Shown one piece after another: positions 1 through 39,026 of a DNA stretch of 39,026 nucleotides (position 1 is the stretch's first letter; each line of letters starts with the position of its first letter). The notes under the pieces were generated by a model that worked only from the letters and a program-made list of their open reading frames with translations, was not told the origin of the DNA and searched no databases. The DNA comes from a virus: the IMG/VR virus record IMGVR_UViG_3300025870_001054, positions 1 to 39,026 of that record; one strand, 5' to 3'. The position numbers were made by a program, and so were the translations under genes.

Positions 1-1
1 A

Positions 2-166
2 ATGATGTGGGCATCTGAGTCAGGTGAATACCTCGATACGGTTCCTCTCGAGATCATAAATGCTTTTTCGCGTGTAGGTGAAGAATTGGCTGAAACCGCT
101 TCAACCAAACGCCTTACAAAAGCAGATCATATGGTTATCAAATACGCTAAACGGCTTCTAGGATAA
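2..166 (+). CDS. 3' end of an unknown gene (partial)
   Basis: An open frame runs from the window edge to TAA at 164-166 and encodes about 54 residues ending YAKRLLG. Two ATG codons stand at 2-7, but they may be internal because the frame is open to the edge. The visible part is a mixed-charge, probably helical C-terminus (VGEELAETASTKRL). I do not recognise the family. A stem-loop at 195-229 follows and probably ends this transcript before the tmRNA promoter. Confidence 0.5.
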   Translation: MMWASESGEYLDTVPLEIINAFSRVGEELAETASTKRLTKADHMVIKYAKRLLG

Positions 167-194
167 TACGTGACATAAAAGTCACATAAAAAAT

Positions 195-229
195 AAAGAG
201 GCAGAAGTGGTTGACATTTCCTGCCTTTT
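195..229 (+). terminator. Stem-loop enclosing the tmRNA -35 box, possible terminator
   Basis: AAGAGGCAG (196-204) pairs with CTGCCTTTT (221-229), with one G-U pair. The 16-nt loop contains the TTGACA of the next promoter. The T-run is short (TTTTG), so termination may be weak. It probably separates the upstream gene from the tmRNA unit. Confidence 0.4.
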
Positions 230-239
230 GTATTATATA
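211..239 (+). promoter_or_regulatory. Sigma70-type promoter of the tmRNA-porin unit
   Basis: TTGACA at 211-216, a 17-bp spacer and TATATA at 234-239. The expected transcription start near 246 lies just before the tmRNA acceptor piece. No other convincing promoter is seen before the porin gene at 589. Confidence 0.65.
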
Positions 240-240
240 T

Positions 241-553
241 ATCTAGTGAGCGTTGAAACAACGTGGACACATTCTGGACCTGGGGGCGGTACCCAGCGAC
301 TCCACCATAACTACACTTGAGCGGTTGGCCTAGTGCAAGTAAGGACTCGAAAGAGAATAGACTTGAGTGTAGTTTTGATGGGGTCGAAATAGGATCGACA
401 GGTGTGAAAGTGAAGTGGAGTTTACCGTGTTGGCCTACGTTATTCAGCCAAAAATGATAATTGCAAATGACAATTACAAACCATCTGGTTACGTTGCTAT
501 AGCAGCCTAACAAAGGGAGCTGGCCACTTGCTTAGCAACAGAAAAGTGGCACT
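241..553 (+). ncRNA. ssrA: Circularly permuted two-piece tmRNA (ssrA)
   Basis: tmRNA rescues stalled ribosomes and tags the unfinished protein for proteolysis. The 3' acceptor piece comes first: T-arm stem 280-284/292-296 with a 7-nt loop, acceptor 3' strand 297-303, A304, then CCA at 305-307. The 5' strand GGGGTCG at 380-386 pairs fully with 297-303 (one G-U) and is followed by the tmRNA D-arm-like GGATCGACAGG. Between them, 308-379 is a spacer closed by AACTACACT (309-317) and AGTGTAGTT (366-374), presumably excised. The tag frame is 463-510, encoding ANDNYKPSGYVAIAA and then TAA; its ANDN start and AA end are typical of alphaproteobacterial tags. A pseudoknot-type stem follows (523-529/544-550). 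GGTGTG (401-406) can pair with 268-273 as P2. The outer ends (241, 553) are estimates. It appears co-transcribed with the porin-like gene. Confidence 0.93.
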
Positions 554-588
554 TTACATATTAAAAACATTTAAAAGGAAAAACACAT

Positions 589-1398
589 ATGCACAGATAC
601 TTATTAACAACGGCGTTAGTATTCGCCGCAGGATCAGCTTTCGCGGAAGGCGCTCCACAAGAAGTCGGCGGTTTCAGTGGTGAAATCGAAACAGTAATTG
701 CAAAAACCGGCGTAGACAATAAGCTCGGTGCAACCACTACTTTTGGACTTGACTTAGATGCTCGTAATGGTATGGCTTTTGGCCGTATGGATTTCGCAGT
801 AGACTCAACAACTCAAGCATTAGAGCTTGATGAGTGGGCATTAGGCACAAATGTTGGCCCGGCTCAAGTAAGCCTCGGTAAACAAGGAAACCTTTGGGTA
901 GATACTGAAAGCCTTGCTGCAACTTCAACTATTGAAGAGCCAACAATGGGTACAAGCATTCAAGTAGAGGCAATGGGTGTTAAAGCTGGTGTAGGATTTA
1001 CTGATCTAGGTGCTGACGTAACAGATCTTTCCAATGTACAAGTAGGCTACGCAGCTGATCTTGGAACAGCGGCTGTAGACACGGCATTTGATTATAACCT
1101 AGATAGCGATCACTGGACAACTGGTACTCGTGTAGAAACACAGGGTGCAGTTATTGCAGGTGCTGGTATCGGTGGTATTCTATCATACGGTTCAGAGAAC
1201 GAAGTATTCGGTTTTGAAGGTTTTGCAACAATCTCAGGCGTAACTGGTTATCTTGCTGGTGACCAAAACGATATGACAAAAGACGCTGGTGCAAACTACG
1301 CAACAGACTTTGGAGGCTTAGGCCTTGAAGCTGGTGTTAACTATAACTTCGATAAAGAAGAGTTTACTCCAAAAGTTGTAGCATCTTTTAACTTCTAA
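589..1398 (+). CDS. Porin-like outer-membrane beta-barrel protein
   Basis: A 269-aa protein with a clear signal peptide (hydrophobic residues 5-18, predicted cleavage after SAFA at residue 19). The mature part is rich in Gly, Ala, Thr and Asp with alternating hydrophobic residues, as in beta-strands, and it ends ASFNF. A terminal Phe is the usual C-terminal sorting signal for the BAM complex. It resembles small alphaproteobacterial porins in composition, but the exact family is not identified. The start at 589 has AAAAGGAAA upstream. The gene lies between the tmRNA and a strong terminator. It could change the surface or permeability of the infected cell, block superinfection, or be a receptor decoy; these are inferences. 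The outer-membrane barrel call is fairly secure, the pore function is not. Confidence 0.75.
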   Translation: MHRYLLTTALVFAAGSAFAEGAPQEVGGFSGEIETVIAKTGVDNKLGATTTFGLDLDARNGMAFGRMDFAVDSTTQALELDEWALGTNVGPAQVSLGKQGNLWVDTESLAATSTIEEPTMGTSIQVEAMGVKAGVGFTDLGADVTDLSNVQVGYAADLGTAAVDTAFDYNLDSDHWTTGTRVETQGAVIAGAGIGGILSYGSENEVFGFEGFATISGVTGYLAGDQNDMTKDAGANYATDFGGLGLEAGVNYNFDKEEFTPKVVASFNF

Positions 1399-1421
1399 TT
1401 TATACTACAATGTTAAACAAA

Positions 1422-1450
1422 AGAGGGGCTTCGGCTCCTCTTTTTATTTG
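1422..1450 (+). terminator. Rho-independent terminator after the porin-like gene
   Basis: AGAGGGGC (1422-1429) pairs with GCTCCTCT (1434-1441) around a TTCG tetraloop, followed by a T-run from 1441. It ends the tmRNA-porin unit and directly abuts the late promoter at 1451. Confidence 0.88.
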
Positions 1451-1458
1451 TATAAATA
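1451..1458 (+). promoter_or_regulatory. T4-type late promoter ahead of heme oxygenase
   Basis: Exact TATAAATA octamer, the -10 element of T4 late promoters recognised by gp55 with gp33. It lies 36 nt before the heme oxygenase ATG and directly after a terminator, so the bilin genes may be expressed late. Confidence 0.6.
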
Positions 1459-1494
1459 AAACTATAATCCAATAAATTATGAAGAGGTTTTTGC

Positions 1495-2043
1495 ATGTCA
1501 AAACTGAAAGAGTTAACTTGGGCTCATCACCAAGCTGCCGAACGTCGTAAGTTCGCAAAGGAATTGCTGTCTGGATCTATAGATCCAAAGCTTTACCATA
1601 AATTCCTAACATGCCAGTACATGAATTATAATGTACTAGAGCAAGCCGCAATTATTCCACCACATTTAAATAAAATTAAGAGAGCTCGTCGTATCTTTCA
1701 AGATATTCGAGAGCTTGAAGATGCCTTTGGTTTAGAACCGGATGGTGTATTTCCACCATCAGTAAATGAATACGCTGCACGAATTGGAATGCTACAAGAG
1801 TCAGATAATAATCATGGACTACTTGCCCATATGTATGTACGCCATTTTGGTGAATTGCATGGTGGCCAAATGATTAAAAAGAAAATCCCTGGCAATGGTA
1901 TCATGTACGAATTCGAAGGCGATACGAAACATCTTATTGAAGAGTTTAGAAAACTCCTAGATGACGATATGGCTGAGGAAGCTAAGATTTGCTTTGATTT
2001 TGCTTCTCAGCTTTTTGATGAATTGTCGGTTGACATTTCTTAA
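1495..2043 (+). CDS. hemO: Heme oxygenase (biliverdin-forming)
   Basis: A 182-aa protein of the HO-1 family, which opens heme to biliverdin IX-alpha, CO and iron using electrons from a reductant such as ferredoxin. The proximal helix carries the HxxxE pattern at residues 12-16, with H12 the probable heme ligand. The distal helix has the Gly-rich motif at about 114-130 (YVRHFGELHGGQMIKKK, compare GDxxGG). Length is somewhat short for the family but matches phage enzymes. GAAGAGG precedes the ATG. A bilin reductase follows, as in marine phages known to carry heme oxygenase with PebS or PcyX. A sigma70 promoter overlaps its last codons, so the downstream genes can also be transcribed alone. Confidence 0.93.
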   Translation: MSKLKELTWAHHQAAERRKFAKELLSGSIDPKLYHKFLTCQYMNYNVLEQAAIIPPHLNKIKRARRIFQDIRELEDAFGLEPDGVFPPSVNEYAARIGMLQESDNNHGLLAHMYVRHFGELHGGQMIKKKIPGNGIMYEFEGDTKHLIEEFRKLLDDDMAEEAKICFDFASQLFDELSVDIS

Positions 2044-2058
2044 TTTATATTATATAAT
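2030..2058 (+). promoter_or_regulatory. Consensus sigma70 promoter for peptide and bilin reductase
   Basis: TTGACA at 2030-2035, a 17-bp spacer and TATAAT at 2053-2058, a perfect consensus in both boxes. It overlaps the heme oxygenase stop codon and leads to the gene at 2093. Confidence 0.85.
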
Positions 2059-2092
2059 AATACTATAGCAACAACTTAGAGGAGGTACTGTT

Positions 2093-2260
2093 ATGAACAT
2101 GACAGCATACGAAGAAATCGAAACTAAGGATTATGCAAAAGCCGCACGAATGGCACGCAGCGAAACAGCGCGGTCAAGGCGAAAAACTACAAAGCAAATC
2201 CGCGAAATCAAACTTATGAATGATTGGGCGCGTAAGAGAAGGGCACGTAAAAACAAATGA
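2093..2260 (+). CDS. Basic 55-aa protein between hemO and pcyX
   Basis: A short ORF with a near-ideal Shine-Dalgarno (AGAGGAGG, 2078-2085) directly downstream of the consensus promoter at 2030-2058. The start is acidic to neutral (MNMTAYEEIETKDYAK), followed by a very basic helix-prone region rich in Arg/Lys from about residue 17 and ending RKRRARKNK. The stop overlaps the next ATG (ATGA at 2257-2260), so translation is coupled to the bilin reductase. There is no recognised family, signal peptide or membrane segment. A nucleic-acid or acidic-partner binding role is possible from composition alone. Confidence 0.75.
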   Translation: MNMTAYEEIETKDYAKAARMARSETARSRRKTTKQIREIKLMNDWARKRRARKNK

Positions 2261-2940
2261 CACCACTTTGGGATCGGCTGAATACTTACGCTGAGTTTAT
2301 TTTTAATAGTTTTGAAGAAAAGTTTGACCGCTGGGATAATGAGGCATATACAGAAGATATGCATTTCCCTGGATGGAAAGATACTTTCTGGCATTCTGAT
2401 CAAATATACAAAGCGCATTTAAAAACTATCGTACCAGAGAATGGTAAAGGACTTTGGCTTATGCATGTAAATGTATTTCCAGATCCGAGCGTTGAGCTTC
2501 CTATTCTTGGTTTTGATATTGTAGCCGGTCCCAAAAAGATTACTGGTTCATTTATGGATTATAGCCCATTACATGGATTTTCACATCCATATACTGATTA
2601 TATGAAACAATCAGTTGCAAATTTAGAATGGAATAAACCACGTGAATTACCACCGTGGGCAAAAGAAATATTTTCAGAGAATATGATAGCCGTTGGTAAT
2701 ATCAATACTGAAGAAGAGTTAGACCAATTTATTATGGTAACATCTGATTTAGTAACACATTATTTAGAAAACTTAGAGCAAAACGCTTTTAAAACAAATA
2801 GAAATACAATACCAATACTAAACAAGTATTGTTCAAATCAAAAACTTAATCCACATTTACATCGCTCTATATTAGCTATGGGCATATCCGAGGCTGATAA
2901 AGATGCCTATGTTAATAGTGTTCTATTTGAGGAGATTTAA
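2257..2940 (+). CDS. pcyX: Ferredoxin-dependent bilin reductase, PcyX type
   Basis: A 227-aa protein of the FDBR family (PcyA/PebS/PcyX), which reduces biliverdin using ferredoxin. Family hallmarks seen: LPILGFDIV (81-89) leading into KKITGSFMDYSPL (93-105), where D101 fits the central catalytic Asp strand. The C-terminal helix pattern YC-NQ-N near 191-198 is followed by a VLFEE ending, typical of FDBRs. Phage PcyX enzymes are known to make phycoerythrobilin from biliverdin by two two-electron steps. Assignment to PcyX rather than PcyA or PebS rests on the non-cyanobacterial phage context and is an inference. The start overlaps the upstream stop, and heme oxygenase supplies the substrate. No ferredoxin gene is seen in the window, so the host would have to provide it. 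Confidence 0.88.
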   Translation: MTPLWDRLNTYAEFIFNSFEEKFDRWDNEAYTEDMHFPGWKDTFWHSDQIYKAHLKTIVPENGKGLWLMHVNVFPDPSVELPILGFDIVAGPKKITGSFMDYSPLHGFSHPYTDYMKQSVANLEWNKPRELPPWAKEIFSENMIAVGNINTEEELDQFIMVTSDLVTHYLENLEQNAFKTNRNTIPILNKYCSNQKLNPHLHRSILAMGISEADKDAYVNSVLFEEI

Positions 2941-3600
2941 ATGGCATTCTTAGTACATCCATTACCGCCAGTGAACGTATACGTAAAAATGGAATACCTA
3001 TATGATTTAGAACCAGGCCATCCAAGCTGGGGTAATTTGACTCCGGGTATTTGGATTAGTGTTAAATCAACTCAATCAAAAGCATTGTATTTTGAAACAT
3101 TACTTACTGATTACGGAGCATTGTATGATAAATTACCTATATCAGCTTTTGTTTGGAAAGAAGACTTCAATCCTGACGATCACCTTCCGCTTGACGTTCT
3201 TCAGTTGTGGGATTGTTTTGATTACGATATTACTGTTATTGAAAAACCCATTTTGTGCAGATGTGAGTTTTTTGGAAAAGACAAAAAGATGCATGCCGGA
3301 GAATACGAATTCACAATTGATAATTGTCACCGCGATTCTTCCATCATTGACACCAATTTTAGTGAGCACGATCCCGAGCACAAATCATTCAATGTTATAC
3401 GACTTGACAACGGCCAATTCGCTGCTCAACCAAACAATAGGGTTATCTGGCGAGATAGCTCCTTAACACCTGAAGATTTAAAACGACCAGACTTTAAAGT
3501 CTGTACACAAAACTATGCGGTTGAAGACGAACCAAAATGGTCAGTTGGTCATACTGATGAATGGCAATATAAAACGAAAGAAGAAGAAAAAAGTAGTTGA
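2941..3600 (+). CDS. Conserved T4-like phage protein, function unknown
   Basis: A 219-aa soluble protein starting directly after the bilin reductase stop with a good GAGGAG site. The N-terminus (PLPPVNVYVKMEYLYDL) looks like a family found in marine T4-like phages, from memory. It has no signal peptide or membrane segment. A Cys pair (LCRCEFFG, near 104-111) and a highly charged C-terminal tail (KTKEEEKSS) are visible. It shares a transcript with the bilin genes but need not share their role. Confidence 0.8.
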   Translation: MAFLVHPLPPVNVYVKMEYLYDLEPGHPSWGNLTPGIWISVKSTQSKALYFETLLTDYGALYDKLPISAFVWKEDFNPDDHLPLDVLQLWDCFDYDITVIEKPILCRCEFFGKDKKMHAGEYEFTIDNCHRDSSIIDTNFSEHDPEHKSFNVIRLDNGQFAAQPNNRVIWRDSSLTPEDLKRPDFKVCTQNYAVEDEPKWSVGHTDEWQYKTKEEEKSS

Positions 3601-3625
3601 CATACTGAATATAGTATGTTAATAT
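3597..3625 (+). promoter_or_regulatory. Sigma70 promoter with palindrome in the spacer
   Basis: TTGACA at 3597-3602, a 17-bp spacer and TAATAT at 3620-3625. CATACT (3601-3606) and AGTATG (3613-3618) form an inverted repeat between the boxes, a possible operator. It precedes the small gene at 3656. Confidence 0.6.
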
Positions 3626-3655
3626 AAATTTATATTACAAGACAGGGGAACTTCT

Positions 3656-3835
3656 ATGGCTGAGCCAATCGAGATCGTGGGCTGTTGCAAAAATGTAGAC
3701 ATCACGAGTGGTAATACTTATGTAATGTTTGGCAAGTGGAAATATGATGTTAAAATTGTTTATTGTAAAAATTGTGGATCTAAGAAGGCAACTTCTTATA
3801 TAAAAGAATTCTATTACAACGGAAAGGCAGCATAA
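3656..3835 (+). CDS. 59-aa zinc-ribbon-like protein
   Basis: A short ORF with AGGGGAA before the ATG, just downstream of the promoter at 3597-3625. Two cysteine pairs are spaced like a small zinc ribbon: CC at residues 10-11 and CKNC at 37-40, followed by GSKK. The protein is otherwise basic and beta-prone. Such ribbons often bind nucleic acid or RNA polymerase, but no family is identified. It is followed two bases later by the next gene. Confidence 0.65.
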   Translation: MAEPIEIVGCCKNVDITSGNTYVMFGKWKYDVKIVYCKNCGSKKATSYIKEFYYNGKAA

Positions 3836-3837
3836 CA

Positions 3838-4032
3838 ATGAATGTATTAATGGGTGAAAACGGCGGGCAAAGCCTGAAAGCGGAGTATTATGGAACAGAA
3901 AATGGTTGCGGAGTTAGATTCTTTATCAACGGCGAGTTCATTAAAGAAGAAATCTACGAAGGTAAAAGCGTACATTGGGCTGAGTCAGCAGCTTCAAACT
4001 GGCTTCAAGGTATCAAAACTCTCAATGGATGA
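3838..4032 (+). CDS. 64-aa hypothetical protein
   Basis: A small acidic ORF with GGAAAGG about 10 nt before the ATG. The C-terminal part (HWAESAASNWLQGIKTL) resembles short proteins seen in marine T4-like phages. There is no signal peptide or membrane segment. Its stop overlaps the start of gene 33, so the two are probably translationally coupled. Confidence 0.6.
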   Translation: MNVLMGENGGQSLKAEYYGTENGCGVRFFINGEFIKEEIYEGKSVHWAESAASNWLQGIKTLNG

Positions 4033-4276
4033 AAAAGCAATGGCGATTACGCCAAGGACACCTGAAAAGGTGCACCATGAAATAGCTTATATGCTATCAA
4101 ACGGTGTTAACTATATAGATGCTTTAGTAGAATATGCTCGTATACACAAGCTAGAAATTGAGGTGGTTGCTGACATTGTTAAAAAATCTTCCATCTTAAA
4201 AGAAAAAGTTCGTACTGAAGCAATTAAAATGAAAATGGTGATACAAGATGATCCTGACATCACAAAGTTATGCTAA
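4025..4276 (+). CDS. 33: Late transcription co-activator gp33
   Basis: An 83-aa protein. In T4, gp33 binds the beta-flap of host RNA polymerase and the gp45 sliding clamp and activates late promoters with gp55. The region from about residue 20 to 70 (ML-x-NGVNYIDALVEYAR, then IVKKSSILKEKVRTEAI) aligns by eye with the gp33 core. Position next to genes 59 and 32 matches T4. The start at 4025 overlaps the upstream stop; longer versions would read into that gene. The C-terminus (PDITKLC) is not the clear hydrophobic clamp-binding tail of T4 gp33, a point to check. The TATAAATA octamers in this window fit a working gp33/gp55 system. Confidence 0.8.
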   Translation: MDEKAMAITPRTPEKVHHEIAYMLSNGVNYIDALVEYARIHKLEIEVVADIVKKSSILKEKVRTEAIKMKMVIQDDPDITKLC

Positions 4277-4850
4277 CGAGGAATCATTTCATTGGTATGT
4301 AAAATACCTAGCAATGAAAAAGCATTTCACAGATAAAGGCTATAACTACCAAAAATATCGTGGAAAAATAAGAGCGTCGTATGACAAGTTTAGAACTCGT
4401 AACGACGTTTATTTTTTCGGTAAACTATCTGAAAAAAGCGATCCAGAAAAACTAATGTTAGCTAACATGGTTGTTAAGCCCAACATCTGGATCCGTGAAA
4501 TCCTAGAGCCTATTGGTGAGGAACGTTATATCGAATGGCAAAGAAAAATGGATTCTTTGACTAGAGTATTTAAAACTGATCTCGCCAAGCTCGACGAAAA
4601 CTACCAAGCTAATTTCACATCAGTGCAAGGTCAACATCCGTTGTTGATTACTTTGTACTTACAAAAACAAATTAGCTTGGAAACAATTACTATCTTAGCT
4701 TCGTTATCTAATATTTTTCCCTATTGGGAGAAAGAAATAGTTGACAAAATCGTAGCTTATGATATAATAATACTACTAGGTAAGTATAGACCTTTCCTAG
4801 AGTACGATGAAAAAAAGTTCAAAAACATTGTTCGCGAACAGTTTTTCTGA
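4248..4850 (+). CDS. 59: gp59 helicase loader
   Basis: A 200-aa protein matching T4 gp59, which loads the gp41 helicase onto gp32-coated forks. N-terminal features YLAMKKHF and KYRGKIRASYDKF, then the characteristic RNDVYFFGKLSEK at about 51-63, parallel the T4 pattern RRDKYFFQKLSEK. The C-terminal half is helical and hydrophobic as in the family. It overlaps gene 33 by 29 nt in another frame. A sigma70 promoter at 4741-4768 lies inside its 3' end and serves gene 32. Confidence 0.9.
   Translation: MILTSQSYANEESFHWYVKYLAMKKHFTDKGYNYQKYRGKIRASYDKFRTRNDVYFFGKLSEKSDPEKLMLANMVVKPNIWIREILEPIGEERYIEWQRKMDSLTRVFKTDLAKLDENYQANFTSVQGQHPLLITLYLQKQISLETITILASLSNIFPYWEKEIVDKIVAYDIIILLGKYRPFLEYDEKKFKNIVREQFF
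4741..4768 (+). promoter_or_regulatory. Sigma70 promoter for gene 32 inside gene 59
   Basis: TTGACA at 4741-4746, a 16-bp spacer and TATAAT at 4763-4768, both boxes consensus. Gene 32 starts at 4932, so the leader would be about 155 nt. Confidence 0.7.
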
Positions 4851-4858
4851 TATAAATA
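4851..4858 (+). promoter_or_regulatory. Late promoter octamer ahead of gene 32
   Basis: Exact TATAAATA right after the gene 59 stop, 74 nt before gene 32. Together with the promoter at 4741-4768 it would keep gp32 made both early and late. Confidence 0.55.
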
Positions 4859-4931
4859 TAACGTTACCTTGTGTAACTATATTTCGCAATACAAACAAAT
4901 GCTATATAACGCAAAATTAGGAGATACAAAC

Positions 4932-5864
4932 ATGACTATGTCATTTGACGCACTTAAAAAGAATCGTTCAAGTTCACTAAACAAATTGAACGAACAGCTC
5001 GAGAAAGTTTCTCAAAAGAGCTACTCAGATCCCAACGAAGGTAAAATGTGGAAACCAACTCGTGATAAAGCGGGTAACGGCTTTGCTATCATTCGTTTCT
5101 TGCCTGCATCGCAAGGCGAAGAAATGCCATTCGTACGTGTTTGGGATCACGGTTTCCAAGGCCCAACAGGTCTATGGTATATCGAAAACTCGCTTACAAC
5201 ACTTAACCAGGATGATCCGGTTTCTGAATACAATTCCAAACTTTGGAATTCAGGACTTGACTCGGATAAAGATATTGCACGTAAGCAAAAGCGTCGCCTA
5301 AAATACGTTGCAAACGTACTTGTTATTAAAGACTCTGCCAACCCTGCTAATGACGGCAAGGTATTCATGTATCAATTTGGTAAGAAAATCTTTGACAAGT
5401 GTAACGATCTTATGAACCCACAGTTCGAAGATGAAACGCCAGTTAACCCATTTGATTTTTGGGAAGGTGCAAATTTCCGCTTGAAAATTCGTCAGTTCGA
5501 AGGCTATCCAAACTATGATAAATCTGAGTTTGATTCGCCATCTCCAATTGCCGAAGATGATGCGCAAATTGAAGCCATTTGGAACCAACAGCATAAATTG
5601 CAAGAGTTGGTTGATCCCAAAAACTTTAAATCATATTCTGAATTGAAAGCAAAGCTTTACCGAGTACTTGCTCTTGACGAAGAACCATCTACACCATCCA
5701 CCGCGATGGATGCAGATGATGATTTGGATCTAAGCAACATGGGTAACATGCAAGCGTCAGCACCACAACCAACACTAAAAGAGGCGATGCCCGCTTCAAC
5801 ATCTAGTGTATCTATGGATGATGACGACGATCTCTCAATCTTCAAGGAGCTAGCGAATGGATAA
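4932..5864 (+). CDS. 32: gp32 single-stranded DNA-binding protein
   Basis: A 310-aa gp32 homologue (T4: 301 aa) that coats single-stranded DNA and organises replication and recombination. The start at 4932 has TTAGGAG upstream and gives the N-terminal basic LAST-like segment (DALKKNRSSSLNKL); the longer frame from 4869 lacks a good site. The core has RFLPASQGEEMPFVRVWDHGF and KRRLKYVANVLVIKD. The acidic C-terminal tail (runs of Asp ending DLSIFKELANG) is where gp59 and recombination partners dock in T4. The Cys residues that bind zinc in T4 gp32 are absent in the corresponding stretch (WYIENSLTTLNQDDP). Confidence 0.93.
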   Translation: MTMSFDALKKNRSSSLNKLNEQLEKVSQKSYSDPNEGKMWKPTRDKAGNGFAIIRFLPASQGEEMPFVRVWDHGFQGPTGLWYIENSLTTLNQDDPVSEYNSKLWNSGLDSDKDIARKQKRRLKYVANVLVIKDSANPANDGKVFMYQFGKKIFDKCNDLMNPQFEDETPVNPFDFWEGANFRLKIRQFEGYPNYDKSEFDSPSPIAEDDAQIEAIWNQQHKLQELVDPKNFKSYSELKAKLYRVLALDEEPSTPSTAMDADDDLDLSNMGNMQASAPQPTLKEAMPASTSSVSMDDDDDLSIFKELANG

Positions 5865-6183
5865 TAAAGTCTATGAAGAGGTTCTAGACTTTGACTTTGG
5901 TTTCAGCTTTATTGATGAAGAACTTCAGGAAAAAGAAGCTGAAGCCAAAGAAACTATTCAACAGGTCAGCAACGAAAAGCAATCGCTTGAGGACCAACTC
6001 ACCGATGCCAAAGTTAACGCTGCCAATTTAGAATATAGACTAGAGCTTCTCTTTAAGTCAATTACTCCGTTTTTGGATAACCTATGCAAAAATCCGGATA
6101 AATCAACTATCTTTTGGCCCGATAGAGTCGGGAAAATTGAAGCCTATAAGGGCAAATTAGCGACGATTGTAGAGGGAAAATAA
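5857..6183 (+). CDS. Coiled-coil phage protein between genes 32 and uvsX
   Basis: A 108-aa protein overlapping gene 32 by 8 nt. It has an acidic N-terminus, a coiled coil at about 22-65 (Glu/Lys/Gln heptads) and a distinct C-terminal part with FWPDRVGKIEAYKGKL. I associate this end with short proteins of marine T4-like phages but know no function. Tight placement between single-strand binding protein and recombinase suggests a replication or recombination accessory role; UvsY-like mediation is possible but not shown by motifs. Confidence 0.7.
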   Translation: MDNKVYEEVLDFDFGFSFIDEELQEKEAEAKETIQQVSNEKQSLEDQLTDAKVNAANLEYRLELLFKSITPFLDNLCKNPDKSTIFWPDRVGKIEAYKGKLATIVEGK

Positions 6184-6184
6184 T

Positions 6185-7273
6185 ATGAGTCTATTAGACA
6201 AACTTGTGAAAAACAGTACCATTAAAATGACGGCTCCTATTATGGATTCCAAAGTTTATGGTAAAAAAGATATGGCCCCTACGCAGGTTCCTATGGTAAA
6301 CGTTGCATTATCAGGTCGTATTGATGGTGGATTGACGCCAGGTCTCCTTGTACTGGCTGGTCCATCTAAGCACTTTAAATCAGCGTTTGCCCTGCTGATG
6401 GCTGGTGCTTATATGCAACGAAACCCAGATGCTGTATTACTATTTTATGATGCAGAATTTGGTACACCTCAAGCTTACTTTGACAGCTTTGGTATTGATA
6501 TGGACCGTGTTGTTCATACACCAATTACCGATGTTGAAGAACTTAAGTTTGATATTGCTCAACAACTTGATAAAATCGAAAAGGGTGAAAAAGTAATCAT
6601 CGTAATCGATTCAGTTGGTAACCTTGCATCTAAGAAAGAAGCGCAAGACGCGCTTGATGGTAAATCAGTAGCAGACATGTCTCGAGCAAAAGCTCTTAAG
6701 TCTCTGTTCCGTATTGTAACACCACACCTCAATCTTAAAGATATTCCACTCATTGCAGTTAACCATACATACAAAGAGATTGGTTTGTTTCCTAAGGATG
6801 TTGTGTCTGGTGGTACAGGTATTTACTATTCAGCCGATACTATTTGGATTATTGGTCGTCAACAAGACAAGGTTGGTACTGAAATTCAAGGTTATCACTT
6901 TGTTATTAATATTGAGAAATCTCGTCATGTACGAGAAAAATCTAAAATTCCAATCAGCGTAAGCTATGAGGGTGGTATCGTTAAATGGTCCGGTCTTATG
7001 GATGTAGCTGAAAAAGGTGGTTACCTTCGTAAACCAAAAGTTGGTTGGTATGAAGCAGTTAATCCGGAAACCGGTGAGGTTATCTCTGAGAAACTGATGC
7101 GTGCTAAAGAAGTTAACGATAATAAAGAGTTTTGGCTAATGATGTTTGAAAAGACAGATTTTAGCGCTTACATTAAAAACTCGTTTGCAATTGGAGCGTC
7201 AGGTAATATTATGAGATCTGACGAGCCAACGGTTGAAGAAGTCGACGAAGTCATTGGTGACGATGAAGATTAA
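6185..7273 (+). CDS. uvsX: UvsX recombinase (RecA family)
   Basis: A 362-aa strand-exchange protein for recombination-dependent replication. Walker A is GPSKHFKS (59-66), close to T4 UvsX GPSKSFKS, with Walker B at VIIVID (137-142). Length is near T4 UvsX (391). An acidic tail (EEVDEVIGDDED) ends the protein. The gene follows the coiled-coil ORF by one base and is the last of the 33-59-32 run. A new promoter directly after its stop serves gene 41. Confidence 0.95.
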   Translation: MSLLDKLVKNSTIKMTAPIMDSKVYGKKDMAPTQVPMVNVALSGRIDGGLTPGLLVLAGPSKHFKSAFALLMAGAYMQRNPDAVLLFYDAEFGTPQAYFDSFGIDMDRVVHTPITDVEELKFDIAQQLDKIEKGEKVIIVIDSVGNLASKKEAQDALDGKSVADMSRAKALKSLFRIVTPHLNLKDIPLIAVNHTYKEIGLFPKDVVSGGTGIYYSADTIWIIGRQQDKVGTEIQGYHFVINIEKSRHVREKSKIPISVSYEGGIVKWSGLMDVAEKGGYLRKPKVGWYEAVNPETGEVISEKLMRAKEVNDNKEFWLMMFEKTDFSAYIKNSFAIGASGNIMRSDEPTVEEVDEVIGDDED

Positions 7274-7278
7274 ACTTG

Positions 7279-7307
7279 TTGACAAATTTGACTAAGTGTT
7301 ATATTAT
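7279..7307 (+). promoter_or_regulatory. Sigma70 promoter for gene 41
   Basis: TTGACA at 7279-7284, a 17-bp spacer and TATTAT at 7302-7307. The expected start near 7314 lies inside the left arm of a hairpin (7312-7338). Confidence 0.7.
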
Positions 7308-7311
7308 AAAT

Positions 7312-7338
7312 CTATGGCGGCTATATTGGTCGCCATAG
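7312..7338 (+). promoter_or_regulatory. Hairpin at the 5' end of the gene 41 transcript
   Basis: CTATGGCG (7312-7319) and CGCCATAG (7331-7338) are perfect inverted repeats around an 11-nt loop. No T-run follows, so this is not an intrinsic terminator. It may be an operator over the start site or, if the start lies upstream, a 5' stabilising structure. Confidence 0.55.
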
Positions 7339-7362
7339 TTCACTTAAATCTGGAAACGATAC

Positions 7363-8790
7363 ATGATAGAAAATACTGTAATTTCTAATTTGGTTTTTAA
7401 CGAGGATTATTTTCGTAAGGTATATCCTTATATTAAACCTGATTACTTTGAAGATACTAATATTCAAAAAATCTTTAATACTTATTCCGAATATGTTGAG
7501 GAATACAGGGAGCCTCCATCAGTTGAGGTTCTTAAACTTTGTTTAGATAAACGTAAAGATTTAAACGAAGACACATACAAAAATGTTATGGCTACGGTCG
7601 ACACTCTAACACGCGACCATGATACAGACCAAGAGTGGCTTGTAAAAGAAACAGAAAAGTTTTGCCAAGACAGAGATTTATTTAATGCTATTCGTAAAGC
7701 TATTCTTGTTGTTGATGGTTCTGATAAAGAGCTAGGGAAAGACGCATTACCTGGCCTATTACAAGACTCACTTAGTATTAGTTTTGATACAAGCGTTGGC
7801 CATGATTACCTTGAAGATTATGATTCCCGATACGACTTTTATCATAAGAAAGAGGAACGAATTCCTTTTGATATTGAATTGCTCAACAAGATTACCAAAG
7901 GTGGCTTACCACGTAAATCTATGACAGTTCTATTGGCTACAACCGGTGGTGGTAAATCATTGGTCAAATGTCATGTTGCGGCTGGCGCTTTGTTGCAAGG
8001 TAAAAACGTTTTATATATTACTAAGGAAATGGCTGAAGAACGCATCTCAGAACGTATTGATGCTAATATGCTCGACGTTACTATTGATGAAGTTTCTGAA
8101 ATGCCACGTGATGTTTATGCAAAACGCATGGAACGTATCAAAGGCAAATCTACTGGAAAACTTGTTGTTAAAGAATATCCAACTGGTTCTGCTCATGTTG
8201 GCCATTTCAGACATCTACTTACTGAACTTCGTATGAAGAAAAACTTTAAACCAGATATTATTATGATTGATTACCTAAATATTTGTGCGTCAGCTCGAAT
8301 TAAAGGCGCGGCTGCAGCTAATTCATATACTTTAGTTAAATCAATTGCAGAGGAGGTACGTGGTCTTGCGATGGAATACAATTGCGCTATTATTACTAGC
8401 TCTCAGTTTAATCGTGATGGTTATGGCAACTCTGACGTGGATCTCACTAATACTTCTGAGAGTATGGGAATTACCCATACTGCTGACTGCATTCTGGGTT
8501 TAATCACAACTGAAGAACTAGACAGCCTTGGTCAACTTATGATCAAACAACTTAAAAATCGTTGGGGTGACTTAAGTTATTACCGTCGGTTTGTAGTCGG
8601 TATTGATCGAGCTAAAATGCAACTATATGATCTCGAGCAAAGTGCTCAATCAAACGTAAGTCAAGCACAATCTGCGGCTAATACTGTTCCGCGACCTAGC
8701 ATTAACTTTAATGATGATAGTCCTGTGTTTGATAAAGGAGCATTTACTGAGAAGAAAAAATCCTTATTTGGAGCTGGTGGTATCACTTAA
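7363..8790 (+). CDS. 41: gp41 replicative helicase (DnaB family)
   Basis: A 475-aa hexameric 5'-3' helicase that works with the gp61 primase. The N-terminal helical domain is about 1-150. The RecA-type motor has Walker A TTGGGKS (193-199) and Walker B DIIMIDYLN (298-306), then the SSQFNR region near 347 typical of DnaB motif H3. Length matches T4 gp41 (475). A modest GGAAAC precedes the ATG. It has its own promoter with a 5' hairpin and ends directly before a late promoter. Confidence 0.95.
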   Translation: MIENTVISNLVFNEDYFRKVYPYIKPDYFEDTNIQKIFNTYSEYVEEYREPPSVEVLKLCLDKRKDLNEDTYKNVMATVDTLTRDHDTDQEWLVKETEKFCQDRDLFNAIRKAILVVDGSDKELGKDALPGLLQDSLSISFDTSVGHDYLEDYDSRYDFYHKKEERIPFDIELLNKITKGGLPRKSMTVLLATTGGGKSLVKCHVAAGALLQGKNVLYITKEMAEERISERIDANMLDVTIDEVSEMPRDVYAKRMERIKGKSTGKLVVKEYPTGSAHVGHFRHLLTELRMKKNFKPDIIMIDYLNICASARIKGAAAANSYTLVKSIAEEVRGLAMEYNCAIITSSQFNRDGYGNSDVDLTNTSESMGITHTADCILGLITTEELDSLGQLMIKQLKNRWGDLSYYRRFVVGIDRAKMQLYDLEQSAQSNVSQAQSAANTVPRPSINFNDDSPVFDKGAFTEKKKSLFGAGGIT

Positions 8791-8798
8791 TATAAATA
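8791..8798 (+). promoter_or_regulatory. Late promoter octamer ahead of the nuclease-like gene
   Basis: Exact TATAAATA directly after the gene 41 stop and 27 nt before the TTG start at 8825. It would switch expression from replication to late genes. Confidence 0.65.
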
Positions 8799-8824
8799 AA
8801 AGTAAAACATAAAAGAGGTTTGTT

Positions 8825-9754
8825 TTGATTAGCTTTAAGGGGTATATCACGGAAATGGCCAACACTGATTCTGCTGATATTAATGAAATCCAATTGGGCT
8901 TTTTCTTGTCTAACAATTGGAAAAATTTTGATGGTGCAAACGCCGCCAAAAAACAATTAAAAGATAAAACTGACAAGGTTGGTACTGCAGAATATAATTC
9001 TCAGACTGAAAAAGCTAAGGCAATGGCCAAGGAAGTATTATCTTGGTCAAAGGATAACGGCTATAGTGGTAAAGTTAAACGGGTTTGGTGGACTGCCAGA
9101 CCCGGCATTTTAGCAAAGGCTGTTGGTAAAACAGTAGATAGTCGTAAAAACCCAACTGATATTCTTGTACAGTTTTCAGACGATAAATTCTTAGGCTTAT
9201 CAGCAAAATCAACAAAGACACAAGGTGATATTGGATTTAAGAATCCTGGCCTTGGTACTATTGAGAAAGCTGTTGGTAAAATGCCAAACTTTGCTCAAGA
9301 TGCTGTTGATACTCTTATGAAAAACTATCCTAACTTAAGCACCGCTGCGAGCAAACGTAAATCTGAAATACGAGCTGACGATGGTATTGGCAAAGCTGCT
9401 GAGTACTTAGGAACTGCGGTACTTAATAAAATTAGAGATGACCTATTCAAAAAATTAAATGGTATGAGAGAAAAAGACTTAGTAAATTATATCATTAATG
9501 ATTGGATGGATGCAACTGCCGTATATCCTAGGTACATTAAAATTACTGGTATGCGTGTAGGTGCTAAGGTTGAAGATCCTTTATCAAATAGCAAACTTTC
9601 AAAGTTAATGCTAGGTAATATTAAATTAGTCAAGGTCGGAAACGACAGTGTTGGAATTATGGCAGATGGTAATCGTATTATGAAAATGCGTGCTAAATAC
9701 GAGTCACAAAAGCTTGCCTCAACAATTAAATTTTCTGGAGATCCTTGGAAATGA
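8825..9754 (+). CDS. Late protein with capsid-targeting-like N-terminus, nuclease-like
   Basis: A 309-aa protein starting with TTG after AAAGAGG. Its first ten residues (MISFKGYITE) match the pattern of the T4 internal-protein capsid-targeting sequence (MKTYQEFIAE), which the gp21 protease cleaves after Glu10. A candidate PD-(D/E)xK nuclease core is visible: TDILVQF with D112, then LGLSAKS with S126-A-K128, and a possible upstream motif WWTARPG (88-94). I know homologues only as hypothetical proteins of marine T4-like phages. Its stop overlaps the next gene, which has the same N-terminal module. Packaging in the head and nuclease activity are both inferences; the late promoter supports a virion role. 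Confidence 0.75.
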   Translation: MISFKGYITEMANTDSADINEIQLGFFLSNNWKNFDGANAAKKQLKDKTDKVGTAEYNSQTEKAKAMAKEVLSWSKDNGYSGKVKRVWWTARPGILAKAVGKTVDSRKNPTDILVQFSDDKFLGLSAKSTKTQGDIGFKNPGLGTIEKAVGKMPNFAQDAVDTLMKNYPNLSTAASKRKSEIRADDGIGKAAEYLGTAVLNKIRDDLFKKLNGMREKDLVNYIINDWMDATAVYPRYIKITGMRVGAKVEDPLSNSKLSKLMLGNIKLVKVGNDSVGIMADGNRIMKMRAKYESQKLASTIKFSGDPWK

Positions 9755-10980
9755 TAAGATTTAAAAAGTTCATCGCGGAATCTAAAAATACGCACATGGA
9801 ACACCTTGAAGATAACATTCTCAACAATGGTGTTATTGGAACTCGAGATTCAATCAACTTCCTTAGAGCTTTAAGAGATATGCTTGCAGGTAGTAGTAAA
9901 TCTAAAATAAACGTTACAGTTAAATGGGATGGTGCACCAGCAATCTTTGCCGGTACTGATCCAACTGATGGTAAATTCTTTGTTGCCAAGAAAGGTATCT
10001 TTAATAAGAACCCAAAGGTATACAAAACAAACGCAGATGTTGACGCCGACACAAAAGGCGATTTGAATACAAAATTAAAACTAGCTTTGGCTGAGTTTCC
10101 TAAACTCGGTATCAAAGGAATAGTACAAGGCGACTTTTTATATGCTAAAGAAGATCTCAAAGAGGTGGACATTAATGGTGAACCGCACGTTACTTTCCAT
10201 CCTAACACTATTGTTTACGCGGTACCTAAAGCATCAAAACTCGGTAAAGAAATACTCGGATCCAAGATCGGAGTGGTATGGCATACAACGTACCGAGGAA
10301 CAGAATTTGAAAAAATGTCTGCAGCTTTTGGAGAGGAGATTGCATCAGGCCTCTCAAAAGTAAAAAGCATTTGGTCAGTAGATGCTGTGTATAAAGACTT
10401 GTCTGGAACCGCAAATATGACTAAGAAGGAAACTGATGAAGTAACTAAAATCTTATCATCCGCCGGTAAAAAATTCAATACAATTAAGAAAGAAACTCTT
10501 AATGGTATTTCTCAGAATCCAGATACATTACAAAAAGTTAAAACATTTGTTAATAGCAAAATTCGTATTGGCGAAAGAATTAAGAATCCTCGTAAATTAG
10601 CTAAGGATCTGACTGATTATATTGATGACTATTACGAACAGCAAGCTGCTACTCGTAAGACTGATAAGGGTAAAGCTGCTCAACGCCAGAAAAAAGATGC
10701 TACATTAGATTATTTTAAACGTACACCAGAATCTCAAATTACTGCGATGTTTGAATTATATAATTTGCTTATAGATGCAAAACACATTTTAATTGGAAAA
10801 TTAGATAGAGCAAAAACAATTGGTACGTTCTTAAAAACAAAAGAAGGTTATCAAGTAACTGGCAGCGAAGGCTTTGTTGCTATTGACCACATGGGTAAGA
10901 ACGCAGTTAAACTCGTCGATAGACTTGAGTTTAGTAATGCAAACTTCTCCGACAAATATATTAAAGGGTGGGAAAAATAA
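9751..10980 (+). CDS. Nucleotidyltransferase/ligase-like late protein, capsid-targeting-like N-terminus
   Basis: A 409-aa protein. The ATG at 9751 overlaps the previous stop and has GGAG 10 nt upstream, preferred over TTG at 9745. It begins MIRFKKFIAE, a close match to the T4 capsid-targeting decamer. The body has features of the DNA/RNA ligase-mRNA capping nucleotidyltransferase fold: KWDG at 58-61 (KxDG motif I with the candidate nucleotidylated Lys58), FFVAKKGIF just after, GIVQGDFLYAK (motif III-like), and SEGFVAID with VKLVDR near the C-terminus (motifs IV and V-like). The family is common in marine T4-like phages as a hypothetical protein. Ligase activity is not established. Confidence 0.78.
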   Translation: MIRFKKFIAESKNTHMEHLEDNILNNGVIGTRDSINFLRALRDMLAGSSKSKINVTVKWDGAPAIFAGTDPTDGKFFVAKKGIFNKNPKVYKTNADVDADTKGDLNTKLKLALAEFPKLGIKGIVQGDFLYAKEDLKEVDINGEPHVTFHPNTIVYAVPKASKLGKEILGSKIGVVWHTTYRGTEFEKMSAAFGEEIASGLSKVKSIWSVDAVYKDLSGTANMTKKETDEVTKILSSAGKKFNTIKKETLNGISQNPDTLQKVKTFVNSKIRIGERIKNPRKLAKDLTDYIDDYYEQQAATRKTDKGKAAQRQKKDATLDYFKRTPESQITAMFELYNLLIDAKHILIGKLDRAKTIGTFLKTKEGYQVTGSEGFVAIDHMGKNAVKLVDRLEFSNANFSDKYIKGWEK

Positions 10981-11204
10981 TGGCATGGGTTGACGTACCA
11001 GGATCAAACGCTATTTGGCAATATGATAATGCAGCTACAGCAGCAGATACATATGTTGATGCAAACGGAACAACAGCCGCAGGCATTAGAACATTTACAC
11101 CTACCGGCGGTAACGCTCAGCTAACTTATGTTAAAGTACGTAAGAAGGGCGAGACTATTGAACGTGGCGAATTAAGCAAAAACTATTATGACGGGAAAAT
11201 CTAA
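10980..11204 (+). CDS. Small late, probably virion-associated protein
   Basis: A 74-aa protein starting at the TAATG overlap (ATG at 10980). The sequence is beta-prone and rich in Ala/Thr/Asn (SNAIWQYDNAATAADTY), with a conserved-looking end, KKGETIERGELSKNYYDGK. It resembles small structural proteins of marine T4-like phages, from memory. It ends the operon starting at the late promoter at 8791. No function can be given beyond a likely virion association. Confidence 0.65.
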   Translation: MAWVDVPGSNAIWQYDNAATAADTYVDANGTTAAGIRTFTPTGGNAQLTYVKVRKKGETIERGELSKNYYDGKI

Positions 11205-11232
11205 TGGTTGATAACCCGACATAATGCCACAG

Positions 11233-11259
11233 TTGACACTGGTGAATACCGGCTATACC
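11233..11259 (+). promoter_or_regulatory. Weak sigma70-like promoter candidate
   Basis: TTGACA at 11233-11238 and TATACC at 11254-11259, with a short 15-bp spacer. An AATAAATA at 11291-11298, one base off the late octamer, is the other candidate for the cassette starting at 11380. Confidence 0.3.
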
Positions 11260-11379
11260 AAATTGGTAACCCTTGTTTACCTATTTTCCTAATAAATATA
11301 TTTGTAAAAAGGATTAAACCTAGGCATACGGTCTAGGATCGGATCATACAACATACACATATATTAGAGGAAACGGAAT

Positions 11380-11634
11380 ATGTCACAAGCTATCCTTACA
11401 GCTCACAGTTTTTTAACACAAGGTGTTGAAGGTTTCATGGATTTTATGAAATCAGTAAACGAAAAAAGAATTCAGCAAAAAGCAATTCGCATGACTGAAA
11501 AAGAATTGTCACGATTATCAAACGCAGAGTTAGATGATATTGGAATTACTCGTGGAGATATTCACACTATCGCACGCTCATCAGTTGCTATCAACAACGT
11601 AAGAGCAAATAACAATTTGCGAGGTTGGGTATAA
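11380..11634 (+). CDS. DUF1127 domain protein
   Basis: An 84-aa protein with TTAGAGGAAA upstream. Residues about 40-66 (EKELSRLSNAELDDIGITRG followed by DIHTIAR) match the DUF1127/YjiS pattern of short Arg-rich proteins that are abundant in alphaproteobacteria. Bacterial members have been linked to RNA binding, RNA turnover and phosphate or carbon regulation. The N-terminal 35 residues form an extra amphipathic helix. It heads a three-gene cassette with overlapping starts. A phage copy may imitate a host regulator; this is inference. Confidence 0.82.
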   Translation: MSQAILTAHSFLTQGVEGFMDFMKSVNEKRIQQKAIRMTEKELSRLSNAELDDIGITRGDIHTIARSSVAINNVRANNNLRGWV

Positions 11635-11825
11635 TGGAAGTAGTAGGAAACACACCAGTAGAAACACCACGCTTCATCCGTAAGTTTGGAAAAATCATTG
11701 TTGCAATCGGAATGGGTGTATGGGCATTTGGTGAATCAGCAGGTAGAGCAAGAGCAGCAGCTGAATTATCACGTCAAGGATATCACCAAGAAGCAAGACG
11801 TTTGATGTTAGGAGACAATGCATGA
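11634..11825 (+). CDS. 63-aa protein with one hydrophobic helix
   Basis: The start is taken at the TAATG overlap (11634) rather than TTG at 11625. A hydrophobic stretch (KIIVAIGMGVWAFG, about 20-33) could be a membrane anchor, followed by a basic helix GRARAAAELSRQGYHQEARR. Its RQGYHQEARRLM end resembles the RQSGHHRAANEI stretch of the next gene, so the cassette may share a motif. No family is identified with certainty. Confidence 0.65.
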   Translation: MEVVGNTPVETPRFIRKFGKIIVAIGMGVWAFGESAGRARAAAELSRQGYHQEARRLMLGDNA

Positions 11826-11956
11826 TTAAGAAGTTTATGAAAGCAATGGAATACCGCAGCTACTGTATGGCTATTCGTCAATTACGTCAAAGTGGACATC
11901 ACAGAGCAGCTAATGAAATTTCTGAGTACAAACATAGTATGTATCCAACTCACTAA
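11822..11956 (+). CDS. 44-aa basic protein, third gene of the DUF1127 cassette
   Basis: The start overlaps the previous stop (ATGA at 11822-11825). The peptide begins MIKKFMKAMEYRSY and contains QLRQSGHHRAANEISEY, similar to the end of the preceding protein. It is small, basic and helix-prone, with no membrane segment. It is followed by the late promoter and terminator at 11975-12010. Confidence 0.55.
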   Translation: MIKKFMKAMEYRSYCMAIRQLRQSGHHRAANEISEYKHSMYPTH

Positions 11957-11974
11957 TTACCGTTTTGAAATCCA

Positions 11975-11982
11975 TATAAATA
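11975..11982 (+). promoter_or_regulatory. Late promoter octamer of the glycan-modifying operon
   Basis: Exact TATAAATA, 48 nt before the methyltransferase at 12030. The expected start near 11988 falls in the left arm of the next terminator, so its own transcripts would lack that arm and should escape termination. Confidence 0.6.
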
Positions 11983-11984
11983 CT

Positions 11985-12010
11985 AAGGTAGGCGAAAGTC
12001 TACCTTTTTT
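11985..12010 (+). terminator. Rho-independent terminator overlapping a late start site
   Basis: AAGGTAGGC (11985-11993) pairs with GTCTACCTT (11998-12006), with one G-U pair, around a GAAA tetraloop; a T-run continues to 12010. It ends transcripts from the DUF1127 cassette. Confidence 0.85.
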
Positions 12011-12029
12011 GATTTAATGGAGAGAGATT

Positions 12030-12593
12030 ATGGGAAGAATACGTGATAGAGGCCACGACGGTGGTAACGTTTATAGATGGCAAACCTTAGCCAATTTTGT
12101 TAACAGCAACGGATTTACTAAAGGCGCAGAACTTGGTATTCATGACGGTGTTAATTATAGGTTTCTAATTCAAAACTGTCCTAACCTTCATATGATCGGT
12201 GTAGATTTATATGAAGCACAACCAGATAATAATGGTCCAGAAAAATGGACTCCAGGCGAACATGGACACGCATGGGATCATAATTCTTATTATCAAAACA
12301 TGCTTAAATTTAGCAGTCATTTTCCAAACCGTACACAAATTGTTAAAGACTATACAACCAATGCTTGCAATGAAGTAGAGGATGGTTCACTTGATTTTAT
12401 TTTTATTGATGCCGACCATGGATATGAAGGATGCTTAAGAGATATTAAAGCTTGGGATAGTAAGGTACGAGAAGGCGGTATTGTGTTTGGGCATGACATT
12501 CATTTTCCAACCGTACAAAGAGCTGTTACTGAATTTTATGGTGAAAACTCTTGGTTTGTTGAAGATGACTTCATCTGGTGGATTCAAAAGTAA
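12030..12593 (+). CDS. Class I SAM-dependent methyltransferase
   Basis: A 187-aa protein with a GGAGAGAG site. The glycine-rich SAM loop is GAELGIHDGVN (about 32-42), an acidic strand end is GVDLYEA (57-63), and motif DFIFIDADHGYEG lies near 126-138, as in methyltransferases of sugars and small molecules. It is first in a four-gene run with two glycosyltransferases and a sulfotransferase, so a sugar O-methylation role is plausible. The late promoter at 11975 points to virion or late surface modification. Confidence 0.8.
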   Translation: MGRIRDRGHDGGNVYRWQTLANFVNSNGFTKGAELGIHDGVNYRFLIQNCPNLHMIGVDLYEAQPDNNGPEKWTPGEHGHAWDHNSYYQNMLKFSSHFPNRTQIVKDYTTNACNEVEDGSLDFIFIDADHGYEGCLRDIKAWDSKVREGGIVFGHDIHFPTVQRAVTEFYGENSWFVEDDFIWWIQK

Positions 12594-13243
12594 TGAATAT
12601 CGAAAAGAAACTCAGTCAAATATGGATTGGTCCAAAGCCCGCTCCATTGCAGTGGATGCACACTTGGCGTGATAAACATCCTGAGTGGGAATATTCTATA
12701 TTTACAGATGAAATGTTACGATCACGTAAGTGGTTTAATTCACACTTAATTGAACATTATTATAACACTCGTAAATGGCCAGGTGTATCAGATCTTATTA
12801 GATACGAACTATTGTATGAACGTGGGGGGTTTTGGCCTGAAGCTGATATGACTTGTTTAGAAAATACTGATGAGTTATTTACTGCACCAAAAAACCATGC
12901 TTATTCTTGTTATGAGAACGAAAGAGGTAGGCAAAATTTTATTCAACCAATTATGGCTGCTAATCCAGAAAATGTTTTCGTTAGACATGTTATTGAAACA
13001 TTACATAAAGTAAGACCTGAGCACTTATCACCAGAACCTTTTAGGTCTACGGGTAATATGTTTTTAGCTCAACACATTCCTCAATTCAGGGAAATGCTTA
13101 CAATTTGGCCTTCACATTATTTTATTCCGTTGTATTATATCGGTGGGGCTAAAAGGTATGATGGACCTGATAAAGTATATGCCGACCACAAATGGGGATC
13201 AACCGGCCACGCAAATAGTATTGATTATGGAAAGGGAGTGTAA
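12593..13243 (+). CDS. Glycosyltransferase with GT32-like sugar-binding region
   Basis: A 216-aa protein starting at the TAATG overlap; GTG at 12578 is less likely. The N-terminus KLSQIWIGPKPAP and the core SDLIRYELLYERGGFWPEAD (66-85) match the DXD-sugar-binding (Gly_transf_sug) family, where the Asp pair binds metal and nucleotide sugar. Here the DxD is E83-A-D85, so the first acid is Glu. No membrane segment. The donor and acceptor cannot be read from sequence. Confidence 0.78.
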   Translation: MNIEKKLSQIWIGPKPAPLQWMHTWRDKHPEWEYSIFTDEMLRSRKWFNSHLIEHYYNTRKWPGVSDLIRYELLYERGGFWPEADMTCLENTDELFTAPKNHAYSCYENERGRQNFIQPIMAANPENVFVRHVIETLHKVRPEHLSPEPFRSTGNMFLAQHIPQFREMLTIWPSHYFIPLYYIGGAKRYDGPDKVYADHKWGSTGHANSIDYGKGV

Positions 13244-13902
13244 TGTATATATCGCACAAATATAAATTGATTTACTTAAGAAGTCCTAAAACAGGCAGCT
13301 CATCATTATCAGAGTTTTTTATTAGAAACATTCCTGACCCAAGCGCAGTATATACACCGGTTGAAGATTCAAGAATACAGGGAACTGTTTCTCCTAATTT
13401 AATAGCTAAGTATTCAGCAAACTATAAATTCTATCACTTTACAATAGAAGATCTAATTAAAGAAAAGTTGATTACCGAGGAACAAGCAAACACATATAAA
13501 GTGGTATCAGTTATAAGAGATCCAGTTGATAGACAAAAAAGTTTCTTTTACTTCTATGGTAAATGGAAAGGTCGTGGGCAGCCTTTGAATTTAAATCATT
13601 ATAAGGCATGGGCTCCTAATGGATACTTCCAAGGTGAACCAAATTCTGCTATTAAACAATCAGACTTTTTAAAGCTTGGTGATAAATACATTGGAGAGTT
13701 TTGGTTATATGAAGACTTAAACTATAAAGTAATTGAATTAATGAAACAATTACAAATTAAAATAGAACATCCTCTTCCAAGCCATAAATCAAACTTTAGA
13801 AAAGCTCGAGAAAACGAAATAACATTTGATAGTGAAATTATGGATAAGATGCTAGAAGTATTTGCACCTGATTTTGAAACATATAATGAGTTGAAAGGCT
13901 AA
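13243..13902 (+). CDS. PAPS-dependent sulfotransferase-like protein
   Basis: A 219-aa protein starting at the TAATG overlap. The N-terminal loop RSPKTGSSSLSEFF (13-26) is the 5'-phosphosulfate-binding motif of the Sulfotransfer_2 type. VVSVIRDPVDRQKSFFYF (87-104) is the 3'-phosphate-binding motif with R92 and S100. The end (EVFAPDFETYNEL) is typical of the family. It would move sulfate from host PAPS to a hydroxyl, probably on a sugar made by neighbouring transferases. Phage sulfotransferases are uncommon; a second occurs in the fusion protein at 31275. Confidence 0.82.
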   Translation: MYISHKYKLIYLRSPKTGSSSLSEFFIRNIPDPSAVYTPVEDSRIQGTVSPNLIAKYSANYKFYHFTIEDLIKEKLITEEQANTYKVVSVIRDPVDRQKSFFYFYGKWKGRGQPLNLNHYKAWAPNGYFQGEPNSAIKQSDFLKLGDKYIGEFWLYEDLNYKVIELMKQLQIKIEHPLPSHKSNFRKARENEITFDSEIMDKMLEVFAPDFETYNELKG

Positions 13903-13905
13903 CTA

Positions 13906-14598
13906 ATGTGGGTTACTAAAGCACATATTTTAAAAATTGATACACCTATATCTAATCAATATGCTGCGGTTGCTGCACAATCGTGTAACAATGTAGGATT
14001 GCCTTGGGAATATTTTAATGGCTTCCATAAGCAAACTGGTAAAATGGCCTTTGGTCAACTAGGGATTAAAAACTTACCTACCGAACCATATAGGTTAATG
14101 GAAAATACTCAGAACTCGCAAAAGGCTATGTGTTGTACAGCAGGGCACTTTGGTATTTGGAAAAAGATTGCTGAAGGACCAGATCAAGCTGCGGTAGTAC
14201 TTGAACATGATGCTATTATGCTGCAGCCAATTAATCTAAACATACCTGAAAATAGAATAGTAGTACTTGGGTATAAACTAAATGATCCTAAAAGATATGA
14301 TTGGATAAAGGCTGGACCTCCTAAAACTATTATTGATATTAAAGGACACGAAGGTGCCCATGCATATGCAATGACTAAATCCACTGCTATTAAGTTGATC
14401 AAAGAAATAGAACAAAAAGGTATTAGAAGTGCAGTTGATAATGACTATTTTATATTAGGACAACGCCGTACTGAGATACCTTTATCAATCATGTCGCCAA
14501 CTCCTGCGATGGGATGGCTTAGAGAGTCAACTATTTGGGGTAAATCGGCTGCTAGAAACTACGATTTCATACCTTCTTTTCAAAGAAATTATAAATAA
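13906..14598 (+). CDS. GT25-like (LPS-type) glycosyltransferase
   Basis: A 230-aa protein three bases after the sulfotransferase. MCCTAGHFGIWKKIAE (75-90) and AVVLEHDAIML (96-106, acidic triad E100-H-D102) match the GT25 family, which adds galactose or other sugars to lipooligosaccharide. HAYAMTKSTAIKLI is a further family-like segment near the middle. No signal peptide. It ends the late glycan operon, and the next late octamer overlaps its 3' end. Confidence 0.8.
   Translation: MWVTKAHILKIDTPISNQYAAVAAQSCNNVGLPWEYFNGFHKQTGKMAFGQLGIKNLPTEPYRLMENTQNSQKAMCCTAGHFGIWKKIAEGPDQAAVVLEHDAIMLQPINLNIPENRIVVLGYKLNDPKRYDWIKAGPPKTIIDIKGHEGAHAYAMTKSTAIKLIKEIEQKGIRSAVDNDYFILGQRRTEIPLSIMSPTPAMGWLRESTIWGKSAARNYDFIPSFQRNYK
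14590..14597 (+). promoter_or_regulatory. Late promoter octamer of the 916-aa protein gene
   Basis: Exact TATAAATA overlapping the stop of the GT25-like gene, 38 nt before the ATG at 14635. It probably drives the run of late genes to about 18248. Confidence 0.65.
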
Positions 14599-14600
14599 AC

Positions 14601-14620
14601 ACATATATGTTTGTACAAAC
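14601..14620 (+). repeat. Two palindromes at the late transcription start
   Basis: ACATATATGT (14601-14610) and GTTTGTACAAAC (14609-14620) are perfect palindromes that overlap by two bases. They lie where the late transcript should begin, between the octamer and the ATG. Confidence 0.5.
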
Positions 14621-14634
14621 ACGGGACAATTAGT

Positions 14635-17385
14635 ATGGCTAAGCCAGACAAAAAGAAAAAAGTTAAAGGTTTTAAAGAGTTCGACGGAAGTAAGTATATC
14701 AATACTGAACCTGTTCTCGATGAAGCTAAAGCGGGAACTGTAGTTATTGCATGGGGTCGTATGAATCCTATGACTGCAGGTCACGAAATGCTCGTTAAGA
14801 AAGTTATTGATGTGGCCAAGACCGAAAAAGGTACTCCACAAATTTACTTAACACATAGCCAAGGAGCAAAAACTAAAACTGGCAAAGGTGCGGTCAATAA
14901 AGATCCATTAGCATATGATGATAAAATCAAATTTGCTCAAAAAGCTTTTGGTCCCATTGTTAAAAAATCTCCAGCAAAAACTATCATACAATTACTTAAA
15001 CTCCTTGATAAACAGTTTGATAGAGTTGTATTGGTGGTTGGATCTGATAGAGTCACAGAGTTTAACAATACATTAAATAAGTACAATGGAAAAGAATATA
15101 AATTCAGCGAACTTAAAATCGTGTCAGCCGGCCAAAGAGATGAGGAGGCCGATGATGTATCAGGGATCTCAGGTACTAAAATGCGTGGATACGCTAAGAC
15201 AGACATGAAAAAATTTACTGCAAACTTACCGAAAAAATTAAAAGGCGACGCCGAGAAAATTGCAGCGTTAGTAAATAAAGGCACTCAAATGACAGAAGAA
15301 TCAGACTTAGATGAAGCTTTATCACGTCAGGAAAGACGTAAAAGAGGTTTGGCTATGAAAAAAGCTAGATTCAAAATCGCCCGCGGTAGAGAAAAGGCTA
15401 AGAGAAAAACTGCATCTATGGAGGTTCTCAAAAAGAGAGCACGTAAGGCAGCTATTAATATTCTTAAAACAAAGTTTTCTAAGTCAAGAAGATATGCTGA
15501 CATGTCTGCTGGCGAAAAGGAAGTTATCGATAAGCGTATTGAAAAAGTAAGTAAACAGCGTATCGATGCAATTGCTAGAAAGCTTTTACCAAAAGTAAAA
15601 ACTGCTGAAAGAGAACGTCGTTTAAATCTAGCTAAAGGTGGTTCTTCAAAACAAGAAGAAGTAACTGAAACAACTGGAGCATATTTCAAAGGCGTTGAAA
15701 AAGAAAAAAGAGATGATCGTGAACGCCACTTTGATCGCAATGCTAAAAAGGCTGATGACGATGCTTCAGCTTATAAGCCAGCACCAGGCGACAAAGAAGC
15801 TAAAACAAAAGAATCAAAGCATACCAAAAAAGCACGGGCAATGGGTTACATTGAAGAGCTTGTATGGGAAGACCTTGTTGAAGGTTTAGACGAAGCAATG
15901 TGGGGCCAAAGAATTAGTAAAAAACCACATATGTTAATGGATAAAAATAACAAAGTTAAATTTGATAAACGTTTTAAAATGTACAAGCCAAAAGTACAAG
16001 AAGATTTAGATCTTAGCGACATTAAAGATTTAGCAAATTCAACTGAAGATTTTATAACAGAGGAAACTGAAATGCGTTCATTTAGTCAGTTCATTAAAGA
16101 AGATTGGGTGTGCGGCCAATGCAGTTGCGATCCATGTACATGCGGTGAAGAAAATCTTTCAGAAGATGCCGCTGGAAAGTCTTTAAAAAGTAAAGCAGAA
16201 AAATCCGGTATGCCAACGAGCGTTTTACGTCAAGTTTATAACCGCGGTGTTGCTGCATGGAAAACAGGACATCGTCCTGGAACAACTCCTGAACAATGGG
16301 GTCATGCTCGAGTAAACTCGTTTATTACTAAATCAAAAGGAACATGGGGTAAGGCTGATAAAGACCTCGCTGATAAAGTTCGTGGTTCATCTAAGAAAGA
16401 AGAAGCTGAACAGCTTGACGAATTATCTCCTGAAACTTTAAAGAGCTATAAGAAAAAAGCTATGAAGCAATACACGCAATCAGCGAATAAAAGAAATCCT
16501 GGTGGCGGCAATTATGGATCAGCAACAAAGGCTGCTCAAGATAAACATCAAAAGAGATTTGATAAGCGTCATAAAGGTATTGGTTCAGAAATTAAACGTA
16601 CAACTGATTCTGATATTCACTTAAAAGATCCAAAAGGTCTTGTAAGAAAAGATCCAAAATCAAATTCAATGACTGGTAAACCAGCACCTTATAAGAATAG
16701 AGCTGAATCTAAGGTTAATGAAGCCATTATGAGTAATCAACTCGATGAATTAACTGCAGCTGAAAAGAAACTTATCAATCAAATGTATGATAAGAAAGGC
16801 AACCTTACTCCTATGGGTAAGAAAGTTATGGATCATGGTAAAGCAAATAGCAAACTTACTCCTAAAAACAGAGATGCTGATAACGCGAGACGTAAAGAAT
16901 ATAATGCATATCAAAAGTCAAAGCGTAACGAAGAAGTTGAATCAACTCTTGATGAAGCACCTCGTCGCAAAGGCGCGCCAAAAATGACAGGTGACTCTAT
17001 TGCGATTCAACGTGCAAAAGATGCAGAGCATAACAAAGCAATGGGTCGTACTAAAACCGGTCGTAAGAAACCAGTTCGTACAATGACTTCAACTCAAAGA
17101 TCATTGGCTCAACTCCGTGGAGAAGAAACAATTGAAGAAAAGAATGGCTTATGGGCAAACATACATGCTAAAAGAGCTCGCGGCGAAAAGATGAGAAAAA
17201 AGGGTGAAGAAGGCGCACCAACTCCTGAGGCTATTAAAAGAGCTCAAGAATCTTTTAGCGAAGACCTTGATGCTATCATGTCAAACCTTGATATGGTAAA
17301 CGAGGTTGCTGGAGCAGGTGAGCAAGGTACTCCTGAATTAACTAAAAAATATAAAAAAGACACTCCAATGGAAGATAAGAAATGA
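14635..17385 (+). CDS. 916-aa modular protein: nucleotidyltransferase domain plus LDE-separated modules
   Basis: ATG at 14635 is chosen over TTG at 14611. Residues about 31-215 form a nucleotidylyltransferase (HIGH-type) domain: GRMNPMTAGHEML (41-53) and GISGTKMRGYA (177-187). After it come very basic helical segments (about 230-335), a Cys cluster CGQCSCDPCTCG (493-504), a DUF5824-like region (YNRGVAAWKTGHRPGTTPEQ, from 535) and further basic modules. LDE occurs at 28-30, 225-227, 418-420, 594-596, 703-705 and 772-774, each at a module border. L/I-x-E is the cleavage motif of the T4 prohead protease gp21. M480-E489 (MRSFSQFIKE) repeats the capsid-targeting decamer. A processed internal-head polyprotein is inferred. 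The N-terminal enzyme activity is unproven. Confidence 0.8.
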   Translation: MAKPDKKKKVKGFKEFDGSKYINTEPVLDEAKAGTVVIAWGRMNPMTAGHEMLVKKVIDVAKTEKGTPQIYLTHSQGAKTKTGKGAVNKDPLAYDDKIKFAQKAFGPIVKKSPAKTIIQLLKLLDKQFDRVVLVVGSDRVTEFNNTLNKYNGKEYKFSELKIVSAGQRDEEADDVSGISGTKMRGYAKTDMKKFTANLPKKLKGDAEKIAALVNKGTQMTEESDLDEALSRQERRKRGLAMKKARFKIARGREKAKRKTASMEVLKKRARKAAINILKTKFSKSRRYADMSAGEKEVIDKRIEKVSKQRIDAIARKLLPKVKTAERERRLNLAKGGSSKQEEVTETTGAYFKGVEKEKRDDRERHFDRNAKKADDDASAYKPAPGDKEAKTKESKHTKKARAMGYIEELVWEDLVEGLDEAMWGQRISKKPHMLMDKNNKVKFDKRFKMYKPKVQEDLDLSDIKDLANSTEDFITEETEMRSFSQFIKEDWVCGQCSCDPCTCGEENLSEDAAGKSLKSKAEKSGMPTSVLRQVYNRGVAAWKTGHRPGTTPEQWGHARVNSFITKSKGTWGKADKDLADKVRGSSKKEEAEQLDELSPETLKSYKKKAMKQYTQSANKRNPGGGNYGSATKAAQDKHQKRFDKRHKGIGSEIKRTTDSDIHLKDPKGLVRKDPKSNSMTGKPAPYKNRAESKVNEAIMSNQLDELTAAEKKLINQMYDKKGNLTPMGKKVMDHGKANSKLTPKNRDADNARRKEYNAYQKSKRNEEVESTLDEAPRRKGAPKMTGDSIAIQRAKDAEHNKAMGRTKTGRKKPVRTMTSTQRSLAQLRGEETIEEKNGLWANIHAKRARGEKMRKKGEEGAPTPEAIKRAQESFSEDLDAIMSNLDMVNEVAGAGEQGTPELTKKYKKDTPMEDKK
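16059..16074 (+). promoter_or_regulatory. Possible internal ribosome binding site and start
   Basis: AGAGG stands eight bases before ATG 16072-16074 inside the 916-aa gene. Initiation here would give a 437-aa product starting MRSFSQFIKE. It may be a working internal start or a relic of a gene fusion. Confidence 0.45.
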
Positions 17386-17675
17386 TAAGGTTTAGCCAAT
17401 ACATTTCTGAAGGTGTTAAGCTTAAGTATATCCGTGACAAAAACATGGGTGTACTTAAGATGTGGAACAAGGGTGATAAGAAATGGGTAGAGTTGCGCGG
17501 CAAGCCAAATTTTGAAATTACTTTTGATCCTAAAGATCCATTACACAATGCAATTAAAGATCTTGGAAAGGCTACTAATATTTCTGATTTTGTTAATGGC
17601 GAAGAAGTAAGTATTAATCCAAACCATCCAGATGGCAAGAAAGCCTTAGCTACAATAAAAAGGTTAATGAAATGA
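17382..17675 (+). CDS. 97-aa late protein with capsid-targeting-like N-terminus
   Basis: The start overlaps the previous stop (ATGA). The first ten residues MIRFSQYISE fit the T4 internal-protein targeting decamer. The rest is a compact basic domain (MGVLKMWNKGDKKWVEL, then PNHPDGKKALATIKRLM). No known family. It belongs to a run of four to five short genes that share this start and probably encode internal head proteins. Confidence 0.68.
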   Translation: MIRFSQYISEGVKLKYIRDKNMGVLKMWNKGDKKWVELRGKPNFEITFDPKDPLHNAIKDLGKATNISDFVNGEEVSINPNHPDGKKALATIKRLMK

Positions 17676-17899
17676 AATCATTTAAACAGTTTTGTGAAGG
17701 TTCAGAAACATGGGAAGCTGGTTATAAGCGCCGTGTTGTAAAAACAACTGATCCTGACCATAAAGAGGCAGGACATAATTGGCGTATTAAAGGCAAAGAT
17801 AGACCAAACATTTCTATTAAGCTATATAAAGAGAAGCCATCGCAGGCTGAATTTAATAAACAAATGAAACGAGTAGCGGGGCACGAGTTTGGTGGATAA
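17672..17899 (+). CDS. 75-aa late protein, capsid-targeting-like N-terminus
   Basis: ATGA overlap with the previous gene. It begins MKSFKQFCEG, a shorter variant of the shared decamer. The rest is basic with several His and Trp residues (GHNWRIKGKDRP, ending VAGHEFGG). No known family. Length and charge fit a DNA-associated internal head protein, but this is inferred from context. Confidence 0.62.
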   Translation: MKSFKQFCEGSETWEAGYKRRVVKTTDPDHKEAGHNWRIKGKDRPNISIKLYKEKPSQAEFNKQMKRVAGHEFGG

Positions 17900-18248
17900 T
17901 TTTAAAAGATATACAGAAGAACGCATTGATCAAATTTGTGAGGAATGTAATCTATACGAAGATTTAGTAGTTGAAGAGTCAGAGTTTGAAGGACGCAAAG
18001 TAAAACTCAACGATCCTATTAGAACTTCTGAAAATAAAAACAAGAAATTTAAAGTATATGTTAAAAACGAAAAAGGAAATATTGTTGTAGTTCGTTTTGG
18101 TGATCCGAATTTGTCTATTAAGAGAGACGATCCAAAACGTCGCGCATCATTTAGAGCTAGACATGGGTGTGATAATCCAGGTCCTAAATGGAAAGCAAAG
18201 TATTGGTCATGCTATCAATGGCGTGCTGGTGCTAAAGTAGATAGTTAA
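17892..18248 (+). CDS. 118-aa late protein with RARHGC motif
   Basis: The start is taken as GTG at 17892, overlapping the previous stop; TTG at 17889 is possible. It begins (M)DNFKRYTEE, again like the targeting decamer. The C-terminal part RFGDPNLSIKRDDPKRRASF followed by RARHGC and YWSCYQW is a signature I associate with recurrent phage and giant-virus small proteins; the two Cys may bind metal. A variant of the late octamer follows its stop. Confidence 0.66.
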   Translation: MDNFKRYTEERIDQICEECNLYEDLVVEESEFEGRKVKLNDPIRTSENKNKKFKVYVKNEKGNIVVVRFGDPNLSIKRDDPKRRASFRARHGCDNPGPKWKAKYWSCYQWRAGAKVDS

Positions 18249-18274
18249 ATAAATATAAGAAAAAAGGCAACCCT

Positions 18275-18619
18275 ATGCAAAATTTTAAAGACCACATTTC
18301 AGATATGTATATTATAGAATATGCAGAATCACAAGATATTGATATTAATGAACTTACCGAAGAAGAACTTAATGAGTTAATCGGTAAAGCAATTGGTGGT
18401 GCATTTAAAATAGGTGCTAAATCTGTTGTAGGTGCAGCTCGGTTAGCTAAAAAAGGTGCTAACAGAATGTCTGCTTCAGGTAGAGCTGATGCTGCTGAGA
18501 AAAAAGCAAATGCGATTGAAAAGAAAAATGCAGATCGTAAACGCATTCAGGATGCCAAAGCTAGAGTAGTTGCAGCAAAAGCAGCAGCGAGACAACGTAA
18601 TAAACCCGCAACATCATAA
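18275..18619 (+). CDS. 114-aa Ala/Lys-rich helical protein, probable internal head protein
   Basis: AAAAAGG precedes the ATG. It begins MQNFKDHISD, a variant of the targeting decamer with Asp at position 10. Then follow an acidic stretch (ELTEEELNELIG), a Gly/Ala-rich amphipathic segment (GGAFKIGAKSVVGAARLA) and a long Lys/Ala/Arg-rich helix to the end. The composition fits a DNA-binding core or membrane-active ejected protein. No family is identified. Confidence 0.65.
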   Translation: MQNFKDHISDMYIIEYAESQDIDINELTEEELNELIGKAIGGAFKIGAKSVVGAARLAKKGANRMSASGRADAAEKKANAIEKKNADRKRIQDAKARVVAAKAAARQRNKPATS

Positions 18620-18627
18620 TATAAATA
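18620..18627 (+). promoter_or_regulatory. Late promoter octamer ahead of small structural gene
   Basis: Exact TATAAATA immediately after the stop of the previous gene and 32 nt before the ATG at 18659. Placement and strong Shine-Dalgarno suggest high late expression. Confidence 0.68.
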
Positions 18628-18658
18628 GAATTACAAAACCCAAACTAGGAGAACTAAA

Positions 18659-18970
18659 ATGGCACTATGGGGAAAAACGGACGTATTAGCAAGTGTTCCA
18701 ACATGGTTGGAAGATGCAGCGTCAAACACAAACAAATCAAACGATCGCGATAATGCAATCTTTATCTCAGATGAAGAAGCAGCAGTTGCAGCTAACCGTG
18801 CAAAAGGTCTAACAGGACCAGGTTGGTGGTTGTATCACACTGCAGGCGGACGTCACTTTGCTGAGTGTTTGGTAGCAATGAAAGGCGGAACATTAGCAAT
18901 TGCAACTACAGGCGATGATGGTGTTACCGGCAATACTGCTGACGAAGACTTAATCGCAGCTGATACTTAA
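18659..18970 (+). CDS. 103-aa probable virion structural protein
   Basis: TAGGAG precedes the ATG, and a late promoter lies just upstream. The protein is acidic and beta-prone (MALWGKTDVLASVPTWLEDA, GPGWWLYHTAGGRHFAECLV). It resembles small structural proteins beginning MA-WGK in marine T4-like phages, from memory. It has no targeting decamer. The exact location in the virion is unknown. Confidence 0.68.
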   Translation: MALWGKTDVLASVPTWLEDAASNTNKSNDRDNAIFISDEEAAVAANRAKGLTGPGWWLYHTAGGRHFAECLVAMKGGTLAIATTGDDGVTGNTADEDLIAADT

Positions 18971-18985
18971 AAACAATAATTTATT

Positions 18986-19360
18986 ATGAAATTGACAGAA
19001 TCAACCTTTCTAATATATGCGGCGAAATCTTATGAAAATCCTCAATGCTCTGATGTATCAGAGTTCGAAGAAGATTTAAAACGGTTTCAATATCTTCGTA
19101 AACTTTTTGGACGATATAGACAAGACGATGATTTAAAAGAGAGGTTGATTCTAAACCACTTGATAATTATATATAATGTTTTTGGTCCAGAAGCTACTGA
19201 TATGTTGTTTATGAAACTACATGAATATCACGAGTTTTTAAAACCTTTTGTTGAATATTTGAATTTTATGCCGCCAGTAATTCAATACAGTGATGTAGTT
19301 TTAAGTGCGAGCAATATCACTTCAGATACAGTTATTGAAGAAAAACTCAAAGGAATATGA
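18986..19360 (+). CDS. 124-aa conserved T4-like phage protein
   Basis: A helical, acidic protein beginning MKLTESTFLIYAAKSYENP, with ILNHLIIIYNVFGPEA at about 54-69. I recognise the pattern from hypothetical proteins of marine T4-like phages near structural genes. There is no clear Shine-Dalgarno, so translation may depend on the upstream gene 15 nt away. No enzymatic motif. Confidence 0.72.
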   Translation: MKLTESTFLIYAAKSYENPQCSDVSEFEEDLKRFQYLRKLFGRYRQDDDLKERLILNHLIIIYNVFGPEATDMLFMKLHEYHEFLKPFVEYLNFMPPVIQYSDVVLSASNITSDTVIEEKLKGI

Positions 19361-19363
19361 CCG

Positions 19364-20065
19364 ATGGTCGTCGATTTATTTTTAGTATATCAATTCGTTA
19401 GAAGACTTGCCACACCATTTAATAAATGGGAAGCTTATGATCAAGGTATAATTGATGATAAAGGTAACATCCTTATAAAGAAAAAAGACAGAGATGCTAA
19501 ACAAAGAAAAGCGTTTGGTGTCTTTGACGTTATGGTTACTAATATGAAGAAGTTGCTTGCTAAGGTGCCAGGAGGTAGTTCTCGACTGGCTTCCTACGCG
19601 GCTGCGCTTTACCTAATTAAAGAACATAAAGCATTTACAGAAGAATCAGAACTTGATACATTAACTGAACAACAGATTAATGAAAGTATAGATTTATTTT
19701 GTATTGGATATAATCATTATACCACACTTTCAGAAGATGTCAACGGTTTTTTTGATGAAATTGAAGAAGCTCGAGGCAAAAAGGTTACTGAGTCAGCAAT
19801 TAATATGCGTGCTATAAAACTTATCAATAAAATTAAAAAGTCTGGTGTTGTTAAATCTGGATCTATGTCAAAAGAAAACTCTAATAAAGTAGACACACAA
19901 CCAGAGATAGAAGAAGATGCACCAGCTAATAACGTCAGCGGTGGTAATATCGCTGGTATGGATGGCGGACATATGTCAAAAGCTGGACAAAAGAAATGGA
20001 CATCAGGCAATAAATCTGATAAGAAGAAAAGATTAAGAGATATTATGGGAGTACCTAAACAATGA
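19364..20065 (+). CDS. 233-aa conserved T4-like phage protein, probably structural
   Basis: AAAGGA lies eight bases before the ATG. The N-terminal part (DLFLVYQFVRRLATPFNKW, then GIIDDKGNILIKKKDR) and KKLLAKVPGGSSRLASYAAA near 63-82 are familiar from marine T4-like phage proteins. The middle is acidic; the end is Gly/Lys-rich and disordered. It overlaps the endolysin start by four bases. A packaging or head role is a guess. Confidence 0.72.
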   Translation: MVVDLFLVYQFVRRLATPFNKWEAYDQGIIDDKGNILIKKKDRDAKQRKAFGVFDVMVTNMKKLLAKVPGGSSRLASYAAALYLIKEHKAFTEESELDTLTEQQINESIDLFCIGYNHYTTLSEDVNGFFDEIEEARGKKVTESAINMRAIKLINKIKKSGVVKSGSMSKENSNKVDTQPEIEEDAPANNVSGGNIAGMDGGHMSKAGQKKWTSGNKSDKKKRLRDIMGVPKQ

Positions 20066-20913
20066 TTACTTTAGAACAATTTACAGCGATGATTCCAACG
20101 AATAAGAATCCTGAAGCTTGGTATGACGCCGCTGTTCCTGCATTTGAAAAATATGATATTAATACAACTAATAGAATTGCTGGCTTTATGGCACAATGTG
20201 CTCATGAGTCACTAGACTTTACTAGACTAGAAGAAAACTTAAACTACAGCGAAAAAGCGCTCAACTCAGTCTTTGGCCGTTATTTCGGAAAGGACAAAAG
20301 AGATGCTAAAGAATATGCGCGCAACCCTGAAAAGATTGCGAACTATGTTTATCAAGATGAATACCGCAGCAAACGAGGCGCTATGGGCAACACCACTGCC
20401 GGTGATGGGTGGAGATTTAGGGGCCGCGGCATTAAGCAACTTACAGGTAGAAACAATTATACTGCGTTTGGAAAGTCAGTCGGCATGTCAGCGGAAGAAG
20501 CAGCAGACTATGTCGCAACTGAACGAGGAGCTCTCGAGTCAGCCTGCTGGTTCTGGGCAACAAACAAACTTGACAAATGGGCCGACAACGGTGACATCAA
20601 AGGATTAACTAAAAAAATTAATGGTGGTACCATTGGTTTAGAAGATCGTACCCGTCGTTGGGAAGAAGCATTAGCTATCCTTGGCGGTGAAGTACCAACA
20701 CCTGCTCCTAAAGCTGCATCGTCTGCAGTTCGTACACTTCGCAAAGGAATGCAAGGTGACGATGTTAAGAAAATGCAAAAAGCTATCGGTGTAGGTGCTG
20801 ATGGGGATTTTGGTCCAGGTACATTAGTTGCTGTTAAAAAATGGCAAAAGCTTAATGGTTTAGTTGCAGATGGTATTGTTGGACCAGCAACACAAGCCAT
20901 AATGTTTAAATAA
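20062..20913 (+). CDS. Endolysin: GH19 chitinase-like domain plus peptidoglycan-binding domain
   Basis: A 283-aa cell-wall hydrolase for lysis. The GH19-type catalytic domain is about 1-210, with AHES (47-50; Glu49 candidate catalytic acid), RLEENLNYS (55-63) and GDGWRFRGRGIKQLTGR (114-130). A PG_binding_1 domain covers about 225-283 (KGMQGDDVKKMQKAI, then GDFGPGT). No signal peptide, so release would need a holin. It starts at an ATGA overlap. Spanins follow after one intervening gene. Confidence 0.94.
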   Translation: MITLEQFTAMIPTNKNPEAWYDAAVPAFEKYDINTTNRIAGFMAQCAHESLDFTRLEENLNYSEKALNSVFGRYFGKDKRDAKEYARNPEKIANYVYQDEYRSKRGAMGNTTAGDGWRFRGRGIKQLTGRNNYTAFGKSVGMSAEEAADYVATERGALESACWFWATNKLDKWADNGDIKGLTKKINGGTIGLEDRTRRWEEALAILGGEVPTPAPKAASSAVRTLRKGMQGDDVKKMQKAIGVGADGDFGPGTLVAVKKWQKLNGLVADGIVGPATQAIMFK

Positions 20914-20921
20914 TATAAATA
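20914..20921 (+). promoter_or_regulatory. Late promoter octamer ahead of the gp67-like gene
   Basis: Exact TATAAATA overlapping the end of the endolysin stop codon, 33 nt before the ATG at 20954. Confidence 0.65.
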
Positions 20922-20953
20922 GAAGATAGAAACATAATTTGTAGGAGGACATC

Positions 20954-21169
20954 ATGTCTTTAGAAAAAATCGCACAAATGGCTCTTGAAAACAAACCATT
21001 AGAAATGAAAGAAGCATTTGAACAAGAAATGCAAACGCGCATCCAAGCTGCTTTAGAAGAAAAGTATAAAAAAGCTATGAAAGCTGAAGCAGACGAAGAC
21101 GAGGATGACGACGAAGATGAAGACGAAGATGAGGATGACGACGAAGACGAAGATGAGGATAAAAAATAA
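20954..21169 (+). CDS. 67: Prohead core protein, gp67-like
   Basis: A 71-aa protein with an excellent AGGAGG. The N-terminal helix (MSLEKIAQMALENKPLEMKE) and coiled region are followed by an almost pure Asp/Glu tail from about residue 46. T4 gp67 (80 aa) has the same layout, and marine T4-like gp67 proteins begin similarly. In T4 it sits with genes 68, 21, 22 and 23, whereas here it is between endolysin and spanins. An unrelated acidic protein cannot be fully excluded. Confidence 0.72.
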   Translation: MSLEKIAQMALENKPLEMKEAFEQEMQTRIQAALEEKYKKAMKAEADEDEDDDEDEDEDEDDDEDEDEDKK

Positions 21170-21175
21170 TTAGCT

Positions 21176-21622
21176 ATGGCTAAATTATATCTTTTAGTTA
21201 TAGTCGTGGGTATTTTTGGTGCTATTGGCTATGGAGCTAAAAGTTACTATGAATGGTCAGAAGCGACTATTTCAACACTTCGTGAGAATAACGTTAAGTT
21301 AGCGTCTGCAGCAGAAACACTACAAAATACAGTGGATCAAATGGTTGCAGACGCTCAACGCAACGAAGAACTCAATCAAAATCTTACAAAACAATTAGCA
21401 GAATCACGCGAGTATTTAAACACTTTGCGTAACAAATTTGCGCGTATTGATTTAACTATGGAAGCCTTACAGGATCCTGAAAACTTAGAGGAAAGGGTAC
21501 AGCGTGCAGTTGATAGACTTATCAAAGACATCGCTGAAGATACTACTGCTCCTGGTGACGACTCTAGCACTGACGGCGTGCGGGATGAGGACACCGGAAC
21601 CGACGGTAGTAGTTCAGACTGA
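21176..21622 (+). CDS. Rz: Inner-membrane spanin (Rz-like)
   Basis: A 148-aa protein with an N-terminal membrane anchor (about 4-24, LYLLVIVVGIFGAIGYGA) followed by a long periplasmic coiled coil to about residue 118, then an acidic Ser/Asp tail. This is the architecture of phage i-spanins, which link to an outer-membrane lipoprotein and fuse the membranes at lysis. The companion lipoprotein gene begins inside its 3' end in another frame, as in Rz/Rz1 pairs. Confidence 0.83.
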   Translation: MAKLYLLVIVVGIFGAIGYGAKSYYEWSEATISTLRENNVKLASAAETLQNTVDQMVADAQRNEELNQNLTKQLAESREYLNTLRNKFARIDLTMEALQDPENLEERVQRAVDRLIKDIAEDTTAPGDDSSTDGVRDEDTGTDGSSSD

Positions 21623-21878
21623 GTATCAAAAACAAAACATTCCAATCCAAGCTAGACCACCTGTGGTAGAGTTTCCACCCGTTGAGTGGAGTGTTATTAC
21701 TGAGGATAACATTGATGAAAAGATGGAAGAGTTAAAAGGCCAAACCGGCAATTTTGTTGTATTTGCTGTAGGACCCAAAGGTTATGAAAATCTTGCCATA
21801 GGAATTGGTGAATTAAGAAGGTATATTAATGAGCAAAAAGCAATAATTCTTTACTATGAGGAAGCTTTAAAAGAATAA
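21504..21878 (+). CDS. Rz1: Outer-membrane spanin lipoprotein (Rz1-like)
   Basis: A 124-aa protein with GTG start at 21504 after GAGGAAAGGG; TTG at 21510 is an alternative. The signal sequence (LKILLLLVTTLALTAC) ends in a lipobox LTAC with the lipid-bearing Cys at 26. The mature chain is Pro-rich at first (PPVVEFPPVEW), as in Rz1 proteins. The first 119 nt overlap the Rz-like gene in a different frame, the classic nested spanin arrangement. It is longer than lambda Rz1. Confidence 0.85.
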   Translation: MQLIDLSKTSLKILLLLVTTLALTACGMRTPEPTVVVQTEYQKQNIPIQARPPVVEFPPVEWSVITEDNIDEKMEELKGQTGNFVVFAVGPKGYENLAIGIGELRRYINEQKAIILYYEEALKE

Positions 21879-21881
21879 ATA

Positions 21882-21910
21882 TTGACATATATTATTGGTT
21901 GTGTTATAAT
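21882..21910 (+). promoter_or_regulatory. Consensus sigma70 promoter after the spanins
   Basis: TTGACA at 21882-21887, a 17-bp spacer and TATAAT at 21905-21910. The expected start near 21917 lies in the left arm of the terminator at 21914-21940. Confidence 0.82.
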
Positions 21911-21913
21911 AAG

Positions 21914-21940
21914 GGGGTATAGGCTAATACCCCTTTTTTT
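21914..21940 (+). terminator. Rho-independent terminator overlapping a start site
   Basis: GGGGTAT (21914-21920) pairs with ATACCCC (21927-21933) around a 6-nt loop, followed by seven T. It should stop transcripts from the late lysis genes, while transcripts from 21882-21910 lack most of the left arm. Confidence 0.85.
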
Positions 21941-21965
21941 CAATTAATAACAAGGGAAAAAGACA

Positions 21966-22457
21966 GTGTCAACTGAAACCAACTGGGAAACAGACATAGC
22001 TTTAATAAAGGCTGACCTAAAGTCAATGAATAAGTTTTTTGGGAGAGTTGAAAACTCTCTTGAAATGATGGCTGAGCTGTCTAAAAATGTTGCAGTTCAA
22101 AATGAAATTTTAGATAATACTAAAGAAAAATTAGAAGTCGTAGAAAGGCTTTGCGAAGACACAAAGCGTACAGATGAATTGCGTATGAATGTTTTAAGTG
22201 ATAGACTCGAAGAATATAGAAGATCGTCTAGGGCTGACCACGAAAAGCTTGCGGTACATAACGCTGAAAAACGAGCTACAAGTAATAAAGAAGTACTTGA
22301 AAAGCTTGAACAAATGGAAAGCCAACTTCATAATCGTATTAACGACCAAACTAAAAGAATTAATGCTTTAGAGAATTGGCGCTATTATATGATGGGCGTA
22401 GGGTTTGTCATTATTTTATTAGTAGCAAGAATTAACTGGCCTTCACTTTTTAGTTGA
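21966..22457 (+). CDS. Coiled-coil protein with C-terminal membrane anchor, holin-associated candidate
   Basis: A 163-aa protein starting at GTG with AAGGGAAA upstream. It is mostly a charged coiled coil (about 10-135), with a single C-terminal membrane segment (YYMMGVGFVIILLVARI, about 139-156). The layout resembles XhlA-type proteins that act with holins, and it lies beside the lysis genes, but it has a separate promoter. No other holin candidate is seen nearby. Function remains a guess. Confidence 0.68.
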   Translation: MSTETNWETDIALIKADLKSMNKFFGRVENSLEMMAELSKNVAVQNEILDNTKEKLEVVERLCEDTKRTDELRMNVLSDRLEEYRRSSRADHEKLAVHNAEKRATSNKEVLEKLEQMESQLHNRINDQTKRINALENWRYYMMGVGFVIILLVARINWPSLFS

Positions 22458-22482
22458 CATTATAACACCCTTGTGTTATTAT
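22454..22482 (+). promoter_or_regulatory. Sigma70 promoter of the primase operon with palindrome
   Basis: TTGACA at 22454-22459, a 17-bp spacer and TATTAT at 22477-22482. ATAACAC (22462-22468) and GTGTTAT (22473-22479) form a perfect inverted repeat that fills the spacer and touches the -10, a likely operator. Confidence 0.7.
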
Positions 22483-22513
22483 AATTTATATAATCAATGT
22501 GGAACTTTATATT

Positions 22514-23521
22514 ATGGTAGATTTTGTAGACATTCAATATGCCCAGATGCTTTCTGGTCGTCTTGATAACTTTAAAATACGAAATACAAATCCTTATAAA
22601 ATTAACTTTAGATGTCCTATTTGCGGCGACAGCCAAAAAAGTAGATCTAAAGCCCGTGGATGGCTACTAGAACGTGACAATAAGTTTTCATTTTATTGTC
22701 ATAACTGCGGAGCCTCTCAAGGGTTTTCGTACTTTCTAAAAGGTCAAGATCCTCAATTATATAATGATTATGTAGCTGACAAGTTTGTTGGCAAAGCTAA
22801 TAATACTATCAAGTCAACTACTGACGACACTCAATTTAAAACTAAATCACCAACCTTTAATAAGACAAATCCGCTATTAAAGATTAAAAAGGTTAGTCAA
22901 CTTAAGCATGACCATCCTATCAAACGGTATATTCAACAGCGTAAAATTCCTACGCAACATCATTATCGCTTATATTATGCAAAAAAATTCAAGACTTGGA
23001 TTAATGAAATAATTCCTAATAAGTTTGAAAATGTTGGTAAAGACGAGCCACGGCTAATTATACCTTTCCTTGATGAAAATGGAAAGTGTTTTGGAGTGTC
23101 TGCTCGTGGTTTTGATCCTAATGGACTTAGATATATAACTATAATGTTTGAGGAAAGACCAAAGATATTTGGCTTAGATAAAGTCGACTTCAATCAGCCT
23201 TACCATATAGTTGAAGGTGCTATTGATAGTTTCTTTTTAGAGAATGCTATTTCTATGAATGGCGCTGAAGGCAATGGTAACTCAGCTTCTGATAATGCAA
23301 TTTATGTATTTGATGCTGAGCCTCGTAATAAAGAAATCAATGGTCGTATGGAAAAAGTCATTAAGAATGGTTTTAAAATATGCATATGGCCAACTGATGT
23401 ACCTGGAAAAGACATCAATGAAATGTTTTTAGCTGGTGCTAACCCAGAAAGAATCATTGAAGAAAATACCTACCAAGGTTTGGTAGCTGAATTAAAATTT
23501 GCCGCATGGAGGAAAACGTGA
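22514..23521 (+). CDS. 61: gp61 DNA primase
   Basis: A 335-aa primase that makes RNA primers with gp41. ATG 22514 is chosen over GTG 22499 because MVDFVDIQYAQMLSGRL matches T4-like starts. The zinc-binding domain has Cys34, Cys37, Cys62 and Cys65 (CPIC...CHNC). The central TOPRIM-like part includes PYHIVEGAIDSFF and YVFDAEPRN (Glu and Asp metal ligands). The stop overlaps the next small ORF. Confidence 0.93.
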   Translation: MVDFVDIQYAQMLSGRLDNFKIRNTNPYKINFRCPICGDSQKSRSKARGWLLERDNKFSFYCHNCGASQGFSYFLKGQDPQLYNDYVADKFVGKANNTIKSTTDDTQFKTKSPTFNKTNPLLKIKKVSQLKHDHPIKRYIQQRKIPTQHHYRLYYAKKFKTWINEIIPNKFENVGKDEPRLIIPFLDENGKCFGVSARGFDPNGLRYITIMFEERPKIFGLDKVDFNQPYHIVEGAIDSFFLENAISMNGAEGNGNSASDNAIYVFDAEPRNKEINGRMEKVIKNGFKICIWPTDVPGKDINEMFLAGANPERIIEENTYQGLVAELKFAAWRKT

Positions 23522-23673
23522 ACTTACTTAATTTAAAACCAGAATTAGTAGAACGAATAATTGCAACACTCGAACCATCCAAAGATAAAGAATGGCTTGA
23601 ACTTCAATTTAAAGAGCAACAAACTGGTGGAGCATGGAAAGCCCGCTTACGCGAACAAGGATACGTAATATGA
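23518..23673 (+). CDS. 51-aa protein coupled between primase and ThyX
   Basis: GTG start overlapping the primase stop (GTGA) with a perfect GGAGG eight bases upstream; its stop overlaps the ThyX start (ATGA). The peptide is acidic to neutral: MNLLNLKPELVERIIATLEP, then KEWLELQ, ending ARLREQGYVI. No known family. The ribosome site and double overlap make it a credible gene. Confidence 0.7.
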   Translation: MNLLNLKPELVERIIATLEPSKDKEWLELQFKEQQTGGAWKARLREQGYVI

Positions 23674-24338
23674 AAATTAGATTGATTGGTTATACTCAAC
23701 CTGTTGATGGCGAGTTTATTGGTTTGGATGATGTACAAGATTTGATTGCATATTGTGCACGTGTTTCAAACCCAACAAATCAGTTGAACCAAGAGACAGC
23801 ACCTAAGCTGCTAGCTTACCTTGCTAAGCATGCCCATTGGTCTCCATTTGAAATGGCAAACGCTACTATGGAAATTGAAACTACACGAGACATTGCACGC
23901 CAAATGCTACGCCATCGTTCGTTTGCATTCCAAGAGTTTAGTCAACGATATGCAGATCCTGCTCTTATGGGTAACCAATTTGTAATGCGTGAAGCGCGTC
24001 TACAAGACACTAAAAATCGTCAGAACTCTATTGAGAACGATGATGAACGTTTGCAAATGATGTGGGACTCAAAACAGGGTGAAGTTATTCGTGCTGCTGA
24101 AGATGCATATAAATGGGCTATTGAAAATGGTATTGCAAAAGAACAAGCTCGTGCTGTACTACCCGAAGGTAATACTATTAGCCGTTTGTATATGCAAGGA
24201 TCTATTCGTTCTTGGATCCATTACATTGAATTACGTTCAGCCAATGGTACACAAAAAGAACATATGGATATCGCAATTGAATGTGCTAAAGCTATTGCAA
24301 AAATATTTCCAGCAACTGAACAATTCATTAAAAATTAA
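23670..24338 (+). CDS. thyX: Flavin-dependent thymidylate synthase ThyX
   Basis: A 222-aa enzyme making dTMP from dUMP with methylene-tetrahydrofolate, FAD and NADPH. The ThyX signature RHRx7S is R81-H-R83 to S91 (RHRSFAFQEFSQR). ATG 23670 is chosen from the ATGA overlap; the frame upstream from 23634 belongs to another gene. LRSANGTQKEHMDIA near the C-terminus is also typical. It adds to the NrdAB nucleotide supply. Confidence 0.95.
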   Translation: MKIRLIGYTQPVDGEFIGLDDVQDLIAYCARVSNPTNQLNQETAPKLLAYLAKHAHWSPFEMANATMEIETTRDIARQMLRHRSFAFQEFSQRYADPALMGNQFVMREARLQDTKNRQNSIENDDERLQMMWDSKQGEVIRAAEDAYKWAIENGIAKEQARAVLPEGNTISRLYMQGSIRSWIHYIELRSANGTQKEHMDIAIECAKAIAKIFPATEQFIKN

Positions 24339-24379
24339 GATAAATATAACTCAAGCCGAGATAGACGAAGGAAAACAAC

Positions 24380-26677
24380 ATGATTCAAGTCACCAAAAGA
24401 GACGGTACTAAAGAAATTCTAGACGTAGAGAAGCTGCATAAAGTTGTTTTCCATGCGTGCGATAATATTACAGGTGTAAGCCCAAGTGAAGTTGAAATTA
24501 AAAGTCAAATTCAATTTTTTAATGGTATTACAACGAAAGAAATCCAAGAAACTTTAATTAAAGCTGCCTCTGACTTGATTGATGATGAAAACCCTAATTA
24601 CCAATATGTTGGTGGTAGATTGATTAACTATGGTCTTCGTAAAGAAGTCTATAATGGTTATGAACCATGCACTGTAAAAGAATTGGTTGAACGTAATATC
24701 GAGATGGGGTTCTATGATCCTGAGCTTATTACCTATTATGATGATAATGAATGGGATCGTATTAATGGTTTTGTAAAGCATGCCCGTGATGAAGACCTAA
24801 CATATGTTGCTATGGAACAACTTCGTGGTAAGTACCTTTGCCAAAATAGAGTTACTGGTGAGATTTTTGAAACACCACAAATGTGTTATGTATTGATTGC
24901 GGCTACTTTGTTTAGTGATTATCCAAAAGAAACCAGAATGCAATACGTAAAGGATTATTACGATGCTATCAGTCTTCATGATATTAGCTTGCCTACCCCT
25001 GTTATGGCTGGCGTACGTACTCCTCAAAGACAATTCAGTTCATGTGTTCTTATCGAAACTGGTGATAGTCTTGATTCTATTAACGCTACTTCTTCAGCAG
25101 TTGTTAAGTATGTATCCCAAAAAGCCGGGATCGGAATTGGTGGAGGGAGCATCAGAGCTATTGGTACCCCCATTCGTAAAGGTGACGCCTATCATACCGG
25201 AATAATTCCATTTTATAAGATGTTTCAAGCTGCAACTAAATCCTGTTCTCAAGGTGGTGTACGTGGCGGAGCAGCTACTATCTATTATCCAATTTGGCAC
25301 TACGAAGTTGAAGAACTTCTTGTATTGAAAAACAATAAAGGTACTGAAGACAACCGTGTTCGTCATATGGATTATGGTGTACAGTTTAACAAACTTATGT
25401 ACGAACGTCTAATTACCGGCGGTGTTATTACATTGTTCTCACCAAGTGATGTTCCTGGATTATATGACGCATTTTATGCAGACCAAGATAAATTCCGTGA
25501 GCTATATGAAACAGCTGAACGTAATACTCGTCTACGTAAAAAGACAATCCCTGCATCTCAGCTATTCAGTTCATTTATGGAAGAGCGCAAAAACACAGGT
25601 CGTATCTATCTACAAAACGTCGATAATGCTAATGACCACGGCGCATTCCTTCCTGACGTCGCACCTATTAAACAATCAAACCTTTGTGCTGAAATTGACT
25701 TGCCAACTAAACCATTAAACGACGTAAATGATCCTGATGGTGAAATTAGTCTTTGTACTCTATCGGCTATTAACTGGGGTAACATTAAAACTCCAGCAGA
25801 CTTTGAAAAAGCTTGTATGCTTGCAGTACGTGGTTTGGATGCTTTGCTTTCATATCAAAATTATCCTATCCTTGCTGCTCAATTATCTACAGAGAAACGC
25901 CGTCCTATTGGCGTTGGTATTATCAACTTTGCATATTGGATGGCTAAGCATGACTTAACATATCAGGATATTACTAGTGAAGGCCTATCATTAATCGATG
26001 AATACGCTGAAGCTTGGTCCTATTATCTTATTAAAGCATCTGCTGACTTGGCTGTTGAACAAGGATCTATTCCTGGTATTGATGAAACAAAATACGGCCA
26101 AGGCATTACACCAAACCAAACATATAAGAAAGATCTTGATGAACTAGTCAAGCATAAAGAACGTATGGATTGGAAAGGTCTTCGTAAACAATTAAAGAAA
26201 ACTGGTATTCGTAACTCTACACTAATGGCTTTAATGCCGTCTGAAACCAGTGCTCAAGTTGCTAACGCGACTAATGGTATCGAACCACCGAGGTCACTTA
26301 TTTCCGTTAAGCAATCTAAGCATGGTGTATTGAAACAGGTTGTACCAGAATTCCGTAGACTTAAAAATAAGTATGACTTGCTATGGGATCAAAAATCTCC
26401 AGAAGGTTATTTGAAAATTATGGCTGTACTCCAAAAGTATATTGACCAAGGTATTTCTGTTAACACGAGCTATAACCCAGTATTCTTTGAAGAAGAAAAG
26501 ATTCCAATGAGTGTATTGCTACAACACCTATTGATGTTCTACAAATATGGTGGTAAGCAACTTTATTATTTTAATACCTACGACGGACAAGGCGAGATCG
26601 ACGTTGATAAGATGACTGAAACAGTATTAGAACAAGGCGAAATTGATGATGAAGATTGTGAATCATGTACAATTTAG
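24380..26677 (+). CDS. nrdA: Ribonucleotide reductase alpha subunit NrdA (class Ia)
   Basis: A 765-aa protein reducing ribonucleoside diphosphates. The N-terminal ATP-cone (VTKRDGTKEILDVEKLHKVV, 4-23) is present, so allosteric control is possible. Active-site residues fit E. coli NrdA with an offset of 3: C222 (SSCVLIE), C436 and E438 (NLCAEI), C459 (SLCTLSAINWG). The C-terminal redox pair is C760/C763 (CESC). GAAGGAAAA precedes the ATG. Confidence 0.97.
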   Translation: MIQVTKRDGTKEILDVEKLHKVVFHACDNITGVSPSEVEIKSQIQFFNGITTKEIQETLIKAASDLIDDENPNYQYVGGRLINYGLRKEVYNGYEPCTVKELVERNIEMGFYDPELITYYDDNEWDRINGFVKHARDEDLTYVAMEQLRGKYLCQNRVTGEIFETPQMCYVLIAATLFSDYPKETRMQYVKDYYDAISLHDISLPTPVMAGVRTPQRQFSSCVLIETGDSLDSINATSSAVVKYVSQKAGIGIGGGSIRAIGTPIRKGDAYHTGIIPFYKMFQAATKSCSQGGVRGGAATIYYPIWHYEVEELLVLKNNKGTEDNRVRHMDYGVQFNKLMYERLITGGVITLFSPSDVPGLYDAFYADQDKFRELYETAERNTRLRKKTIPASQLFSSFMEERKNTGRIYLQNVDNANDHGAFLPDVAPIKQSNLCAEIDLPTKPLNDVNDPDGEISLCTLSAINWGNIKTPADFEKACMLAVRGLDALLSYQNYPILAAQLSTEKRRPIGVGIINFAYWMAKHDLTYQDITSEGLSLIDEYAEAWSYYLIKASADLAVEQGSIPGIDETKYGQGITPNQTYKKDLDELVKHKERMDWKGLRKQLKKTGIRNSTLMALMPSETSAQVANATNGIEPPRSLISVKQSKHGVLKQVVPEFRRLKNKYDLLWDQKSPEGYLKIMAVLQKYIDQGISVNTSYNPVFFEEEKIPMSVLLQHLLMFYKYGGKQLYYFNTYDGQGEIDVDKMTETVLEQGEIDDEDCESCTI

Positions 26678-26679
26678 GA

Positions 26680-26708
26680 TTGACAAACGGGCCTGATCCT
26701 ATTATAAT
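26680..26708 (+). promoter_or_regulatory. Consensus sigma70 promoter of nrdB-hemA-DUF454
   Basis: TTGACA at 26680-26685, a 17-bp spacer and TATAAT at 26703-26708, both perfect, directly after the nrdA stop and 33 nt before nrdB. Confidence 0.87.
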
Positions 26709-26740
26709 ATAAACATATCACACAAAAAGGAAGAACTAAT

Positions 26741-27868
26741 ATGAGCGTTTTCGACGTTAACAACCGTGCCGACCATACCACCGTAGCATCCTTTATGGAT
26801 CCAACTGGTGGTCCAACAATTCAGCGTTATGATACACTAAAGTACAAACAGTTTGATCAATTGACCGATAAGCAACTCGGTTTCTTTTGGCGTCCAGAGG
26901 AAGTGGATATCTATCAGGATGCTAAAGACTTTAAAGCTCTTACAGAGCATGAGCAACATATTTTTACATCAAACCTAAAGCGTCAGATCCTATTGGATTC
27001 TGTACAAGGGCGTGCACCAGCCGAAAGCTTTGGTTCTATTGTGTCTTTGCCTGAGCTTGAAAATTGGATTATCACATGGACGTTTTCTGAAACAATCCAT
27101 AGCCGTTCATACACTCATATTATTCGTAACATCTATTCTAACCCGTCAAAAATCTTTGATGAAATGATGGATATTGAAGAAATCGTAAATTGTGCTGATG
27201 CTATTTCAGGCTATTATGATAACCTTATCGAAATGGCAGGTTATTACAATTTGCTTGGCGAAGGACGTCATGCCATCAATGGAGACATTGTTGTAGTAGA
27301 TAAATATGAAATGAAGAAACAGCTATACCTTGCATTAATGAGCGTTAACATTTTAGAAGGCGTTCGTTTTTATGTTTCATTTGCTTGCTCTTGGGCTTTC
27401 GCTGAGCTTAAAAAGATGGAAGGTAATGCTAAAATTATTAAGTTGATTGCACGTGATGAAAACCTACACCTTGCTTCTACTCAAATGATGCTTAAACTCC
27501 TCCGTAAAGAGGATCCAGATTTTGAACAGATTGCAATGGAAACAGAAGAAGAATGTACACAAATGTTTGTTGATGCTGTAGACCAAGAAAAAGAGTGGGC
27601 TGAATATCTATTTAAAGATGGCTCCATGATTGGCTTGAATACTGAATTGCTAAGCCAGTATATTGAATGGATTTGTACTCGTCGCATGACAAATGTAAAA
27701 CTTAAATCACCGTACAACATTAAAAACAACCCTCTCCCTTGGACTCAAAAATGGATTTCTGGAGCTGACGTGCAAGTTGCGCCACAGGAAACAGAAATTA
27801 CATCTTATATTCAAGGTGGTACAAAACAAGACGTGTCTAGTGATACGTTTAAAGGATTTAGTTTGTGA
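26741..27868 (+). CDS. nrdB: Ribonucleotide reductase beta subunit NrdB (class Ia)
   Basis: A 375-aa diiron-tyrosyl radical subunit. The first ligands D86, E117 and H120 and the radical Tyr124 ([11 protein letters not shown]) sit two residues after the E. coli positions; the later EGVRFYVSF and [10 protein letters not shown] motifs supply the remaining ligands. A strong AAAAAGGAAG precedes the ATG. Its stop overlaps the GTG of hemA, coupling the two genes. Confidence 0.96.
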
Positions 27869-29064
27869 TATATGAACATTATTTCGATAAAGTAATCGAA
27901 GAATATAGAAAAGACGGTAGATATAGAGTATTCAATGATATTATTAGGGAGCGTGGAAACTTTCCAAAAGCTATTTGGTATGGTAAATATGCCCCTAAAA
28001 ATATAGTCAATTGGTGCTCTAATGACTACCTTGGTATGGGTCAAAATCAATATGTAATTGATGCGATGCATACCGCATTAGACCAAACAGGTGCAGGTTC
28101 CGGCGGTACGAGAAATATCGGCGGAACCTCACAGTATCATGTTACGCTAGAAAGAGAGCTTGCATCATTACACCAAAGGGAATCGGCGTTGCTTTTTAGT
28201 AGCGCCTATGTAGCAAATGAATGGTCGATAATTGCTTTAGCACGAATCATTCCAAACATATGTTTTATTTCAGATAATAAAAACCATGCATCATTAATTA
28301 TGGGTGTAAAGCATAGTCGTGCTGATAAGATTATTTTTGAGCATAACAACATGGAAGACTTGGAAAAATGTTTAAAGCAAGCCGTAAAAGCTAAACAAAC
28401 ACCATGTATTTTATTTGAATCTGTATACTCTATGGATGGAGACATTGCTCCTATTAAGGATATTGTTGACCTTGCAAAACAATATAGTGCCATTACATAT
28501 ATAGATGAAGTACACGCAGTTGGTCTATATGGACCTACAGGTGCTGGTTATTGTGAGCACCTTAATCTATATTCCGATGATATTGATATTATTAATGGTA
28601 CACTTGGTAAAGCCTTTGGTGTACAAGGTGGATATATTAGTGGTAATCAAAAAATCATTGACGCAATTAGATCTGTTGCAAGTGGATTTATTTTTACTAC
28701 TTCAATATCACCAGTGATGTGTGCAGGTGCTATTGCATCAATTAAATATTTAAAAGACCACGATTGGCTTCGTCGTAAGCATCAGAAAAAAGCAAATCAG
28801 CTTAAACATATGCTTAATCACGCCGAAATCAAAGTACACGAAAATGCTTGCACTCACATTGTTCCTGTAATGATTAACGACGCATTTAAGTGTAAAACAG
28901 CAAGTGATAAATTACTTAATAACTATGGAATTTATATTCAGCCTATAAATAGTCCGACGGTGTCTCAAGGCACTGAAAGACTACGTATAGCTCCAACACC
29001 TTATCATACTGATACCATGATGGTAGAATTGGTAAGCGCTTTAAAGGAAGTATTACATAAATGA
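27865..29064 (+). CDS. hemA: 5-aminolevulinate synthase (HemA, ALAS)
   Basis: A 399-aa PLP enzyme condensing glycine and succinyl-CoA to 5-aminolevulinate, the first step of heme synthesis in alphaproteobacteria (Shemin route). Hallmarks: [17 protein letters not shown] (76-92), [11 protein letters not shown] (186-196), [14 protein letters not shown] (213-226, with D214 and H217) and the PLP lysine K249 in NGTLGKAFG. Start is GTG at 27865, overlapping the nrdB stop, with AAAGGA upstream. No Cys-Pro heme regulatory motif is seen. The gene is full length for bacterial ALAS, and its product could feed the heme oxygenase and bilin reductase encoded at 1495-2940. Confidence 0.96.
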
Positions 29065-29537
29065 ACCAGCTGGAATCAGCGTTCTTTGGAAAAAGAATTT
29101 GGAAGAAAGAAAATACAATGAGTAAAGTTAAAAAGGCGTTTTGGTTTTGCCTAGGAATTATTTTAGTAGGTGTAGCATATCTTGGTGTGTTACTACCTGG
29201 TTTACCTTGGTCAACACCGATCCTTGGCGCAACGTTTTGTTTCGCTAAATCAAGTGATAGATTACACGCATGGATTATGAACCACCCACGGTTTGGTCCG
29301 TTTGTTAAAAACTGGTCAAAGTACCGCGTATATCCATCGGCTGCTAAATGGCTAATGGTTGCAGTAATGAGTACATCATTGGCATTTATGTGGTTTGGTA
29401 CAGGTAATGAGAAAGCAACATTATATTTGTTTATTACCTTTGCCTTGATTGTCACATGGGCATGGCGTTATCCAGGATCGCAAGAAGAAGCTGAACGTAG
29501 AATTAAAGCTGGAGAGAAAATTGGCTGGATCAAATAA
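29061..29537 (+). CDS. DUF454 (YbaN-like) inner-membrane protein
   Basis: A 158-aa protein overlapping the hemA stop (ATGA), with AAGGAAG upstream; ATG 29118 is an alternative. It has hydrophobic segments at about 26-47 and 98-133. The [20 protein letters not shown] block (49-68) and [14 protein letters not shown] are typical of DUF454/YbaN. Function of the family is unknown. Tight coupling to hemA suggests a link with tetrapyrrole or membrane handling, not proven. Confidence 0.87.
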
Positions 29538-29544
29538 AAAACAT

Positions 29545-29612
29545 CAAGAGCACAAGTCTTGGTGCGATAGTTTAAATATCTTGCTTTTATCGCACCCGCC
29601 AAAACCAGCACC
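29545..29612 (+). ncRNA. Structured non-coding region with alternative stems
   Basis: CAAGA/TCTTG (29545-29549/29557-29561) is a small hairpin. GGTGCGATA (29561-29569) and TATCGCACC (29588-29596) form a perfect 9-bp stem. GGTGC can instead pair with GCACC at 29608-29612. No T-run follows, and no tRNA fold is seen. It may be a leader, processing site or small RNA. Confidence 0.4.
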
Positions 29613-29666
29613 CTGCAATTGTAAATAAATAAACTTATATAATATGAATATGATGAAAGGTATATT

Positions 29667-30692
29667 ATGGCAAAACGTATTCTAATTACTGGTGGCGGTG
29701 GTTTTATTGCTCACCATTTAATTAATCAGGTACTCATCCGAACAGACTGGGAAATTGTTACACTTGATCGTTTAGATTATAGTGGTAATCTTAATCGTTT
29801 GCATGATTTACTTCAGGAACGTACTCCAGCTGAACGCAAAAGAGTACGTACTATATTCCACGATTTAAAAGCAGAAATCAATCCAATGCTCGAAGCAGAC
29901 ATTGGTAAGGTTGATATTATTGCACACCTTGCCGCGGGTTCCCACGTAGATCGTTCTATCGAGCGTCCTATGGAATTTGTTATGGATAACGTAGTGGGTA
30001 CGGCTAATCTTTTAGATTATGGTCGTAGACAGGATAACCTAGAACGCTTCCTATACTTTTCAACTGATGAAGTATTTGGCCCTGCGCCTGAAGGCGTTAA
30101 ATATGATGAGTATGATCGTTATAATTGTACTAATCCGTATTCGGCATCTAAAGCTGGTGCTGAGGAATTGGCTGTTGCATACCAAAATACTTATAATATG
30201 CCAATCTATATTACGCATACTATGAACGTATTTGGTCAACGTCAGCATCCCGAAAAGTTTATTCCTATGACTATTAGGAATGTGCGTGATGGCGGTACAG
30301 TTACAATTCATAGTGACTCAACCAAAACAATTCCAGGTTCACGACATTATATCCATGCTGAAGACGTGGCTGATGCAACAATGTTCTTATTAGAACACAA
30401 CCGTACCCTTGATATGACAAACAACACGGGAATTAAATGTCCTAAGTTTAATATCTGCGGTGCTACAGAACTTAACAATTTAGAACTAGCAAACTTGATT
30501 GCTGATACACAGGGAAAGGAATTAAAATATGAGTTTATGGATTTCCATTCTAGCCGTCCTGGCCACGACCTCCGTTATGCTCTTAGTGGCGATCGTATGG
30601 CGAACATGGGTTGGCGTCCGCAACCAGTTGAACAGCGACTTGAAGAAGTTGTGCGATGGACTTTAGATAACACGAGGTGGTTAGACATATGA
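29667..30692 (+). CDS. NAD-dependent sugar epimerase/dehydratase, RmlB-like
   Basis: A 341-aa short-chain dehydrogenase of the extended type. NAD-binding TGGGGFIAHH (8-17), STDEVFG (132-138) and the catalytic pair Y158/K162 (YSASKAGAE) are intact. The T-D-E after Ser matches dTDP-glucose 4,6-dehydratases, so a nucleotide-sugar 4,6-dehydratase is likely, with UDP- or GDP-sugar alternatives. AAAGG precedes the ATG. It begins a sugar cluster with a methyltransferase and a glycosyltransferase-sulfotransferase fusion. Confidence 0.9.
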   Translation: MAKRILITGGGGFIAHHLINQVLIRTDWEIVTLDRLDYSGNLNRLHDLLQERTPAERKRVRTIFHDLKAEINPMLEADIGKVDIIAHLAAGSHVDRSIERPMEFVMDNVVGTANLLDYGRRQDNLERFLYFSTDEVFGPAPEGVKYDEYDRYNCTNPYSASKAGAEELAVAYQNTYNMPIYITHTMNVFGQRQHPEKFIPMTIRNVRDGGTVTIHSDSTKTIPGSRHYIHAEDVADATMFLLEHNRTLDMTNNTGIKCPKFNICGATELNNLELANLIADTQGKELKYEFMDFHSSRPGHDLRYALSGDRMANMGWRPQPVEQRLEEVVRWTLDNTRWLDI

Positions 30693-31273
30693 GAATGAAC
30701 GAATGGCAAGAATTAATTGAAAAGCATTATGTAGATGCTAGAGATCAGCGCTCAGATATTAATGAACACTTGCATGACCTATTGACACTCGCTGAAAATT
30801 GTACACATGTTACTGAAATGGGATCTCGCTTTGGTGAAAGTACTAAAGCGTTTCTTAAAGCTCCAGTATCACTTAGAGCTTATGACTTAGAAATTCATCC
30901 TCCACTTGCTGAGTTATTCAAAATGGCTCGTAAAGTTGGTAAAGATGTTGAGTACATTAGAGGTAATACACTCGATGTTTTGATTGAGCCGACTGATATG
31001 ATTTTTATTGATACTTGGCACTCTCAAAAACAACTAAAAGATGAGCTTAAACTACATGGTAACGCTGCCCGTAAATATCTTGCTTTCCATGATACCCATA
31101 CATATGGCGTAAGAGATGAGCAAAGAGACTGGGCTGCAAATCCTGATCGTAAAGCACAACCTAACCAAGGGTTGTTGCCAGCAATTATTGAATTTGTAAT
31201 TGCAAATCCTCATTGGCATTTTAAAATGCATAAATCAAATAACAACGGATTGACAGTACTGGAAAGAAAATAA
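30689..31273 (+). CDS. SAM methyltransferase-like protein, sugar cluster
   Basis: A 194-aa protein. ATG 30689 at the ATGA overlap, with GAGG upstream, is preferred over GTG 30677. VTEMGSRFGESTKAF is the SAM loop, and MIFIDTWHSQKQLKDEL with YLAFHDTHTYG matches the Methyltransf_24/cephalosporin hydroxylase-like group. Its neighbours suggest a sugar substrate. It resembles the gene at 12030 in fold only. Confidence 0.78.
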   Translation: MRMNEWQELIEKHYVDARDQRSDINEHLHDLLTLAENCTHVTEMGSRFGESTKAFLKAPVSLRAYDLEIHPPLAELFKMARKVGKDVEYIRGNTLDVLIEPTDMIFIDTWHSQKQLKDELKLHGNAARKYLAFHDTHTYGVRDEQRDWAANPDRKAQPNQGLLPAIIEFVIANPHWHFKMHKSNNNGLTVLERK

Positions 31274-31274
31274 A

Positions 31275-32852
31275 ATGAAAATTGTTGATTGTTTCCCATT
31301 TTTTGCACCTACTAACGAAGAAATACTTTACCTTAGAGTAAATATGTTAAAGGATCATGTGGATAAGTTTATTATTGTGGAGTCGAATAAGACTCATAGT
31401 GGTAAACCTGTCGACCGTAAGTTCCCTGAAATTGCTCGTAAGCTTGGGTTACCAATTGAGAAAATCATTTATGTTGAGCACGATATCCCAGATACAGAGG
31501 ACCTAGAAGTACTTGATATTGATAGGAAGAATGCTGGTGTAAATGCTAATAATATAGATTCAGTGCATGCTCGAGCACGTGAACGGCTTCAAAAAGATGC
31601 TGTAATGATGGCATTACAAGACTTTGAAAAAAGAGATGTTTTTCTTTACGGTGATGCTGACGAAATCATTGATCCAAAGCATATTAAATGGTTGGCTAAA
31701 CAATGTCATAACCATCCAAACTTAATTATCAAGGTTCCTTTAGTATACTTACAAGGCCGTGCTGATTTAAGAATCCACCACCGTAATGATGTTCCTGTTA
31801 TTTGGAAACGAGCAATGTTCTTTGCTACAAAGGAACAACTATTACATGCTAAGCTGAGCAATATTCGTTGTGGTAACATCTATATGCCAGTTAAGTTTCC
31901 AACACACGAAGGTGTAAACCAAGAAGATATGGGTTGGCACTTTGCATGGATGGGAACTCAACAGCAACGTCAAACAAAAGCAGACTCTTTTGCTCATGCG
32001 TTTGATAGTTTTAAATGGCATACGGCTGGCGGGTATGCAGACTATAAAAAGTTTGTAGATAATACTCAGCCTGTTGAAGGTAATATTGCTCCAGACAGTA
32101 ATGAAGATCATATCTTAAAACGTTATCCACATTCTTCTTTACCTAAAATGATTTTTGACGAACCTTTCCTAAAAGAATTCTTTTTGCCTGAAGTAAAAAT
32201 GGATGAGACATATTCGTTTAATGATTGTAAATGTTACTGGTGCGAAACATTACAATGGCCGCTTATGTATGACTTGGAAGACAACCATGAAAAGCTTTGG
32301 TTTGAAGTTCCAAGAAGTTGTTCAGTAACTATCAAAGAAAGCTTTCCACAACGTAAACAAGTAATGCGTGGAACTCGTATGTACAACGGGTTTGTTGAAT
32401 CAAAGAAAAAACCAATTATGATTTTTACTGATCCTATTGACCGGTTTGTTTCTTTAATTAACGTATACCTTACAGAACGTCAACGGTATTTTGATTATGG
32501 TAAAGATATTTTTAGTTCTTTTGATATAGATGTTGCAACCCTTACTAAAGAGGAAAAAATTGATTTGTTTTTCCGTAATCTAAATAAGATTACTTCAGGC
32601 CATCAGGTCCACCACTTCCATCCTCAATGTCGATTTGTTGATACAGAAAACTTTGAGAAAATTGAAGTGGTTAAAAGAGAAGATGTAAACGATTATTTTG
32701 ATATTGCTGTAAAGCATAACGTTACTCGTAAAGAAATTACTAAGGATGATTTTACTCCTGAACAAACCGAGTTTATCAAACGAGCCTATGCGAGTGACTA
32801 TGCTTTTTATGAAAAGTTTGGAGTAAAACGTGGCAAAAGTAAAGGTAAATGA
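31275..32852 (+). CDS. GT17-like glycosyltransferase fused to a sulfotransferase-like domain
   Basis: A 525-aa protein. Residues about 1-295 match GT17 (MKIVDCFPFFAPTNEEILYL; FIIVESNKTHSGKP at 32-45; GDADEI at 126-131 as metal site). Residues about 315-515 look like a Sulfotransfer_2 domain: VPRSCSVTIKESF (345-357) in place of PKTGS-type loops, TDPIDRFVSLINVY (385-398) as 3'-phosphate motif, HFHPQC (447-452), and an end of YASDYAFYEKFG. The Lys usual in the 5'-phosphosulfate loop is Arg here. One protein could add and sulfate a sugar. The fusion is read directly from one uninterrupted frame. Confidence 0.82.
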   Translation: MKIVDCFPFFAPTNEEILYLRVNMLKDHVDKFIIVESNKTHSGKPVDRKFPEIARKLGLPIEKIIYVEHDIPDTEDLEVLDIDRKNAGVNANNIDSVHARARERLQKDAVMMALQDFEKRDVFLYGDADEIIDPKHIKWLAKQCHNHPNLIIKVPLVYLQGRADLRIHHRNDVPVIWKRAMFFATKEQLLHAKLSNIRCGNIYMPVKFPTHEGVNQEDMGWHFAWMGTQQQRQTKADSFAHAFDSFKWHTAGGYADYKKFVDNTQPVEGNIAPDSNEDHILKRYPHSSLPKMIFDEPFLKEFFLPEVKMDETYSFNDCKCYWCETLQWPLMYDLEDNHEKLWFEVPRSCSVTIKESFPQRKQVMRGTRMYNGFVESKKKPIMIFTDPIDRFVSLINVYLTERQRYFDYGKDIFSSFDIDVATLTKEEKIDLFFRNLNKITSGHQVHHFHPQCRFVDTENFEKIEVVKREDVNDYFDIAVKHNVTRKEITKDDFTPEQTEFIKRAYASDYAFYEKFGVKRGKSKGK

Positions 32853-33069
32853 GAGAGGGTTTGAAGCTCTTACCTTAGAAATCAAACAACTTAAGAGAGA
32901 AAAATCAGATCTATATAACGAAATTGACGCGCTGAGAAGTCAAAGAATGATGCTCTTTGATACTGTCAGCGCGTTAGTAGAAGACAAATCTTATTGGTCA
33001 GAAGAAGCTCAAAAGAGTGGTATCATTTGGCGCTTGGAAAACGTATTAAAGAATTTTCATGATTCCTAA
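32830..33069 (+). CDS. 79-aa coiled-coil protein
   Basis: GTG start at 32830, inside the end of the previous gene, with GGAG seven bases upstream. Residues about 15-55 form a coiled coil (LTLEIKQLKREKSDLYNEID). No membrane segment or known family. The stop overlaps the next start by 11 nt. Small coiled-coil adaptors are common in such phages. Confidence 0.65.
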   Translation: MAKVKVNERGFEALTLEIKQLKREKSDLYNEIDALRSQRMMLFDTVSALVEDKSYWSEEAQKSGIIWRLENVLKNFHDS

Positions 33070-33811
33070 GTATGAAATCGTAGCTCCGTACCACCATCAA
33101 TATCAACAAGAGCAAAACCTTCCTAACTTACAAACCGCTGAACAAAGACATGAATATGCCATGTTTGTAAAAGGAAATGACCACCTTATTAATGGCAGAA
33201 CATATTGCTACATAGATGAGGATGGTAACTATGTAAGTACCTTCGTAAGCCAATATTCTGATATTATTTTTAAAAATTTAGAACCGCTCGTAAGAGATGC
33301 TGTGCTTAAATTACATGATAAAGGTTATTTAACTTTCACTAGTTGCCAAGGACATGATAATTCAAAGCATAGATATATTGGTGTATTGTTTAATAATATG
33401 GACCAAAAGAATAAGTTTATACAAGAAATAGATAACTTAGATTGCGATGTACATTGGCACGATAATATGATAAACTCTGTGGAAAGACCATGCCAAAATG
33501 TTCCTTGGTGGGCTGATGGTGGATATACTGTACATATAGTTTATGATGATACTTTGTATAACAATGCACCACAACAAAGAGCTAGACAAAGACCTTATAC
33601 AGACTCTGACCTTACAAAGTTTTGGAATATCCAATCAAAACGAAATTACAATCATTACGAAGCTATAGTATTTTCGTTTGCCTATCCAATGGTTGAAAAT
33701 AACATATGGGAAAGACTAAAGAAATACTTTTTCTATGACCAGAATAAAGTTGAAAAAGCCTATAATGATTTCTTAAACAAAGCAGATAAATTAACAGAGT
33801 ACTTAGCATGA
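33059..33811 (+). CDS. SCxGH-motif protein, copy 1
   Basis: A 250-aa soluble protein. The block LVRDAVLKLHDKGYLTFTSC followed by QGH (about 77-99) is a motif seen in uncharacterised phage and bacterial proteins (GYxTxxSCxGH), and the next gene carries a variant of it. Tyr-, Asn- and His-rich, with RNYNHYEAIVFSF before an IWERLKKYFF segment. The conserved Cys and His could be catalytic or bind metal; function unknown. Confidence 0.7.
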   Translation: MIPKYEIVAPYHHQYQQEQNLPNLQTAEQRHEYAMFVKGNDHLINGRTYCYIDEDGNYVSTFVSQYSDIIFKNLEPLVRDAVLKLHDKGYLTFTSCQGHDNSKHRYIGVLFNNMDQKNKFIQEIDNLDCDVHWHDNMINSVERPCQNVPWWADGGYTVHIVYDDTLYNNAPQQRARQRPYTDSDLTKFWNIQSKRNYNHYEAIVFSFAYPMVENNIWERLKKYFFYDQNKVEKAYNDFLNKADKLTEYLA

Positions 33812-34503
33812 GTTGGCAGCTTTGGGATCCTCCTGCAATTATCATACCGGCACCTATCCAGTCTGAAATAAAAGCAGAACAAAAAGAACAAATACCTATT
33901 GACGAACACTATAAAAAGGTATATGATACTGCTTGGAACAAACTTCAACCCGATGGTCGAATAAATATTGATGGAGAGTCAAGCGCAAGCATAAGTCCAT
34001 ACTCAAAACATTTTCGTTCTCAAGTTGAGGATCGTATTTGGCCTTTAGTTGAACTACTTTATTTAAAAGGTTATTTACCAGTAAGTAGTTGTGGAGGACA
34101 TAGAGGTACCTTATTACGAGAGTTTGAAAGAGGGTTCTTTGAATATAATGCATGCCCTTATGTTATGATTGTAGTAAACCGAGACTGCGAACAAGACGTA
34201 CTACAATCTTTAGGCAAACCTCTCTATACCGACATATCAGTAACTCATAGTATGGGTGGTATGGATGCTTCAAAGGCAGGCGAAGGTAAAATCGTCAAGT
34301 CTAAACGTAAAGATATTAAAAATGAATATGAATCTTTGAACTGGATGATGCAAAGGAACTATGATAAGTGGAGCTATATCACTATCCGAATCAACCCTTG
34401 GAAGCGTATGAGTTTGAAATATATTTTAAGAACAAGAAAAGAAAAAAAATTAATTAGCTATGTAGTTGAAAAGTATAGAGATTTACCTCAATATATTTTT
34501 TAA
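33808..34503 (+). CDS. SCxGH-motif protein, copy 2 (diverged paralogue)
   Basis: A 231-aa protein overlapping copy 1 by ATGA. It shares WPLVELLYLKGYLPVSSCGG-H (about 76-96) and a similar end (MMQRNYDKWSYITIRINPWK, then RMSLKYIL) with the upstream protein, so the pair probably arose by duplication. The N-terminal 45 residues differ. No known family name. A sigma70 promoter follows. Confidence 0.7.
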   Translation: MSWQLWDPPAIIIPAPIQSEIKAEQKEQIPIDEHYKKVYDTAWNKLQPDGRINIDGESSASISPYSKHFRSQVEDRIWPLVELLYLKGYLPVSSCGGHRGTLLREFERGFFEYNACPYVMIVVNRDCEQDVLQSLGKPLYTDISVTHSMGGMDASKAGEGKIVKSKRKDIKNEYESLNWMMQRNYDKWSYITIRINPWKRMSLKYILRTRKEKKLISYVVEKYRDLPQYIF

Positions 34504-34519
34504 AATATGAAATTAACTG

Positions 34520-34548
34520 TTGACAATCCTTTTTAGATAGGTTATATT
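34520..34548 (+). promoter_or_regulatory. Sigma70 promoter of the SleB-like gene
   Basis: TTGACA at 34520-34525, a 17-bp spacer and TATATT at 34543-34548. The start near 34555 leaves a very short leader before the ribosome site at 34566. Confidence 0.72.
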
Positions 34549-34578
34549 GGTTCTATATAAAAAATGAGGCAGCTAAAT

Positions 34579-35097
34579 ATGAAAATCAAACACGTAATCA
34601 CAGGGACATTGTCCGCGGCTATTACAGCAACAATGTTTATCGTACCAGTATTTGCAACTGTTGTTGAGTCAGACCGTTTGCAAGACAGCGCAAATGAAAA
34701 TTGCTTAGCACTAAATATCTATTACGAAGCCCGTGGCAGTAACCTAGCAGACAAAGCTGGTGTAGCTGATGTTGTTTTAAATCGAGTTTATGATACGCGT
34801 TATCCAAATAATGTTTGTGACGTAGTACAACAAGGTAAACAAGATTCTAATGGTAACATGGTTCGTCACATGTGTCAGTTTTCTTGGTACTGCGATGGTA
34901 AGCATGACCGTCCTCAGGATGAAGACCGGTGGCAAGAAGCACAGTTGATTGCGTACAACATGCTACAGCACAATAAATATCGTGGTATTACAGAGGGCTC
35001 TACTCACTACCACGCGACGTATGTAAACCCATCGTGGGCATCAAGCCTTCAATTGGTTGGTCGTCTTGGTGCTCATATCTTTTATCGTTGGGAGTAA
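34579..35097 (+). CDS. Exported SleB-like cell-wall hydrolase
   Basis: A 172-aa protein. ATG 34579 is chosen because GAGG lies nine bases upstream; ATG 34564 would lack a site. A signal peptide is clear (IKHVITGTLSAAITATMFIV, cleavage near VFA). CLALNIYYEARG and the end THYHATYVNPSWA match the Hydrolase_2/SleB family, which cuts peptidoglycan; the Glu in YYEARG is the candidate catalytic acid. Unlike the endolysin it carries its own export signal and an early-type promoter, so it may act on the wall before lysis. Confidence 0.88.
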   Translation: MKIKHVITGTLSAAITATMFIVPVFATVVESDRLQDSANENCLALNIYYEARGSNLADKAGVADVVLNRVYDTRYPNNVCDVVQQGKQDSNGNMVRHMCQFSWYCDGKHDRPQDEDRWQEAQLIAYNMLQHNKYRGITEGSTHYHATYVNPSWASSLQLVGRLGAHIFYRWE

Positions 35098-35100
35098 AAG

Positions 35101-35322
35101 ATGGTAGAAATCACAGAACAGGAATATGAACTATTCCAAAGACTAAGAAAGATTTGGATACACTCAAGTCCAGAAAAAAGTGGAGCATATTTTATATGCG
35201 GTGAAGCCGGAGAGAAAGATCCAATGGGACTGCCTGAATTCATTTCAGTTTGCCCAGCGTACGGTTTAGACGGATTTGCCTACTATAAAAAAGACAAAGA
35301 CTATACAGCTCCTGGCTGGTAA
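35101..35322 (+). CDS. 73-aa hypothetical protein
   Basis: GGGAG precedes the ATG, three bases after the SleB-like gene. N-terminal helix (EITEQEYELFQRLRKI) then a compact Gly/Pro-rich part with two Cys (YFICGEAG, ISVCPAYG). The start resembles short marine T4-like phage proteins. No functional motif. Confidence 0.65.
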   Translation: MVEITEQEYELFQRLRKIWIHSSPEKSGAYFICGEAGEKDPMGLPEFISVCPAYGLDGFAYYKKDKDYTAPGW

Positions 35323-35344
35323 TTAATAAAAGGAATCAACTGAA

Positions 35345-35956
35345 GTGAATAAAAAAACAAATAAACCACTTGACCTATCGGAACTATTTAAGCCCCAGCA
35401 AAAGCAAGGCGAAAGGTTCATTCGCAAACAAGCTGTTAACATCACTGAGTTTTATCTGAGTGGTGATATTGAATCGTCAGAAGAATATATTGATTGGTTT
35501 GATATTATTCGTAGTGCAGGTGAAAGCGATATTATCAAAATCTATATTAACTCGCCAGGCGGTGACTTGTTTACAGCAATTCAATTCCTTCGTGTACTTA
35601 CTGAGACTGAAGCGCAGGTTGTTATCTCAGTTGAAGGTGCCTGTATGAGTGCAGCTACAATCATTTTCTTGTGTGGACATCAGTACGAAATTTCACCGCA
35701 TTCCATGTTCATGTATCACAATTATTCTAGTGGTGTTGTAGGCAAAGGTGGTGAAATGTATGACAGACTTGCACACGAAAAAGAATGGTCTGAAAAACTA
35801 ATGCGTGATATTTACGCAGACTTTTTAACTGAAAAAGAAATTACTTCAATCCTTGATAACAAAGACATTTGGATGGATGGCGATGAAGTAATTAAACGCT
35901 TGAAGAAAAAAGTCAAAAAACTTAAAAGCAACAAAAAGGAAGATTTAGATGAGTGA
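35345..35956 (+). CDS. ClpP-like serine protease
   Basis: A 203-aa protein starting at GTG with AAAAGGA upstream. The ClpP fold is recognisable: IKIYINSPGGDLFTAIQ (64-80), nucleophile S102 in CMSAATIIF, H125 in MYHNYSSG, and Asp in the KDIWMDGDE region (174-180). Lys-rich C-terminal tail. It lies outside the head genes, so host-protein proteolysis or substitution of ClpP is as likely as capsid maturation. No ATPase partner is seen here. Confidence 0.87.
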   Translation: MNKKTNKPLDLSELFKPQQKQGERFIRKQAVNITEFYLSGDIESSEEYIDWFDIIRSAGESDIIKIYINSPGGDLFTAIQFLRVLTETEAQVVISVEGACMSAATIIFLCGHQYEISPHSMFMYHNYSSGVVGKGGEMYDRLAHEKEWSEKLMRDIYADFLTEKEITSILDNKDIWMDGDEVIKRLKKKVKKLKSNKKEDLDE

Positions 35957-36290
35957 TGAACGTTATGTAGTAGTAACTTGTGTTTCTACTTTTCGTCAAC
36001 GCTATTGTGTTCCAGTAAGTGAATTACAAAAGCTTAATACTGACGTAGATATCATGAATGATCCTGCTAAGCAAATTGAATGGGCTGAGGATTCTGTAAC
36101 TATGGAAGAAGTAAAAGAGTTTTCTCAAAGTCATTTAGGCGAGCAAATTCTCGATACTTTTATTTTAGATGAAGAACGAGTTTTACAATTGTTTGATCGA
36201 GATAACGATTATTTGAAAGAGTGGACTAAAGAGCAAAAGCTTGAACGTATTCACAACTGGAAAGATGAATATACATGGAAAAACAAATGA
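35949..36290 (+). CDS. 113-aa conserved phage protein
   Basis: Overlaps the ClpP-like gene by 8 nt, with AAAGGAAG upstream. An acidic protein with VTCVSTFRQRYCVPVSELQK at the start and FDRDNDYLKEWTKEQKLERI near the end, a pattern I connect with marine T4-like phage hypotheticals. No enzymatic motif, signal or membrane segment. Confidence 0.72.
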   Translation: MSDERYVVVTCVSTFRQRYCVPVSELQKLNTDVDIMNDPAKQIEWAEDSVTMEEVKEFSQSHLGEQILDTFILDEERVLQLFDRDNDYLKEWTKEQKLERIHNWKDEYTWKNK

Positions 36291-37054
36291 TAATTCAAAT
36301 TGCTGGATATGGATTTGTAGGGAAAACTCATGCCTTAGCATTAGCTGGTGGGAATCGTTCCATACGGGTCTATGATCCAGCAAAAGAATATAATCATTGG
36401 AATCCTGAAGCTGATTGCTATATCATAGCTGTAAGTACTCCACAAGCAAAAGACGGATCATGTAATATGACAAACGTTTATGAGATTGTGGAGTCTATTA
36501 TGAGTACAAACCCAGAAGCTCCTATCCTTATTAAGTCAACTATTAGCCTTGAAGGATGGAGACTTATTAATAGATCATATCCAGACGCATACATTACGTT
36601 TTCACCTGAATATCTTAGAGCAGATTATGCTATGGAAGATTTTAAAAATCAAAAGAGCATAACACTAGGTGGAGGTGATGTTAACTTTTGGTCTGAATTA
36701 CTTTCAGAAGGCTTAGGAATTCCAGTTGATATTTGGAATCCCGAGTCTTTGATTTTAACTAAATACTTTCGTAATTCATTTTTAGCTACTAAGGTAGCGT
36801 TCTTTCAGCAAATGCATGATATGTGTCTCCAATCTAATGTAGATCCTAACGAGGTACTTGCATACGTTTCTGATGATGAACGCATTGGTAAAAGCCACAC
36901 GTATGTAAGCTCAGTTGATAAAGGTTTTGGAGGGCATTGTTTACCTAAAGACGTATCCGCCGTGCTTTCAACCTCACGTGAAATGGGATATGATTTATCA
37001 GTTTTAAATGAAGTTATGGAATATAACAAAAGGTTACAAAAGGAAAAAAGATGA
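36287..37054 (+). CDS. Short UDP-glucose/GDP-mannose dehydrogenase-like enzyme
   Basis: A 255-aa protein. ATG 36287 (ATGA overlap) or 36275 may be the start. NAD loop GYGFVG (7-12), SPEYLRAD (106-113), LTKYFRNSFLATKVAFF (157-173) with the catalytic Lys and Asn, and the catalytic Cys218 in GFGGHCLPKD are all present. Family members of 390-450 aa have a C-terminal nucleotide-sugar domain; this one stops about 37 residues after the Cys motif. It may be a minimal enzyme making a uronic acid, or have altered activity. Confidence 0.87.
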   Translation: MIIQIAGYGFVGKTHALALAGGNRSIRVYDPAKEYNHWNPEADCYIIAVSTPQAKDGSCNMTNVYEIVESIMSTNPEAPILIKSTISLEGWRLINRSYPDAYITFSPEYLRADYAMEDFKNQKSITLGGGDVNFWSELLSEGLGIPVDIWNPESLILTKYFRNSFLATKVAFFQQMHDMCLQSNVDPNEVLAYVSDDERIGKSHTYVSSVDKGFGGHCLPKDVSAVLSTSREMGYDLSVLNEVMEYNKRLQKEKR

Positions 37055-37224
37055 GTAAAGCATTTTGGAAAGGTTTTAAAGAAGGGTATATGAAATACTT
37101 TTGGGTAGGTACGGCATTTGCTCTCGGAATTGCACTAGGCAATTATGCCCACCCTTATGAAGTTTGTAAGCGTATGTATGACACACAAGAAAACGTAATG
37201 GAATGTGTAAAGGTTACAAAATGA
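37051..37224 (+). CDS. 57-aa single-pass membrane protein
   Basis: ATG overlapping the previous stop, with AAAGGAAAA upstream. Basic N-terminus (MSKAFWKGFKEGYMK), then one hydrophobic segment (YFWVGTAFALGIALGNYA, 16-33) and a short tail with two Cys (YEVCKRMY, MECVKV). The stop overlaps the next start. Small membrane proteins of this kind are common in phages; function unknown. Confidence 0.68.
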   Translation: MSKAFWKGFKEGYMKYFWVGTAFALGIALGNYAHPYEVCKRMYDTQENVMECVKVTK

Positions 37225-37430
37225 AAAAAATAGTATATGATAATGTCTGCGAAGTAGTAAGTACGCGGACAGATGTTGTCGTCGAGGCTGAAGCTGATAA
37301 TATGCGACCCGGTGTTTCATTTGAAGCTTATATAGCAAATAATAAAATCAAAATGAGATGGAATGGTAAAGTTTATGTTGGTAATGTGTCTGGCATGGAA
37401 TTTACATCACATGGACCAAAAGAACTATGA
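37221..37430 (+). CDS. 69-aa hypothetical protein
   Basis: ATG 37221 at the ATGA overlap, with AAAGG seven bases upstream, preferred over ATG 37203. A beta-prone small protein (MKKIVYDNVCEVVSTRTDVV; IKMRWNGKVYVGNVSGMEF). No signal peptide, membrane segment or recognised family. Coupled at both ends to neighbours. Confidence 0.65.
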   Translation: MKKIVYDNVCEVVSTRTDVVVEAEADNMRPGVSFEAYIANNKIKMRWNGKVYVGNVSGMEFTSHGPKEL

Positions 37431-37834
37431 GAGTAGGATTTACAGCTTCTGCGTTTGATTTACTACATGCAGGCCATGTACAAATGCTGCGCGAAGCAAA
37501 AGATCAATGTGACTATTTAATATGTGGATTGCAGACAGATCCAAGCTTTGATAGGAAAGAAAAGAATAAGCCAATCCAAACAGTGGTTGAGCGATATACA
37601 CAACTTAAAGCATTATCATATGTTGATGAAATTATTCCATATAATACTGAAGAAGACCTAAAAGACTTGTTGACATTATACACAATTGATGTTAGAATAT
37701 TAGGAGTGGAATATAAAACTCAAGAGTTTACTGGTAAAAACATATGCCAAAAACGTGGAATTGATTTATATTTTAATAAACGTGACCATCGCTTTTCCAC
37801 AAGCGATTTAAGAAAGAGAGTTTGTAATGACTGA
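37427..37834 (+). CDS. TagD-like cytidylyltransferase
   Basis: A 135-aa nucleotidyltransferase of the glycerol-3-phosphate cytidylyltransferase type. FTASAFDLLHAGHVQML (5-21) holds the HxGH motif (H14, H17), and FSTSDLRKRV near the end corresponds to the second signature of the superfamily. Length fits TagD. It would activate a sugar- or glycerol-phosphate for glycan synthesis with neighbours. The substrate is not certain; ethanolamine- or heptose-type activation is possible. Confidence 0.85.
   Translation: MRVGFTASAFDLLHAGHVQMLREAKDQCDYLICGLQTDPSFDRKEKNKPIQTVVERYTQLKALSYVDEIIPYNTEEDLKDLLTLYTIDVRILGVEYKTQEFTGKNICQKRGIDLYFNKRDHRFSTSDLRKRVCND
37670..37698 (+). promoter_or_regulatory. Possible internal sigma70 promoter
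   Basis: TTGACA at 37670-37675, a 17-bp spacer and TAGAAT at 37693-37698, inside the TagD-like gene. It could serve the small genes from 37827. Being in coding sequence it is weaker evidence. Confidence 0.4.
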
Positions 37835-38006
37835 AGGACCATTTAAAAGTGCCTTTGATGGAGACACAAAAGGCGTTATTCGTAGAGAAATTATAACATA
37901 TCGTATGAAAGGTGATATCATGGTAAAAGAAGAAGCATTCCGTGATTACTACGAATCTGGCGATTATCACGATAGCCAATCAACAAATCCATTGGTGGTA
38001 CGATGA
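37827..38006 (+). CDS. 59-aa hypothetical protein
   Basis: Starts eight bases before the TagD-like stop; AAGAAAGAGAG lies upstream. Contains FDGDTKGVIRREIITYRMKG, a pattern I link with small marine T4-like phage proteins, then an acidic part (FRDYYESGDYHD). The stop overlaps the next start. No functional motif. Confidence 0.62.
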   Translation: MTEGPFKSAFDGDTKGVIRREIITYRMKGDIMVKEEAFRDYYESGDYHDSQSTNPLVVR

Positions 38007-38224
38007 ATAGTGTTAAGGGCACAAAAGGCGTTGCTGGATTAGGGTTACCTATGAGAGGTATTCATGACACTACGGAAGTTCGTAAAACTGATGGTGAAAT
38101 GGAAATTTTCTTGCATGATTTGGCTCGTAAAGAAAATAGCGATTTTATTAGAAAGATTGCAGATAGATTTGCTGAGTTGACTTCGACCGCGCATAATCGT
38201 AAACATTGGACAGGACACGAATAA
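38003..38224 (+). CDS. 73-aa hypothetical protein
   Basis: ATGA overlap with the previous gene. Gly-rich start (VKGTKGVAGLGLPMRG), then a charged helix (NSDFIRKIADRFAELTS) and a His-rich end (HNRKHWTGHE). No family recognised. Coupled to the next gene by TAATG. Confidence 0.6.
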   Translation: MNSVKGTKGVAGLGLPMRGIHDTTEVRKTDGEMEIFLHDLARKENSDFIRKIADRFAELTSTAHNRKHWTGHE

Positions 38225-38406
38225 TGGATTTATTTGTTTGGGCTATTTACGTTATCACTGCACTTGAAGGTGGTGATTATCAATATACACATATTAAATC
38301 ATATGATGATAGAATGAAATGTGAAATCGAAGCATCAGTTTTTACTGTTTATTATGAGCCTTGGGCTGATAATGAAACTGTAGAGTGTTTAAAGGCTGAA
38401 CTATGA
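38224..38406 (+). CDS. 60-aa hypothetical protein with hydrophobic N-terminus
   Basis: ATG 38224 at the TAATG overlap. The first 14 residues (MDLFVWAIYVITAL) are hydrophobic and could be a weak signal or anchor. Two Cys (RMKCEIEA, VECLKAEL) follow in a small acidic domain. No family recognised. Stop overlaps the next start. Confidence 0.55.
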   Translation: MDLFVWAIYVITALEGGDYQYTHIKSYDDRMKCEIEASVFTVYYEPWADNETVECLKAEL

Positions 38407-39026
38407 AGCGTTTTATATTTGACGTAGATGGTACCTTAACACCTAGTAGACAACCTATGGATCCACACTTTAAAGAGTGGTTCATCCATTTTATGGATCG
38501 AGAAAAAGTTTGGCTTGTAACCGGCTCAGACTATCCAAAAACAGTTGAACAACTTGGTAGATATATTTGTGAGAATGTTGTTACTTGTTATAGCTGCAGT
38601 GGTAACCAAACTCGTTTCAGAGGTAAGGTAGCAAACGCAAGTTCATTTGATCCAGATCCAACACTTACAACCTTATTGGAAGGTTGGTTGCAATCCAGTA
38701 GTTTTCCACTTAGAACTGGTAACCATATTGAAAAGCGACCAGGTACATGGAATTTTAGTGTTGTAGGTAGAAATGCTAATATGGATCAAAGGCGCGAATA
38801 CGTTGAATACGATGAAGCAAATCGTGAACGTGAAACAATTGCATATCAAATTAATTCTGAGTTCAAAAATATTACAGCAACAGTAGGCGGCGATACTGGT
38901 ATTGACATATATACTACAGGTAGAGACAAAAGCCAAATTTTAGAAGACTTTGATAATGGTTCTGACCATATCATTTTCTTTGGTGATAAAACAGAACCTG
39001 GTGGAAATGATTATCCACTCGCTAAT
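38403..39026 (+). CDS. Eukaryotic-type phosphomannomutase (HAD family), 3' truncated by window
   Basis: 208 codons are visible and the frame is open at the edge. HAD nucleophile motif FDVDGTLTPSR (5-15), a central GTWNFSVVGRNAN stretch, GGDTGIDIYTTGRDKSQILE and FFGDKTEPGGNDYPLA near the edge are signatures of the eukaryotic-type PMM family, which interconverts mannose-6-phosphate and mannose-1-phosphate. With the UDP/GDP-sugar dehydrogenase-like and cytidylyltransferase-like genes it points to nucleotide-sugar supply. Starts at an ATGA overlap. Confidence 0.9.
   Translation, partial: MKRFIFDVDGTLTPSRQPMDPHFKEWFIHFMDREKVWLVTGSDYPKTVEQLGRYICENVVTCYSCSGNQTRFRGKVANASSFDPDPTLTTLLEGWLQSSSFPLRTGNHIEKRPGTWNFSVVGRNANMDQRREYVEYDEANRERETIAYQINSEFKNITATVGGDTGIDIYTTGRDKSQILEDFDNGSDHIIFFGDKTEPGGNDYPLAN

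Follow-up and report, generated by a model that had tools for sequence, protein, structure and literature searches.

The internal proteins of bacteriophage T4 are the closest described relatives of the system considered here. T4 Ip1-3 are injected inhibitors whose leader is their sole common part (PMC12373910), and mutations of IPIII have shown that residues 4 and 7 of this leader control head targeting and that residues 8 and 10 control processing by the gp21 protease (PMC9026906). A sequence-only reading of our locus had ascribed the decamer MKTYQEFIAE to IPI, IPII and IPIII alike; IPII and IPIII carry it exactly, but IPI begins with MKTFKEFTST. T4 also packages an enzyme, the virion ADP-ribosyltransferase Alt, in its head, where it is processed by gp21 before being injected (PMC9026906), and in this it resembles the cargo described below. 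In phiKZ and SPN3US, large ejection proteins enter the host after cleavage behind the Glu of an S/A-x-E site (PMC9026906). Large injected cargo and a prohead-protease cut after Glu are what they have in common with our proposal. The propeptides of phiKZ and SPN3US are different and often longer, the protease is divergent, and no uniform decamer is known. No earlier description of capsid targeting in cyanophages was found in the open-access literature searched, the T4 review being the one match. T4-type capsid targeting is known, and a large enzymatic version of it appears to be undescribed.

Results

The window, i.e., the whole stretch of 39,026 nt analysed here (IMG/VR record IMGVR_UViG_3300025870_001054), is a fragment without head genes of its own. 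A decamer of the consensus M-x-x-F-x-x-[FY]-[LI]-x-E stands at the start of the ORFs at 8825, 9751, 17382, 17892 and 18275, with a degenerate copy at 17672 and an internal fusion point at 16072. Four of the copies are as follows.

8825..8854, + strand: tag MISFKGYITE, TTG start, predicted cut after E10, 9/9 homologues tagged
9751..9780, + strand: tag MIRFKKFIAE, predicted cut after E10, E10 invariant among 48 homologues
16072..16101, + strand: internal tag MRSFSQFIKE, at the junction preceding the DUF5824 domain
17382-17411, + strand: tag MIRFSQYISE, 15/15 homologues tagged

The N-termini at 17892 (GTG start) and 18275 are MDNFKRYTEE and MQNFKDHISD. The pattern first proposed for these six genes and the internal site, M-x-x-F-[K/S]-x-[F/Y/H]-[I/C/T]-x-[E/D], holds for all but 17672, whose MKSFKQFCEG has Gly at position 10.

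The tag family is real and much wider than first noticed. In the window and 148 related IMG/VR loci (2,822 ORFs), the regular expression M..[FY]..[FYHW][ILVMCT].[ED] matched 240 times near ORF starts versus 20 times at 13,930 internal ATGs, and the bodies behind the decamer belonged to over 25 families of proteins with no relation to one another. Early enzymes do not share the motif, as none of about 256 N-termini of replication or nucleotide-metabolism proteins (gp32, the 5857 protein, UvsX, gp41, gp61, ThyX, NrdA and NrdB) matched. The expression was matched by every homologue in the 8825 (9/9) and 17382 (15/15) families and by 74/110 DUF6267 proteins. Strict matches were fewer in the 17892 family (12/39), which together with that of 17672 carries weak versions of the tag, both being poor at residues 8-10. 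In HTVC008M and S-PM2, homologues had no clear decamer.

When the DUF6267 N-termini were aligned with no motif filter, F4 (61/72), F/Y7 (63/72), L/I8 (65/72) and E10 (66/72) were conserved and little else was. These columns coincide with the mutationally defined residues of IPIII, in agreement with a capsid-targeting tag. With T4 left out of the training, matrices built on these phages gave the four highest ranks among 270 T4 ORF starts to IPI, IPII, IPIII and the uncharacterised protein 61.1, whereas Alt was not among the high-scoring starts in the same scan. On this profile 61.1 is predicted to be an unrecognised fourth internal protein; there is a sign that it is widespread, obtained with an approximate query sequence a few residues off the record. 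Codons were free to vary at positions 4, 7, 8 and 10, position 8 being encoded by six codons for Leu and three for Ile, so the conservation acts at the protein level. The position of the decamer at start codons, in genes lying in a recombination hotspot, would fit a nucleotide-level signal for translation initiation, mRNA or recombination; this reading is hardly credible in view of the free synonymous variation and of the in-frame internal copy retained at a domain junction.

The S77 (gp21-type) prohead protease was present in all ten large-genome relatives searched. By group, 5/5 cultured relatives and 5/6 IMG/VR records had it, the sixth record being a 99-kb fragment, and it was also found in T4. 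Residues 8-10 fit the [LI]xE specificity, and cleavage after residue 10 by this protease is likely.

Promoters and the small proteins

T4-type late promoters (TATAAATA) precede several genes of the window.

8791..8798, + strand: late promoter, 26 bases 5' of the 8825 start, the first tagged gene
14590..14597, + strand: late promoter preceding the cytidylyltransferase gene, inside the final codons of the gene upstream
18620..18627, + strand: late promoter preceding the head-protein-like gene 18659

The frequency of the octamer alone was not significant in the window (8 copies vs 4.8 expected), but 6/8 copies fall in the 6% of the window that is non-coding (P=1e-6). The tagged genes had been described as late, and these promoters are the one line of support for that description. 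The small proteins and one neighbour are listed here.

17382..17675, + strand: tagged small protein, 97 aa, tag MIRFSQYISE
17672..17899, + strand: small protein, 75 aa, degenerate tag MKSFKQFCEG, score 12.1
17892..18248, + strand: tagged small protein phrog_7595, 118 aa, tag MDNFKRYTEE
18275..18619, + strand: tagged small basic protein, 114 aa, tag MQNFKDHISD
18659..18970, + strand: phrog_613 'head protein', an untagged neighbour (untagged in 34 homologues)

By analogy with the Asp10 effect known in T4 IPIII (PMC9026906), the D10 of the 18275 protein predicts targeting without processing.

Proteins carrying the tag

Two of the tagged proteins were modelled.

8825..9754, + strand: tagged cargo 1, PD-(D/E)XK endonuclease-like, 309 aa, in the variable slot 5' of DUF6267
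9751..10980, + strand: tagged cargo 2, DUF6267 / phrog_455, predicted RNA/DNA-ligase-type nucleotidyltransferase, 409 aa, Pfam PF19782 E 5e-113

Foldseek alone gave no match at E <0.001 for either model, and the fold calls are based on VIA-align together with invariant motifs. The AF2 model of the 8825 protein (pLDDT 84.5) has a restriction-endonuclease-like fold and was aligned best with HinP1I (Z 8.4 over 206 residues) and MspI (Z 6.5), followed by Dna2, Hjc and others. The protein is predicted to be a PD-(D/E)XK nuclease. D112, S126 and K128 are invariant in the family, but this puts Ser at the (D/E) position of the catalytic D...(D/E)xK pattern. The top 50 structural matches of the 9751 model were all ligases, although the best Z of 8.2 is modest; motif I KxDG is invariant (K58-x-D60-G61) and the model contains the adenylation-domain fold, which would place the protein in the covalent nucleotidyltransferase (RNA/DNA ligase) superfamily. 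DUF6267 had no match in T4. The tag region is of low confidence in both models (pLDDT <50 for residues 1-11 of 8825 and 1-15 of 9751) and is therefore probably flexible. The slot 5' of DUF6267 was tagged in 51/67 loci and held many unrelated families; in profile comparisons of shallow alignments most of these had no detectable homology to one another, only clusters 4 and 16 being weakly similar. By eye, a hydrophobic-x-[SE]-x-K strand resembling that of 8825 seems to recur in several slot proteins. Further cargo in relatives comprises HD phosphohydrolase, zeta/polynucleotide-kinase-like and HAD/polynucleotide-phosphatase-like proteins.

The cargo, brought to the prohead by the tag, might instead act inside the head, in scaffolding, DNA condensation or the processing and repair of genome ends before exit, and not form a set of injected effectors. 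The small basic protein 18275 and the head-assembly role of T4 IPIII (PMC9026906) speak for this, and nuclease and ligase folds could work on packaged DNA ends. We consider it unlikely, since the extreme turnover in one slot better fits a host-range or defence conflict than an assembly role that is conserved, no obvious use in the head suggests itself for NMNAT-like or HD phosphohydrolase proteins, and T4 Ip1-3, which share only a leader, are injected inhibitors (PMC12373910).

The cytidylyltransferase gene and its parts are as follows.

14635..17385, + strand: cytidylyltransferase/NMNAT-like multidomain protein, 916 aa, phrog_3041 E 2e-80, DUF5824 E 4e-16
14716..14727, + strand: predicted prohead-protease site LDE|A at the end of a longer propeptide (KGFKEFDGSKYINTEPVLDE), 9 residues ahead of the motif GRMNPMTAGH
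16192..16365, + strand: DUF5824 domain, a separate tagged cargo in some relatives

In the loci L182, L194, L209 and L211, DUF5824 is encoded separately and starts with a tag of its own. The site [LI]xE[ASG], shortly ahead of the cytidylyltransferase core, was conserved in 22/35 homologues of the 14635 protein, in 18 of them at the same distance, versus 12% of random windows, and LxE[ASG] occurred 276 times across the cytidylyltransferase family vs 100 expected. Extra gp21-type sites were rejected as a general mark of cargo because LxE is slightly rarer than expected in the bodies behind the tag; strong enrichment was seen only in this family and in two unrelated untagged ones (13906 and 19364), so that as a measure of cargo it is no more than suggestive.

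Homologues of the 14635 protein have been detected as virion proteins by mass spectrometry (PMC3037559, PMC9602691, PMC10665884), among them S-SM1 SSM1_190 of T4-GC190 (PMC3037559) and S-SCSM1 ORF91, a virion protein like its neighbours 89-93 (PMC9602691). Both carry the decamer, MKKFSAFLNE|A in SSM1_190 and MKSFLQFLKE|A in ORF91. In the parts of these reports available to us, such proteins were published as virion-associated or as possible contaminants, with the packaging signal unrecognised, and the authors of two of the virion proteomes suggested that NMNAT might co-purify as a contaminant. Detection in virions alone cannot tell head from tail, and neighbouring genes are inconsistently annotated as 'tail fiber' or 'head'. 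Docking of the N-terminus on another late structure, such as the tail, the baseplate or a membrane assembly site, is nevertheless very improbable, because in T4 this profile picks out precisely the internal proteins of the head and residues 8-10 fit the prohead protease.

Discussion

Our results indicate that the decamer very probably targets proteins to the head, as the capsid-targeting sequences of T4 internal proteins do, and packaging of the tagged proteins is well supported. The first proposal, a cargo system in which unrelated domains share one address tag, is supported by the agreement of the cross-clade matrix, the IPIII-matching columns, the gp21-type protease and the published virion mass spectrometry. 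The tagged proteins would be made late in infection; the aromatic residues 4 and 7 may dock them on the prohead scaffold, and a gp21-type protease would cut after [L/I]-x-E at residues 8-10, leaving the cargo, now without its tag, trapped in the head. This cargo appears to be unrelated and mostly enzymatic, with a PD-(D/E)XK nuclease, a ligase-type nucleotidyltransferase, an NMNAT/cytidylyltransferase and small basic proteins. It would probably be ejected with the DNA and be active in the host ahead of phage transcription, its most likely role being damage repair or the blocking of host defences; injection as counter-defence, argued by analogy, has about an even chance of being correct.

The likeness to T4 IPI-IPIII and the T-even Ips covers leader length, the aromatic residues 4 and 7, L/I at 8 and E10, as well as late-type promoters, one leader before unrelated bodies and a variable locus. 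The T4 Ips are small inhibitors of ~95-193 aa, whereas the marine cargo proteins are up to 444 aa long and have enzyme folds among them, and position 4 is dominated by F here but is Y in MKTYQEFIAE. The genes of the tagged cargo lie between those of helicase gp41 and primase gp61, the same interval as the T4 anti-toxin island, which contains dmd, tifA, adfA and 61.1. The Dmd, TifA and AdfA proteins are synthesised in the infected cell. The dmd-tifA genes have an early promoter, and 61.1 is the sole T4 gene there with the tag. We tentatively suggest, at somewhat less than even confidence, that T4-like phages of the sea and of fresh water share a universal head-address peptide that can be swapped between proteins, that this peptide brings in at time zero a hypervariable and mostly enzymatic kit for counter-defence and repair (nuclease, ligase-type, end-processing, NAD-making and alarmone-hydrolase-like proteins), that the helicase-primase interval holding this kit is the counterpart of the T4 anti-toxin island, and that T4 has in 61.1 a fourth member not yet recognised.

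A strategy hitherto described for T4 and its nearest relatives would thereby be extended to some of the commonest viruses of the ocean. For annotation, a 10-residue profile may flag head-borne proteins among the many hypothetical ones that abundant T4-like phages of the sea encode, and the tag gives an independent reason to take the NMNAT-like proteins of cyanophage virions as true cargo rather than contaminants. The approach also yields the prediction of a new T4 internal protein, 61.1. The locus marks a hotspot in which to look for further injected proteins of counter-defence, and its relatives offer a natural catalogue of packaging leaders carrying enzymes of more than 400 residues.

Results

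The record comes from a T4-like phage (39 kb) with the gene order gp32, 5857 (genes are named by start position), uvsX, gp41, 8825, DUF6267 (9751) and, further on, cytidylyltransferase (14635), small genes, a head-like gene and, later, gp61, thyX, nrdA and nrdB, the replication genes being named from their sequence and synteny. The same order was found in Stenotrophomonas phage DLP6, Pelagibacter phage HTVC008M, Methylophilales phage Melnitz and cyanophages S-SM1 and S-PM2. In the window, the genes of the decamer observation, described below, occupy the helicase-to-primase interval (gp41-gp61). The T4 late promoter TATAAATA occurs in 8 copies, all on the plus strand, including copies upstream of 8825, 14635 and 18659; the 6% of the DNA that is non-coding contains six of them (P about 1e-6), and one more overlaps the end of the gene preceding 14635. 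Other features of the window were as follows.

589-1398: signal-peptide-like start, sequence resembling an outer-membrane porin, no match in a Pfam search
1495-2043: heme oxygenase (PF01126, E 1e-20)
11380-11634: small DUF1127 protein (PF06568), also annotated in Melnitz; the family is common in proteobacteria
12030-14598: methyltransferase, sugar transferase, sulfotransferase and GT25 cassette separating both tagged gene groups, probably for surface or glycan modification
27865-29064: aminotransferase-fold protein resembling 5-aminolevulinate synthase; this gene and the heme oxygenase gene are two possible heme-pathway genes

The decamers were present where the sequence-only reading had placed them, and its pattern held in five of the six genes, failing at position 10 of 17672 (MKSFKQFCEG). 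In the window and 148 related loci (2,822 ORFs), the regular expression M..[FY]..[FYHW][ILVMCT].[ED] matched 240 times near ORF starts versus 20 of 13,930 internal ATGs. The tag was carried by 9/9 members of the 8825 family, 15/15 of the 17382 family and 74/110 of DUF6267 (strict match). The protein bodies behind it formed more than 25 clusters without blast similarity to one another, and when the main ones were compared as profiles a single, weakly similar pair emerged, which agrees with the claim of unrelated domains behind one tag. The motif was not equally common in early enzymes, as none of the N-termini of gp32, the 5857 protein, UvsX, gp41, gp61, ThyX, NrdA and NrdB, about 256 in all, carried it. 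Because synonymous codons vary at every conserved tag residue, selection acts on the peptide.

The T4 decamer MKTYQEFIAE, earlier attributed to IPI-III, is exact in IPII and IPIII, while IPI begins MKTFKEFTST. Two tests limited circularity. DUF6267 N-termini taken by homologue alignment, with no motif filter, showed F4 in 61/72, F/Y7 in 63/72, L/I8 in 65/72 and E10 in 66/72, the remaining columns being variable; in a 48-sequence alignment E10 was as invariant as the catalytic residues. A matrix from 170 tags, T4 excluded, put 61.1, IPIII, IPII and IPI ahead of all others among 270 T4 ORF starts, and the unfiltered DUF6267 matrix gave the same four among 277, which bears out the T4-type likeness. 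Amber-suppressor work on T4 IPIII, as reviewed in PMC9026906, assigned targeting to residues 4 and 7 and processing to residues 8 and 10, and showed that the protease requires L/I-x-E. The S77 prohead protease was found in 5/5 cultured relatives searched, T4 and 5/6 IMG/VR records, the sixth being a 99-kb fragment. The highest-scoring T4 start adjoins the anti-toxin genes tifA/dmd/adfA.

NC_000866 18966-19130 (L298:1067-1231), minus strand: T4 gene 61.1, 54 aa, MKTFKEFIKE followed by D

61.1 is predicted to be a fourth leader-bearing internal protein of T4.

Tagged homologues have been detected in virions. S-SM1 virions contain T4-GC190, a putative cytidylyltransferase (Sullivan et al. 2010, PMC3037559), which is SSM1_190 and begins MKKFSAFLNE, then A. 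S-SCSM1 virions contain the NMNAT ORF91 (2022 study, PMC9602691), which begins MKSFLQFLKE, then A, and the neighbouring ORFs 89, 90, 92 and 93 bear virion-protein annotations. Cytidylyltransferase is also present in S-CREM2 virions (PMC10665884). Contamination could not be excluded by the authors of the S-SCSM1 and S-CREM2 studies; that members of this protein family bear a packaging signal argues against it.

The window cytidylyltransferase itself lacks the decamer at its N-terminus and has a longer leader, KGFKEFDGSKYINTEPVLDE followed by A, ending 9 residues upstream of the catalytic GRMNPMTAGH. Within that 30-residue stretch [LI]xE[ASG] occurred in 22/35 homologues, 18 at equal distance, versus 12% of random windows, and several other homologues have a tag-like N-terminus there. 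T4 IPI likewise has FKEF apart from a later ITE before A, the cut site being our reading of its sequence. At 16072 an internal tag stands ahead of a DUF5824 domain. In four relatives this domain is encoded by a gene of its own, whose product has its own tag at the N-terminus; thus the tag travels with its cargo and survives fusion.

Among solved structures, those closest to the AlphaFold model of 8825 (pLDDT 84.5) were two restriction enzymes, HinP1I (Z 8.4, 206 residues) and MspI, followed by other PD-(D/E)XK proteins; D112 and K128 are invariant and the middle position is Ser. For 9751 (pLDDT 82.6) the best 50 matches were without exception ligases of RNA or DNA (Z 8.2 for the Naegleria RNA ligase, Z 7.4 for T4 Rnl1), and this uniform list with the invariant KxDG of the family supports a ligase-type assignment, though Z near 8 is modest. 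The tag had pLDDT <50 in both models. In 51/67 loci the gene directly upstream of DUF6267 carries the tag, and the proteins encoded at this position come from many unrelated families; it is a cargo slot with rapid turnover. Tagged proteins of related loci included the following.

L086:13803-14357: HD_4 phosphohydrolase similar to (p)ppGpp hydrolases and a candidate for an injected enzyme that clears alarmones
L130: HAD/polynucleotide-phosphatase-like protein
L133: zeta-toxin/polynucleotide-kinase-like protein
L173: ParB-like protein

Discussion

Leader-addressed, injected internal proteins are already known from T-even phages, and a T4 review foresaw broader use of such packaging. In the open-access literature searched we found no description of such a system that spans the marine T4-like clade, is borne by large enzymes, has a defined cargo slot and members proven in virions, and includes a T4 protein so far overlooked. 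The tag, its distribution, its structural context and the occurrence of homologues in virions are shown by the data. By analogy with T4, residues 4 and 7 would dock tagged proteins on the core, gp21 would cut after E10, and the cargo would be retained and then ejected; T4 data predict that 18275, with D10, would be packaged without cutting.

The internal proteins of T4 have the leader alone in common and act as inhibitors of type IV restriction enzymes (PMC12373910). The gp41-gp61 interval holds three anti-toxin genes (dmd, tifA and adfA) plus 61.1 in T4, and the tagged set in the window. With folds for nuclease, ligase, end-processing and NAD-making activities, the cargo may be a kit that undoes or pre-empts host defence in the first minutes, a guess of moderate strength.
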